Assembly (NCBI GenBank): GCA_903883645.1 | Contig: CAISBR010000206.1 | Span: forward strand, 40,289 to 104,288 | From: an uncultured Myxococcales bacterium | GTDB taxonomy: Bacteria > Myxococcota_A > UBA9042 | Reading direction: 5' to 3' | Length of the DNA: 64,000 bases | Shown: positions 1-64,000 of the stretch, in pieces | Layout: each line of letters starts with the position of its first letter | Numbering within the stretch: the stretch's first letter is position 1 | Made by a program: the position numbers and the translations under genes | The notes under the pieces: generated by a model | What the model was told of the DNA's origin: nothing | The model's input: only the letters and a program-made list of their open reading frames with translations | Databases searched by the model: none

Positions 1-78
1 GTTGCCACCCGTCCGCGACCCCGGCCTGACCGCCCACGCCACGATGATCCGTATGCGTCCACCACTGCGAGGACTGAC

Positions 79-1632
79 ATGGAACCAGCTGAATTGAGTG
101 AAGATCTTTTGTCGCAAGAGCCCGCCGAAGTCGATCTCGACGAGAGCGCTGGCATCTCGCCCTATGGCATGGGCGAGCTGAGGCACCTGCGCCGCGGCGC
201 CGAGGCCGAAGACTCCATCGAACAGAACCTCGACCCGACCGTGTTGTATTTGCAGCATATTGGCCGAGTATCGCTGCTTAGCCGCGAAGGCGAAGCCGAG
301 GTCGCGCAGCGCATCGAGGGCAACTCCGCAGACATTCTGGAGATCCTCGAGCGCGTGCCGGCCTCTCGCCCGCTGATGACCAACGTGCCGCTCGACATGG
401 CCACCGATCACGACCTGCTGCGCGAGTGGACCGATGCCGAGGCCTGGCGCGACCGCGATGCGCGCATCACCACCCTGGCGCGAGCCGAGCGGTTCCGCGA
501 CCGGGTCGTTGCGCTCGATCAAGACATCGACGGTCTGCGCGGCGAGTCGGCGGGTGAGCGCACCCCGCTGTTGGTGCAGGCTCTGCGCAGCAAGTACCGC
601 ACATTTTGGGAGGATCGCACAGGCGAGCGCTTGATCAGCAAGGCGCTTGAGCTCGTGCAGCAACTGGCCCGCGAGCTGGTTCGCGCGGAGCACACCCTGC
701 GCGGTCTGCTGCACGATGCCGGGCTGAAGCGCGACGACGTGGTCGCACTAGGGCCCATGCCCAAGCGGCCGCGCACCGATGCCGCTCGGCAGCACCTGGG
801 GCTAGCGCAAGCGCTTGAGCACGCAGAGCAATTGCAGGCCCAATACGGTGCCGGGCCCGAGCAGGCCCAGCGCGATCTGCGGCGCATTCGCGAGGCCACC
901 CGGGCCATTGCCGAAGCGCGCAGCGTGATGATTCAGGCGAATTTGCGGCTGGTGGTGTCGATCGCCAAGCGCTACTTGAACCGCGGGATGGCCCTGCTCG
1001 ACCTGGTGCAAGAGGGCAACATTGGCCTCATCAAGGCCGTCGAAAAGTTCGAGTATCAGCGTGGTTACAAGTTCTCGACCTATGCTACTTGGTGGATTCG
1101 CCAGTCGATCACCCGCTCGATCGCCGACTCGGGGCGCACGATCCGCATCCCGGTGCATCTCATCGAGGCGCTCAATCGCATCTTGCGCGAACGCTCGCTG
1201 CTCGAACAGGAATTGGGTCGCGAGCCCACGGTCGAAGAGCTGTCAAAGCGGACCGAGCAGCCGATCGAGCAGGTCGACACGATCTTGCGTATGGTGCGGT
1301 CGCCGCTGAGTCTGGATGCGCCCGTGGGCGAGGATGACGCTCAACTCGTTGATTTTGTAGAGGATACTAACGCTGTCAAGGGCATCGACGTCGTGATCCT
1401 CCGCGACCTATCGGCGCAAACACGGCGGGCTCTGACGCGGCTGCACCCGCGCGAAGAGGCGGTGCTAAAGCTGCGATTTGGCATCGGTTCTGACGAGTGC
1501 TTGACGCTAGAGCAGGTGGGCGAGATGTTCAACCTGACCCGCGAGCGCATTCGCCAAATCGAGACCGGCGCACTGCGCAAGTTGCAGGCGCCTGCCAATC
1601 GGGAAGTTTTGCAAGGGCTTCTAGAGGGTTGA
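79..1632 (+). CDS. rpoD: RNA polymerase primary sigma factor (sigma-70 RpoD family)
   Basis: Region 2 motif [57 protein letters not shown]; region 4 [21 protein letters not shown]. The frame is open upstream to base 1, so the true start may lie outside the window. Confidence 0.95.
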
Positions 1633-1726
1633 TTCCCCTACATTTCGCTGGCTGACACGCTTGTCATGGTGCGCAAACTTTGCGTAGTTTGTCGCGCAGC
1701 CACTCAAGCTCGCTGCCCTTCTACCG

Positions 1727-1757
1727 CGCCCGCTACCTCGCCCGCTACCTCGCCCGC
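1727..1757. repeat. Short tandem repeat, 12-bp unit CGCCCGCTACCT, about 2.5 copies
   Basis: Read directly: cgcccgctacct cgcccgctacct cgcccgc in the rpoD downstream intergenic region. Confidence 0.8.
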
Positions 1758-1867
1758 ACGGCCATCTTGCCCGATGCCGCACAGAAGACTATGCTTTCGC
1801 CGCTCGCTGCCCGCCCGGTGCCGCGCCGGGGTGCCAGCGATAGTCCAAAAAACGTAAGGAGTTTGAA

Positions 1868-3259
1868 ATGGTCGCTGCTCTGTCGTCTCGCGCGCCCCTG
1901 GCGCTGCTGGCTCTGGCGCTGCTGTCGCTGGGTGCCGAAGGTTGCCGCCGCCCCGCTGGTTCGCAGATCGTGCTAACCAAGGATCAGGAGCAGCAAATCT
2001 CCGAGAACGTGCTGACTGCGCCGCCGGCCGGTCTGCAGAACAAGGTCGACTGCAAGTTCGAAGACAAGCTCACGCTGCTGGGCTACGACATCAAGGGCCA
2101 GCCCAAGAAGGGCGGTACGTTCGACTTGGTCATGTACTACCGCGTCGATCAGCCTGTGCAGGGCGATTGGAAGATTTTTGTGCACTTTGAAGCCCCTGGC
2201 AAGCGTCGCCAGCCGTTCGATCACTATGGCGTCGGCGGTCTTTACCCCGTGGGCCAGTGGAAGAAAGGCGAGATCATCCGCGACGTGGTGCAGGTGCAAG
2301 TGCCCGCCGACTGGAGCGAAAACAGCGCGCAGGTGCTGATCGGCTTCTTCGACTGGGGTCTGTACACCACCAGCCAGGGCGACCGCCGCTTGAAGGTGGC
2401 GAGCCCCGGCACCACCACCGTGCAGGGCGACGGCCGCGTGCTGCTGACCACCGTGCAGCTGGGCAGCGAAGGCGGCGAGCAGCCCAAAGCGGGCGGTGCG
2501 GGCAACGAGCCGACCCCCAAGATCGACATGCAAGTCGCGGCGGCGATGGCCAATATGGTCAAGCAGTACAGCGTGGGCAAGGTCGCGACTGCACCGGTGA
2601 TCGACGGCAAAGATGATGAGTGGCAGCAGGTACCGGCGATTGCTGTGGCGATTCAGCCCAGTGGCCAGCCGCTCGCCAACAACCTGCGCGGTCAGGCGCG
2701 GCTGCAGTGGAATGCCGAAAATCTGTTCTTTACCGCACGCTTTCGCGACGAAGATGTGCGCAACAGCCACACGGCCAACGATAGCGAGCTGTGGGAAGGC
2801 GACAATGTTGAGCTGTTCTTGCGCCTGCCCGGCCAAGACGGCAAGTACTACGAGCTGCAATTCTCGCCCAATGGCGCGCACTTTGATGCCATGTTCACCG
2901 CGCCGCGCACGCCGAAGTGGGAAGAGGCGAGCAAGTTCGACTCGGGCATGGAGATGAAGACCACCACGGAGGGCACGGTCAACGCCGACGGTGCCGATGT
3001 GGGCTTTGTGGTCGAGGCGAAGATCCCTTGGAAAAACCTGGGTCTAACTGCTGCTCCCCCTGTTGGCACGGTCATCGAGTCGAATGTGTACCGCATCGAC
3101 GACAAGGGCGCGCACGACATGGGCCACATGGGCACCTGGGCCGCGGTCGGCGGCGATTTCCACAAGCTCGACGGCGCGGGCAAGCTGACGATTTCGGACC
3201 GGGCAACCGCTCCTGCCGCCCCTAGTGCTCCGGTCCCCGCGGCCGCGCCTATCAAGTAA
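1868..3259 (+). CDS. Lipoprotein with C-terminal CBM9/DOMON-like sugar-binding domain
   Basis: Signal peptide with lipobox LSLGAEGC; C-terminal VATAPVIDGKDDEWQQVPAI...ARLQWNAENLFFTARFRDEDV...ELWEGDNVELFLRL resembles carbohydrate-binding family 9-like domains. Confidence 0.7.
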   Translation: MVAALSSRAPLALLALALLSLGAEGCRRPAGSQIVLTKDQEQQISENVLTAPPAGLQNKVDCKFEDKLTLLGYDIKGQPKKGGTFDLVMYYRVDQPVQGDWKIFVHFEAPGKRRQPFDHYGVGGLYPVGQWKKGEIIRDVVQVQVPADWSENSAQVLIGFFDWGLYTTSQGDRRLKVASPGTTTVQGDGRVLLTTVQLGSEGGEQPKAGGAGNEPTPKIDMQVAAAMANMVKQYSVGKVATAPVIDGKDDEWQQVPAIAVAIQPSGQPLANNLRGQARLQWNAENLFFTARFRDEDVRNSHTANDSELWEGDNVELFLRLPGQDGKYYELQFSPNGAHFDAMFTAPRTPKWEEASKFDSGMEMKTTTEGTVNADGADVGFVVEAKIPWKNLGLTAAPPVGTVIESNVYRIDDKGAHDMGHMGTWAAVGGDFHKLDGAGKLTISDRATAPAAPSAPVPAAAPIK

Positions 3260-3268
3260 GCACCTAAC

Positions 3269-4153
3269 TTGACTGAAGAACTGCACCAAGACGCCCCTGG
3301 CTTTGAACGCCTGGTGTGGGTGATGAGCCAGCTGCGGGCGCCCGGCGGCTGTCCGTGGGATCGCGAGCAGAGCCTGGCGACGCTGCGGACCTACCTCATC
3401 GAAGAGTCGCACGAGCTGCTCGACGCGATCGACGACCTGGGCGTGGCTGGTCAGCGGGATGCAAATGCCATTGAAGCCGGCGAAATTGCTGCAGATCCGG
3501 TCGACTTGGCCAATCTGCGCGAAGAGCTGGGCGATGTGTTGCTGCAGGTGGCGTTTCAGTCGCAGATCGCCAGCGAAAGCGGTTGGTTCACCCTAGACGA
3601 CGTGGCGCACGGCATTGCCGCGAAGATGATCCGCCGCCACCCCCACGTGTTTGGCGATCCGCAGGCCAAGGATGCCGGGCAAGTCCGCGATCGCTGGGAA
3701 CAACAGAAGCGGCAAGAGGGTAAGGGGGCGCTCGACGGCGTGCCCAAGAACCTGCCCGGGCTGCTGCGGGCCCAGCGCATCGGCGACAAGGCGGCGCGGA
3801 TCGGCTTTGACTGGCCCGACTTGCAGGGGGTGTGGGCGAAGATCCACGAAGAAATCGCCGAGTTGCAAGAGGCTGAGGCCCAGGGCGACAAGGCCGCCAT
3901 GCAAGACGAGCTGGGCGACCTGTTGTTTGCGCTGACGAATCTGGCGCGGCACCTGGGCGTAGACGCCGAGTTGGGGCTGCGGCAGACACTTGACCGATTC
4001 ACCAATCGTTTTGGTCATGTAGAGCGACAGGCCGAGGTGCGATGGGGTCGGCAGCACAAGGCGAGCCTGGATGAGCTCGAGGCGCTGTGGCAAGAAGCCA
4101 AGCAGCTAGAGCGGTTGGGGCAGTTGCCCGCCGCCGGCCGAAATCGAGGCTGA
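3269..4153 (+). CDS. mazG: Nucleoside triphosphate pyrophosphohydrolase MazG
   Basis: LRAPGGCPWDREQSLATLRTYLIEESHELLDAID and EELGDVLLQVAFQSQIA; second domain EIAELQEAEAQGDKAAMQDELGDLLFALTNLARHLGVDAE; TTG start. Confidence 0.95.
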   Translation: MTEELHQDAPGFERLVWVMSQLRAPGGCPWDREQSLATLRTYLIEESHELLDAIDDLGVAGQRDANAIEAGEIAADPVDLANLREELGDVLLQVAFQSQIASESGWFTLDDVAHGIAAKMIRRHPHVFGDPQAKDAGQVRDRWEQQKRQEGKGALDGVPKNLPGLLRAQRIGDKAARIGFDWPDLQGVWAKIHEEIAELQEAEAQGDKAAMQDELGDLLFALTNLARHLGVDAELGLRQTLDRFTNRFGHVERQAEVRWGRQHKASLDELEALWQEAKQLERLGQLPAAGRNRG

Positions 4154-4187
4154 AGTGTTGCTCAGGATCGGCTAGCCTGCGCGCACC

Positions 4188-7100
4188 ATGAGCTTCGTCC
4201 ACCTGCACGTACATACCCAATACTCGATTGCTGACGCGACGTTGCGCATTGCCGACGCCGTGCGCTTTGCCGCCGAACAAAAGATGCCGGCGCTGGCGAT
4301 CACCGATCACGGCAACCTGCACGGCGCGGTCGATTTTGCCAATGCCTGTAAAGAAGCTGGAATCAAACCGATTTTTGGCTGTTGCATGGCCATCGCCAAC
4401 CGGCCGGTCGGCGAGCACGTGCGGCGCACCCACAATCTGACGCTGCTGGCCGAGACGGAGAAGGGCTATCAGAACCTGATCTACCTGATCTCGATGGCGA
4501 ATCTGAAGGTGCCCGAGGGGGTGCGGCCGCGGCTGGACCCCGCAACGCTGCGCGATCATACCGAGGGCATTATTTGTCTCTCAGGCGATCTGTCGGGCGA
4601 GCTGGCCAATGCCCTGCTGCGCGGCGAGTCGGACGAGGCCTGGCGGGCGGCCGAGCGCTATAAGTCTTGGTTTGCACCAGGAAATTTCTATATCGAGGTG
4701 CAGCGCTCCGGGTTGCTCGAGCACGACCTGGTGGCGCCGCAGCTGGTCGACCTGGGCCGGCAGCTGGGCATTCCGTGCGTGGCGACCAATGATGTGCACT
4801 ATCTGCAGCCTAGCGATGCGCGCGCCCACGAAGTGCTGCTGTGCATTGGCCTGGGCACGCAGGCGCGGCCCGAGAATCAGCGGCTGCCGACTGAAAAGCT
4901 TGACCTGGCCTCGCCCGCCGAAATGCGTAGGCGTTTTGCCGATTTGGACCACCTGTGCGATGTAGCGGTCGAGATTGCCGAGCGCTGCCAATCGTTCAAG
5001 ATTACCCATGAGCCGATGTTGCCGCGCTTTCCGGTGGCCGAAGGCAAGACCGAATTCGACACCTTCTACGAAATGAGCCGCGCCGGCTTAGAGAGGCGTT
5101 TCACCGAGTTCGAGCGCATCGGCAAGCTCGTCGACCAAGAGGCGTATTGGCAGCGACTTGAGTTCGAGGTGGAGACCATCAAGACGATGGACTTCCCTGG
5201 CTACTTCTTGATCGTGCAGGACTTTATTAACTGGGCGAAAGAGCAAGGCATTCCGGTGGGGCCAGGTCGTGGCTCGGGTGCGGGCTCGCTGGTGGCCTAC
5301 TCACTGCGCATCACGGACCTCGACCCGATCCCGTACAAGCTGCTTTTCGAGCGCTTCTTGAACCCGGACCGGGTGTCGATGCCCGACTTCGACGTCGATT
5401 TTTGCGAAGACCGCCGCACCGAGGTGATTCGCTATGTGTCGGAGCAGTACGGCGCGGAGCGGGTGGGGCAGATCGCCACCTTTGGCACGCTCAAGGCCAA
5501 GGGCGCCGTGCGCGATGTGGGGCGCGTGCTGGGTGTCCCGCTGCCCGAAGTCGACGCCATCGCCAAGATCATCGATACCGCGCTCGAGGGTGTCAAAGAC
5601 GACAAGCACAAGACGGTCGAAGATGCGATGCAGCGCGATCCGCGGCTGCTGCAGGCCATGGAACAGAGCTACGCGATTCGGCAATTGCTCGAGACGGCCC
5701 AGCTGCTCGAGGGGTCGATGCGCGGCACGGGTATGCACGCAGCGGGCGTAGTGATTGGCCGCGGGCCGCTGTGGACCCACGTGCCGGTAGGGCGCGGTCA
5801 GAACGGCGAAAATGTGACGCAATTCGACAAAGACGATGTCGAGAAGGCGGGCCTCGTCAAGTTCGACTTCTTGGGTCTGTCGAACCTGACCATGATCGAC
5901 CACTGCGTCAAGCTGATTCGCCAAGGGCAAACGCCGGGCGAGACGCCGTTCGATATCTCGGCCGTGCCGCTCGACGACAAGAAGGCCTTTGATGTGATCA
6001 CCGCGGGCGACACTGCGGGTATTTTCCAGTGTGAATCCCCTGGCTTTACCCGCATGATGGTAAAGATGAAGCCGACGGTGTTCGAGGACTTGGTCGCCTC
6101 GGGCGCGCTGTACCGACCGGGTCCGCTGGGCATGGGCATGGACAAGGTCTACATCGACCGCAAGCACGGCCGCGAAGTGACGGTGTTCGACCACGAAGCG
6201 CTCGCCACGGTGCTGGGCGAGACCTATGGCGTGATCGTGTACCAAGAACAGGTCATGCAAGTAGCTCAAATTCTTGGTGGTTTTAGCCTTGGACAAGCCG
6301 ACTTGCTGCGCCGCGCCATGGGCAAGAAGAAGCCCGCCGACATGATCAAGTGGGGCGAAGACTTCAAAAAGGGCTGCCAGGCGCGCGGCGACGTCGACAT
6401 GGAGGTCGCCGACAAGATCTTCGCGCTGATGGCCAAGTTCGCGGAATACGGCTTCAACAAATCGCACTCGGCGGCGTACGGCCTGATCACCTACCAGACG
6501 GCGTGGCTGAAGGCTAACTATCCCGTTGAATTCTATGCTGCTTTACTCACGCGCGACAAAGACGACACCGACCGTATCGTGGGCTATTTGCAGCAGGCGC
6601 GGCAGGGTGGCATTCAGGTGCTGCCGCCGGACCTGAACGAGTCGGAACTGACCTTTAGTGTCGCGCAAGGGCGTGTGCGCTTTGGGCTGGGCGCGATCAA
6701 GGGCCTGGGTCAGGGCGCGATCGAAGTGCTGATGGAGGCGCGCAAGAAGGGGCCGTTCCTTAGTCTTTTTGATATGTTGCGACGGGTCGACACGCGCAAG
6801 GTCAACAAGAAGTCGCTCGAAGTGCTGATCAAGGCCGGCGCGTGCGATGGGCTCGGGGCCGAGCGCGATGTGCTGTGGGCCAACCTCGCTGTAGCTGTCG
6901 AACTGGCGCAGGGGGCGGCCAAGCGAGCGAATATCACAAGTCTTTTTGACGACGAGGAGCTGCAAGTCGACAAGTACCAGCCGGCGACCGACAAGTGGAC
7001 GCAACGGCAGATTCTGGCGTATGAAAAAGATGTGCTGGGCTTCTATGTGTCGGGCCACCCGCTCGATCGCTACGCCAAGGACCTGCACCGAATGCAAGTT

Positions 7101-7703
7101 CGCAGTCTAACACAGCTAAAAGAATGGGACTTCTTTCTGAACAACGCGCCAGCACCCCGTGGCTCGCAGGACCCCAACGCGCCGCCGCGCCCGCGCCGCA
7201 TGACCGCCATGGCTGCCGTGGTGGTGGTGGCGCATAAAGAGCGACCGCTGAACGACGGCCGGCGCATGGGCATCACAACCCTAGAAGATCGCTCGGGTCA
7301 GGCCGAGGCGCTGAGCTTTGATGGCTTGGACCAATTTGGCGAGTTGCTAAAGAGCGATCAGCCGCTGCTGCTGACCCTGCAAATCGCCGAGGACCGCAAA
7401 GAGGCCAACAAGGTCTCCTTGCGCATCGAAAAGGCGACGCTGCTCGAAGAGGCGATGAAGGACGAAGTCGAGCGGCTGACGGTTAAGCTGGGGGCGGAAC
7501 AGTGCAACCCAGCCAAACTTAAGGCGTTGTCAGAAGCGCTGAGCGCGTTTCGCGGGCCGGCGCGGCTGCGGCTGCTCGTCCACATCGAGGGTCAGGGCGA
7601 GGTGGTGATCGACGCCGGCGACCGCTTTATGGTGCAGCCGGGCGACGAGCTGGTCGGCGCGGTCGAGCGCATCTTGGGGCGCGGCGCGCTGACCTACGGC
7701 TAG
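4188..7703 (+). CDS. dnaE: DNA polymerase III subunit alpha
   Basis: PHP domain FVHLHVHTQYS; polymerase motifs PVGPGRGSGAGSLVAYSLRITDLDP, PDFDVDFCEDRR, GIFQCESPGFTRMM, FNKSHSAAYGLITYQTAWLKANYPVEFYAALLT. Confidence 0.98.
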   Translation: MSFVHLHVHTQYSIADATLRIADAVRFAAEQKMPALAITDHGNLHGAVDFANACKEAGIKPIFGCCMAIANRPVGEHVRRTHNLTLLAETEKGYQNLIYLISMANLKVPEGVRPRLDPATLRDHTEGIICLSGDLSGELANALLRGESDEAWRAAERYKSWFAPGNFYIEVQRSGLLEHDLVAPQLVDLGRQLGIPCVATNDVHYLQPSDARAHEVLLCIGLGTQARPENQRLPTEKLDLASPAEMRRRFADLDHLCDVAVEIAERCQSFKITHEPMLPRFPVAEGKTEFDTFYEMSRAGLERRFTEFERIGKLVDQEAYWQRLEFEVETIKTMDFPGYFLIVQDFINWAKEQGIPVGPGRGSGAGSLVAYSLRITDLDPIPYKLLFERFLNPDRVSMPDFDVDFCEDRRTEVIRYVSEQYGAERVGQIATFGTLKAKGAVRDVGRVLGVPLPEVDAIAKIIDTALEGVKDDKHKTVEDAMQRDPRLLQAMEQSYAIRQLLETAQLLEGSMRGTGMHAAGVVIGRGPLWTHVPVGRGQNGENVTQFDKDDVEKAGLVKFDFLGLSNLTMIDHCVKLIRQGQTPGETPFDISAVPLDDKKAFDVITAGDTAGIFQCESPGFTRMMVKMKPTVFEDLVASGALYRPGPLGMGMDKVYIDRKHGREVTVFDHEALATVLGETYGVIVYQEQVMQVAQILGGFSLGQADLLRRAMGKKKPADMIKWGEDFKKGCQARGDVDMEVADKIFALMAKFAEYGFNKSHSAAYGLITYQTAWLKANYPVEFYAALLTRDKDDTDRIVGYLQQARQGGIQVLPPDLNESELTFSVAQGRVRFGLGAIKGLGQGAIEVLMEARKKGPFLSLFDMLRRVDTRKVNKKSLEVLIKAGACDGLGAERDVLWANLAVAVELAQGAAKRANITSLFDDEELQVDKYQPATDKWTQRQILAYEKDVLGFYVSGHPLDRYAKDLHRMQVRSLTQLKEWDFFLNNAPAPRGSQDPNAPPRPRRMTAMAAVVVVAHKERPLNDGRRMGITTLEDRSGQAEALSFDGLDQFGELLKSDQPLLLTLQIAEDRKEANKVSLRIEKATLLEEAMKDEVERLTVKLGAEQCNPAKLKALSEALSAFRGPARLRLLVHIEGQGEVVIDAGDRFMVQPGDELVGAVERILGRGALTYG

Positions 7704-7727
7704 TTCACTCGATAACATAGAGCATGA

Positions 7728-8390
7728 CTATAGGGAATTATAGGCGATTCTCCATACACCCTCTTCGCGCTCGAGCGTGATCGGCGCGGGGTAGTCGCGC
7801 GACTTCGAGAAAAGGAACAGCTTGATCCCCTTGCCCTCGGCGCCGCCCGTTTCGCGATCGCGCCGGGTGATGCGCACCGTGAACGGATTGTCTTTGACCA
7901 CATAGCTCGCGGCGTACTGACGAAAATGCTTCCAACTGTAGGCCCGCAACTGGGCCACGGCAATGTCGGTGTCGCGGTTGCGCAGCACATTGAGCCGGGC
8001 ATAACAGTCAAACGCCGCGCTGTCGCTCAAGTCGCCCAGCGAACAAGCCAGCGCCGCGCGCAGCGCACCGTCGGGCGTGCCGTCGGCAAAGGTGCTGATA
8101 TCCCCCACCGCGGTGGGCGTGACGACGGGCTTCTTGGCCACTTCTAGCGTTATTTCAGGCGCTTTACTGGGATCCGCTGGTTTTATCGGCGCAGACTCCA
8201 CCGGCTTAGACTCCACCGGCTTAGACTCGGGCTTGGCCGGCTCAGGGGCGTGGCTGGGCGGCGCAATGTCGGGGTCGCCGGGCCGCTTGGGCGCATCGAC
8301 CACCGCGGCTCCCGAGCAACCGGCCAGCAGCGCAGCGAGCAGGATAGGGCGAACAAGGGCAATTCGACGGTGAAAACGGGGTTCAGACAT
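7728..8390 (-). CDS. Hypothetical lipoprotein
   Basis: Start MSEPRFHRRIALVRPILLAALLAGCSGAAVV preceded by aggagg; Pro/Lys-rich linker with PVESKPVESKP repeat. Confidence 0.75.
   Translation of the reverse strand: MSEPRFHRRIALVRPILLAALLAGCSGAAVVDAPKRPGDPDIAPPSHAPEPAKPESKPVESKPVESAPIKPADPSKAPEITLEVAKKPVVTPTAVGDISTFADGTPDGALRAALACSLGDLSDSAAFDCYARLNVLRNRDTDIAVAQLRAYSWKHFRQYAASYVVKDNPFTVRITRRDRETGGAEGKGIKLFLFSKSRDYPAPITLEREEGVWRIAYNSL
8193..8222. repeat. 15-bp in-frame tandem repeat (agactccaccggctt x2) in the lipoprotein linker
   Basis: Read directly; encodes repeated K-P-V-E-S units on the minus strand. Confidence 0.8.
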
Positions 8391-8563
8391 CAGCTTCCTC
8401 CTGGGCAGACTCGCAGATACCACGCCGCGGCGTACGAACCAAGCCAGCGCTTTGCGTCGGGTGCTTTTGGTCCGGGCCCGCGTGAGTGTATCATCCGCGC
8501 CCGGTTCAGGGGATCCCGCCCCGGGGCAGTGGCGCGCGGCGAAATGCCCGCCAGGAGGCCGAC

Positions 8564-9052
8564 ATGGGAACACCGACCCCACCTTGCGTTGAAGTGGCTT
8601 TGACCAGCGATCGCGAGGCCGTTATCGAGCTGTTTGCCGAGGACTTGCGCGATCTGCACTTGCCCGTGCAACTACCAGCTCTTTCTGCAGTTTTCGACGA
8701 ATTGGTGCGCGACAGCCGCTCGGTGATCTTGGTGGTGCGCAACGAACCGGGCGGCACGGCGGTGGGCGTGCTGGTGGCCAGCCGGGTGCCGTCGGTCAAG
8801 TTCTCGGGCTGGTCGCTGTGGATCGAAGAGCTGTATGTGGGCAAGTCGGCTCGGCAACGCGGCCTGGGCCGGGTACTGGTCGAGCGGTTGCTCGAGATCG
8901 CCCGCCACGACGGCCTCGCTGGCATCGACCTCGAGGCCTACCACGGCAACGCCCCGGCCGCCCTGCTCTACCGCTCGCTGGGCTTTCGCCGGCTCGGACG
9001 CGAGCGCTTCTACTACCGCATGGAGTGGGAGCACGAGGAAGACCTACCGTGA
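8564..9052 (+). CDS. GNAT family N-acetyltransferase
   Basis: WSLWIEELYVGKSARQRGLGRVLVERLLEIARHDGLAGIDLEAYHGNAPAALLYRSLGFRRLGRERFYYRMEW; aggagg RBS upstream of ATG 8564. Confidence 0.92.
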   Translation: MGTPTPPCVEVALTSDREAVIELFAEDLRDLHLPVQLPALSAVFDELVRDSRSVILVVRNEPGGTAVGVLVASRVPSVKFSGWSLWIEELYVGKSARQRGLGRVLVERLLEIARHDGLAGIDLEAYHGNAPAALLYRSLGFRRLGRERFYYRMEWEHEEDLP

Positions 9053-9585
9053 CCACGCTGCGTAACCTACAGAAACGCAAGATTTTTGACGACATGCTCC
9101 AGGCAGGCATCGCCGCCGTGCACTTGGACGCGCGCCAGCCGGGCGTGCTGGTGCCGCCGCACTTGGCCGACCAGGCGTGGCTGGTGCTGAACTATTCGTG
9201 GCGCTACCGCGTCGCCGATTTCCGCTTTGACGACGAGGCTGTAGAAGCCTCCTTGTCGTTTGGCGGTCAATCGCACTTTTGCCGAGTGCCGTGGGCGGCG
9301 GTGTTTGCGGTAACGGACCCGGGCCGGAGCCAAGGCCAAATCTGGCACGACGAAGTGCCGGGCGAGGTGGTGCCCGCCGCGGCCAAACCGCAGCCCGGCG
9401 CCAAGACGCAACCTCGTGTCAAGACTGCGACTGGCAAGGCAAAACCGGCGCAGCTAGTGGCAGCAGATCCAGCCATCGAGCCCGCGCCAGATGCACCACG
9501 ACCCAGTCTGCGCGCCATTGCCGGCGGCAACGAAGGCAGTGCGCCGACTCCGCCGCGCGCTGGTCACTTGCGTCGCGTCAAGTAA
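9049..9585 (+). CDS. sspB: SspB-family ClpXP adaptor (stringent starvation protein B-like)
   Basis: GVLVPPHLADQAWLVLNYSWRY...ASLSFGGQSHFCRVPWAAVFAVTDP; flexible linker ending in GHLRRVK. GTG start overlaps the upstream TGA stop. Confidence 0.82.
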   Translation: MTTLRNLQKRKIFDDMLQAGIAAVHLDARQPGVLVPPHLADQAWLVLNYSWRYRVADFRFDDEAVEASLSFGGQSHFCRVPWAAVFAVTDPGRSQGQIWHDEVPGEVVPAAAKPQPGAKTQPRVKTATGKAKPAQLVAADPAIEPAPDAPRPSLRAIAGGNEGSAPTPPRAGHLRRVK

Positions 9586-9587
9586 AA

Positions 9588-9648
9588 CGACCGCAGTCGG
9601 GTTTGAGTATTTTGTAGCCGGGTCCTAAGATCCCAGATCGTGCGGTCG
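9588..9648. other. Intergenic inverted repeat (cgaccgca ... tgcggtcg), possible RNA structure
   Basis: Perfect 8-bp arms enclosing about 45 nt between the sspB stop and the next CDS. Confidence 0.45.
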
Positions 9649-9697
9649 GCAACTCATCTTTGGGCCAAGGCGATCGCCGCCAGCTTGGAATTTCAGC

Positions 9698-10741
9698 GTG
9701 CGCAAGGTTTACCTTTTCGCTTTCTTGGTTGCACTTGGCGTCGTGGCACTGCTCACGCCGGTGGTGCTGGCGTGGTCGCGGCGATTGCAGCTGTACGACC
9801 AGCCCGACGGCGAGCGCAAGGTGCACAACACCCCCACGCCACGCACCGGGGGTATCGCGATTGCTATCGGCATCTTGGTGCCGCTCATTGGCCTAGCGCT
9901 GTACGGCAACGACTTCTCGGAAACCATGCAGCGCGATCAGCAGCGCTTAGTGGCGTTCTTGGGTGGCTTCGCGGCGATCTTGGCACTGGGCGTGTACGAC
10001 GACATCAAAGGCGTGGGCGCGTGGGGCAAGCTGGGCGTGCAAGCGCTGGTGGGCCTGGTGCTATGGCAGAGCGACCTGCGCGTCGATCACTTTAGCCTTT
10101 TCGATCATCCGTACCATATTGGCCTGTGGTCGCTGCCGCTGACGATCCTGTGGGTGGCCGGTTTTGCCAATGCGATGAACCTGATCGACGGTCTCGACGG
10201 TCTGGCGGCGGGCGTGGCGGTGTTTGCTTCGGTGGCGCTGTTTGGCATTGCCCAGATCGACGCGGTGCCTATGCTGCAGCTAATTGCCGCAGTGACGGGT
10301 GGCGCAGCCTTAGGCTTCTTGCTATTCAATTTTTCGCCCGCGCTCATCTTCATGGGCGACTCGGGCAGCATGACGCTCGGATACGTCTTTGCCGTCGCCG
10401 GCTTGTGGAGCGCATCGCGGCGTGCGTCGGCCCTGGCGCTGGTGCTGCCCCTGCTGGCCTTGGGTCTGCCGCTGGCCGACACGGCCATCGCGTTTGTGCG
10501 GCGCGCGCTGAGCGGCAAGTCGCCTTTTCAGAGCGATCGTCTGCACATTCATCATCGGCTGGTAGCGCGTGGCCTGACCCATCGCCAAGCGGTCTCGGTG
10601 CTTTACGGCATGTGTGCGGTGCTGACGGGTGGGGCTATCGCACTGCGGGCGACCGAGGATGTCGAGATCGGCGCGGCCCTGGTCGGTGTGACACTGACCG
10701 TCATCGTGGGTCTGCGCTGGTGGCTGACTCGCAAGCGCTAG
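9698..10741 (+). CDS. MraY/WecA-family undecaprenyl-phosphate sugar-1-phosphate transferase
   Basis: HNTPTPRTGGIAIAIG, GVYDDIKGVGAWGKLGVQ, NAMNLIDGLDGLAAGVA, FMGDSGSMTLGY, DRLHIHHRLVARGLTHRQAV; multiple TM helices; GTG start. Confidence 0.93.
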   Translation: MRKVYLFAFLVALGVVALLTPVVLAWSRRLQLYDQPDGERKVHNTPTPRTGGIAIAIGILVPLIGLALYGNDFSETMQRDQQRLVAFLGGFAAILALGVYDDIKGVGAWGKLGVQALVGLVLWQSDLRVDHFSLFDHPYHIGLWSLPLTILWVAGFANAMNLIDGLDGLAAGVAVFASVALFGIAQIDAVPMLQLIAAVTGGAALGFLLFNFSPALIFMGDSGSMTLGYVFAVAGLWSASRRASALALVLPLLALGLPLADTAIAFVRRALSGKSPFQSDRLHIHHRLVARGLTHRQAVSVLYGMCAVLTGGAIALRATEDVEIGAALVGVTLTVIVGLRWWLTRKR

Positions 10742-10756
10742 TCACTCCAAGAGAAA

Positions 10757-11758
10757 CTAGGCCCGTGGGTGAAAGCGGTCGTAGATCTCGCGCAACCGGT
10801 CGCGCTGCACATGGGTGTAAATCTGCGTCGTGCCAATGTCGGCGTGGCCCAAAAGTGCTTGCACGGCCCGCAGATCCGCCCCACCCGCCAGCAAGTGCGT
10901 GGCGAAGGAGTGGCGCAGCTTGTGCGGCGAGATGGGCTTGTCGATCGCGGCTACCAGGGCATAGCGCTTGACCAATTTCCAGAAGCCCTGGCGGGTCATA
11001 GGCTTACACTGGCTCGTCAAGAAAAGCGACTGCGCCTGCGGCCCCTTGCGCACCCGACCATTGCCGCGAGCCAGCGACGGCCGCGCCTTTTCGAGATAGT
11101 CGACCAAGCGGGCACGGGCAATTTCGCCAATCGGCACCAAGCGTTCTTTGCGCCCCTTGCCGATGCAGCGCACCAGACCGCGATCAAAATCCACATCGCT
11201 GAGCATCAGATTGACGAGCTCGCTGACGCGCAGACCCGTGGCATACAGCGTCTCGAGCATGGCCGTATCGCGCACCGCCCGGTCGTGGGCCGTACCCGGC
11301 GCCGCCAGCAATCGCAAAACCTCTTCTTGGCTCAGCACATCGGGCAGGTCGCGGCCCTGCTTGGGCATATCGAGCAGCGCCGCCGGATTGTCCTCGACCA
11401 GGCCGCGATCGAGCAAGTATGCGCAAAAGCTGCGCAATGTCGACATGTGGCGGGCGATCGAGCGCGGCTGCAGGCCGTCACTTTGCAGGTCTTCTAGGTA
11501 CTCGACCAGCGTCTCGTGGTCCAAGTCGGCCGGCACATTGACGCCCAATTGCTCATCTAAATGCTTGACCATACGCAGCAAATCGCGCCCGTAGGCGACA
11601 AGCGTGTTGCTGGCCATGTTGCGCTCAAGCCGCAGATGGCGCAGGAACCGCTCAGAGGCCTGCTGCAGCGTGGCTTCGGCGCGAAGAACGTCGAGGCGCG
11701 GCGGCTCCGCGGGCGGGGTGGTAAGGGGCTTTGGCGTCGGCAGTGAAGTGGTTCGCAT
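10757..11758 (-). CDS. xerD: Tyrosine recombinase XerC/XerD family
   Basis: LYATGLRVSELVNLMLSDVDF, GKGRKERLVPIG, SPHKLRHSFATHLLAGGADLRAVQALLGHADIGTTQIYTHV: catalytic R, K, H-x-x-R, H and Y all present. Confidence 0.93.
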   Translation of the reverse strand: MRTTSLPTPKPLTTPPAEPPRLDVLRAEATLQQASERFLRHLRLERNMASNTLVAYGRDLLRMVKHLDEQLGVNVPADLDHETLVEYLEDLQSDGLQPRSIARHMSTLRSFCAYLLDRGLVEDNPAALLDMPKQGRDLPDVLSQEEVLRLLAAPGTAHDRAVRDTAMLETLYATGLRVSELVNLMLSDVDFDRGLVRCIGKGRKERLVPIGEIARARLVDYLEKARPSLARGNGRVRKGPQAQSLFLTSQCKPMTRQGFWKLVKRYALVAAIDKPISPHKLRHSFATHLLAGGADLRAVQALLGHADIGTTQIYTHVQRDRLREIYDRFHPRA

Positions 11759-12099
11759 GTGCCCATCGTGCCGTGCGGTGGGTTTTCGTCAAATTCTTGT
11801 GCAAGTGCTAGCAGTTGACTAGTTTTCTTGACAGTCCGCCCGAGTTGCGCTTGCCCGCGCCGACGCATAGTAACCATCTGAAATTAGACGCGAGCATGGC
11901 CCGCAGCAGCGCGGAATCGCTCGCAGCGTCTGCGACAACCGAACAGCTGCGGCAAGTGGGGATCGCGCAAAGATTCCGCAAGCATCTCGCTGTACTGCAC
12001 ACGGACCGTCGGCAGCTGCAGCTCCATTTCAGCACCACGATCACAAGAATTTCAGAATTTACGTTTATACAAGCGAGGTTATAAACCTGTATCCACAGG

Positions 12100-14751
12100 T
12101 CAGTGCGGTGCCGCCATGCGCGCTTCGTCGATCAGCGCGGCCAAAATTTCGTGGGCCTGGCGCGGCGACAGCGTATCGGGGTCAAGCGCCGCGATTCGGC
12201 TGACGATCTGCACCAGCGAATGCTCGCGATGGGCCGACTCGGGCGGCGGCGGCAGGTCGTCGAACAGGCCCTGCTGGCGGCTCGAGGCGCTCGTCAAGGT
12301 CTTGGCCTGATTCTTCTTGTTGTTGCGCTCAAACTGGTCGAGCAGGTTGCGGGCGCGGTCGATCACCGCCTCGGGCAGGCCGGCCAGCTTGGCCACGGTC
12401 ACGCCGTGCGAGCGCGAGGTAGGCCCCGGCTGCAGCTGATGGATGAACACCACCTCGCCGCCCCACTCTTTGACCGCCACGTGCACGTTACGTAACCGCA
12501 TGAGTTTATTTGAAAGAACCGTTAGTTCGTGGTAGTGGGTGGCGCACAGACACAGCGATCGCGAGCGGTCATGCATCCGCTCGAGCACGCTCCAGGCGAT
12601 CGCCAGCCCGTCCCACGTCGAGGTACCGCGGCCAATTTCGTCGAGCACCACCAGGGTTCGCGGCGTGGCACGCGCAAGAATATCCGCCACTTCACGCATC
12701 TCGACCAGAAACGTCGAGGCGCCCTCGGCAATGTCGTCGCCGGCACCAATACGCGTCAGCACCGCGTCGAGCACCCCCATCACCGCCTGCTCGGCCGGCA
12801 CAAAACTACCCGCCTGACACAGGATCGTGCACAGCGCCACCTGTCGCATCAGTGTCGACTTGCCGGCCATATTGGGCCCGGTAATCAGAAGTAACTGCGC
12901 GGGATCGCTAACCAAACTTGCCAGTATCGCTGGATCAACACCCTCGCCAGCCAGCGCCACGTCGTTGGCCACAAACTGCCCGGGCGGCAGCAACGCCTCG
13001 ATCACCGGGTGGCGACAGGCCTTGAGCCCCAGCACCGGCCCGTCGATGAGCGTTGGCTGCACCCAGCTGCGCTCGGCCGCCACTTGGGCAAAACCGGCGT
13101 GCACATCCAGGTCGGCCAGCGCCGCCGCAATACTGCGCAAGCGCCCACCAAAGCTAGCAATTTCAGCGAGCAGCGCCCGATACAGATTCGTCTCGCGGCT
13201 GTGGCGCTCGGTCTCGGCGCGCAACATCTTGCGCTCAAATTCCGTCAGGTCGGGGGTGGTAAAGCGCTCGACGTTCTTGAGCGTCTGCTTGCGCAGATAA
13301 CCCGTAGGCACCGAAACCCCTTGTTTTAGGCTAACTTCGATGCCATAGCCGCTGACGCGATTGTAACCCACCTTCAGCGACGACAGCCCGGTGCGCTGAC
13401 GCTCGTCTTGCTCGTACTGGTCGAGCCACTGCTGGCTGTGCTCGGTCAGGCGCAGCCACTCGTCGAGCTCGGGGTCCCAACCCTGGGCAATTGCACCACC
13501 TTCGGCCAAGGTCGGCGGCGGCACGGCGGCCAGCCGCAGCTCGAGCGAGGCCAAAAGCTCGGCCATCCCCTCTAGCTCACCGGCCAGCTGGGCCAGGGCC
13601 AGGCTATGCGGCGCCAAAAGCTCAAGCTGGGCACGCACTTCGGGCAAAGTCCGCAGGGTCTCGCGCAGGGCCCCCAGCTCGCGGGGATGCGCCAGCCCGG
13701 CGGCACAGCGGGTCGACACCCGCGCCACATCACACAACCTAGTTATTAGACTACGCAAATGCTGCTGAACCGGCCTATCGTGCACCAGCGCCGCCACCGC
13801 GCCGTGGCGCAGCTCGATAGCCCGCCGATCCGCCAGCGGCGCCAGGATCAGCGCCCGCAGCCAGCGCGCACCCGCGGCCGTTTGGGTGCGGTCGATCGCA
13901 TCGAGCAGTGAACCCTGCCGGCGACCCGAGCGCGACGTGTGCAAAAGCTCAAGATGCGCCACGGCTTGCCAGGGCAGCTGCAGGTGCGCCAGGTCGTCTA
14001 GCCGCTTGGGCTCGCCCAGCCAGCCCGGCGACTGCGGCCGCACTTCGCTCAGATACGTGCGCAAAAGCTCAAGCGCCGCCTCGACTTCTTGCCCCGGCTT
14101 AAACTCGCCCAGAGGCCGCTCGCTGCGCGCCACGTGCCGCACCTGCGGCTGCTGCTCAAGCCAGGTCAGCGCGCCGGGCCCCAGCACCAATTCCTTGGGC
14201 TCCAAGCGGGCCAGCAGCACGCCCAGCGCCGCCGGATGCAGCACCCGCGCCGCCTGCAGCTCGCCCGTCGACGCATCGGCCACCGCCAGCCCTAGCCCAC
14301 CGCGCTTGACCGCCGCCAGCGCCACCAAGTGGTTGCTCCGGTGTGTATCCAGCGCCTCGGTCTCAAGAATCACGCCCGGGGTGATCACATGGGTCACGCC
14401 GCGCTGCACGATGCCCTTGCCGGCCCCCGGATCGGTCAATTGCTCAACGATCGCACAACGTCGCCCGGCCTCGACCGCCCGCTGCACATGCCCCGGCAGC
14501 GCGTGGTACGGAAAGCCGCACATCGGAATCGGCCGCACGTCGTTCTTGTTGCGCGAGGTCAGCGTCAGGTCGAGCAGCCGGCTCGCCTCGATCGCGTCTT
14601 CGAAGAACATCTCGTAAAAATCGCCCAGCCGAAACAGGATCAGGGCGTCGGGCTGCTGGCGCTTGGCGTCGAGCACTTGCCGCATCACCGGCGTCATCGC
14701 CTCGGGCACAGCGTCAGCCGTGACTAGCCAATGCGGGGAGTTTGCGAGCAT
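12100..14751 (-). CDS. mutS: DNA mismatch repair protein MutS
   Basis: N-terminal RLGDFYEMFFEDAIEASRLLDLTLTSRN; Walker A ITGPNMAGKSTLMRQVALCTIL; TFLVEMREVADILARATPRTLVVLDEIGRGTSTWDGLAIAWSVLE. Confidence 0.97.
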   Translation of the reverse strand: MLANSPHWLVTADAVPEAMTPVMRQVLDAKRQQPDALILFRLGDFYEMFFEDAIEASRLLDLTLTSRNKNDVRPIPMCGFPYHALPGHVQRAVEAGRRCAIVEQLTDPGAGKGIVQRGVTHVITPGVILETEALDTHRSNHLVALAAVKRGGLGLAVADASTGELQAARVLHPAALGVLLARLEPKELVLGPGALTWLEQQPQVRHVARSERPLGEFKPGQEVEAALELLRTYLSEVRPQSPGWLGEPKRLDDLAHLQLPWQAVAHLELLHTSRSGRRQGSLLDAIDRTQTAAGARWLRALILAPLADRRAIELRHGAVAALVHDRPVQQHLRSLITRLCDVARVSTRCAAGLAHPRELGALRETLRTLPEVRAQLELLAPHSLALAQLAGELEGMAELLASLELRLAAVPPPTLAEGGAIAQGWDPELDEWLRLTEHSQQWLDQYEQDERQRTGLSSLKVGYNRVSGYGIEVSLKQGVSVPTGYLRKQTLKNVERFTTPDLTEFERKMLRAETERHSRETNLYRALLAEIASFGGRLRSIAAALADLDVHAGFAQVAAERSWVQPTLIDGPVLGLKACRHPVIEALLPPGQFVANDVALAGEGVDPAILASLVSDPAQLLLITGPNMAGKSTLMRQVALCTILCQAGSFVPAEQAVMGVLDAVLTRIGAGDDIAEGASTFLVEMREVADILARATPRTLVVLDEIGRGTSTWDGLAIAWSVLERMHDRSRSLCLCATHYHELTVLSNKLMRLRNVHVAVKEWGGEVVFIHQLQPGPTSRSHGVTVAKLAGLPEAVIDRARNLLDQFERNNKKNQAKTLTSASSRQQGLFDDLPPPPESAHREHSLVQIVSRIAALDPDTLSPRQAHEILAALIDEARMAAPH

Positions 14752-14757
14752 CTTCGC

Positions 14758-15192
14758 TTACGGTTTCGCGGCCGTGCAGTTCAGCACGCGCACGATGGTC
14801 GGGCCTTGGGTGTCGCCGGGCGAGGCCGCGGGGCAGATCACTTCTTCGGCCCATTGCCAAGTGGTGTTCGAGCGGGCCTGCAGCAGCGCCGTCGCGCCAC
14901 GGGCCAGCGTCGCGCAACTGCGGCGGGGCTTGCCCACGGCATAGGTCTCGGGTTCGAGCTCGTCGCCCACCATGACTTCGACCGTCGCGGCTTGGCCGCC
15001 GCATGTGGCCGCCGATAGCTCGATCTGCAAGTCGCAGCGGCTAGTTGGGCACGGATCGGTGGCGCTGCACTGGCAGGTCGGGGTCTTGGGCGCGCCCGGC
15101 GCAACGCCCGTTTGGCAGCCGCCGAGCACCGCTAAGAGCAGCGCGAGGGTCGATGTTGCCCATTTTTGCCAATAAATGCCGCTGTGACCCAT
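14758..15192 (-). CDS. Hypothetical lipoprotein
   Basis: LLLAVLGGCQTG lipobox; Cys-rich C-terminal part. Confidence 0.65.
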   Translation of the reverse strand: MGHSGIYWQKWATSTLALLLAVLGGCQTGVAPGAPKTPTCQCSATDPCPTSRCDLQIELSAATCGGQAATVEVMVGDELEPETYAVGKPRRSCATLARGATALLQARSNTTWQWAEEVICPAASPGDTQGPTIVRVLNCTAAKP

Positions 15193-15299
15193 GCTGCCTC
15201 CGGTCCACAGGATGCGCTGTTTGGCGGCGCTGCGTCAACGTCTTGACACCTTGGCGCGCACGGCCGACCATCGACGCGATCGAAGGCCACGCCAAGTGG

Positions 15300-15713
15300 A
15301 TGCGGCACGACCAGGAGCGGCGCTTGATTACGGAACACTCGCGCTTTCAGCTAGAAGCCAGCAAGCTCGGACGCGACTTGATGTTTCAGGTCACGGTGTT
15401 CGAGAAAGAGGAACGCCGCCGCAAGAAACTGTTCGCCGAGACGCAGTGCAGCGACCCGTTCCATCTGGTGATCCAGTTCATCATCCGCGAAGCGCCCGAC
15501 TTCGATACCCTGCTGCAGCGTTTTGTCGCCCAGCTTGAGCACCGCGGCTTTGTGCCCCAGCGGATGCGGATGCGCACCGACGGTCGCTGGCAAGAGTGGC
15601 TGCCCGTACCCTATGTTACCGGCGCAGGGCTGTCTCCGGCCAACGACCCGCCGGTGATCGAGACGGCCGACCAGAAGCCTGTTTCGAGTAAGAACAAGGG
15701 CGCCCTAGGCTAA
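15300..15713 (+). CDS. Hypothetical protein
   Basis: ORF continuing to 15713 with coherent hydrophilic sequence MRHDQERRLITEHSRFQLEASKLGRDLMFQVTVFEKEERRRKK; start inferred. Confidence 0.55.
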   Translation: MRHDQERRLITEHSRFQLEASKLGRDLMFQVTVFEKEERRRKKLFAETQCSDPFHLVIQFIIREAPDFDTLLQRFVAQLEHRGFVPQRMRMRTDGRWQEWLPVPYVTGAGLSPANDPPVIETADQKPVSSKNKGALG

Positions 15714-15734
15714 ACCCCGTTCACAAATCACATC

Positions 15735-17705
15735 TTACGACCCCTGGCGCTGTTTGTAGGCCTCGCGCGCCCGCTCACGGATGCGGCGATTGCCGGCCGG
15801 ATCGCGCACGGTAATCCGCTCGGCATCCAGATATTCAGCCAGCGGAATCAAGTGCTTGCGTGTTAAGCCCAGCACGTCTTTTAGCTCACCCGTCGAAAAT
15901 GCGTCGCGATCGGCAAACGCAGTTAGCACCTGATCGATCGCCACCTGGGCGTGGGTGCGCGTCAGCCACATGTCGTCGCCGATCCGCACCACCTGGCCGG
16001 CGTTCTGCGCGGCGTGAAGGGCCACAAGCACTTGTTTGGGCTGTAAATTAAGCACCTCAGCCAGTTGTGCCGGCGCGGACGGCTGCAGCCCGTCGGCCGC
16101 CAGCAACTCGATCAACTTGGCAATTTGCTCTGGGTCTGCCTGCACTTGCGGCACAAATGCCGGCTGCGCCCACAGCAACCCGCGCTGCGCCAGCTTGTTC
16201 GTCTTGGCCAGCCCTTGCAGCACCTCGGCCACCACCGCCGGCGCGACAAACGCCGCACTGCGCTGCAACGCTTCGAGCTCGATGCCCACTCGCCCCGGCT
16301 GCTGGGTATGAAACTCAACCACCTGTCGCAGCAAACGTAACTCAATTTCAGCCAGTTGCAGAGGATCGAACAGGCTCAAACCGATGCGCCGCAACCGACT
16401 CGACCCCAGCAACGCCTTGACCGCCTTGCCCAGCGCCACCGCCGGGGCGGGCAGCAACTGTGGCAAGTTTGACTCGATAATCCCTTGTAGACCAGCTAGT
16501 TGTGCTATAGCCTGCACGCGATCGTCGAGCCCGGGGGCCGCCAGCCGCTGCAAGGCCGCCAGCGTAGCCGCATCGCCCAGCCGGTGCCGCGGCGGCGCAG
16601 GATGCAGAATCGGCCCACCGCCCAGCGTCTGGCCCAGGCGAGGATCCCTTTGCGTTCCGCGCAGTACCACGGCAGCGCCCGGCGGCAGTGGCATGGGCTC
16701 GTCGAGGCGCAGCTGCACGACCCGGGTGGTGCCAGGGGGCTGGGGCGTGCCGTTGAGCTGCACCACCGTCGCCTCGCATACGCTGGTCCCTAGGTGCACA
16801 ACCACCCGTTTTTGAAGTGTAAATGCCTGAGCGTGCGCGAGCGTCGTCAGGAGGACATCCACCCGCACCCCGGTATGCAGCGACCCCGGCGCCGCCAGCA
16901 CACTGCCCAGCGGAACGTCGCTCAGCGTCGCCCCGGCCAGGTTCAGCGCCACCCGCCCCGGCGCCTGCACACTGGTCTGCGGCCGCCCTTGCTGCTGCAG
17001 ATCGCGCACGCGAAACAGCGCCGACTGGGTCGCACCTGGCTGTAGTACCTGCATATTTTGCTCAAGCTGCACCGCGCCGCTCACCGCCGAACCGGCCACC
17101 ACCGTGCCGCGCCCCGGCAGCGAAAACGCCCGATCGATGTGCATCAAGAACGGCCGCGCACTCAGCTCGGGCAACGCAAGCGCTTGCGCGGTCAACGAGT
17201 GCAGCCAAGCCTCAAACTCGCCGCGAAAAAGCTCGAAGCTCGCGGGGTCGCGCACCGACACGCTCCACACCGGCGCGTCGTGTAAAAATGTGTCGCGCAC
17301 CAACTCGGCCAGATCCTCGCGGGCCAGCTCGAGCAGACTGGCGTCGACCAGATCCGCTTTGGTCAGCACCACCGCGCCGCGCTGCACACCTAATAGCTGA
17401 CAAATTGCAAGGTGTTCACGCCCTTGCGGCATGGCGCCCTCGTCCGCCGCCACCACCAGCACCACGGCGTCGATGCCCGAAGCCCCTGCAATCATGCGCT
17501 TTACGAACCGCTCGTGCCCCGGCATGTCGACGAGTGCAACCCGCTGCGGCGGCGGCCCGGGCAGGTCGAGCCACGCAAAGCCCAGCTCGATACTAATGCC
17601 GCGGCGCTGCTCTTCGGGCAGGCGGTCCGTCTCCATTCCCGTCAGCGACCGCACCAGCGAGGTCTTGCCGTGGTCGACGTGACCAGCGATTCCCAGAGTC
17701 AGCAC
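15735..17705 (-). CDS. selB: Selenocysteine-specific translation elongation factor SelB
   Basis: [95 protein letters not shown]; long C-terminal winged-helix region typical of SelB. Confidence 0.93.
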
Positions 17706-17957
17706 AGGCTACCTTCCCTTTTCAATTCAGTATATTAACCTTAGCTCGCCCGACCTACCAAGATGGTCCGCCTCGGCCAGCTCGGCCACGATTCAGCCTT
17801 GGTCTGGCTCCTGCGCGTCGGAGAGCCGAGTTTCAGAGGATAATTGACCACCGCCGCTGCGCAAGGTAGCGTGTGCAACCATCTGGGCTTGTCGCGTCGG
17901 CTCCGCGAACCGACCGCACGCCCGCAACAGGCAACCCCCCGTCGGAGCAGGCATCGC

Positions 17958-20900
17958 GTGAACGTTCGCTGTCCGCATTGTAGTGCCGTATTTTCGGCTG
18001 GCGATCTGCAGACCGGTGCCGCCAAGTCGGTCGAGTGCCCGCTGTGCTTGATGCGTTTCGAAGCGCACGACGAGCAAACCGCCGCCGTACCAGGGCTTTC
18101 CGGTCAGCGGCCGTTGCCGGCTAGCGGGCCCGCGCTTGCGAGCTCCGTACCGGCCGCCAGCCTCACCGTGCAGCTTGGCTCTAGCGCCAACGCTGGGCTG
18201 CCCAGTCCGCCCAAGCCTATCACCACCGTCATCGCCGATGCAGATGCCGATATCGACATCGATTTTGAGGTGCTGCTGTCCGATGCGTCGGACGCGGTGG
18301 ACAAACGGTCGGTGAGCAACCGCACCAATCCCTTTGCCCGCATCGCCGCGCCGCGCTCGGGTGGGCCTGCGGTTCTCGACCAAGAGTCGGTGTTTTTGGG
18401 CGCGCCCCGCCGGCCCAGCCAGCAAGTTGGGCCCCTAGACGGCGCCCTGGGCGATACCACGCGGCGGTCGAGCCAGCTGATGGCATCGGCCCTAGACATG
18501 GCGCCCACACAAGTGCTTTCGCCCGAATCCGTGCTACCGGGCGGAATGCGCGTGCCGGTGCCAAGTGCGGGCGGTAACGCCCAGGAACCCGCAGAAGAAT
18601 CGCTGTTTGAAGCGGGGGCGCAGACCTACACTGCCGACTCCGAGCGCCCGCGCAGTCGCCCCATCGGAGTCGATGCGAGCGACCGTCGGCCGGCGCGCGC
18701 CTCTGCTAACCGCAACAAGGCGAAGAGCAAGGGCAAAGACAAATCGTTCTTCTCGCGAGACCGGTTGATCGGGCTAGCCATGCTGATCGCCGCCGCGGGT
18801 GTGGCTGCGGACTATGCCGGTTTTGGCCTGTTTGCGACCCGTCTGTGGCGGCCCGAGGCGCCAAACAAGACCAAGGCCGCGCGCGCTGTGCCTACCGATT
18901 TGAGCAAGTCGGTGCTGCTCGACGACACGCGCCAGAGCTATGAGCTTGAGCTCGCCCGCCTCGACAAGCTGGCCAAGGTGCGCAAAGACGACGCGCAGGT
19001 GCAAGAGCGGCGCATCGCCCGCTACCTCGACCTGTACGAACGCTACCCGGAGGCCCTAGACGAACCTGAAATTAAAGCTGGTTTTAGCGCACTCAAGCTC
19101 GCAGGCAAGTTGCCCAAGCTGCGATTGACTGCGCTCGAGACCTTGGCCAAAGACGGGCCAGCGGGCGCTCTGGCCAAAGCCGACGAGCTCAAAGCCGGCA
19201 GTGCCGACGATCGAGAACTGCTGGCGCGGCTATACCTTCTTGAGTTTCAACAACGTTTGTTGCGACAAGCCCTGGATCGGCCCGGCCTGACAGCGGCGCC
19301 CGATACCGATCCACTGCGCACCCCGGCTGGCAACGACAAGAATCTGGCGGCGGCCGCGACGTTGCTCGACACCGTGTTGGCTGAGAGCAAGGATCTAGAA
19401 AATATAATAAAGTTCCAGTCTTTGCGGGGTTCCATCGCCGATGCCCAGGGCAAGTACGGCGAAGCCGAAGCGTTGCTGCTGCCGCTGGTGCAAAAGGCGC
19501 CAGAAAACCTAGAAGTGCGCTTGACGCTGGCCTCGGCGCTGCTCGATGACGGCAAGGCGGACCAGGCCCAACCGCACCTCGACAAAGTGACGCTGACCTT
19601 GGTGAGCTCGCCGCAGCCCTGGGTGGCGCGCGAGCAGAACTTGATCGTGACGCGGCAAGCGGGGCGGCGCGGCGACCACGATGCGCAACTCTCGACGTTA
19701 GATGCGGTCCTTGCCGCCAACCCCAGCGACGAGCTGACCACGGTGCGGGTGGCCCGGCTAAACATGCTCGAGCGGCACCTTGACGATGCCAACAAGCGCC
19801 TAACGGCCGGCAAGGCGCAGCAACACTTCAAGTCGGTAGCGTTTGTGGTGGCGATGACCGAGTACTGGCTGGCGGTCAACCGCAATGACGATGCGCTGGC
19901 TGAGATCAGCGAGGCGACCAAGGCGGCTCCAGACTCGCTAGAATTGTTGTACTTGCGTGGTCAGGTCGAAGACAAGCAGTCGCACTATGCCACCGCGCGG
20001 GATTATTTTGCGCAGGTGCTGCAGCGCGAGCCGCGGCACTTGCGGGCGGCGATCCGGCTGGCCGAGCTGCAGTCCGCGGCGGGGCGGCACGACGAATCGC
20101 TGGCCACCCTGCAGCAAGCACGCAAGAATGTGGGCGACGAAGAGAACTTGCTGCGTCTGGCCGCCGAAGAGCTGACCCTGCTCAAGCGCACCGACGAGGC
20201 CCGCAAGTTGCTGGCGCAGCTGCTGCGTGCCCAGCCCGACAACCGCCGTTACCTATTGCGCGCGGCGCAGATGGACCTGGTCGCGGGCAATCCCGACGTC
20301 GCACTCGAGTCGCTCCGCAAGCTGCGGGCCAACAAGGCGCTCGACCGGCAGGCCGCGACCCAAATGGCGATGGCCCTGGCCGACAAAAAGAATTTTGCCG
20401 AGGCGGCCACCACGATCGAGCCCTTTGCCGACGAAGCGCCTGCGGATATCGAGCTGAATACCCTGGCCGGTCGGGTCGAACTCGACGCCGGGCAGATCGA
20501 GAAAGCCAGCGTTTACATTAGCCGCGCGGTGCAGACGGCCAACGGCAAAAGTGCCGAGGCGCTGTTTCAGTACGGTCGGCTCGCTTTCCGCAAAAACGAG
20601 GTCGCGCAAGGGATTACCCGCATCAAGCAGGCCATCGAGGTCGATAGCAGCGCGCATACCTACCGCTTTGAGCTGGCGCGGCAGCTGCTCGAACGCCACC
20701 CCGAGGCTGCGGTGCGCAAGCTGGCCGTCGAACAGCTGCAGACGGTGGTGCACAGTGCCGCGGCGTTTGAGCAGGTGGGCAAGCCCGTGCGTTATCTGCC
20801 CGAAGTACATCGGCTTTTGGCCAAGGCTTACCTTGTTGATCACCAATATCATAAGGCGGTAGCGGCGCTCAAGGCCCTGCTCGAGCTGAAGCCCGACGAC

Positions 20901-21275
20901 TTGGACGCCAAGGCCCAGCTCGGGCGCTGCTTGGTCGAGCAAGGCAACGACGAGGGTGGCGGGATGCTGCGCGATGTGCTGGCGCGCCGGCCGGGCGACG
21001 ATCACGCGGCCATGTACTTGGCGCTTAACCTGCTGAGTCATCGGCAGTACAGCGACGCCTTGCCGCTGCTGCAGCAGGCCGCGGGCTCGGGCGACAAGGA
21101 TCTGGCCGAGGCGTGGTACCACTTGGCGCTGATCTACAAAGAGCGCGAGCAGTTGGCGCAGGCCCTCCGAGCGGTCGATACGTACCTAGAGCACGCGCCG
21201 CGCGACAACTTCTACCGCAGCGATGCGGCCAGCCTAAAGAAATTGCTGCAGAATTCACTGGGCGCCAAGAAGTAG
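17958..21275 (+). CDS. Zinc-ribbon plus TPR-repeat protein with one predicted TM helix
   Basis: N-terminal VRCPHCSAVFSAGDLQTGAAKSVECPLCLMRF (MJ0042-like zinc ribbon), TM segment LIGLAMLIAAAGVAADYAGFGLFA, then many TPR-like units; start GTG 17958 inferred (ORF opens at 17844). Confidence 0.75.
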   Translation: MNVRCPHCSAVFSAGDLQTGAAKSVECPLCLMRFEAHDEQTAAVPGLSGQRPLPASGPALASSVPAASLTVQLGSSANAGLPSPPKPITTVIADADADIDIDFEVLLSDASDAVDKRSVSNRTNPFARIAAPRSGGPAVLDQESVFLGAPRRPSQQVGPLDGALGDTTRRSSQLMASALDMAPTQVLSPESVLPGGMRVPVPSAGGNAQEPAEESLFEAGAQTYTADSERPRSRPIGVDASDRRPARASANRNKAKSKGKDKSFFSRDRLIGLAMLIAAAGVAADYAGFGLFATRLWRPEAPNKTKAARAVPTDLSKSVLLDDTRQSYELELARLDKLAKVRKDDAQVQERRIARYLDLYERYPEALDEPEIKAGFSALKLAGKLPKLRLTALETLAKDGPAGALAKADELKAGSADDRELLARLYLLEFQQRLLRQALDRPGLTAAPDTDPLRTPAGNDKNLAAAATLLDTVLAESKDLENIIKFQSLRGSIADAQGKYGEAEALLLPLVQKAPENLEVRLTLASALLDDGKADQAQPHLDKVTLTLVSSPQPWVAREQNLIVTRQAGRRGDHDAQLSTLDAVLAANPSDELTTVRVARLNMLERHLDDANKRLTAGKAQQHFKSVAFVVAMTEYWLAVNRNDDALAEISEATKAAPDSLELLYLRGQVEDKQSHYATARDYFAQVLQREPRHLRAAIRLAELQSAAGRHDESLATLQQARKNVGDEENLLRLAAEELTLLKRTDEARKLLAQLLRAQPDNRRYLLRAAQMDLVAGNPDVALESLRKLRANKALDRQAATQMAMALADKKNFAEAATTIEPFADEAPADIELNTLAGRVELDAGQIEKASVYISRAVQTANGKSAEALFQYGRLAFRKNEVAQGITRIKQAIEVDSSAHTYRFELARQLLERHPEAAVRKLAVEQLQTVVHSAAAFEQVGKPVRYLPEVHRLLAKAYLVDHQYHKAVAALKALLELKPDDLDAKAQLGRCLVEQGNDEGGGMLRDVLARRPGDDHAAMYLALNLLSHRQYSDALPLLQQAAGSGDKDLAEAWYHLALIYKEREQLAQALRAVDTYLEHAPRDNFYRSDAASLKKLLQNSLGAKK

Positions 21276-21284
21276 AACGAACAG

Positions 21285-23120
21285 CTACTTGCGCGCCCTA
21301 CGCAGCCGCAGCGCCAGCCCCGCCAGCGTCAGCAGCCCGGCCAGTGCCCACGGTGCCTGTTGCCGCGTATGCCCGCCGATGCAACCCGAACTGGGCGTGG
21401 CGATCACCGCATCGCTGGCAGGAGTCGTCCAGCGCTTGGCCGCCGGCTTGAGCACCGTGCCCGACGGCAGCGACGAGGAACCCCACTTGGCCCCCGCAAT
21501 CGCCTGATCGGCCAAGGCAATCTGGCTCGCGTCCACAGCAATCGGCTCGCCGGTCTCGTCGAGTAGCTCAATCGTCAGCGCCGCGGGCGCCTTGGTCATG
21601 CGCGGATCCAGAGCAAGATTAGGCAGATTAGTGCCATCGGTCTGCGTCTGGTTGGCCATCAGCCACGAGCCCATGCCGGCGATGGTGACGCGGTAGCCAT
21701 TTTGCGTGCTGCCGTCGCCCAAGCATACGGGGCCGTAACCGCCCTTGGTTACATTAGAAACGTCGGGTAGCGTGCCGCTAAAGGCGAACACGGGGTCGCG
21801 GGTCATCTCGTCGGGCGAAATGCGCATCACCAGGCGCGAAAAGCGACCTTTGCTGCCGCCGCCGGCGCCGATGCTGGTCAACGTCTTGGTCATATCGCGC
21901 AGCGGTGCAGCGAATTCCGTTTCGAGTTGGGCAGCTAGGGCGGCACCGTCGATCGCGTCAGTGCGCTTGATCAAGGGGCAGGCGGTCAGAGACTTGTAGT
22001 ACGTCAGCGCATCCGCGGTACCAGCCTGCGCCGCAAAGTGGAACAAGGGGTCGATGATCGCCACCGTCTCTTTCGTAATCGGAAAATTGTGTATATACAG
22101 AAGGTTCCAAGCCTCGCAGGTGGTCTTCGCCTTGGCCACGCCCGTGGTATCGATCGCGGTGTAGTCGACCAGCGGCTCTTGGCTAGGGCTGCCATAGGGG
22201 TACTGCGACGGCACGCTGATGATCGTGGGAATTTCGCCTGCAAATTCGGTAATAAACGCCCTACCCGCCGCCTCGTCGATCGCCGCCGCCACCACTTGCT
22301 CGTAGTTTTTGGCACCGTGCAGCACATCGAGCCGCACGGGATTGAGGCGCACATGCAGGTGATTCTTGGGGATTGCCCGCCCCGGACCCGCCACATACAC
22401 CTGGATCGTCGTGTCATTTTCGGCGGCAATCGCCGTCAGCCGCAGCGGCACGCAGGGCTCGGCGTCGTCCATCTCGAGCGAAATGGGCTTGATCTGGTCG
22501 ACCCCCTTGCCGGTCGCCAATTTCACCGCCACGAAGACATCGCCCTTGGCCACGTGATCGGCGAGCACGGTCTTGGCCTTGTCGGGCGTAGCAAAACCGT
22601 TGCTGTTTAGCCATGTTAGCACATCATCGGCGCTTTTAGCCTGGATCACTTGGTAATCGTACGGGCCCACCTGATCGTGCTGCAAAATGGTGACCGTGCC
22701 GCCACCGCCGTTCGACCTATCAAGCGCGGCGCTGGACGCCAACGACGCGTCGCTGCAGCCGATGCTGCCGCCGCCAGAGCTGCAGCCCTCGCTGTTCAAG
22801 CTGTCGAGCTGGAAGCGCGGCGCGGTGCCCAGGTCTAAGCGATCGAATAAATAGCTTGTGCCTACGCCTACTTTGGGCACCTTGGGCAAGGGCAGCACCC
22901 AGCCAAAGCCGTCGGCCGGGCCGCTGTAGCGAATCTCGACCCACACCGTCGACTTCTTGGTGGCGGGGTCGCGCACGAACAGGATGCGCTCGGCGTTTTG
23001 CAGAATCGGCGCCGTGCTGTTGATGGGCGGCACAAAGCAGCCACCGCAGGCCCAGGCCGGCACGCTCAGAGCGCTAAAGGCCACCAGGGCAAGGGCTAGC
23101 AACCGTTTAAACGTCTTCAT
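21285..23120 (-). CDS. DUF2330 domain-containing secreted protein
   Basis: ALSVPAWACGGCFVPPINSTAPILQNAERILFVRDPATKKSTVWVEIRYSGPADGFGWVLPLPKVPKVGVG matches the DUF2330 signature; C-terminal TM plus basic tail. Confidence 0.85.
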   Translation of the reverse strand: MKTFKRLLALALVAFSALSVPAWACGGCFVPPINSTAPILQNAERILFVRDPATKKSTVWVEIRYSGPADGFGWVLPLPKVPKVGVGTSYLFDRLDLGTAPRFQLDSLNSEGCSSGGGSIGCSDASLASSAALDRSNGGGGTVTILQHDQVGPYDYQVIQAKSADDVLTWLNSNGFATPDKAKTVLADHVAKGDVFVAVKLATGKGVDQIKPISLEMDDAEPCVPLRLTAIAAENDTTIQVYVAGPGRAIPKNHLHVRLNPVRLDVLHGAKNYEQVVAAAIDEAAGRAFITEFAGEIPTIISVPSQYPYGSPSQEPLVDYTAIDTTGVAKAKTTCEAWNLLYIHNFPITKETVAIIDPLFHFAAQAGTADALTYYKSLTACPLIKRTDAIDGAALAAQLETEFAAPLRDMTKTLTSIGAGGGSKGRFSRLVMRISPDEMTRDPVFAFSGTLPDVSNVTKGGYGPVCLGDGSTQNGYRVTIAGMGSWLMANQTQTDGTNLPNLALDPRMTKAPAALTIELLDETGEPIAVDASQIALADQAIAGAKWGSSSLPSGTVLKPAAKRWTTPASDAVIATPSSGCIGGHTRQQAPWALAGLLTLAGLALRLRRARK

Positions 23121-23133
23121 GATTCGCTCCATC

Positions 23134-24309
23134 TCAGAAGTTCTTGGCCAGGTTGCCTACCGCTCGCAGCAGCGCCCCCAGGTCGTCGTCGTTGTCGAGC
23201 GCCGGCGTGCGCCACAGCTCGGCGTGATCGGGCAAAAGCGCCACCACTGGCCCGCAATTCTCGTCTTGTCCCACCGCCAGCGGCCGCACCACGCCGGCAA
23301 ACGGCCGCGTCACCGCCGCCACCGCCCACTGCAGGGTCATCGCTGCGGCGCGGTCGCCCAGGTCAAATTCATCGGGCAGCTGCGGCGCCAGCGCGTGCAA
23401 ACACAGACCATCGGGCAGCGTCGCGGCATGGACCGGGCTCGCCAGCGCTTCAGACAGCGAATCCGGCAGCCGATCACCCAGCTGGCCCAGCGCCGACAAG
23501 GCATCGTTAATCGGGAAAAGTAGGCGCAATTCGCCCTCGATCGCCTGCACCGCCACCTGGGTACCCTCGCCGTCGCTCGGCGTCTTGGGCGTGGCCGACG
23601 AGCGCAACACTGCTGAAAATGCGGCATTTTCGCCAGCTTGAATTTTCAGATCGTGCAGCGTCCACGCCGCCGCCGGCCCCAGCGTCGCCAACACCCGGCG
23701 AATGCCCTGCCACGCCTGCCCCAGCGGCGCCTTGCCCGCGATCCGTGCCGTGTGATCGCACGCCGGAAAACGCCAGATATTGCGCGTCCTTGCCATCTCT
23801 AGCCGCACCAGATCCAGCGTCAGGTCCTCGGGCCCACCACCCGCCACCGCCGGACTCAGCACCGCAAGATCCGCATCCGCCGCCTCGGTCGCCAGCAGGT
23901 CCGCGGCAAATTCGGCAGTGCCCATCGCAGGTCCGCGCACATACAACAGCTCCCACGGCCGCTGCGCGTGCGAGGTCAGCAGCCCGTGTAGCACCGCCAG
24001 CCAGGCGATCCCCAGCGCCGGCCCGCCCAGATTTTGCAGCCGCGCCGGCCAGCGTCCACTGGGGTCAGCACCATGAAGACCTGGCAACTCGAGATCAATT
24101 GCCACGACCACCAGGCGTTTTTGCGCGCTGGGCGCCGCCGGCCCAGAGGTACGCACCACCAGCGCATCGCCCCACGGCAGCGCCACCGCCTGCTCGCGCA
24201 CATGGCAACCCGCGGCGAACAGCAAGTCGAGTAAAGCAAAGCGAAATCCAAAAGCATCGCCATGGCGCTGGCGCAGCAGCGTGGCAGCTCGGAGCATATC
24301 AAACGGCAT
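23134..24309 (-). CDS. Hypothetical protein, possibly a degenerate M20-type peptidase fold
   Basis: Long ORF ending 14 bp upstream of the DUF2330 gene; pattern VVVAIDLE...LGGPALGIAWLAVLHGLL...VRGPAMGTAEFAADLL. Confidence 0.6.
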   Translation of the reverse strand: MPFDMLRAATLLRQRHGDAFGFRFALLDLLFAAGCHVREQAVALPWGDALVVRTSGPAAPSAQKRLVVVAIDLELPGLHGADPSGRWPARLQNLGGPALGIAWLAVLHGLLTSHAQRPWELLYVRGPAMGTAEFAADLLATEAADADLAVLSPAVAGGGPEDLTLDLVRLEMARTRNIWRFPACDHTARIAGKAPLGQAWQGIRRVLATLGPAAAWTLHDLKIQAGENAAFSAVLRSSATPKTPSDGEGTQVAVQAIEGELRLLFPINDALSALGQLGDRLPDSLSEALASPVHAATLPDGLCLHALAPQLPDEFDLGDRAAAMTLQWAVAAVTRPFAGVVRPLAVGQDENCGPVVALLPDHAELWRTPALDNDDDLGALLRAVGNLAKNF

Positions 24310-24424
24310 GGCACCTCTCTGCTTAGGTACCTACTCCACGCGCCGCCGAAACTCAAGCGTGTTGACGGCCGCCGGCAACTGCCCGACGCTAGCCGCGAGG
24401 CCCGCAACGTGGCCGCGAGTCGCC

Positions 24425-25420
24425 ATGGCCGGCTTTGCTAACGCCTTGTGCCGCGACGCCCGCATCGAGGTCCCCATCCTCTGCGGTGCTATGTACCCGT
24501 GCAGCAACTGGGAATTGGTCGCAGCGGCCAGCGCTGCCGGAGCCATGGGCATCGTACAGCCGATCGCGTTGACCTATGCCCACGGCGGCGATTTTCGCGA
24601 GAGCTTGCGCAAGATCCACGCGGCGAGCGGCGGCAAACCCATCGGCATGAACCTGCTGGTCGAGGGTTCGAGCCGCATCTACCTCGACCGCATGCGCCGC
24701 TGGCTCGACATCGCACTCGAAGAAGGCGTGCGCTTTTTCGTGTCGTCGCTAGGCCATCCTGGCTGGATTGTCGAGCATGTGCAGCCACTTGGCGGAGTCG
24801 TGTACCACGACGTGACCGAGCGCAAGTGGGCCGAAAAAGCCCGCGATGCCGGCGTGCAAGGTCTGATCGCCGTGAACCAGCGGGCCGGTGGCCACGCCGG
24901 GCAGCTGAGCCAAGAGCAGCTGATCGAAAGCTTGCAACCGCTTGGCTTACCGGTAGTTTGTGCCGGCGGCGTGGGCAATCCGCAGCAGTATGTGCAGGCT
25001 TTGCGCCAGGGCTACGCCGGGGTGCAGATGGGTACGCGCTTTATCGCCACGGCCGAGTGCAGTGCGCACGACGACTACAAACAGGCGATTGTGCAGGCTA
25101 AAAGTGACGATGTGGTGTTGACCGACAAGATCTCGGGCGTGCCCGTGGCGGTGATCAAGACGCCCTATGTCGCGGCGATGGGTACCAAGGCCAATCCGCT
25201 GGCGGCGCGCCTGCTGCGGCATCCGCGGACCAAGCACTATATGCGTCTTTACTATTCGATGGTTACGCTCTTTCGCCTCAAGCGCGTCCACGCCCGCGGC
25301 GCCGGCTACCAGCAGTATTTCTTGGCCGGAAAATCCGTCGACGGCATCGAACGCGTTGAAACGGTGGCCGAAGTGGTCCAAAGCTTCGCTGCCGCTGCGA
25401 ACCAGGAGCTGCCCCGATGA
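24425..25420 (+). CDS. NAD(P)H-dependent flavin oxidoreductase / nitronate monooxygenase family
   Basis: VPILCGAMYPCSNWELVAAASAAGAMGIVQ, LIAVNQRAGGHAGQ, LPVVCAGGVGNPQQYVQALRQGYAGVQMGTRFIATAECSAHDDYKQAIV. Confidence 0.92.
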   Translation: MAGFANALCRDARIEVPILCGAMYPCSNWELVAAASAAGAMGIVQPIALTYAHGGDFRESLRKIHAASGGKPIGMNLLVEGSSRIYLDRMRRWLDIALEEGVRFFVSSLGHPGWIVEHVQPLGGVVYHDVTERKWAEKARDAGVQGLIAVNQRAGGHAGQLSQEQLIESLQPLGLPVVCAGGVGNPQQYVQALRQGYAGVQMGTRFIATAECSAHDDYKQAIVQAKSDDVVLTDKISGVPVAVIKTPYVAAMGTKANPLAARLLRHPRTKHYMRLYYSMVTLFRLKRVHARGAGYQQYFLAGKSVDGIERVETVAEVVQSFAAAANQELPR

Positions 25421-28104
25421 GCGACACCCCGGTCTTGGTGACATTGCGGGCCATTACGCCGGCGACCCTTGCGCAGACTTGGGCGACCTTCGCCGATACC
25501 GATCGCTTTAACCGGCTGGCCGGACTCGATTTTCGCTTCGAGTTTGACTTTAGCGAGCCGGGCCGCGCCAAGGCCACTGGGCAGTTCCAGCACCTGGGCC
25601 TGCAGGTGGCGTGGCGCGAGCTGCCCGTCGTCTTTGAGGCGCCACACCACTTTATTATCGAAAGAATCTATGACAATGGCCCTATTTATCGAGCAATCAC
25701 TGAATTGCAGTTGAGCACGGTGCCAACGGGCACGCTAGTTGAGCAGAAAACCCAGCTCTTTGCCCGGCCCCTGCTGCGAACGGCGGTGCAGCTCGACGCC
25801 GCCCTGACGCTTAAACCCAAGATGAATAAGGCGTTTCAGACCCTGCTGCAGGCGCTGAAGGTGGGTGGCGACACTCCAGACCTCGCGCCGCCGCCGCTGA
25901 CCCGACAGGCCGAGGCGCTGCTGCGGGCGGCGCTGCCCAAGCTCGAAGATCCCGAAATAGGAGCGCATTTGGGCACCTTCTTGCGAACGGCGCCGCTGAC
26001 CGAGCAAGGGCGATTGCGGCCGCTGCACTTGGCCAAGCGCTGGCGTCTGCCCGAGCAGCGGGTGGCGGCTGGGCTTTTGCGGGCGGCGCGCGCTGGGCTC
26101 CTGCAAGTGCAGTGGGAGGTGCTGTGCCCGTCGTGCAAGATGCCGACCGCCAACCCCGAGAAGCTTAATTTAGCTATGAATTCAGCACATTGCCCGGTGT
26201 GCGATGTGCGCTACGACGCCAACTTTGCCGACTCGGTGGGGCTTTCGCTCAAGCCTGTGGTGGCAATCCGCAGTGAGTTTGAGGTGATGCGCTGCATGTC
26301 GAGCCCGGCCCGCATGCCGCACCTGCTGAGCCAGTGCCAGGTGGCGGCGCGCAGCGAACACGATTGGACTTTAGATTTGCTTCCGGGCACTTATCGGGTG
26401 CGCGGCTGGCCGCAGCTCGAGCCCTTGGTGCTGGTGGTGCGCAGCGAAGCCTCCCGCCGCGAACAGAGCGTGCAGGCGGGCCCCCTGGCGCTCAGTCCGC
26501 CGACGCTGCGACTGGCTTCGGGGCGCGTCACCCTGCACGTGCGCAGCAAGCTTGAGGGGCCGCTGACGCTGGTGCTCGAGCGGCCCACCGCCGAACCGGC
26601 GACGCTGACCGTGGGCCGCCTGCTCGAATGGCCCGAAGTAGCACAGCTTTTGCCCACAGGCGCGCTGAGCGATGGGGTGCAACTGCAGCCGTTTCTGGGC
26701 TGGGCGACGGCGCTGCGCGTCGAGCGGGGCGGCAAGCTGGCCGAGCAAGCGGCCGGTGCGGCGGTGCGGGCGCTGGGGCCACGGGCGCTGCAAGTGTCGA
26801 CCGGCTGGGTGCTGGCGACCTGGCCAAGCGCGACCCAGGCGGCGCAGGTCGTCGAAAAACTGCAAGGCACGCCTTGGCTTACGGGGGCTATTGGCCACGG
26901 CCCGCTGCTCGAGATGCAAAGCGACGACGGTCGCGGTGGGGTGGTGCGGGTGGCCTCGGGCGCCGTGCTCCACGAACTGACGGCCCTTGCCCAACAAGCC
27001 GAGCCGGGTCAGTGGCTTGCGCTGCACCCTGCCGGCTGGCCCCAGGGCCTCGTGGGGCTGCAGCCGCTACCGGCGCAAGGCGAGCAGGTCGAGCTCGCGC
27101 CCAGCCAGCCCAGTGCGCCGCTGCCACCGCCGGCAAGTCAGCAGAAGCCTTTGACTACGGGCGATGTGCTCGATGGTCGCTTTGTGATCGGCCCGCAGAT
27201 CGGTCAGGGCGGGTTTGGCGTGGTGCACGCGGCCCATGATCGCGCCACCGGCAGTGAGGTGGTGGTCAAGCTTTTGCGCGGCGAACTCGCGTCCGACCCC
27301 ATTCAAGTGCAGAGGTTCTTTGACGAAGGTCGCTTGGCTGCCCGCCTAATTCACCCCCACGTCGTTCGCGTGCACGAATGGGGCCTGGCCGAAGATGGCC
27401 GCCTGTTTGTGGCGATGGAGCGGCTGAGCGGCCGCGAGCTGGGCGAAATCTTAAAGGATAGCAAGACGATCGACCCCGTGCGGGCGCTGCGGCTGGCGAG
27501 CGAGGCGCTGCAAGGGTTGGCCGAGGCGCATCGCCAAGGGCTGGTGCACCGCGACATCAAGCCGGCCAACCTGTTCGTGGTGGGCGAGGGCACGCCGAGC
27601 GAGGCCTGCAAAGTCATCGATTTTGGCATCGCGCTCGATCTGACGGGGCAGGTCATCTCGGCCGAACAGGCTGGAACCGTAGTCGGTACGCCCATGTACA
27701 TGGCCCCCGAGCAAGTGCGGGGCCTGCCGCTCGATGGTCGCTGCGATCTGTACGCGATGGGCATTGTGCTGTACCAGGCACTGGCGGGCGGGCTGCCGTT
27801 TGTGGGCGATACCATGCTGGCGCTGCTGATGGCGCGGCTGGTACAGGTGCCTAGGCCGCTGGGCGAAGCGTGTGCGCAGCCGCTGCCGGCTGGTCTGTCG
27901 GCGCTCATCGAGCGGGCTTTGGCACTCGACCCGCAGGAGCGGCCGGGCTCGGCGACGATCATGGCGGGCGAGCTCGAGCTGCTGCGAACCACCGCAGGCA
28001 GCCCGGCGCTGTGGCACCAGAGTTGGCTGGATCATGGCGCTCCAAGCACGGTTCACGGCATTGAGAACGCGCAGACTCTCATCGATCCAAGGCCCCCGGT
28101 CTAG
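25417..28104 (+). CDS. DUF5939-like / degenerate cyclase-like / Ser-Thr protein kinase fusion
   Basis: N-terminal SRPBCC/DUF5939-like region with CPSC...CPVC; pseudo-cyclase region about aa 401-550; kinase from aa 586 with GQGGFGVVHAA, VVVKLL, HRDIKPANL, IDFGIAL, GTPMYMAPEQ; ATGA overlap with upstream gene. Confidence 0.9.
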   Translation: MSDTPVLVTLRAITPATLAQTWATFADTDRFNRLAGLDFRFEFDFSEPGRAKATGQFQHLGLQVAWRELPVVFEAPHHFIIERIYDNGPIYRAITELQLSTVPTGTLVEQKTQLFARPLLRTAVQLDAALTLKPKMNKAFQTLLQALKVGGDTPDLAPPPLTRQAEALLRAALPKLEDPEIGAHLGTFLRTAPLTEQGRLRPLHLAKRWRLPEQRVAAGLLRAARAGLLQVQWEVLCPSCKMPTANPEKLNLAMNSAHCPVCDVRYDANFADSVGLSLKPVVAIRSEFEVMRCMSSPARMPHLLSQCQVAARSEHDWTLDLLPGTYRVRGWPQLEPLVLVVRSEASRREQSVQAGPLALSPPTLRLASGRVTLHVRSKLEGPLTLVLERPTAEPATLTVGRLLEWPEVAQLLPTGALSDGVQLQPFLGWATALRVERGGKLAEQAAGAAVRALGPRALQVSTGWVLATWPSATQAAQVVEKLQGTPWLTGAIGHGPLLEMQSDDGRGGVVRVASGAVLHELTALAQQAEPGQWLALHPAGWPQGLVGLQPLPAQGEQVELAPSQPSAPLPPPASQQKPLTTGDVLDGRFVIGPQIGQGGFGVVHAAHDRATGSEVVVKLLRGELASDPIQVQRFFDEGRLAARLIHPHVVRVHEWGLAEDGRLFVAMERLSGRELGEILKDSKTIDPVRALRLASEALQGLAEAHRQGLVHRDIKPANLFVVGEGTPSEACKVIDFGIALDLTGQVISAEQAGTVVGTPMYMAPEQVRGLPLDGRCDLYAMGIVLYQALAGGLPFVGDTMLALLMARLVQVPRPLGEACAQPLPAGLSALIERALALDPQERPGSATIMAGELELLRTTAGSPALWHQSWLDHGAPSTVHGIENAQTLIDPRPPV

Positions 28105-28121
28105 CGCCTTGGAGCATGGAT

Positions 28122-28145
28122 CGGGCCAAAATTCGCCCTTTTCGG
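28122..28145 (+). terminator. Candidate intrinsic terminator downstream of the kinase gene
   Basis: gggc caaaattc gccc followed by tttt. Confidence 0.45.
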
Positions 28146-28155
28146 CGCTGAGCCT

Positions 28156-28183
28156 TTGACCTTTTGCCGTCAAACATTATCAT
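28156..28183 (+). promoter_or_regulatory. Sigma-70-type promoter for the 28276 lipoprotein gene
   Basis: TTGACC - 16 bp - TATCAT (one mismatch in each hexamer). Confidence 0.65.
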
Positions 28184-28275
28184 AGTGCCCGGCCGGAGCC
28201 GCTGCGGCGCCGTAGCCACGACTGCCCGGCGTGACGGTGCAGCCCACGTCGAATTGTAGAGCTTGGAGGAACGAG

Positions 28276-29022
28276 ATGAAGATGTTCAAGAACATGGCAG
28301 TCGTTGCCGGTGTTGCCAGCATGTTGGCCCTGACCGCCTGCGACGCCAGCGTCAGCGACAGCGATGCCAGCGGCGACGCCAGCACCACCACCGACACCGC
28401 GACCACCGGTGATACCACCATCACCACGGGCACCAAGTACCAGTGGGTGATCATCGACGGTTCGAAGAACCCCGACTGCACCACCAACTCGCCCGGCCCT
28501 GACATCGACGCCATCGCGCTGTACCGCAACATCGGCGGCACGTGGAAGCTGATGGGCATGGCCAAGAACGGCACGACGATCGTCAAGGCGCCCGCGAGCC
28601 CCAAGTGCCTCGACCAGAACGACCACAACGTCGAGACCGCGGTGTGCGGCAAGGTTGACGGTATCGTCTCGGCCACCGCCAAAGACACCGGCTACTTCGG
28701 CCTGGGCGATCGCAGCGTCTACGTGCAGATCGGCGCGTGCTCGTCGCCTACCCAAGACCTGAAGGTTTGCGACGGCGCCGGCGCCGTGCAAGACATCCTC
28801 GAAGGCGATCAGCTGGGCGTGTGGGAAGTCGATCAGTCGTACAAGACCGCTTGCAAGAACGACGGCAACGACGCTCCGCAGTGCGGCTATGCGTACGCCG
28901 GTTGCACCTGCACCACCGAGCAGTACGGCGTGGGCGTGGCCACCACCAGCGACGCCAGCGTCTTCTTGGACCTCGGCGTCAAGACCGGTACCGACATGTT
29001 CATCGACGTCAAGAAGCAGTAA
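28276..29022 (+). CDS. Hypothetical lipoprotein with Asp/Ser/Thr-rich linker
   Basis: Signal MKMFKNMAVVAGVASMLALTACDAS, linker VSDSDASGDASTTTDTATTGDTTITTG; ggagg RBS; strongly C-ending codons suggest high expression. Confidence 0.8.
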   Translation: MKMFKNMAVVAGVASMLALTACDASVSDSDASGDASTTTDTATTGDTTITTGTKYQWVIIDGSKNPDCTTNSPGPDIDAIALYRNIGGTWKLMGMAKNGTTIVKAPASPKCLDQNDHNVETAVCGKVDGIVSATAKDTGYFGLGDRSVYVQIGACSSPTQDLKVCDGAGAVQDILEGDQLGVWEVDQSYKTACKNDGNDAPQCGYAYAGCTCTTEQYGVGVATTSDASVFLDLGVKTGTDMFIDVKKQ

Positions 29023-29058
29023 ATCGCTGTTTCTAGACCGTTTGGTGTCTAGTTGATT

Positions 29059-29121
29059 CGCGATACGGGGTTCCTGGCCTAGCGCTTTGTCGCTGCGGTC
29101 AGGGGCCCCGTGTCGCGTTTT
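29059..29121 (+). terminator. Strong intrinsic terminator after the lipoprotein gene
   Basis: Long stem cgcgatacgggg/ccccgtgtcgcg, then cctggcc/ggtcagg, then agcg/cgct, followed by tttt. Confidence 0.85.
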
Positions 29122-29154
29122 GCGGCCAGCGCGCTGCGGCATTACGGCAGGTTT

Positions 29155-29182
29155 TTGCAGCGCGCCCGGTCCGTGCTATGGT
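29155..29182 (+). promoter_or_regulatory. Candidate promoter for the AMIN-like protein gene
   Basis: TTGCAG - 16 bp - TATGGT, just downstream of the terminator. Confidence 0.4.
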
Positions 29183-29206
29183 AGGGGCGAGCGACCCGTG
29201 CGGGGC

Positions 29207-30025
29207 ATGGGCTTGGGTACTGCGATGCGCTGCTTTGGTCGAAATGCTTGGATGGGCATACTGCTGCTAGCAGGCAGCCTTGCTGTGAGCCAGGCGCCCG
29301 CCGTCGCCCACGCTGCCGAAAAGACGCCCGGAGAAAAGACGCCCAGAGAAAAGACGCCCGGAGAAAAGCCCCTGGCCGAAAAAGCCGATGGCAAAGCCGA
29401 TGCCGCCAAGAAAGGCGACAAGAAGGCCAAGGCAGCCGAAGCTCCTGCCGAAAAGGTCGAAAAAGCGGAAAAGACTGAGAAAGCCGACGAAGGTGGCGCG
29501 AGCCAAGTGACCGAAGCCGATGTGAAGCTGGGGCCATTTCAGGCGCCGCCGCGGCCGTTTCCGTTTCCGCTGCTTGGCGACGATCGCGCCCGCGAGGTCT
29601 TTGTCGATCGCGCTGGCAATCTGTATAAAGAACGCCCGTATAGCGGCAATGTGCCCGACTGGAACGCCTCGGTACCGTCGGTGGCGGGTGGGCGCTGCAA
29701 GGTTGAGCCGCAGACCCTGACTTGGGTGGGCTTCCAAAATAATGCAGACGGATCACGCGTGTACGTGCAGGTCGAAAAGGGCGCGTGCGGCTACGTGTAC
29801 CGGCCCGACGATCTGCACATTGTGATCGATCTGCCGCAAGTTACTGTTAGTTCGGATAATTTGAAGCGCGAGATCCTGACCGGCGCCTTCCCCACGGCGA
29901 TTGAGCAGGTGCGCGCCGAAGAAGTCCCCGGCAAAGGTACGCGCATCGTGATCGTGCTGCGCGAACACCGCCCGTATCTGTCGGCGCATTTGGGCAAGTA
30001 CCTGTTCGTCGACGTCACGCGCTGA
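29207..30025 (+). CDS. Secreted protein with Lys/Glu-rich linker and AMIN-like C-terminal domain
   Basis: Signal MGILLLAGSLAVSQAPAVAHA; C-terminal DLHIVIDLPQVTVSSDNLKREILTGAFPTAIEQVRAEEVPGKGTRIVIVLREHRPYLSAHLGKYLFVDVTR. Confidence 0.65.
   Translation: MGLGTAMRCFGRNAWMGILLLAGSLAVSQAPAVAHAAEKTPGEKTPREKTPGEKPLAEKADGKADAAKKGDKKAKAAEAPAEKVEKAEKTEKADEGGASQVTEADVKLGPFQAPPRPFPFPLLGDDRAREVFVDRAGNLYKERPYSGNVPDWNASVPSVAGGRCKVEPQTLTWVGFQNNADGSRVYVQVEKGACGYVYRPDDLHIVIDLPQVTVSSDNLKREILTGAFPTAIEQVRAEEVPGKGTRIVIVLREHRPYLSAHLGKYLFVDVTR
29318..29362. repeat. In-frame 15-bp tandem repeat (gaaaagacgcccgga) x3 encoding EKTPG/EKTPR
   Basis: Read directly. Confidence 0.9.
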
Positions 30026-30069
30026 GCCCGCCTGCCCCCTGGGGCCCGCCCGCCGCGCAGGAAAGCGAA

Positions 30070-31470
30070 ATGCCAGAAAAACCTGTGGAATTGCTGGGTG
30101 AATCGGCTGGTCCGGCGCCTGTTGTTGCAGCCAAGGTGCGCAAGCCGCGGGCGAGCAAGCCCAAAGCCCTGGCGACTGAGGCGCAAGCCCCCGCCGAGCC
30201 TAGCGAAAAGCCAAAGACCAAGCGGGCGCCACGGGCCAAGAAGGCCGAGTCGGCGATGACCCTGCTCGATCTGGCCGACGTGCCGGCACCGGCGCTACGC
30301 GAGCCTGCGCCAGAACCCGCGCTAACAGACAAACCTGTTGTAATTCAAATACTTGCACCCTCTACAGCGGCCATGGTGCAGCCCGAGCCCGCCCTGCACG
30401 CGGAGCCCGCGCAGACGCCCGTACAGGCCGCGTCCGAGCCCGCGCAACCGCGTTATCCGCGGCGTGGTGCACCGGTCGAGCCCGTGCAACGCCGCGTACC
30501 GCAACCTATTTCGCGACCTGTTTCCGAGCCGATTCGCCCCGCGCCGCAGCCACCCCGCGCCGTAGACATGGCCGAGCTGGCCGACCGGCAGCGGCAAGCC
30601 CGCGACCGGGCCCGCATGGGTGAGCGCGACGATCGACCCGCGCCGCGGCAGGCGCCGCCAGCACCGATCTCGATGCAGGAGCGGGCCCTGCGCAACCGGC
30701 CCCTGCGCGAAGAGGCGGCGCCGCGCCCGCAACCGAGCGAAGACGCGCCCCGGCCCCAGCACGAACACAGCGATAGCCTGCAACGCGCCTTGGAAGTGAG
30801 CCGCCATAAACGCGATTCCGACGAGGCGCCGCGGCCGATGGTGCCGATGGAGACCGCGGTCGGCCACGGTGGCGTAACGGTGGCGCTAGTCAGTCGCAAT
30901 CACCAAGGGCTGGTCGCCAACGCGCTGCAGCAGTGGCGGCAAGTGCTGGGCGGCACCGATGTGCGCTGGGCGCTGCTTGACCTGGGCTCGACCGACGACA
31001 GCGTAGCCGAAGTCGAAGATTTTCCGGGGATTCGCCTGGTACTGCGACCCGGTGGCCTAGTCGAGCCCGCGGCGACTTTGCAAGCGGCGCTGCAGCAGCT
31101 GACCGGCGATACGCTGGCGGTGGTGGATGTGCAGGCCCTGCCCGATCCGCTGCTCGCTGAGATGATTCGGCAAGTGCAAGGCGGCGCGGCGCTGGTGGTG
31201 GCCCCGCAGCAGCGGCCGGCGATGCTGGCGGTGTCGCGCACCACGTGGGAGAAGACGGGGTCGCAAGTGCCGAATTGGCAAGCCTGGGCCGAGCAACACG
31301 GCGGTCTGCGGCGGCTGGGCAGCGCGCACGGCCCCGAGCTGAGTGCCTCGCTGGTGGCGGCCCTGTTCCCGGCGCAAAAACCAAGGCGGCGCGACAAGTT
31401 GCTGGGGCTATTGCCCGCGGCGCTGCGGGTGCGGTTGCGGCTCTGGCGCAGTTTCTTCCCTAAATTCTAG
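30070..31470 (+). CDS. Disordered Pro/Ala-rich N-terminus with divergent GT2 (GT-A)-like C-terminal domain
   Basis: C-terminal VTVALVSRNHQGLVANALQQWRQVLGGTDVRWALLDLGSTDDSVAEVEDFPGIRLVLRPGG...LAVVDVQALPDPLLAEM. Confidence 0.6.
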   Translation: MPEKPVELLGESAGPAPVVAAKVRKPRASKPKALATEAQAPAEPSEKPKTKRAPRAKKAESAMTLLDLADVPAPALREPAPEPALTDKPVVIQILAPSTAAMVQPEPALHAEPAQTPVQAASEPAQPRYPRRGAPVEPVQRRVPQPISRPVSEPIRPAPQPPRAVDMAELADRQRQARDRARMGERDDRPAPRQAPPAPISMQERALRNRPLREEAAPRPQPSEDAPRPQHEHSDSLQRALEVSRHKRDSDEAPRPMVPMETAVGHGGVTVALVSRNHQGLVANALQQWRQVLGGTDVRWALLDLGSTDDSVAEVEDFPGIRLVLRPGGLVEPAATLQAALQQLTGDTLAVVDVQALPDPLLAEMIRQVQGGAALVVAPQQRPAMLAVSRTTWEKTGSQVPNWQAWAEQHGGLRRLGSAHGPELSASLVAALFPAQKPRRRDKLLGLLPAALRVRLRLWRSFFPKF

Positions 31471-31473
31471 AGT

Positions 31474-35169
<3,696 letters not shown>

Positions 35170-35175
35170 GCGCTC

Positions 35176-37200
35176 CTACCAGATCAAAAAAAGCCGCGTA
35201 TTTTCAGCGAACATGGGCTCGCCGGGCTTGCAGCCAAAGGCCTTGGCAAACTCAGGCAGTGCCGCTACCGGGCCATTGGTGCGAAAGCGCTCGGGGGCAT
35301 GAAAATCCGAACGAATCCGAACTCTCAGCCACTCGTCGCGGATGTTGCTGCGCCAGCTCTGGGCAAAGGCCACAAAGAATTCGCGCGCTTGCGTGTCGTT
35401 CATCTTCTTGCCCGGCACCGCCAGCTGCAGCGCCAGGTACGCCATCTTCAAACCCGCGATATCGGCCAGGTTTTCGCCCAGCGTCTGCTCGCCGCGCACC
35501 GCCACCCCCGGCAGCGCTTGGTACGCATCGTACTGCGCCACCACCTGCTGGGTCATTTTGTCATACGCGGCGCGGTCTTGCGGCGTCCACCAGGTGCGCA
35601 GATTGCCGTCGGCATCGTACTGGCTGCCCTGATCATCGAGCATGTGCATCAGCTCGTGGCCGATCGTCGACGCTAACCCACCGTAATTGATAGCATCACT
35701 GGCCTTCACATCCAGCAGCGGCGGCTGCAAAATCCCCGCCGTCAGCACAATCGTATTGGTGGTGGGGTCGTAGTAGGCATTGTTGGTCTGCGCCGCCAGG
35801 TACCACTCTTTCTTATCAACGGGTTTACCCAGCTTGGCCAGCTGCCGCCGCACCTCAAAGGCCTGCCCCTGCAGCACATTGTGCAAGTAGCCATCGCGCC
35901 TTAGCTGCATCGTCGCGTAATCGCGCCACTTCTCGGGGTAGCCCACCTCGGCTGCCAGCGTATCCACCTTGCGCAGGGCCTCTTTGCGGCTCTGCTCGCC
36001 CATCCACGTCAGCGCTTGCACTTGCTGGCGCAGGGCCTGCTTGTGCAGCTCAATCATTTCAACCACTTTCTTCTTAGCCGCCGGCGGGAAGGTGCGCTCG
36101 ACATAGGCCCGCCCCAAGTCGTCGCCCAGCGCCCGGTCTACCGCCCGCAGCACCCGCTTCCACCGCGGCGCCTGAGCGGTCTTGCCTGCCAACACCTTGC
36201 CGTAGAAGGCGAAATCCTGGTCATCCAGCGCCTGCGGCCCGTACGAAGCCAGCGAGCGCAGCACATTCCAGCGCAAGTAGGCCTGCCACGCCGCCACGGG
36301 CTGCGACTTCGTCAACTTGGCTAAGGTCTGGACAAATTCCGTCTGCCCCACCAGCAGCGTCGCCTCACTGGCCGGCACCCCCACCGCCGCAAAATAGCCC
36401 GGCCAATCGAATTCTGGAGCCAGTTTCTGCAGTTCAGCCCTGGTCAGCTTGTGGTAGTTGGCCTCGGGGTCGCGCAGCTGCACCATGGTCTTGCTGCCCG
36501 CCGCCAGCGCCGTCTCGAGCGCGAGCACTGCATCCGCAGCCTTTACAGCTACTTCGGTGGCATCGCCTGCCAGCTGCAAGGTTCGCTGCACATGCTCGCG
36601 GTACTGGGCGATCAGCTTCTTGCCCGCCTCGTCTTTGGCGAAGTAGTCATCGCGCTCGGGCAGGCCCAGACCGCCCTGAAACAACTGCAACGCATTGTCT
36701 TTACTACTTTTGTCGTCGGCCGCCACCCACACCACAAAGCCCGGGCGAATCCCCAGCTTGTGCAGCTGCCCCACCGCCTTGCCCAGCTCGCTCGCACTTT
36801 TTATCCCTTCGATTTCATTCAGAGTCGCCTGCAGCGGCTGCAGCCCCGCCTTGTCGATCGCCGCCGTGTCGAGCCCGCTCGCATAAAACGTGCCGAGCCG
36901 CTGCAGCCCCGCCACGCTACCCGGACTGCGCTGGGCCTCGTCTAAAATCGTTTTCTGTGTCAGCCAGTTGCGCTCATCCATCTCTTCGCTGACGCCGTAC
37001 GACGACCGCTCGGCTGGAATCGGCGTCGCCCCAAAGCCGCCGTTGGCATGGTCGTAAAAATCCTTACACGCCGCGATCTTAGGGTTCAAGTACCCAGCTG
37101 GCGGCAGAATCGCCGGCCCCGCCGGCTCGCCAGCGTGCGCCAGGCCCGCCGCCAAAATCGCCAGCCCCATCAGACCATTACCTAGCTTACGACCCTTCAT
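35176..37200 (-). CDS. M13 family (neprilysin/PepO-like) metallopeptidase
   Basis: NNAYYDPTTNTIVLTAGILQPPLL; HExxH in GHELMHMLDDQGSQYDADGNLRTWW; GENLADIAGLKMAY; signal peptide. Confidence 0.93.
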   Translation of the reverse strand: MKGRKLGNGLMGLAILAAGLAHAGEPAGPAILPPAGYLNPKIAACKDFYDHANGGFGATPIPAERSSYGVSEEMDERNWLTQKTILDEAQRSPGSVAGLQRLGTFYASGLDTAAIDKAGLQPLQATLNEIEGIKSASELGKAVGQLHKLGIRPGFVVWVAADDKSSKDNALQLFQGGLGLPERDDYFAKDEAGKKLIAQYREHVQRTLQLAGDATEVAVKAADAVLALETALAAGSKTMVQLRDPEANYHKLTRAELQKLAPEFDWPGYFAAVGVPASEATLLVGQTEFVQTLAKLTKSQPVAAWQAYLRWNVLRSLASYGPQALDDQDFAFYGKVLAGKTAQAPRWKRVLRAVDRALGDDLGRAYVERTFPPAAKKKVVEMIELHKQALRQQVQALTWMGEQSRKEALRKVDTLAAEVGYPEKWRDYATMQLRRDGYLHNVLQGQAFEVRRQLAKLGKPVDKKEWYLAAQTNNAYYDPTTNTIVLTAGILQPPLLDVKASDAINYGGLASTIGHELMHMLDDQGSQYDADGNLRTWWTPQDRAAYDKMTQQVVAQYDAYQALPGVAVRGEQTLGENLADIAGLKMAYLALQLAVPGKKMNDTQAREFFVAFAQSWRSNIRDEWLRVRIRSDFHAPERFRTNGPVAALPEFAKAFGCKPGEPMFAENTRLFLIW

Positions 37201-37215
37201 TGCCTTACCTCGCCG

Positions 37216-37686
37216 CTACTTCTTGAGCCCGCGCAGTGCCGCCAGCGCCTCGCCAATATGGGCGGTGGCCCGCAGCTGCGAGTCGAACGTCAGCGCAATC
37301 TTACCTTGCTGATCAATGACATATGTGACACGGCCGCGCAGAATCCCCAGCGTCGGCGTCACCCCATAGGCGCGGTGCACGGCGTTGTCGGTGTCGGCCA
37401 GCAGGCGAAACGGCAGGCGATGGTGAATCGCAAACGCCTTGTGCTTTTCGACCGAGTCGTCGCTGACACCCAAGACTTCCGCGCCCGCATCCTTAAAGTC
37501 GGCGTAATCATCGCGGAATTTACAGGCCTGCGCCGTGCACCCCGGCGTCTCGTCGCGCGGATAGAAGTAGACCACCGCCGGACCGCGCGCCAAAATCGTC
37601 TTTAGATTCTGTGGATTTCCATCCTGATCGGGCAGCGTAAAATCGGGGGCCACCTGCCCCACCGCCAGCATTTTGACACCAAACAT
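37216..37686 (-). CDS. bcp: Thioredoxin-dependent peroxiredoxin (BCP/PrxQ type)
   Basis: LAVGQVAPDFTLPDQDGNPQNLKTILARGPAVVYFYPRDETPGCTAQACKFRDDYADF. Confidence 0.93.
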   Translation of the reverse strand: MFGVKMLAVGQVAPDFTLPDQDGNPQNLKTILARGPAVVYFYPRDETPGCTAQACKFRDDYADFKDAGAEVLGVSDDSVEKHKAFAIHHRLPFRLLADTDNAVHRAYGVTPTLGILRGRVTYVIDQQGKIALTFDSQLRATAHIGEALAALRGLKK

Positions 37687-37852
37687 ATCGAGTTCCTGGG
37701 CCGGTCGCCGCCGGGGCGCGCAGTCTACGCGCAGCAGGGGGTGACGGCAAACCGCAACATTTTCATGAATCTGACACAAGGGTGCCACGTTGCAGACTTC
37801 GGCCACTTGCCGTAGGCCGCGAAAATTTGGGATGCTGCCGCCGAGGTGTTCG

Positions 37853-38692
37853 ATGCTCCGCATGCAAAAGATTCTGGTTTTCGTCCCTGTGCTCGCCCTG
37901 TTTGGCCTGGGCACAACCGGTTGCGACTTCTTGCAGGGGGTCGCGGACATAAACGCGACCTCGCAAACGGCGGCGCAGATGCCCTCGGTGGCCTACCAAG
38001 ACGCGATCTTGGTCGAGTCGCCGTCAAAAACCATGATGGCGGCCTACTATTGTCCGCAGGTGGCGCCGTTTCCGGCCTCGCTGGCCTGCAGTACTGCCTT
38101 TGGCAATCCGCCGGCGCCCGCGCAGATGCGGGTGTCGTTCGACATGCACTTTAAGGTGCAGAATCCCAACCACTTTCCGATTCCGGTGGCCGAACTGCTG
38201 GCCGCGACCGTCGTCTTCCCCGACAAGACCAACCAGAGCCTGGGCGCCGCCTGCATCGCCTTTTGCGGAGCCGAACAGCCCGGTTGCACAGGCCAGCCCG
38301 GCCCCGGCGCCTGCACATCCAAGACCGGCGACATCAAAAGCGCCAACGATTTTGCCAACGCCGCCGCGGGCTTTCTCGTCGCCTCGGGCGTGAGCTACCT
38401 AGCCGGTGGTCAGCCCAGTTTTGTCATGCCGCAGGTGGTGCAAGACGGCGAAATTACCGTCACCGCCCGGTTCTCCTTTGGTCCCGAGGCGTTGCTAGGC
38501 GTGCTCAAGCAGCTCGCCACGCAAGCGGTCGACCAGTATTCGGCGGGCAAGACGGTCGAATTCGTCATCCCGTACCGCATCGAGGGCGGCGTGTGGTTCG
38601 ATGTGGGCTCGCTCGGCCGCGTCGCGCTGGGCTACGGCCCGGTCGATGGCACCTGGACCATCCCCGCCAGCCAAATCATCCCCAAGCAGTAA
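37853..38692 (+). CDS. Hypothetical lipoprotein
   Basis: MQKILVFVPVLALFGLGTTGCDFLQG lipobox; possible LEA/WHy-like section VSFDMHFKVQNPNHFPIPVAELLAATVV. Confidence 0.7.
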   Translation: MLRMQKILVFVPVLALFGLGTTGCDFLQGVADINATSQTAAQMPSVAYQDAILVESPSKTMMAAYYCPQVAPFPASLACSTAFGNPPAPAQMRVSFDMHFKVQNPNHFPIPVAELLAATVVFPDKTNQSLGAACIAFCGAEQPGCTGQPGPGACTSKTGDIKSANDFANAAAGFLVASGVSYLAGGQPSFVMPQVVQDGEITVTARFSFGPEALLGVLKQLATQAVDQYSAGKTVEFVIPYRIEGGVWFDVGSLGRVALGYGPVDGTWTIPASQIIPKQ

Positions 38693-38698
38693 CATATT

Positions 38699-39460
38699 GT
38701 GACTACAGAGCCTTTGACCCTGTTGGGTCTGTGCGCGGCCGCGTTCGTGGCGGGTGTGGTCGACGCGATCGCCGGCGGTGGCGGTCTGCTCACCCTGCCC
38801 GCGCTGCTGCTGGCGGGTCTGCCGGTGCCGCTGGCGCTGGGTACCAACAAGGGCCAGGCGGTGTTTGGCTCGGCCACAGCACTGCTGACCTTTGCCCGCG
38901 CCGACAAGATCGAGCGCACACGGCTAAAGTGGCTGTTTCTACCCGGTTTTATCGGTTCTCTACTGGGTGCGGCGGCGGTCGTGTTGCTGGCGCCGGCCCT
39001 ACTGCGACCTGTGGTGCTGGTGCTGCTGATTGCCGTCGCCGCGTTCTTGGCGCTGCGGCCGCCGCTGCAGGTGCCCACCCAGCCGACAGGTGGCAACCCC
39101 GCGCTGCGCATGGTGCTTTTGGCCCTTGGCATCGGCGCCTACGACGGCTTTTTTGGCCCCGGCACCGGCACCTTCCTCATCATCGGCCTAGTGGCGCTGC
39201 TGGGCGACGACTTGACCCGCGGCTCGGCCCACGCCAAGGTCGTCAACTTTGCCTCGAACCTCGCGGCGATGCTGCTGTTTCTGCAGCGGGGCACCATCGT
39301 GTGGTCGATCGCGCTGCCCATGGCGCTGCTGCAGGCGACGGGCGGTCTGGTGGGGGCCAAGCTGGCGGTGCGCGGTGGCGATGGCCTGGTGCGCAAGGTG
39401 GTGCTGCTGGTGGTGGCGGCGCTGTGTGCGCGGCTGGGGTGGGATCTTTTGCGGGGTTGA
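38699..39460 (+). CDS. TSUP (TauE/SafE) family membrane transporter
   Basis: AAAFVAGVVDAIAGGGGLLTLPALLLAGLPVPLALGTNKGQAVFGSATALLTFARADKI; GAYDGFFGPGTGTFLI; GTG start. Confidence 0.93.
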   Translation: MTTEPLTLLGLCAAAFVAGVVDAIAGGGGLLTLPALLLAGLPVPLALGTNKGQAVFGSATALLTFARADKIERTRLKWLFLPGFIGSLLGAAAVVLLAPALLRPVVLVLLIAVAAFLALRPPLQVPTQPTGGNPALRMVLLALGIGAYDGFFGPGTGTFLIIGLVALLGDDLTRGSAHAKVVNFASNLAAMLLFLQRGTIVWSIALPMALLQATGGLVGAKLAVRGGDGLVRKVVLLVVAALCARLGWDLLRG

Positions 39461-39655
39461 CGGGTTACACGCCCTAAGAACCCCGGGTGCCGCGATCCAG
39501 CCACAAGCGCTCGGCATGGGCAGCGCACAAACTCTGCAAGCTGACCTGAGCAAGTCGGCATGATACCGGTCTCAGTCTCAGTGATACCGCGATCCCAGCA
39601 TCAACCTCGCGATCTCCCTGTTTTCTCGGGCCTTCATCTTGGCACGCAGCCTGCG

Positions 39656-39685
39656 TTGCCCAGCCCCGTCCGCAACCGCTACACT
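39656..39685 (+). promoter_or_regulatory. Candidate promoter for the 55-aa ORF
   Basis: TTGCCC - 18 bp - TACACT, 17 bp upstream of the ATG. Confidence 0.45.
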
Positions 39686-39702
39686 GCCCGCGGAGGTGCA
39701 GA

Positions 39703-39870
39703 ATGCGGTTTGAGCGGCAAGACAACTGGCAGGCCGACGTGCGACCTGTAACCAAGAAACTGCCGGAATTACTTAGTGAAGCCGAGAACTTAGAAGGCGA
39801 GCGCCTGTCGCCCATCAAGTACGAATCTATCGACGGTACGCAAAAACACCGAGGGCCGGCTCCCCGCTAA
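39703..39870 (+). CDS. Small hypothetical protein (55 aa)
   Basis: ATG preceded by cggagg; reads MRFERQDNWQADVRPVTKKLPELLSEAENLEGERLSPIKYESIDGTQKHRGPAPR*; below the cut-off of the supplied ORF track. Confidence 0.55.
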   Translation: MRFERQDNWQADVRPVTKKLPELLSEAENLEGERLSPIKYESIDGTQKHRGPAPR

Positions 39871-39893
39871 GGAAGTCGGCCCTCGCCGTTTTT
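39843..39893. terminator. Bidirectional intrinsic terminator
   Basis: cgagggccg ... cggccctcg with T-run on the right (ccgttttt) and A-run on the left (aaaaacac), serving the 55-aa ORF and the convergent gene. Confidence 0.8.
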
Positions 39894-39908
39894 GGCTAGC
39901 TTTTCAGC

Positions 39909-41099
39909 TTAGTACGAGGTCATACCGCAGACGACGGGGCGGCCAAGGGCGCCGAACACGACCTCGCCTTCCATCGCACCGGTCTGGCGGTCGAGCATCA
40001 GCACCGAGCCGATACCGGTCGTCAAGAACACGGCCTTGCTGTACTGGGGCAGCGAGATGCGCTGAATCTTGCGGGGCGCCGGCACCGTGCGCAGCTGCTT
40101 CAGGTCGGCCACATCGAACACGCGCAGGTGCGTCGCGATCGCGTTGTTGCCCACTTCGTCGGCCGGCACGGGGTGGCGGTCGTAGTCGGTGACCCACAGT
40201 TCCTTGCTATCGGGCGACCAGCGCACATCGTGCGGCAGACCGTCGCCCTTGGCGTAGGTAATGTGGCGCTTGTTCGCGGTGTTCGCTGTCTCCCACACCG
40301 TGACCGTGCCCAGATCGTAGTCGGCCGAAGCCAGCCACTTGCCGTCGGGCGAAACATCCAAGCCGTCCGGCGCGATGCGATGCTGGCCATCGGGCAGCGG
40401 CGCCAGAGCCTGATCCGCGACCTGCAGCGTATCGACCACATTCCAGGTCGCGGTGTCGATCACGCTGACGGTGCCGCCGTGCACATTGTTAATGTACAGG
40501 TGCTTACCATCGGCGGGGAAGCTGGCCATCGCCGGCGAGTGCAGCGCAATCGTCTTGATAACCTTGTCGGTCTGCGTATCCAAGATCGCGATCGAGTCAT
40601 CGGGCAGACCCGAGGGCAAGAACACCTTGGACTCTTCGTCCGACAACTCCATGCGGCTTGTAATCACCACGTAGCGCCCATCGGGGCTCGCAGTAAACAA
40701 GTGCAGGTTAATCGGCGACTTGCCCAGAATCTTCTGGGTGTAGCTCTTGCCGTCTTCGCTGAGCGTCAGCTTAACCAGCGTGTTGTCGTCGCGGTTGCCC
40801 GTGTAGACAGTGCGGTTATCGGGCAGCACAGCGACCTGGTGCACGCCGTAGTGGCCCACCTTGATCGACTGCACCTTCTCGAAGTTCAGCATGTCGACCA
40901 CGCCGAGCTCACCGTCGACGAGCACCACGAAGCCCAGCTTGTGCACCGAAGTGCTGCCAGCATTCGAAGTCTGCGTAGTTGCGGCAGTTTGCTGCGTATT
41001 GCAGCCGATCGCCGTCAGTGCGGCGAGCGATACTACGACCGCGCTCCCCACGCGCGCCGTGCGGCGGATCCACATCCCGGCCCCTTTGTTCTGTCGCAT
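39909..41099 (-). CDS. YVTN-type beta-propeller lipoprotein
   Basis: SLAALTAIGCNTQ lipobox; repeated SIAILDTQTDKVIKTI, TVSVIDTATWNVVDTL, GLDVSPDGKWLASADYDLGTVTVWE units. Confidence 0.85.
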   Translation of the reverse strand: MRQNKGAGMWIRRTARVGSAVVVSLAALTAIGCNTQQTAATTQTSNAGSTSVHKLGFVVLVDGELGVVDMLNFEKVQSIKVGHYGVHQVAVLPDNRTVYTGNRDDNTLVKLTLSEDGKSYTQKILGKSPINLHLFTASPDGRYVVITSRMELSDEESKVFLPSGLPDDSIAILDTQTDKVIKTIALHSPAMASFPADGKHLYINNVHGGTVSVIDTATWNVVDTLQVADQALAPLPDGQHRIAPDGLDVSPDGKWLASADYDLGTVTVWETANTANKRHITYAKGDGLPHDVRWSPDSKELWVTDYDRHPVPADEVGNNAIATHLRVFDVADLKQLRTVPAPRKIQRISLPQYSKAVFLTTGIGSVLMLDRQTGAMEGEVVFGALGRPVVCGMTSY

Positions 41100-41398
41100 T
41101 CTTTCCCCCTCTCGGTCGCGATCGGAAACACACCGATAGAAGACACGCATAAAACAGGGACAAAAGCGCGGCTGGCTTTCATCCGTCGAATCAAGTTCTT
41201 CGCGGTTCGCAGCCGCCGCGAGCGATGCAAAATCGCCTTTGGCAGGGATGAGCTGCGGGCTCCGAGCTGGGGTGCGTAGGCAACCCGACACGGCTCCACG
41301 CGTCAGTCTAGCAACACTTGCCGCGCCTCGTCCACAGAAAATCGCGCAAATCTGGTGCGGTTCATCGCCGCACGCCACAAAGACCGTTCGCGACCGGC

Positions 41399-42340
41399 TT
41401 AGACGCGGGTGTCGAGGTCCAAATCATAGTCCTCGGGATTGCTCGGCGTGTTGCAAAATGCCTCGAGCCAGGCCACGTACTCGTCGTCGAGACCCACCAA
41501 CCGCGCGCCCGGCACGATCTTTTCGGTATTGGTCGGATGCGAGATGCGGTTCCAGAACCACCAGCGCGGCAAGCAGATGTAGGCCTCGGCCCACACGATT
41601 TCGCCCACACCGGGGCCCGTGCCCTCGATCTCAACGGCAAAAGTGCGACGCACCAGGTGCCAACCCTCTTTTTCTTGCGGGTCGAGCTGGGCTTCAAGTT
41701 CGGCCTGCTTCATGCGGTACAGGGCGCCTTTGACGCGGCCGCCACGCTTTGGCAGCAACGTTGCGTAATTATGCTGACCATTGCCGCTATCTTTGGCGAA
41801 GGCGATCTGCCAGCCGTCGGCGCGGCCAATGCGATGCGGCTCGACCACGTTCAGTTTGCGCCGCTCGGCCATATGGAACATGTTCGAAGCATAGCCGAAA
41901 TACCAGGCTGTCGGCCCCGGGAACGGGCGGTCGTCCGCCAAGATCGCGCCGGGCCAGGTCGGCACATCGGCGAAGGCCCCCGTCCACACGTGCACGATCG
42001 CTTCGATGGTCGGCCCATCCGACCCGACATGCACTGCTATGATTTTGCGCGAGAACTCGCCACCCAGCGCGGCTTCGAGGCTGTGCAGCAGCTTGGCGTC
42101 GCACGTGTAAAGCTCGCCAGGCACCCAGCTGTCGCCACCGCCGCGCACGGCGAGGCCCACGCCCTGCACGCCGCTCAGCTTGTAACCGACGCCCTTGACG
42201 CGGCCACGACCGCGAAAAACCGCAGTGGTTAGCAGGTGATGTGCCGACTCGCCCCAGCAGAGCGAGCCGCAGACGTACAGCGGCAAGGGCAGCCGGCCCG
42301 CGACCGGCAAGTCGCTGGGATTATGAAAGGACTTTGACAC
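41399..42340 (-). CDS. Tandem gamma-glutamylcyclotransferase-like (GGCT/AIG2) protein
   Basis: First unit LYVCGSLCWGESAHHLL...GRGRVKGVGYKLSGVQGVGLAVRGGGDSWVPGELY; second AWYFGYASNMFHMAERRKLNV...GGRVKGALYRM; GTG start with GGAG. Confidence 0.72.
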   Translation of the reverse strand: MSKSFHNPSDLPVAGRLPLPLYVCGSLCWGESAHHLLTTAVFRGRGRVKGVGYKLSGVQGVGLAVRGGGDSWVPGELYTCDAKLLHSLEAALGGEFSRKIIAVHVGSDGPTIEAIVHVWTGAFADVPTWPGAILADDRPFPGPTAWYFGYASNMFHMAERRKLNVVEPHRIGRADGWQIAFAKDSGNGQHNYATLLPKRGGRVKGALYRMKQAELEAQLDPQEKEGWHLVRRTFAVEIEGTGPGVGEIVWAEAYICLPRWWFWNRISHPTNTEKIVPGARLVGLDDEYVAWLEAFCNTPSNPEDYDLDLDTRV

Positions 42341-42413
42341 GATGAGCTCCAGTGGGGGCGAACGGGTCGCGCCGAGAGAGTGCCGCGGCCGCGACCGAGG
42401 GTCAAGGTGGCCG

Positions 42414-43769
42414 CTAGACGCGAGCGCCGTCGGCCTGCAATTGTGCACGAAGTTCAGGCACATCGATATGGCGAGGCTGAATGTCATGGTCAATAGCCAG
42501 CGCGGCCGCTACACCCGCAGCCTGCCCTGTGGCCATGCAAGTCACCTGCATGCGCGCGGAACTCTGGGCCACATGCGACGCCGAAAGGCAACGCCCGGCC
42601 ACAAGTAGGCCATCGGTGTGGCGCGGCACCAGGCAGCCGTAGGGGATGTCGTAGCGGATGTCCGCGTCGATGAGTGAGAATCGCGACTTCCAGTCGTAGC
42701 CCTTTTCGGCCCCGGGGTCGCCTTCGCTGGCGCTGTGCAACTCTAAGAAGCCGGCGCCAATGGCGATGCCGTCGGCGTGCTTGCGATTTTCGATCACATC
42801 GACCTCTTCGAGCCGGCGCACCCCGCGAACCCGTCGCGACTCGCGCGCCCACACCTCTGCCGAAGTCTGCAGCACCGCCGCGTTCTGAAAGCCAGGCACG
42901 TTGGCACGCATAAAATCAATGATCTGAAACAGAATTTCGCGCGCTTGCAGCTGAGCCGTCGACACATCCTCGGGGTTGGTCGGGTCGGCCCAGCGCGGCA
43001 CCCAGCGCGCCCACGCCTGGTCAACCAGGATGCCGCCGCGCACCACACGCGGAAACAAAATGCCCGCAAAAGTAGGTGGAATCAGACCCTTGGCACATGC
43101 ATCGGCCAGAATCGGCGCCACCCGATCGCGGGTCATCTGCATCCATGTCGCATACGGCGCGCCGGGGGGCAGCTGCAGGTCGATGCCACCCACCATCGCC
43201 ACCAGCGCCATCGGCTGCGGCCGGGCATCGCCTTCGCGACCATAGTCGAATAGCGCACCCGCCTTCGACAAAAGCTCGCCGTCGCCGCTGCAATCCAGAG
43301 TAAGCGCCGCCTCAACGCGCCACAGTCCGGCACGGGTGGCCAGTACGGCGCCGCGCACGCGACCGTCTTCGACCCACGCCTCGGCGCAGGTTGCGTGGTA
43401 CAGCACCTGCACACCTGCCGCCGTAAGCATCCGATCCATCTGCCATTTACAGGTCTCAGCGTCCCACACAGGCTTGACGACGGCCTTTTCGGCGACCATG
43501 GCGTCGTACAGCTCGCGGGCAATGCCCTGGACCACAAATTCATCGGGATCGGTATCATCTGCCCAATATTTAAAGGATTCAAAGCCAACCGGCGTCAAGT
43601 TCAAGCCGAGAGTCATCGCCCCACCGGCCGAACCGTAGCGCTCGACAAGCAGGGTGCGCAGACCGCGCCGCGCCGTGGCAATCGCGGCCGCAAATCCAGC
43701 CGGACCGGCGCCAATCACCAGCACATCGACGATGCGATCAGCAGCATAATTCAACGAAGTCAGGCTCAT
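42414..43769 (-). CDS. FAD-dependent oxidoreductase
   Basis: VDVLVIGAGPAGFAAAIATARRGLRTLLVERYGSAGGAMTLGLNL; DCSGDGELLSKAG; C-terminal SSARMQVTCMATGQAAGVAAALA. Confidence 0.9.
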   Translation of the reverse strand: MSLTSLNYAADRIVDVLVIGAGPAGFAAAIATARRGLRTLLVERYGSAGGAMTLGLNLTPVGFESFKYWADDTDPDEFVVQGIARELYDAMVAEKAVVKPVWDAETCKWQMDRMLTAAGVQVLYHATCAEAWVEDGRVRGAVLATRAGLWRVEAALTLDCSGDGELLSKAGALFDYGREGDARPQPMALVAMVGGIDLQLPPGAPYATWMQMTRDRVAPILADACAKGLIPPTFAGILFPRVVRGGILVDQAWARWVPRWADPTNPEDVSTAQLQAREILFQIIDFMRANVPGFQNAAVLQTSAEVWARESRRVRGVRRLEEVDVIENRKHADGIAIGAGFLELHSASEGDPGAEKGYDWKSRFSLIDADIRYDIPYGCLVPRHTDGLLVAGRCLSASHVAQSSARMQVTCMATGQAAGVAAALAIDHDIQPRHIDVPELRAQLQADGARV

Positions 43770-43803
43770 CGTGGCCTCGATCGGCACCAACGCCGCGGGT
43801 TAT

Positions 43804-45234
43804 TCAAAACGAGATGGTCATCGCCGGCATCGGCTCGCCACCCATCGCCACCGGCAGTTGGCCGGTCAGTTGGTAGCTGGCGTCGTAACGCAGCACGTTG
43901 CCGTACGAAGCGGTCACGAACAGCCAGGGCGTACCGGGGGCAAACCCGTTATGCACCATCAGAAATTTCCAGGTCAGCTTGGCGAGTTGCTTCTGCGTGG
44001 CGCGATCAAACACCAGCGTCGCCGAGGGGATGGTCGTGTTGGCCATCTCGTCGCCCTGGTCGATCAGGTGATCCCAGGTGGTAACAGCAAAGGTCTTAGA
44101 ATCGGGCGCGAATTCGCACCAGTGCGCCAACTGCCCCACCGGCACTACGATTTGTTGCGTAGGATTGGCGGTCGGCATGAGCACGGCCACTTTGTCGCCA
44201 AGATCGCATGACAGCAGCCAGTTTTCGTCGGGCGACAGCGTCACACGCGTAGGGCCCACCCAGTTGGGATCTGCGCCGGCGGTGGGCAGCGCAATGCTCG
44301 CCGATTCGGCAGAGGTGCCAACATTAATCTTTGAGATCGTGTGGTTCAGCCAGTTACCCACCCACGCCGTGGCGCCGTCGCTGGCGATCGCAATGGGATT
44401 GGGCGACACGGTCTGCAGCTTGGCGATGGGCTGGCCAAGACTGGTATCGAAGATCACGATATCTTTGCTAAAATTAGGCATGCCGCCATCAGGCATCTTG
44501 ATGACCATGTTGCCAGCGGTCATGGCCAAAAACTTGCCGTCGGGCGTGGCGTCGAGCATCCCCATCTTGATGCCCGTGGGCCATGTAGCTGTAATTGCCC
44601 ACTTTGTTGGGCCTCCAACTTGCTCGTAGCGGTCAATGCTGCCGTCGTCGGCGTTGGGCACAAAGACGGTCTTTTGACCGGGCGCCACCCCCATGCCGTG
44701 AACGTGCTGGTGACCTTGGCCAATTTCGGCAAGCATGGTCAGCTTTTGTAGGTCGACCACCGCAAACTTGCCCGCCATGGTGGCGACAAATCCCAGAGTG
44801 GCCGGTGGCAACCCCACAGGCGAGGTCGCGTCTGCGGCGATGTCGGCGGCCGTATCCGCAATTTCGTCTGTAACTTGATCGAGTTGCGAGGCATCCTCAC
44901 TATCGACCATTGCGACCATGTCGCCGATGTCGCTGGCATCGAGCAGGTCGGGCGCGTCGGCAACGTCGGTCACCCCTTCTGCGGCGTCGGCTGCGGCGTC
45001 CGTCGTCACGGTGTCGGCCAGCGGGGTGGCATCGGGAGCCGTATCGACCGCCTCATCCTGCTCATCAGCTGCAATTTCAAGAATATCTGATTCAAGAATA
45101 TCTGAGGTGTCTTGCTTGGTCACCGCATCCGCCGGCCCATCGTGGTCGGCAGGCGCGAGCGCGGGCGAGCTGCTGCAGGCGCAAGCGAGTGCCGCAAGCA
45201 ACAAACTACACCAGCGCTGGCCCAACACACGCAT
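43804..45234 (-). CDS. Lipoprotein with Asp/Ala-rich linker and beta-propeller-like domain
   Basis: [13 protein letters not shown] lipobox; low-complexity [25 protein letters not shown]-terminal [22 protein letters not shown]...[21 protein letters not shown]. Confidence 0.75.
45076..45105. repeat. 15-bp tandem repeat ttcaagaatatctga x2
   Basis: Read directly; encodes repeated SDILE on the minus strand. Confidence 0.85.
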
Positions 45235-45389
45235 CTGCGTTTCAACCTACCGCCCCACAGGGCCACTGTCTATCGACCGGCGGCAGACACACACATATCT
45301 TCACATTTAGCGCGGACTTGACGCTTGCGGTCACCACGGCGAGCATGGCGACCACTGTGCGCACCGCGGCCAGCAGAAGGAATTCCAAC

Positions 45390-46541
45390 ATGAACAAGCC
45401 CCAGAATCCGCCCCACAACCCCTGCTTTTCGTCTGGGCCTACGGCCAAGCGCCCGGGCTGGTCGTTCGACGCCCTGAAAGGCGCCCCACTCGGCCGCTCC
45501 CACCGCCACAAAGTCGGCAAGCAGAAACTGGCCGGCGTCATCGATCTATCCAAGAAACTCCTCGGACTTCCAGATGGTTATCGCCTGGGCATCGTGCCTG
45601 CATCCGACACCGGCGCCGTCGAAATGGCCCTGTGGTCGCTGCTGGGCCCGCGCGGCATCGACATGTTGGCGTGGGAGAGTTTTGGCGAAGGCTGGATCAC
45701 GGACGTGCAAAAGCAGCTGAAGTTACCCGATGTTCGCACCTTTATCGGCGAGTACGGCCAGCTGCCTGATCGGAGCCAAGTCGACTTTTCGCGCGATGTG
45801 GTCTTTACCTGGAACGGCACCACCTCGGGCGTGCGCGTGCCGAATGGCGACTGGATCCCGAGTGATCGCCAGGGGTTGACTATCTGCGACGCCACCAGCG
45901 CCGTGTTCGCCATGAACATGCCGTGGGACAAGCTGGATGTGGTGACGTGGTCGTGGCAAAAGGTGCTCGGGGGCGAGGCGGCGCACGGCATGCTCGTGCT
46001 GAGCCCGCGGGCGGTCGAGCGGCTCGAGACCTATAAGCCCGCGTGGCCGATGCCGAAAATCTTCCGCATGACCTCAGGTGGCAAGCTGATCGAGGGCATC
46101 TTCGTGGGCGACACCATCAACACGCCATCGATGCTCGCGGTCGAAGACGCACTCGATGGGCTGAATTGGGCCCAAAGCATTGGCGGTTTGCCGGGGCTCG
46201 TCGCCCGCAGCGAAGCGAATTTGGCAGCGGTGGCCAAGTGGGTCGCCGAGCGGCCATGGGTCGACTTCTTGTGCGCAGATCCTGAGTTGCGCTCGTGCAC
46301 CTCGGTGTGTCTGATCTTCCCCGACCCGTGGTTCCAGGGCCTAAGTGCCGACGATCAGGCGGCCACCGCCAAGAAAATCGTCACCTTACTCGACAGCGAA
46401 AAAGCCGGTTTCGACCTGGGCTCGTACCGCGACGCGCCCCCCGGACTGCGCATCTGGTGCGGCGCCACCGTCGAGACAAGCGACGTCGAGGCGCTGCTGC
46501 CGTGGATCGACTGGGCCTGGAGCCAAGTAAAGCCCGCGTAA
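45390..46541 (+). CDS. serC: Phosphoserine transaminase (class V aminotransferase)
   Basis: [116 protein letters not shown]. Confidence 0.9.
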
Positions 46542-46549
46542 TCGGTCGA

Positions 46550-48502
46550 TTACTTGCTATTGCGCGTCAGCCACGTACCGCCGCCGATCACCAGCGCGGC
46601 AAGCGCCCCCACCCACAACCAGGTCTGCCACGGCGGGTTTAGGCTCCGATTGCCTCTGCCCGCAGTGACACTGGCCTGTCCAGGCAGGCCGGCCGGCCGG
46701 TCGGGCTCGCCGTCGTCATCGTGGCCCGACTTGACCCAAAGCGGCGGCAGCTCGCCCTTTTTCAGCAGCGCCATCTCAGCCTGTACCCGCTTGGCTTTAT
46801 TGCTGAAATGCAGGGCTCCCGACTGCCCCTCTACGTCGAGGTAACGCTGCAGCATCGCCGCGGCGGCTAGCTTGTCGTGCTGCCGCAGCGCCTGCGACTG
46901 GCAGTAGTACACGTCGGGATCACGCGGATTGGCCAAAACCGCTTTATCGGCGAGCTTTTGCGCCTCGTCGGGGTGCCCGAGCCAGAGCTGCACCAGCGCT
47001 TGATAGGTGTAGACGCGGCCCTCGTTCTTGACCCGCGGCTCGACCAGCTTCATCTGCACGAGGGCCTGCTCGAATTTGCCTTCGTCGAATAGGCTGACGC
47101 CAAAGAGGAACTGCGCCACGGTGTCGCTCGAGTCCTTGGCCGCGCGCGCGCGCATCTCGTCGCGCAACTGCTGCCAGCCGCTGGTCTGGCCCTCGCGCGG
47201 CGGATCGACGCGGCCCCAATCGTCGACGATGCCCGACAGCCGGCCCAGCACACCTTGATAATCGGGGTTTTTCTTGAAGATTCCCTCTAGCTCGCGCACA
47301 GCCTTTAGGTGCTCGCCGGCGCGAAAACAGGCGGTCGCCAAGGCATCGTGCAACGCCAAGTCGTCGGGCCAAGCCTGCACTGCGGCGTTGGCGATAGCCA
47401 GTTCGGCTCGCGAGTCGTCTTGGCGGCTGGCAAGCGAAATACCGGCGCTAAACCATGTAGTTGGCGGTTTGGCAGTGCGTTTGAGCTGTTCGTCCAAGAT
47501 GGCCGCCGCGAGCGTGCCGTGGCCGCTGGCCAGCAGCGCATCCGACAGCGGCATGGCCAAGCAACTGCCCGACCCTTCTGAACTTTCTGGGTAACGCTGC
47601 CAGCAGTCGCGCAGGACCTGCTCCGCCTTCTGCGGCGACTCGAGCCACGCCGCCGCCGCCGCCGCTCGCTCCGCGGTGTGCACAGCGGTTTGCCGTTGCG
47701 CCAAATCCGTCGCGCCACCGCTGGTTTGGCCCCGCCACTCGCTCAACGCCGGCCGCAGGGTCTTGTCGCCAAGCTCGCGCCGGCCGTGCCGCACCAACGC
47801 CAAGCCCAAGTCGAAGCGGGTAGCCAGGTCGAGATGGCTCGCATCCAGATTCTCAAGCGCGTGCAGCAGCTTCTGCCCTGCCTCGCGATCGCCGACCTGA
47901 CTCGTGGCCTCGAAGTCGCCCAGCAGCTTCGCCACATCGGCAGCCTGCGCCGCAGTGGCCGGGCACGACAGCTGCACCGCATCTTCGCTAGCTAGTACAG
48001 CCAGTTGCAGGGCCTGATCCAGCTCGGGCTGCGCTTGGCACGTCGCTGTAGCCGCTGCCGCTAGCTGCAGACCGCGCAAGGTTGGCTCGTCGACCGCCGC
48101 GACCGGGCCGTAGGTCCAGCAGGGTAAGGCCAACTGAATGCGAAATTTCTTAGTTAGCAGGCCCGGTTCGCCCGTCTTGTCCGTGCGCGGCGTCAGTAAG
48201 TAGACTCGCCGCTCAAGCGACTTGCCCTGCACCAGCCAGGTACCAGCAATTCGCCCACCCGCGATCACAATCGCATCGGCGCGCACAGCGGGCAGGTTCG
48301 CAGGGGGCGCAAACAGGCGCACTACTTGGGCTTCTTGGCCGGGCGCTAGGATCGGCTGTGGGCAGCTCAGCGCTGGCGCAGCATCCGGTGCCGCTTCCGC
48401 CACCGGCATCCGCAAGTGCGACGAAGCGCTGTCGGCACGCGCCGAGGCGGCGGGCCATACGGTCAGCACCACAAGCAGGTGCGGCCAAAGGATTCGTCCC
48501 AT
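46550..48502 (-). CDS. TPR-like secreted protein with C-terminal TM
   Basis: Signal MGRILWPHLLVVLTVWPAASARA; TPR-like repeats in the second half; C-terminal TWLWVGALAALVIGGGTWLTRNSK. Confidence 0.7.
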   Translation of the reverse strand: MGRILWPHLLVVLTVWPAASARADSASSHLRMPVAEAAPDAAPALSCPQPILAPGQEAQVVRLFAPPANLPAVRADAIVIAGGRIAGTWLVQGKSLERRVYLLTPRTDKTGEPGLLTKKFRIQLALPCWTYGPVAAVDEPTLRGLQLAAAATATCQAQPELDQALQLAVLASEDAVQLSCPATAAQAADVAKLLGDFEATSQVGDREAGQKLLHALENLDASHLDLATRFDLGLALVRHGRRELGDKTLRPALSEWRGQTSGGATDLAQRQTAVHTAERAAAAAAWLESPQKAEQVLRDCWQRYPESSEGSGSCLAMPLSDALLASGHGTLAAAILDEQLKRTAKPPTTWFSAGISLASRQDDSRAELAIANAAVQAWPDDLALHDALATACFRAGEHLKAVRELEGIFKKNPDYQGVLGRLSGIVDDWGRVDPPREGQTSGWQQLRDEMRARAAKDSSDTVAQFLFGVSLFDEGKFEQALVQMKLVEPRVKNEGRVYTYQALVQLWLGHPDEAQKLADKAVLANPRDPDVYYCQSQALRQHDKLAAAAMLQRYLDVEGQSGALHFSNKAKRVQAEMALLKKGELPPLWVKSGHDDDGEPDRPAGLPGQASVTAGRGNRSLNPPWQTWLWVGALAALVIGGGTWLTRNSK

Positions 48503-48527
48503 CGGCCACCCTTCGCAGAAGTGTCGA

Positions 48528-48806
48528 CTACTCGTCGTCGTCGTGCAGCTCGTCGCCAGTGGCCTGGCCCTCGGCCTCGACCTCGCCGCGCTCGATCGCA
48601 TCGCGCAACCGCGCCTTGCGCCGACGGTTTAGCCGCACCGGAGCCCCGCCCGCCGCACTCGCTGCCGCGCGCCGCGTCGTGTTGCTGGGGTTCTGCACCG
48701 CCGACAAATCGGCCTTGTGGCCGCGAATCAGCAGCGTCGACCCGACCATATAGAGCAGCACGAACACGCCGAGCACGCCCATTTCACGCAGAAAATCTGC
48801 ATCCAT
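48528..48806 (-). CDS. Small single-pass membrane protein, hypothetical
   Basis: MGVLGVFVLLYMVGSTLLIRGHKADLSAVQN TM segment, basic then acidic tail. Confidence 0.6.
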   Translation of the reverse strand: MDADFLREMGVLGVFVLLYMVGSTLLIRGHKADLSAVQNPSNTTRRAAASAAGGAPVRLNRRRKARLRDAIERGEVEAEGQATGDELHDDDE

Positions 48807-48834
48807 TCTCTAACCCCTTTCAGGCAAGCTGCCG

Positions 48835-50331
48835 TTAGACAGCGCTGTCGCCCTGGCCCAAATTTGGCCGCCAGACGGTTCCTTGCCGAGTATCGCCGAC
48901 TTCGACACCCAGATCGAGCAGTTGCTTGCGCAAAACATCGGCCTGCGCAAAATCCTTGTTGGCCCGCGCGGCATTGCGCTCTTCGATCAGCCGCTCGACA
49001 CTGGCCAGCGCCTCGGACCCGGCGGGGAAGCGCAGGGTCTTGGCCATTTCGATGATCTCGGCCGCCGTCGCCGCCGCATCGTGCTGAAACAGACCGAGCA
49101 GCGCCGCCGCCTCGCCAAAGAACGCGCGCACCTGCGCAACGGTCTTCTGATTGGCCTGATCCTTAGGCTTTTCGAGCGCTTGCGACAGCACCTGCAGCGG
49201 CTCCGACAGCGACGCCAGCGCCTTGGGCGTGTTGAAGTCGTCGGTCAGCGCTTCGAGCAGCTCGGCGCGGGCCTTTTGCACCACCGGCAGCTCGGGCCCG
49301 GCTGCAACTTGGGTGCGCGCCAGCAATTCATCGGCCGCCGCCAGCTTTTCGTACATGTACAGCACGCGGCGATTGGCATCGTCGAGCGACTTGTCCGAGA
49401 AATTCAGCGGCGCAATGTAGTGCGCGGTCAGCAGGTAATAGCGCAGCACTTGCGGGTGGTAGCGCGCCAGCACATCGCGAATCGTAAAGAAATTGCCCAG
49501 CGACTTCGACATTTTCTCGCTGTCGACCGTCACAAAGCCGTTGTGCATCCAGTAGCGGGCAAAATCTTGGCCGTTGGCGGCCTTGCTTTGCGCAATCTCG
49601 TTTTCGTGGTGCGGAAACACTAGGTCTTTGCCGCCGCCATGGATGTCGAACGAGGCGCCCAAGTGCTTGCACGACATCGCCGAGCACTCGATGTGCCAGC
49701 CTGGCCGCCCTTGGCCCCACGGCGATTCCCAAGAAGGTTCGCCGGGTTTGGCACTTTTCCACAGGGCAAAGTCGGCTTGGCTGCGCTTGCGGGTGTCGTG
49801 GCTGACCCGCTCCGACGCCCCGTCTTGATTGTCGTCTTGCGACCGGCCCGACAGCACGCCGTAAGCCGGGAATGACACCACATCGAAGTACACGTCGTTG
49901 CCACCGAATTCGCCGGGCACTTCATAGGCATGGCCGCGCTCGATGATCTGCTGCACCAGCGCGATGATCTCGGGCATGTGGCCGGTAACGCGCGGCTCGA
50001 CTTGGGGCCGCTCGATGTCGAGGGCATCCATGTCTTTGTAAAACGCCGCAATTGTCCGCTCGGTCAGCTGATCGCACGACTCGCCGTTCTTGTTGGCGCG
50101 GCCGATGATCTTGTCATCAACGTCTGTAAAATTACGCACATAGGTGACATCGTAGCCCAACTTCTTGAGCGTGCGCTGCACCACATCGAACACGACGTAC
50201 ACGCGGGCGTGGCCCACATGGCAGAAGTCGTAGACCGTAACCCCGCAAACATACAGGCTGACCTTGCCGGGCTGCAGCGGCACAAAAGCTTCTTTTTGGC
50301 GGGTCAGCGTGTTATGGATGCGCAAGGTCAC
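48835..50331 (-). CDS. cysS: Cysteinyl-tRNA synthetase
   Basis: [86 protein letters not shown]. Confidence 0.96.
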
Positions 50332-50404
50332 GACAGGACTCTCAACTTGACGCGACACGGCAGCGCCACAGGGCCGGATAGTATGCGGCATTTCTGCAAG
50401 TTGC

Positions 50405-51232
50405 TCAAGCCGCGTCGGCCAGCGCTTGCAGGGCGGCGCCATGGGCCAGCGCCACATCGGGCCACGCCGACACCCGCAGCGGCGGCGCCCCGGGCAAGAG
50501 GGCTTGCAGCCGAACGGCAACACTTTGCGCAAGGTGTCCATGGGGTTGCATACCCGGCCACGCCAGCGCCGTACCTTGCACGCCGTGGGCACGGGCCAGC
50601 AGGTGCAGCCCATGGGCGAGGTGGTCGGCCAAGCCCTGATTCAGCCAGGCCGCGCGGGTATCGTGGCGGTCGCCGCGCCCCGCCCAATCGCGATGCTCGG
50701 CCGCCGGTCGCAGCACGCCGGGCGCCGCTCGCAATGGCATCTGCCCCAGCTGCGCCAGCTGCCGCAACGCCGTCGCATCCACATAACTCTTTAAACATCC
50801 TCGATTCTTACACACACACCGTGGCCCCAGCGGGTCGAGCGGAAGATGCGCCGCGTGCGGGTCGGGCCTGCGCAGTTGGCCGTTGTGCACCACCGCGCCC
50901 CACACATCGCTGCCCACCGCCAGCATCGCCAAGTCGCCAGCCCCCTGCCACGCACCGTGGTGCAGCTCGGCCATCGCCAGACAGCTGCCGGGTTCGAACA
51001 CCTTGAATAGACTGCAGTCTTGCGCCGGATCGCCCGCAGTCGTCGCCGTCAGACCCAGGGCCAACGCCGGCTGACGCGCCCGCTGCTGCAGCACGGCCAC
51101 CCCTTGCAAAATCGCTTGCATCGTTGGAGGTTGCAACACACGCCGCTGATCGATCACGCCCAGCTGCGCATCAACTACGGCCAGCAGCGCTTGATCGCGG
51201 CGCAGCTCGACGCCAATCGCCGTGGCCATCAT
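50405..51232 (-). CDS. Divergent ROK-family protein, likely catalytically degenerate
   Basis: SDVWGAVVHNGQL...AAHLPLDPLGPRCVCKNRGCLKSYVDATALRQLA matches the ROK zinc motif; overlaps the asnB stop. Confidence 0.72.
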   Translation of the reverse strand: MMATAIGVELRRDQALLAVVDAQLGVIDQRRVLQPPTMQAILQGVAVLQQRARQPALALGLTATTAGDPAQDCSLFKVFEPGSCLAMAELHHGAWQGAGDLAMLAVGSDVWGAVVHNGQLRRPDPHAAHLPLDPLGPRCVCKNRGCLKSYVDATALRQLAQLGQMPLRAAPGVLRPAAEHRDWAGRGDRHDTRAAWLNQGLADHLAHGLHLLARAHGVQGTALAWPGMQPHGHLAQSVAVRLQALLPGAPPLRVSAWPDVALAHGAALQALADAA

Positions 51233-53220
51233 GCGCGAACACCCTTGCCGCGGCGCCATGCCTCAAAACTAGCCATGGCCCATAATGTTTTGCGGTGATC
51301 CGCCTTGCCGTCGCCATGCTCGCGCAGCAGCTTTTGCACCACAATCGGGTCGAAGAAGCCGGCTTCGGCACAGGTCTGGTCGCCCAGCAAGTCGGTCAGC
51401 CAGCCCCGCAACGGCCCGCGCAGCCACGCCGCCAGCGGCACGCCAAACCCCTTCTTGGGCCGCTTCACAATGGTTTTCGGCAGCTTATTGGCCGCCAGCT
51501 GCCGCAGCGCCCACTTGGTCGTGTTGCCGCGCAGCTTCATGTTCGCCGGCATGGCCTGGGCCAGCTCGACCACATCGGGATCGAGCAGCGGCGCGCGCGC
51601 CTCAAGGCTGTGCAGCATGGTGGCGCGGTCGACCTTTTGCAGCACGCCGTCGGCCAGATACCAGCGGGCATACAGACCCGCCAACGCCGATAATTCATCG
51701 GGCGCAACCGCCTTCCATGCCGCCCACGATTCGTCGAGCGCCGCCAGCACCTCGGGCCGCCGCGGCCCCGGCGAGGGGTCGACCTGGGCCAAGTGCTTGC
51801 GAAAATCGGGGTGCAACACCGCCAGCGACTCTTGCCACGGCACGCCACCGATCCAGGCAAAGTGCCGCCGCGCCACCGGTTCGGCCAGCCCGCGCACAAA
51901 ACGCTTGGCCTGCTGGTCGAGCGACCAGTTGCCGTGGCTCGTGGGCAGCTGCCGCACCAGCGCCTGCAAGAGCGGCTGAGTGGCACCCAAATGCAACGTA
52001 TCAAAAATACTAGCAATACGGTGCGCGCCAAAGGTCGGATAACCCAAGAACCACTCGTCGCCGCCGTCGCCACCCAGCGCCACCGTCACGTGCTCACGGG
52101 CAAACTGGGCCAAGAAGGTAGTGGGCACAATTGACGCATCGGCCAGCGGCTGGTCGAGACGCACCAGCAGATCGGGAATTAAATCAAGGCACTGCTGCGC
52201 GGTCAGCACCTGTTCGTGGTGCCGCGTGCCCAGGTGCTGCGCCACCGCGCGGGCGTGGGCACTCTCGTCAAAGCTAGGATCTTCAAAGCCAATTGCGAAC
52301 GTGTCGAGCTCAGCGGCCGGTCGCAGCTGCGCGGCATACCAAGCCACCAGCGACGAGTCGATGCCACCCGACAAGAACACGCCCAGCGGCACATCGGCCA
52401 TCAGCCGCCGCTCGACCGCCTTCGCGATCCGCCGATCGAGCTCAGCCAACATCTCGCTTTGACTAAGTTTTTGCAGCTCGGCCCGCGGCGGTCGCGGTGG
52501 ATGCCAAGTCGCCACCGTCACCGTCGCGCCGCTCTCTTCGCCGGGCCGCCGCTGCCACAAGTAAAAGCTCCCCGGCGGCAGCGCATGCACCTGCTGCAGC
52601 ATCGAGCGCGGACTGGGCACATAATCCAGCAGCAATAGGCCCACAAGCCCACGCGGGTCAACAGTTTTTTCGATACCGGGATGCGCCATCACCGCGCTCA
52701 GCTCGCTGCCGAACACCAGCGTCTCGCCATCGTCAATCACACCCACAAACAGCGGCTTCTTGCCAAAACGGTCGCGCGCCAGCAGCAGCGAGCCGCGGCG
52801 TTCATCCCAAATAGCTAGATCAAACATGCCGTTGCAGCGCGCCAGCACGTCGGTGCCCCAGGCCTCCCAGCCATGGACCAGCACCTCGGTGTCGCTGTGG
52901 CTGGCAAAGATATGCCCCAAGGCCTCAAGCTCACGCCGCAATTCAAGGTGATTGTAGATCTCGCCGTTGAAAACGACCTGCACGGTGCCGTCTTCGTTGC
53001 CCATCGGCTGGTGGCCGCCCTGCAAGTCGACGATCGACAGCCGACGAAAACCCAGCGCACAGTGGGCGTTATGACCCTGTCTGTGGGTGGGCGACAGCCA
53101 AGCTCCGTCGTCGTCGGGCCCGCGGTGCCGCAGCGCCTGCCGCATTTGCGCAAGAATGTCGGGCGTGTCGTCGCCAAAACGTTCGCGCCGCAGCGACACC
53201 CATCCCGTGATTCCACACAT
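51229..53220 (-). CDS. asnB: Asparagine synthase (glutamine-hydrolysing)
   Basis: MCGITGWVSL; HRGPDDDGAW; LGFRRLSIVDLQGGHQPM; NGEIYNHLELRRELEALGH; PLGVFLSGGIDSSLVAW. Confidence 0.96.
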   Translation of the reverse strand: MCGITGWVSLRRERFGDDTPDILAQMRQALRHRGPDDDGAWLSPTHRQGHNAHCALGFRRLSIVDLQGGHQPMGNEDGTVQVVFNGEIYNHLELRRELEALGHIFASHSDTEVLVHGWEAWGTDVLARCNGMFDLAIWDERRGSLLLARDRFGKKPLFVGVIDDGETLVFGSELSAVMAHPGIEKTVDPRGLVGLLLLDYVPSPRSMLQQVHALPPGSFYLWQRRPGEESGATVTVATWHPPRPPRAELQKLSQSEMLAELDRRIAKAVERRLMADVPLGVFLSGGIDSSLVAWYAAQLRPAAELDTFAIGFEDPSFDESAHARAVAQHLGTRHHEQVLTAQQCLDLIPDLLVRLDQPLADASIVPTTFLAQFAREHVTVALGGDGGDEWFLGYPTFGAHRIASIFDTLHLGATQPLLQALVRQLPTSHGNWSLDQQAKRFVRGLAEPVARRHFAWIGGVPWQESLAVLHPDFRKHLAQVDPSPGPRRPEVLAALDESWAAWKAVAPDELSALAGLYARWYLADGVLQKVDRATMLHSLEARAPLLDPDVVELAQAMPANMKLRGNTTKWALRQLAANKLPKTIVKRPKKGFGVPLAAWLRGPLRGWLTDLLGDQTCAEAGFFDPIVVQKLLREHGDGKADHRKTLWAMASFEAWRRGKGVRA

Positions 53221-53229
53221 GCCAGCCGC

Positions 53230-54213
53230 CTAACCGCGGATCGGCGCGGCCACGTTCAAGCGCTGGCGCACGAAATAGGTGGGCTTACCCTGCGACTCGT
53301 AATACGTACGCATATTTAGCTCGGCAAGCAACCCAAAAAGCAGAAGCTGCAGGCCGCTGAGCAAGAAAAAGATGCCGACCACAAACAGCGGCTGATCCTT
53401 AACGAAAATGCCCGAGGCAAACCGCTGCACCAGCGTCCACGCCAGCGACAGGCCACCTAAGCCAAAGCAACCAAAGGCAAAGCGCCCAAAGAAGTAGGTC
53501 GGCTTGGTGGCATAAGCCAGCAGAAAACGAACGGTAATCAAGTCGAGCACGACGCGAAAGGTCTTGGAAAGGTTGTACTTACTGACCCCCCAGCGCCGCG
53601 CATGGTGCCGCACCGGCAGCTGGGTAATGCGCGCACCGGCCATGGCAGCAAAGGCGGCGATAAAGCGGTGGGCCTCGCCGTACAGGTGCACATCGTGCAG
53701 CACTTCGGAGCGAAACGCCTTGAGCGTACAGCCATTATCCTTCAGATCCACTCCCGTCACCTTGGCGATGATGCGGTTGGCGATCTTCGACGGAATCACT
53801 ACCGTCAGGGCTTTATCCTGCCTTTTCGCGCGGATACCAGCCACTAGGTCATAGCCCTCTTCGAGCTTGGCCACCAGCAGCGGGATGTCGCCGGGGTCGT
53901 TCTGCAAGTCGGCGTCAATCGGACAGATCACCTCGCCACGGGCGTGCTCAAAGCCAGCGGCCATCGCCGCGGTCTGCCCGTAATTACGACGAAATTGAAT
54001 CACTTTGACCCGAGGATCGGCGGCCAGCTCGTGCAGCACCCGCATCGAGTCATCGCGACTGCCATCGTCGACGTACAGCACCTCGAAGCTGCGCCCCCAC
54101 GGCTCGAGCGCCGCCAGCAGCGCCGCGTGCATGGGTCCAAGGCTGTCTTGTTCGTTGTAAGCCGGCACCACTACCGACAAAAAGGGCCTGGCTTCGTTTG
54201 TGGGCTCGCTCAT
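53230..54213 (-). CDS. Family 2 glycosyltransferase (DPM/ArnC-like, two C-terminal TM helices)
   Basis: LSVVVPAYNEQDSLGPMHAALLAAL; LYVDDGSRDDSMRVL; FRRNYGQTAAMAAGFEHARGEVICPIDADLQNDPGDIP. Confidence 0.93.
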   Translation of the reverse strand: MSEPTNEARPFLSVVVPAYNEQDSLGPMHAALLAALEPWGRSFEVLYVDDGSRDDSMRVLHELAADPRVKVIQFRRNYGQTAAMAAGFEHARGEVICPIDADLQNDPGDIPLLVAKLEEGYDLVAGIRAKRQDKALTVVIPSKIANRIIAKVTGVDLKDNGCTLKAFRSEVLHDVHLYGEAHRFIAAFAAMAGARITQLPVRHHARRWGVSKYNLSKTFRVVLDLITVRFLLAYATKPTYFFGRFAFGCFGLGGLSLAWTLVQRFASGIFVKDQPLFVVGIFFLLSGLQLLLFGLLAELNMRTYYESQGKPTYFVRQRLNVAAPIRG

Positions 54214-54311
54214 GGCGGTGCAGTCTAGCGGCAAGGCCGGCGCGGCTCAAGGATCAGCGGGCATACGCACAACCATTCCATGTTTTCAAGGGGTTGCAAT
54301 CTGCCGGTAGA

Positions 54312-54340
54312 TTGACGAATCGGGCGTTCTAGCGTACACT
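54312..54340 (+). promoter_or_regulatory. Candidate gyrA promoter
   Basis: TTGACG - 17 bp - TACACT, 41 bp before the ATG. Confidence 0.6.
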
Positions 54341-54381
54341 TTCGCGCCCTTCTGCGGCCAACGCCGCACGGCAGGAACTCC

Positions 54382-56976
<2,595 letters not shown>

Positions 56977-57040
56977 GACTACGTGCTGGGTGGGTCGCAA
57001 GTGCGCGTCCTCTAATCGAGTCCGTCGCAGCGCGCCGCTG

Positions 57041-57097
57041 AACACCTTGGTTCCGCCGCACCCCAACTTGCTGGACACGGCGGAACCGGTGTTTTTA
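57041..57097 (+). terminator. Intrinsic terminator of gyrA
   Basis: aacacc-tt-ggttccgccg ... cggcggaacc-ggtgtt followed by ttt. Confidence 0.85.
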
Positions 57098-57100
57098 GAG

Positions 57101-60100
57101 CTACTTCAGCGGATAGGCCGCCACGCCATACCAGCCCGAAGGCACGTAGGCTTGGCCAGCGATCACCACCACCCGCGGCGACCAACCACCTTGGGTGGGC
57201 AAGAACGACTCAAAGGTCGGCTTAGTCGGCACCGCCGCATTCCACACACTAATGCCAAGTCCGCCGCCCAACTGGGCAAATAGCATGTCTGAGTCGACCG
57301 CCATCCAAGCCACGCCCGCGCCGGTATCCAGGGCCGCGCTTTGCGCCAGCTTGCTCAGATTGGCCACGTCGTAGACCAAAAGCTTCGTGTCGGGCAGTAC
57401 TTGCGTGCCATCGGCGCTCTGCGGCCACGCCCACCAATACGGCCAAGTCGCCACATAGACCGCATCGCCGTGGCGCACCATGCCGCCCGCCTGGTCCGGC
57501 AGCGTCACGGTCGACTGCAAGTAGGCCTTGCCGCCCTGCAACTTCAGGCCGCACAGCACGTTTTGCACCTTGCCCTCGTCCGCCTTGCTGCCCGCCAGCG
57601 GCTGCCAATCCAGCGTAACCGCGCTGTTGCCGTCCTGGCCAACTCCCACCAGCCAACCCGGCACATTGATAGTATCGAACAGCTTGGGCTGCGTCGGCTT
57701 GCTGATGTCGATGCGGTCGAGCCAATACTGCCCGTACCACTGGCCATCGGCAGTCTGCAAGCTCGTGTAATGCGTCAGAATCAACTTGTCGCCGGCGATC
57801 TGCGGCTGGCTGGCCCAGCTCACACCCGCAAGGTCTAGCTGTCCAGCCACCGCGGGCGCATCGGGGTTGCTAAAATCGACGGCCATGATGCGCGTGGTGT
57901 ACTTGGGGTTCATGTAGCAGTTGCCACCCGTGTCGGTCTTGCCGCTGCCGGTGTCGTCGACCGCGCCGCCATCCACGTCGGTATTGCCACTGCTGGCGTC
58001 GTCTTGCTTGGGCTTCCCGCCGCCGCTGCTGCCGGCATCGGGCGAGGCTGGGTCGGTGACAGGGCCCGCGTCGACTTTGCTGGGCTCCGTGCTGCCGCCA
58101 TCGGTGCTCGGGTAGCAGTCGCTGCCGCTGACTTGGGTGTAAGTCACGCTCGTGCCCAAAAGGTAAAGCGTCGAGCCCTGTTGCGGCACCTCCCAGCTAT
58201 TCCACCAGAACTGGCTGACGCCGCTGGTACCATTGGGGGTGGTCCAGCTGCCACGAGCCGTCGGCGCCGCCGGGTTGCTCACGTCGTAGACGCGAATCGC
58301 CTGATAGTCCACGGCATACACCAAGTTACCGTTAGGATACAGCCGCGCCCACTGCAGATCGGTCTTTAGCTGCCCGTCGGGATTGAGCTCGTCCGCCGAG
58401 CCCGCCTTCAGCACCCGCAGCCACACCTGACCATCTTTCCACGAGCGCACCAGCGCCACCGGTCGGCCGCCCGCCTGCACCAAGTCCATGACTTCGGCGG
58501 CCAATTCCAGCGTCGACAACACCTTAGGCTGATCCAAGTTCGCCACATCGACCAGCTCGAGCCCCGGATTGGCAATGCGCACCAACTGATCGCCATTTAG
58601 CAGATTTTTTAGCTGATACCAGTAGTTATAACCTGATTGAAACAGACCGCGCAGCTCCAGCGTGCCCGTGTTCGACAGCGACAGCAGCTGCACGCCCGTC
58701 GTGTAATCGCCCGAGCTGGGATTCTTCGACTGCACCGGCACCGACAGCAGCGTGTCCGACAGCACCTGCACTTGCGAGCCGTAGTTCGAGCCAATCTTCT
58801 GGCTGCCCGCCACCTTGGCGTCGCTCGGCACCGCCGTATCCACAATGCGCAGAGTCACATCGGTATAGTTGGCCGCGCGCGTACCCAGCAGCCAGCGGCT
58901 GTTCCCCAGGTTAAGTAGCTGCGACGACCACAGATCGTTGCCCTCGCCCGGCCACTGCACATGGCTCGCCACCACCAGCGTGCTCGGATCGGCCAGGTCG
59001 ATCACATCTAGGTCCACGTTCAGCGTCGTCAGACTTGGCCCGCCGTCCGTTGATGCCGTAGCCGCCACGGCGATGCCCGCCGCCAGCAGCGCCACCTTGC
59101 CATCGGTCGCCAGCAGCGCTCCGTAATTCCCCACGGCTTTCTGCAACTTGGCACCCGTGGCCAGCCACTTGCCCGCTTTGGCTTGCCGTACCTCTAGCCC
59201 GTACTGATAGCCCCCCGTGCTCTGCCACAGCTGCCGCGCTAGCAACAGCGTGGCCGCGCCAATGCGGTTCGCTTGCACCACAGTCGACGACGAGGCGCTC
59301 GACCACGGCTGATCTTCGCTAGTAGTTGCCAAAAGTTGCGGCACACCGTCGCTGCCCAGGGCAATCTGATGCAGCCGCAGCGTATACGTGCCGCTAGTGG
59401 TGTCCCACTTCCAGCTCTGGCTCGCGATCAGCACTTCGCCGATCTGGATGTCGGCCGTCATCACACCGCCGGGCACCTCCACTTCGCCCACTTTGCCCAG
59501 CGCGCCGGCCTTGCTCAAGTCGAGCACAACGATCTTGGTGGTGGGCGCGTCGATGCTGCCGGTGCCCCAGCCGCCGGGATAGGCGATGCTGGCGCCCGAC
59601 GAACCGCTACCTGTCGCGGAGTCCCCGCTGCTGGTGGTGGTGCCGCCCTTGGCGTCGGCCATGCAGCCATACGGACCCCAACAGCCCCAATACCAAGGAT
59701 TCCAGCTGACTTGCGGCACAACTAGCACCAGCTTGTCGCCGATGCGCTTGCTTTGCGAAATGTAGCCGCCCAAGTCGAGCGAGGCCGTCTCGCCCGGCGT
59801 CGCGCCCAAGCTGATGCGCTTGACCTGGCTGCCCGCCGTTGCCACCGGCTTACCCGAGGCGTTGTCGAGCTTGGCGACCTGCGACACCAGCACCACCGCT
59901 TCGTTGCCGTCGATGTACATCTCGCGCGGCGTACCGGTGCTGGCGACCCGCGCAGTCAGCTTTGGCTGAGTAGGGTCTGTTAAATCGACAACTTGCAACC
60001 CCCGCCACTGATTCAGCACGTAGAGCTGCTTACCCACCAGCTTGGCGACATCGCCCTCTTCGACCTTGGTGGTACTCGAATCGGTCTGCGGCCCGGCCGA

Positions 60101-60262
60101 AGCAGCGCCGCTTTTCGACGCCTCGGCCGAAAGACTCGTCGCCGAGCCTGGTTTGTACGACTTGAACGAACTCTGCCCGCTCGGGGTGGTGGGCGAGGTC
60201 GAGCTGTCGCAGCCACTCGTAAGCGCTGCGGCCACCGCAATCAGGGTAAGAATCTTTCGCAT
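57101..60262 (-). CDS. Large beta-propeller lipoprotein
   Basis: MRKILTLIAVAAALTSGCDSS lipobox; VEEGDVAKLVGKQLYVLNQWRGLQVVDLTDPTQPKLTARV and many propeller repeats (beta-propeller/LVIVD-like). Confidence 0.83.
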   Translation of the reverse strand: MRKILTLIAVAAALTSGCDSSTSPTTPSGQSSFKSYKPGSATSLSAEASKSGAASAGPQTDSSTTKVEEGDVAKLVGKQLYVLNQWRGLQVVDLTDPTQPKLTARVASTGTPREMYIDGNEAVVLVSQVAKLDNASGKPVATAGSQVKRISLGATPGETASLDLGGYISQSKRIGDKLVLVVPQVSWNPWYWGCWGPYGCMADAKGGTTTSSGDSATGSGSSGASIAYPGGWGTGSIDAPTTKIVVLDLSKAGALGKVGEVEVPGGVMTADIQIGEVLIASQSWKWDTTSGTYTLRLHQIALGSDGVPQLLATTSEDQPWSSASSSTVVQANRIGAATLLLARQLWQSTGGYQYGLEVRQAKAGKWLATGAKLQKAVGNYGALLATDGKVALLAAGIAVAATASTDGGPSLTTLNVDLDVIDLADPSTLVVASHVQWPGEGNDLWSSQLLNLGNSRWLLGTRAANYTDVTLRIVDTAVPSDAKVAGSQKIGSNYGSQVQVLSDTLLSVPVQSKNPSSGDYTTGVQLLSLSNTGTLELRGLFQSGYNYWYQLKNLLNGDQLVRIANPGLELVDVANLDQPKVLSTLELAAEVMDLVQAGGRPVALVRSWKDGQVWLRVLKAGSADELNPDGQLKTDLQWARLYPNGNLVYAVDYQAIRVYDVSNPAAPTARGSWTTPNGTSGVSQFWWNSWEVPQQGSTLYLLGTSVTYTQVSGSDCYPSTDGGSTEPSKVDAGPVTDPASPDAGSSGGGKPKQDDASSGNTDVDGGAVDDTGSGKTDTGGNCYMNPKYTTRIMAVDFSNPDAPAVAGQLDLAGVSWASQPQIAGDKLILTHYTSLQTADGQWYGQYWLDRIDISKPTQPKLFDTINVPGWLVGVGQDGNSAVTLDWQPLAGSKADEGKVQNVLCGLKLQGGKAYLQSTVTLPDQAGGMVRHGDAVYVATWPYWWAWPQSADGTQVLPDTKLLVYDVANLSKLAQSAALDTGAGVAWMAVDSDMLFAQLGGGLGISVWNAAVPTKPTFESFLPTQGGWSPRVVVIAGQAYVPSGWYGVAAYPLK

Positions 60263-60413
60263 ATCGACTCCTTGGCAGCGGACCTGCTGCGAGACGCAAC
60301 GCCCCACGCGTGACCCACTGCGACTACTAAGCAAGGAGCGTGCCGAGCGGATGTCAATGCAGACCGCCGGATTGTTTCAAGATGTTCTGGGAGCGCACGC
60401 AGAAATGTGTTGA

Positions 60414-61367
60414 CTAATTCGACATGTCGACAATTTCAGCAGCGAGCAGCACATCCACAGCCGTGCCGGCGGCATCCGCGTCGGGCCACACCCGACTTTG
60501 TGGACTAGCGAGAACTTGCCCCAGCAACCAAGTCCGGCCGGGGTCGCGGCGGCGCGCATCGAGCAGGGCCTGCCGGTCCGCTTCTAAATCGCCTACATAC
60601 ACCACCACATCGCGGCCCAGGCGCTCTGCCAACCGCAGCAGCGGCGCCCCATCGGGCTTGTGCGCCCCTGTATCGACCGCCTCGATCGCAGCCCCGCGAC
60701 CAGCCTGCAGCAGCGGCGCAAACCGCGCGAACCTCTTGATTACCCACTGGATTTCAGCAAAGGTTCGCCCGGAATACACCGCCATCGGCCGCTCATCGCC
60801 CAGCGCCGGGTCGGCCAGCAGGCGGTCGCGCCGCGCCAGCCCCAGCACCTGCAGCCGCGGCGCCGTACCAAACACCTGCGCCATCGCCGCCGAGCCGACG
60901 TAATGCTCGCGCACCAAGGCCAGCGCCACATCGGGTCTTTCGCTTTGAATTATATACTGTTGCGCGGACTCGTCCAGATCGCGCAAGGTCTCGCTGCGCC
61001 ACCGGTCCAAGCGACCGTCAGCCAGCGCCGCAGCGATCCACTGCTGGGCAAAGGCTTGATCGCTCTGCCGATTCTGCACGTTCGCCCGCAGCAGCAGTCG
61101 CAGCAGAATCGCCGTCACCTCGGCCGGGTCGTTAAAGCCGCGATGGCGCTTGAGCAAATGCACCGCCGCCATGCTCGCCGGCCGTTGCGGCAGGGCGATC
61201 CCCAGCTCTAGGCGAAAATAGGATTGAATCCCGCGCAGATAGGCCAGTCGGTAGGTACCGCGCACATCGATCACCACTCCGTCGAGGTCGTAGATGATCG
61301 CTGCCCGCTGCAGCAGCTGCCGCCATTGTGCAAGCGGCATGCGGGTTTGCACGGTCTGGCTAGCCAC
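60414..61367 (-). CDS. HAD-superfamily phosphatase-like protein
   Basis: IIYDLDGVVIDVRGTYRLAYLRGIQSYF; MAVYSGRTFAEIQW; DTGAHKPDGAPLL; VVYVGDLEADRQALLDA; GTG start overlaps the upstream stop (ATG 61340 alternative). Confidence 0.82.
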   Translation of the reverse strand: MASQTVQTRMPLAQWRQLLQRAAIIYDLDGVVIDVRGTYRLAYLRGIQSYFRLELGIALPQRPASMAAVHLLKRHRGFNDPAEVTAILLRLLLRANVQNRQSDQAFAQQWIAAALADGRLDRWRSETLRDLDESAQQYIIQSERPDVALALVREHYVGSAAMAQVFGTAPRLQVLGLARRDRLLADPALGDERPMAVYSGRTFAEIQWVIKRFARFAPLLQAGRGAAIEAVDTGAHKPDGAPLLRLAERLGRDVVVYVGDLEADRQALLDARRRDPGRTWLLGQVLASPQSRVWPDADAAGTAVDVLLAAEIVDMSN

Positions 61368-62442
61368 CGAGACCTGCCTGCAGCGCCGCCAAAAGCCGGT
61401 CATTCGCCGCTGGCGCCCCCACCGACAGCCGCAAACAGCCCGCCGCGCCTGGCAAATCGCCCACGTCGCGCACCGCCAACTCCGCCTGCAGCAGCGCCGC
61501 CAGCACCGCCGGCCGCCGCTGGGCCAACACCGCCAGCACAAAATTGCCGTAGCTATCCAGGGTTTCGACCCCTAAGGCCCGCAGCCCAGCCTGCAGCCGC
61601 TGCCGCTCGACCCGCACCGCCTCGACACGCTGCGCCGCCCGCTCGGGGTGGGCCAGCACCACCTCGGCCGCGACGCCCTGCCACTCGCTCACCGGATACG
61701 GGGGCTGTAGCTTATTGATATTCGTAACAAACTCGGGCGACGCCAGCAGATAGCCAATGCGCGCGCCCGCCAGAGCGAACGCTTTCGACATCGTGCGCAA
61801 AATCGCCAGGTTCGGCCGCGTCGCCAGCTCAGCCTGCCGCGTAACCCCAGAGAATTCGGCATAAGCCTCGTCGAGCACCACCGCCCCGGGGAACTGGTCG
61901 AGCAGCTGATCCACCGCCACCGCGTCGAACAGGCTGCCGGTCGGATTGTTGGGCTGGCTCAGGATCAGCAGCGCCGGCCCCGCACCCGCCGCTTCGATAA
62001 TCCCTTGGATATCAAGAATAAACTTGTCGTCCCGCCGCAATAAGGCCACTCGCCGCAGCTTGTGCCCCGCCAGCAGCGCCGCCCGGCCGTGCACGTAGTA
62101 GTCGGGGTCGACCAGCACCACCGTCGTGGCGGGGGCAATGGCAAACATTAGCCGCGAAATCAGCTCGTTGGCCCCATGCCCCACCGCAATGCCCGCCCGG
62201 AGATGGCCGGTATGCCGCGCCAAGGCCTCGCACGTCCGACTCGCATCGGGATCGGCATAGCGATGCCAGGGTAACTGCCCAAGCCGCAAAAGAATTTCAG
62301 CTTTCAGGTCCGCGTCGAGGTCATCTGGAGCCTCGTTGTGATTCAGCTTAATTTCGCCAAGCGTCTTGGGCACATAGCTGGTGCGATACACCGCCGCCCC
62401 TGCCACCGGCGCCGACCAAGGCCAATCTGCCGTGTCACTCAT
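61360..62442 (-). CDS. hisC: Histidinol-phosphate aminotransferase-like (class I/II aminotransferase)
   Basis: IKLNHNEAPDDLD...HRYADPDA...VGHGANELISRLMFA...VDPDYYVH...LSQPNNPTGSLFD...VVLDEAYAEF...RTMSKAFALAGARIGYLLA. Confidence 0.9.
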   Translation of the reverse strand: MSDTADWPWSAPVAGAAVYRTSYVPKTLGEIKLNHNEAPDDLDADLKAEILLRLGQLPWHRYADPDASRTCEALARHTGHLRAGIAVGHGANELISRLMFAIAPATTVVLVDPDYYVHGRAALLAGHKLRRVALLRRDDKFILDIQGIIEAAGAGPALLILSQPNNPTGSLFDAVAVDQLLDQFPGAVVLDEAYAEFSGVTRQAELATRPNLAILRTMSKAFALAGARIGYLLASPEFVTNINKLQPPYPVSEWQGVAAEVVLAHPERAAQRVEAVRVERQRLQAGLRALGVETLDSYGNFVLAVLAQRRPAVLAALLQAELAVRDVGDLPGAAGCLRLSVGAPAANDRLLAALQAGLGG

Positions 62443-63356
62443 GCCCGCACCGTCGCTACCAGCGCGTTGGCCGCCAACTGGGCCTGCGCCAGTTCGTCTT
62501 GTGTGGCCTGTACTTGCAACCCCTTCGCCACCAGCGTGCGCGCCGTAGTGCCGTACGCAATGCCCGCCACTTGTAGCCCACGGTCGCGGCAGCGCTGCGC
62601 CGACTCCATCCCCGTGCCGCCGGCCAATTGCACAGGAAATTCAGGATACTTTGCCAGCACCTGCGCCACGAGCTGCAGCGCCTCGCCGTCGGCACCTTGA
62701 CCGTGCATCGGCCGCCCCTCGACCTGCAGCAGCCAGCGCGACCGCCCCAAGCGCGCCGCCGTCTCGGCCAGCAGCAGCACCTGGGCCAGCGGCTGCACCT
62801 GCGCGCCCAAGCTCAGAGAAAGCCACAGTTCTTCAGCCAGTTGTGCGTGCAGCTGAACCACTGCCTCCTGCGCCGCCGCCACACTCGCCCCAGCCAGATG
62901 TAGTTCTACGCCCTGCACGCCCAAGGCCAAGCACTCGGGCAGCGCCGCCAGCGCCAGCCGCACCGGTTGCGCCACGCGAATCGCCCCCAACGGGCACGCC
63001 GCAAAACACTTGGCACAGCTTGGGCATTCGTGCGCTCGCTCGGCCAGCGGCCGCTGCACACAGGCCAGCAGCTCGGGGATCACGCACCCGGCACAGGTCG
63101 CGCACACCGCCGTGTCGAGCAGGGCCGCGCCCACGTGCGGATCGCCCTCGAGCCCACAACTAACCATAATCTTAGTAGTATCTAGCGCCTGAGCTGTCTG
63201 CAGCCCGCGCAGAGCCGCCGCCACCACCGCCGGGTCTAGGTCCACATCGAACCAATCGGCGCCCGCCCGCCCGTACAACTCGGCCAACCGCTCGACGCGC
63301 AGCAGGTCTTTGCCACCTAAGCCGCTGATAATCTTGCAATACGGACGCGCCGCCAT
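62439..63356 (-). CDS. LdpA-like Fe-S protein
   Basis: KIISGLGGKDLLRVERLAELYGRAGADWFDVDLDPAVVAAALRGL; CPSCAKCFAACPLGAIRV; WLLQVEGRPMHGQGADGEALQL; FPVQLAGGTGMES; IAYGTTARTLV; ATGA overlap with hisC-like gene. Confidence 0.75.
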   Translation of the reverse strand: MAARPYCKIISGLGGKDLLRVERLAELYGRAGADWFDVDLDPAVVAAALRGLQTAQALDTTKIMVSCGLEGDPHVGAALLDTAVCATCAGCVIPELLACVQRPLAERAHECPSCAKCFAACPLGAIRVAQPVRLALAALPECLALGVQGVELHLAGASVAAAQEAVVQLHAQLAEELWLSLSLGAQVQPLAQVLLLAETAARLGRSRWLLQVEGRPMHGQGADGEALQLVAQVLAKYPEFPVQLAGGTGMESAQRCRDRGLQVAGIAYGTTARTLVAKGLQVQATQDELAQAQLAANALVATVRA

Positions 63357-63363
63357 CGCCGCC

Positions 63364-63999
63364 CTAAGCCTGCAGCCGACGGCGAATTTCGGCAGCACGG
63401 GCGCGGTGTTCGGCGCCACGGTGCTTAAATTGCAGGGCCATGGCCTCAAGCAGCGCCAGCTCGATATGCAGCGCCGCGTCGATCGCCTCGGCCACCCGCG
63501 GCCCCACTTCAAAGGCCAAAAAGCGCGTGTGGAACATAGGGAACGGCGCCCGCTCGAGCAGCGGCTGTAGCGTCGCCCGCGTCACCTTGCCGCCCACGTG
63601 CACCGGCAGTCCGCGCGCCTGCAAACGCAAGATCGCCTCGGCCACAATGCGGTGCAGCTCGGCGTCGCCCACCTCGTAACCCAGCGACGCGCCTAGGTCC
63701 GAGCGGCCAATATTCACAAAGCCCAGGCGGCCATTCGCCACATCCAAGATCGCGTCGAGCTGCGCCAGCGCTTGCCCGGTCTCTAGGTTAAAGGCGCGCT
63801 CGATGCCGGCACCGCCCTCTCCCAAGTCCTCGTCGGCCGCCTCTAAGAAGCGCCGCATAGCAAACGGCGACTCGATCATCGGCGCCACTACCGCGGTGGC
63901 GTGCACTTCGCCGGCCAGCCGCAAGTCCGCACGGGCACAGGGCCCGCCGATCTTGACCATGCAGCCCAAGCCCTGCGGCACCCGCTCGGCGATCCACAC
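63364..63999 (-). CDS. HpcH/HpaI aldolase/citrate lyase-like protein (partial, 5' end beyond window)
   Basis: VVAPMIESPFAMRRFLEAADE...GIERAFNLETGQALAQLDAIL...LGFVNIGRSDLGASLGYEVGD...VHVGGKVTRATLQPLL; frame open to the window edge. Confidence 0.75.
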   Translation of the reverse strand: MWIAERVPQGLGCMVKIGGPCARADLRLAGEVHATAVVAPMIESPFAMRRFLEAADEDLGEGGAGIERAFNLETGQALAQLDAILDVANGRLGFVNIGRSDLGASLGYEVGDAELHRIVAEAILRLQARGLPVHVGGKVTRATLQPLLERAPFPMFHTRFLAFEVGPRVAEAIDAALHIELALLEAMALQFKHRGAEHRARAAEIRRRLQA

Positions 64000-64000
64000 C

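Follow-up and report, generated by a model that had tools for sequence, protein, structure and literature searches.

An LdpA-like, predicted TIM-barrel protein in a co-inherited radical-SAM/B12 gene set of a myxococcotal genome

The LdpA family (light-dependent period A) is known for adjusting the circadian clock of cyanobacteria. In a 2017 survey of 11,264 genomes LdpA was reported from cyanobacteria exclusively, although later records from outside this group may exist (PMC5520375). The stretch of DNA analysed here (the window; 64,000 nucleotides) comes from a myxococcotal MAG, referred to as G000, and carries near its end a gene for an LdpA-like protein lying between a lyase-like and an aminotransferase-like gene. 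What would a relative of LdpA do in such a place: sense redox state, carry electrons, or act as an enzyme?

A four-gene cluster with an LdpA-like protein

The LdpA-like gene belongs to a tightly coupled cluster of four genes, HpcH-like, LdpA-like, HisC-like and HAD, on the minus strand at window positions 60414-64000. The same-strand arrangement with gaps or overlaps of a few base pairs given in the preliminary description is present: the LdpA-like gene (ATG at 63356, TGA at 62439) starts 7 bp past the HpcH stop at 63364, its own stop is overlapped by the ATG of the HisC-like gene at 62442 (ATGA), and the stop of the latter (TAG at 61360) is overlapped by the GTG start of the HAD gene at 61367, which ends at 60414. 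All four genes show a coding-like distribution of GC over the codon positions. The ferredoxin-like cysteine clusters attributed to the second protein are also there, as eight cysteines in two 4Fe-4S-type motifs. The features to which we refer are the following:

63364..64000, minus strand: HpcH/HpaI-like TIM-barrel lyase, 3' part (PF03328, 23.2 bits; PDB relatives; 141-bp overlap with a second contig)
62439..63356, minus strand: LdpA-like protein, 305 aa (PF12617, NF045992, AlphaFold2), predicted to fold as a (beta/alpha)8 barrel into which an Fe-S segment is inserted
62994..63104, minus strand: Fe-S insert with eight Cys in two 4Fe-4S-type motifs (cysteine motifs; low pLDDT)
62475..62924, minus strand: LdpA_C Pfam match, residues 145-294, corresponding approximately to strands 4-8 of the predicted barrel
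61360..62442, minus strand: HisC-like PLP aminotransferase, second copy in the genome (TIGR01141, 248 bits)
60414..61367, minus strand: HAD phosphatase, distant TIGR01548 type (HAD motifs DLDGV, YSGR, HKPDG and VGDLEAD visible)
42414..43790, minus strand: PF12831 FAD oxidoreductase, true start probably slightly inside the ORF (homologues in the LdpA clusters of G008, G011 and G013)
41399..42493, minus strand: GGACT (gamma-glutamyl cyclotransferase-like; PF06094, E 1.8e-17; homologues in the LdpA clusters of G008, G011 and G013)
39909..41378, minus strand: exported YVTN-type beta-propeller, treated as accessory (G008 and G013 have homologues close to the cluster)

The 5' end of the HpcH-like gene is cut by the end of the window, which is also the end of contig C206 (104288). 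Contig C226 overlaps this end exactly over 141 bp and carries the 5' remainder of the gene, with a HemN-like radical-SAM gene upstream on the same strand. The set described below is spread in G000 over C206, C226, C147 (radical-SAM genes) and C81 (molybdenum hydroxylase), the FAD oxidoreductase and GGACT genes being located in the window at 41.4-43.8 kb.

Co-occurrence and linkage across genomes

LdpA_C was matched in five of the 377 genomes sampled from the phylum, all from one family and representing four genera. Since the order HpcH-LdpA-HisC-HAD was found in the four genomes other than G000, the cluster is more than a chance arrangement. The same five genomes were recovered in each of the other gene searches. 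Among 235 genomes, the HpcH profile matched them strongly, and two further genomes weakly and distantly. A fusion of a HemN-like radical-SAM domain with a ThiO-like (DAO) domain was found in the same five out of 53 genomes, all others scoring 194 bits or less. Four of the five encode the whole fusion, and in G004 a part of it lies at the edge of a contig. A first B12-radical-SAM protein scored above 880 bits in these five out of 377 (next best, 209) and a second above 930 bits in these five out of 53. Within the genomes searched, the LdpA-like protein therefore occurs only together with the HpcH-like lyase, the radical-SAM/ThiO-like fusion and both B12-radical-SAM proteins. The fusion and the two B12-radical-SAM proteins, by which the locus is defined, were out of sight of the preliminary description. 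The chance of drawing the same five from the 22 genomes of the family is 3.8e-5 per gene, a rough guide given their relatedness and the linkage of the genes. Four further genomes from the genus to which the window belongs, of which three are about 92% complete, do not have the gene set, so its distribution is patchy.

Several of the genomes compared are fragmented MAGs, and contiguity was assessed from gene tables and BLAST of the neighbourhood ORFs. The whole set, from HpcH to the second B12-radical-SAM gene, is contiguous in G011 (C432:20137-36192), G013 (C32:68507-83645) and G008 (C75:19975-40195). These blocks of 15-20 kb also carry a molybdenum hydroxylase, an FAD oxidoreductase and a GGACT gene. 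On a short contig of G008 (G008:C1, L076), the proteins compared are 100% identical to those of the radical-SAM genes on G000:C147; as this identity makes cross-binning between the MAGs likely, the contig was kept out of the evidence. G006, a genome without LdpA, has a weak beta-propeller paralogue near a molybdenum-hydroxylase orthologue (G006:C3:60501-68838), and both genes were consequently treated as accessory.

Other genes were seen around the cluster. ThiE/TenI-like and ThiG genes (L031:6438-7943) adjoin it in G011 and were not seen at the others. HemN-like radical-SAM proteins of about 520-540 aa are encoded in G000 (L050:339-1952, adjoining HpcH), G013 (L074:13600-15156) and G011 (L075:129-1730); with only 25-26% identity between the G000 protein and the two others, their orthology is unsure. 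In G000, G004, G008 and G013 a family of secreted-looking Cys-rich repeat proteins (GVGKPC...) is encoded close to genes of the cluster; its G011 member is located on a different, short contig, next to a HemN-like radical-SAM gene (family loci L078:1482-3299, L095:1-1445, L096:5371-7164, L074:8472-9692 and L075:1550-2335). The YVTN-type beta-propeller (window 39909-41378, L078:2-1033, L074:11626-12837) has six invariant histidines and a conserved C-terminal CGMxxY, and is possibly a metal-binding redox protein. Beside it, at window 43804-45234, is a second, diverged exported beta-propeller that ends in PAMTISF and does not have the CGMxxY tail.

Predicted barrel, Fe-S module and candidate pathway

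AlphaFold2 predicted a (beta/alpha)8 TIM barrel for the window LdpA-like protein (pLDDT 78, pTM 0.80) and a compact barrel for the G013 form (pLDDT 87.9, pTM 0.88), in both cases from shallow alignments of five sequences. Foldseek searches with the first model returned ribulose-phosphate epimerase, tryptophan synthase alpha and thiamin phosphate synthase, and those with the G013 model class II aldolases, ketopantoate hydroxymethyltransferase and again tryptophan synthase alpha. As identities were low (about 9-19%) and the matches spread over many TIM-barrel families, the reaction cannot be named from them. Residues invariant in the five relatives favour the C-terminal ends of the strands, that is, the catalytic face of such a barrel: 31 out of 59 fall within 64 of the 249 positions (p 2.6e-7), among them K8, D37, S66, E151, H153, Q211, E213 and Q243.

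The model places the Fe-S motifs after strand 3, in a low-pLDDT insert (residues 77-126) that holds all eight cysteines, arranged as two CxxCxxCx(3-7)C motifs (Cys 85/88/91/99 and 111/114/117/121). These cysteines are kept in four of the five relatives. The fifth, from G013, is devoid of the insert segment and of every one of the eight cysteines, and retains the conserved face of the barrel and the gene order. The module therefore cannot be indispensable to the LdpA-like family.

Based on this predicted fold and on the gene context, we consider that the LdpA-like protein probably acts as an enzyme with a TIM-barrel fold in an uncharacterised biosynthetic pathway. It is co-encoded with the HpcH-like lyase, the HisC-like aminotransferase and the HAD phosphatase, and its strict co-inheritance with radical-SAM, transaminase, phosphatase and oxidase genes suggests that the barrel is an enzyme and not only a clock sensor. 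Several points weigh on the other side, among them the shallow alignments, the low-identity Foldseek matches and the scattering of the genes over several contigs in G000. A block of linked genes can be inherited together even if LdpA has no catalytic part in it, and the family assignments of HpcH and HAD are at or below cut-offs: the HpcH fragment scored 23.2 bits and the complete G011 form 22.9 against 25 for PF03328, while the HAD protein scored 25.7 against 26.4 for the Pfam Hydrolase family, just under, and 33.7 against 140.2 for TIGR01548. Distant HpcH relatives in other bacteria adjoin sugar-pathway-like genes. The HisC-like protein contains an Aminotran_1_2 domain (Pfam, E 4e-43).

In the pathway that we propose, the order of reactions comes from family chemistry, and the observations beneath it are co-occurrence, gene order, domain matches and the predicted fold. 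HisC and HAD could work in series, as in histidine synthesis, taking a phospho-ketone to a phospho-amine and then to an amino alcohol, which is perhaps the product of the pathway. The HpcH-like protein would make or break a C-C bond, and the radical-SAM, B12, FAD and molybdenum enzymes may methylate or oxidise the skeleton. LdpA would act on a pathway intermediate inside its barrel, and the inserted Fe-S module, where present, may serve electron transfer or stabilise the fold.

The strongest competitor, which we regard as rather unlikely, is that the LdpA relative serves the pathway as a redox sensor or a regulator and not as a catalyst, by analogy with LdpA in the cyanobacterial clock. According to published descriptions, the Fe-S cluster of LdpA enables it to sense the redox state of plastoquinone (PMC13421787; PMC6378743), and conservation of the eight Fe-S cysteines in four of five relatives would fit such a role. 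However, G013 keeps the gene and the cluster without any of these cysteines, conservation is found on the catalytic face of the barrel, and KaiC (TIGR02655), the one clock protein searched for, had no match in the five LdpA_C genomes. Less likely still, and in our judgement improbable, is that the protein is mainly a ferredoxin-like electron carrier feeding the radical-SAM enzymes. Its two 4Fe-4S-type motifs and its strict co-occurrence with several radical-SAM proteins are in line with this, but the Fe-S-free form of G013 adjoins the same radical-SAM enzymes and a carrier has no need of a barrel with a conserved face.

If the LdpA-like protein is an enzyme, the same barrel may in cyanobacteria have become tied to the redox input of the clock, where a 2026 review still describes the mechanism by which LdpA controls CikA abundance as unknown (PMC13421787). 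We advance only tentatively, as a conjecture that may well not hold, the broader idea that LdpA is fundamentally a metabolic enzyme built on a TIM barrel, that its myxococcotal relatives take part in a new radical-SAM/B12 pathway, and that cyanobacterial LdpA acts on the clock via a metabolite that it makes or binds. A relative that is found in genomes without KaiC, within a defined gene set and with a natural Fe-S-free form, makes it possible to examine whether the barrel is enzymatic and how the Fe-S module contributes. The linked genes also constitute, in their own right, an uncharacterised biosynthetic locus.

Histidine biosynthesis, LdpA and other known systems

The adjacency of a HisC-like and a TIGR01548-like HAD gene could indicate a second or variant histidine-biosynthesis module, and the preliminary description had read the context as histidine-biosynthesis-like, a reading that it would have given up had the genome held a complete separate his operon with its own HisC and phosphatase and had the cluster shown no conserved linkage. 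On contig C131 (L034:8331-10985), hisG is directly followed by a fusion of HisC with a TIGR01548 HAD domain, an arrangement that supports TIGR01548 as a histidinol-phosphate phosphatase. In Haloferax, the HAD gene HVO_0431 gives histidine auxotrophy and has been suggested to encode the phosphatase (PMC8305020). Identity between the window HisC and the C131 HisC is 31%, and the two HAD proteins align significantly over the N-terminal motif region only. With 248.1 bits the window HisC is below the TIGR01141 cut-off of 276.55; since the genome's own HisC-HAD fusion is below it as well (258.5), this cut-off does not discriminate here. A separate HisC and phosphatase are thus present, in a comparison that covered hisG, HisC and the HAD domain, but the linkage of the window genes is strongly conserved. 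We rejected the histidine operon on account of the separate hisG and fusion gene and the low HisC identity, and, as the genes linked to the cluster are radical-SAM, B12 and oxidase genes, a second or variant histidine module is very improbable.

As for LdpA itself, the window protein passed the cut-off of Pfam LdpA_C (PF12617; 57.6 bits against 22.2, E 1.6e-15). With the NCBIfam equivalog NF045992 it scored 79.7 bits (E 2e-22), far from the cut-off of 450, in a match that is collinear over profile positions 14-332 of 360. By the equivalog standard it is, on its sequence, a relative of LdpA and not an orthologue. The preliminary description held in that an LdpA_C-domain relative exists outside cyanobacteria in a conserved, metabolic-looking context. 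Many NF045992 matches among relatives were short and due to ferredoxin motifs, for which reason only near full-length matches confirmed by LdpA_C were counted; when solved structures were searched with the LdpA HMM, the matches were likewise essentially confined to ferredoxin motifs. Plasmid searches with two of the LdpA relatives gave no match. Mere resemblance to LdpA, through a convergent Fe-S barrel of separate origin, would agree with the low equivalog score and with the frequency of ferredoxin-motif matches, but it is highly unlikely considering that the LdpA_C match (residues 145-294) is outside the Cys motifs, that the equivalog match is collinear, and that, of 14 control genomes, LdpA_C matched Synechococcus elongatus alone.

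The locus can be set beside four known systems. HpcH/HpaI aldolases (PF03328) are the PDB entries nearest in sequence to the HpcH-like protein, the similarity covering a restricted central part; the window and G011 forms are at or under the Pfam cut-off. Uncharacterised radical-SAM/B12 clusters are similar in that a single block combines oxidase genes with several genes of the radical-SAM and B12-radical-SAM types; our literature search found none with an LdpA-domain protein. With the pair of HisC and histidinol-phosphate phosphatase, the locus shares a HisC-like gene adjoining a TIGR01548-like HAD gene, just as the two are joined in the genome's own HisC-HAD fusion, but the window genes are separate, are distant paralogues and have radical-SAM, B12 and oxidase genes as neighbours. 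Finally, the protein differs from cyanobacterial LdpA in its score far below the equivalog cut-off, in its metabolic gene cluster, in a host where KaiC was not found and in having one relative (G013) without the Fe-S module, whereas it shares with LdpA the LdpA_C domain, a near full-length collinear match and the Fe-S motifs.
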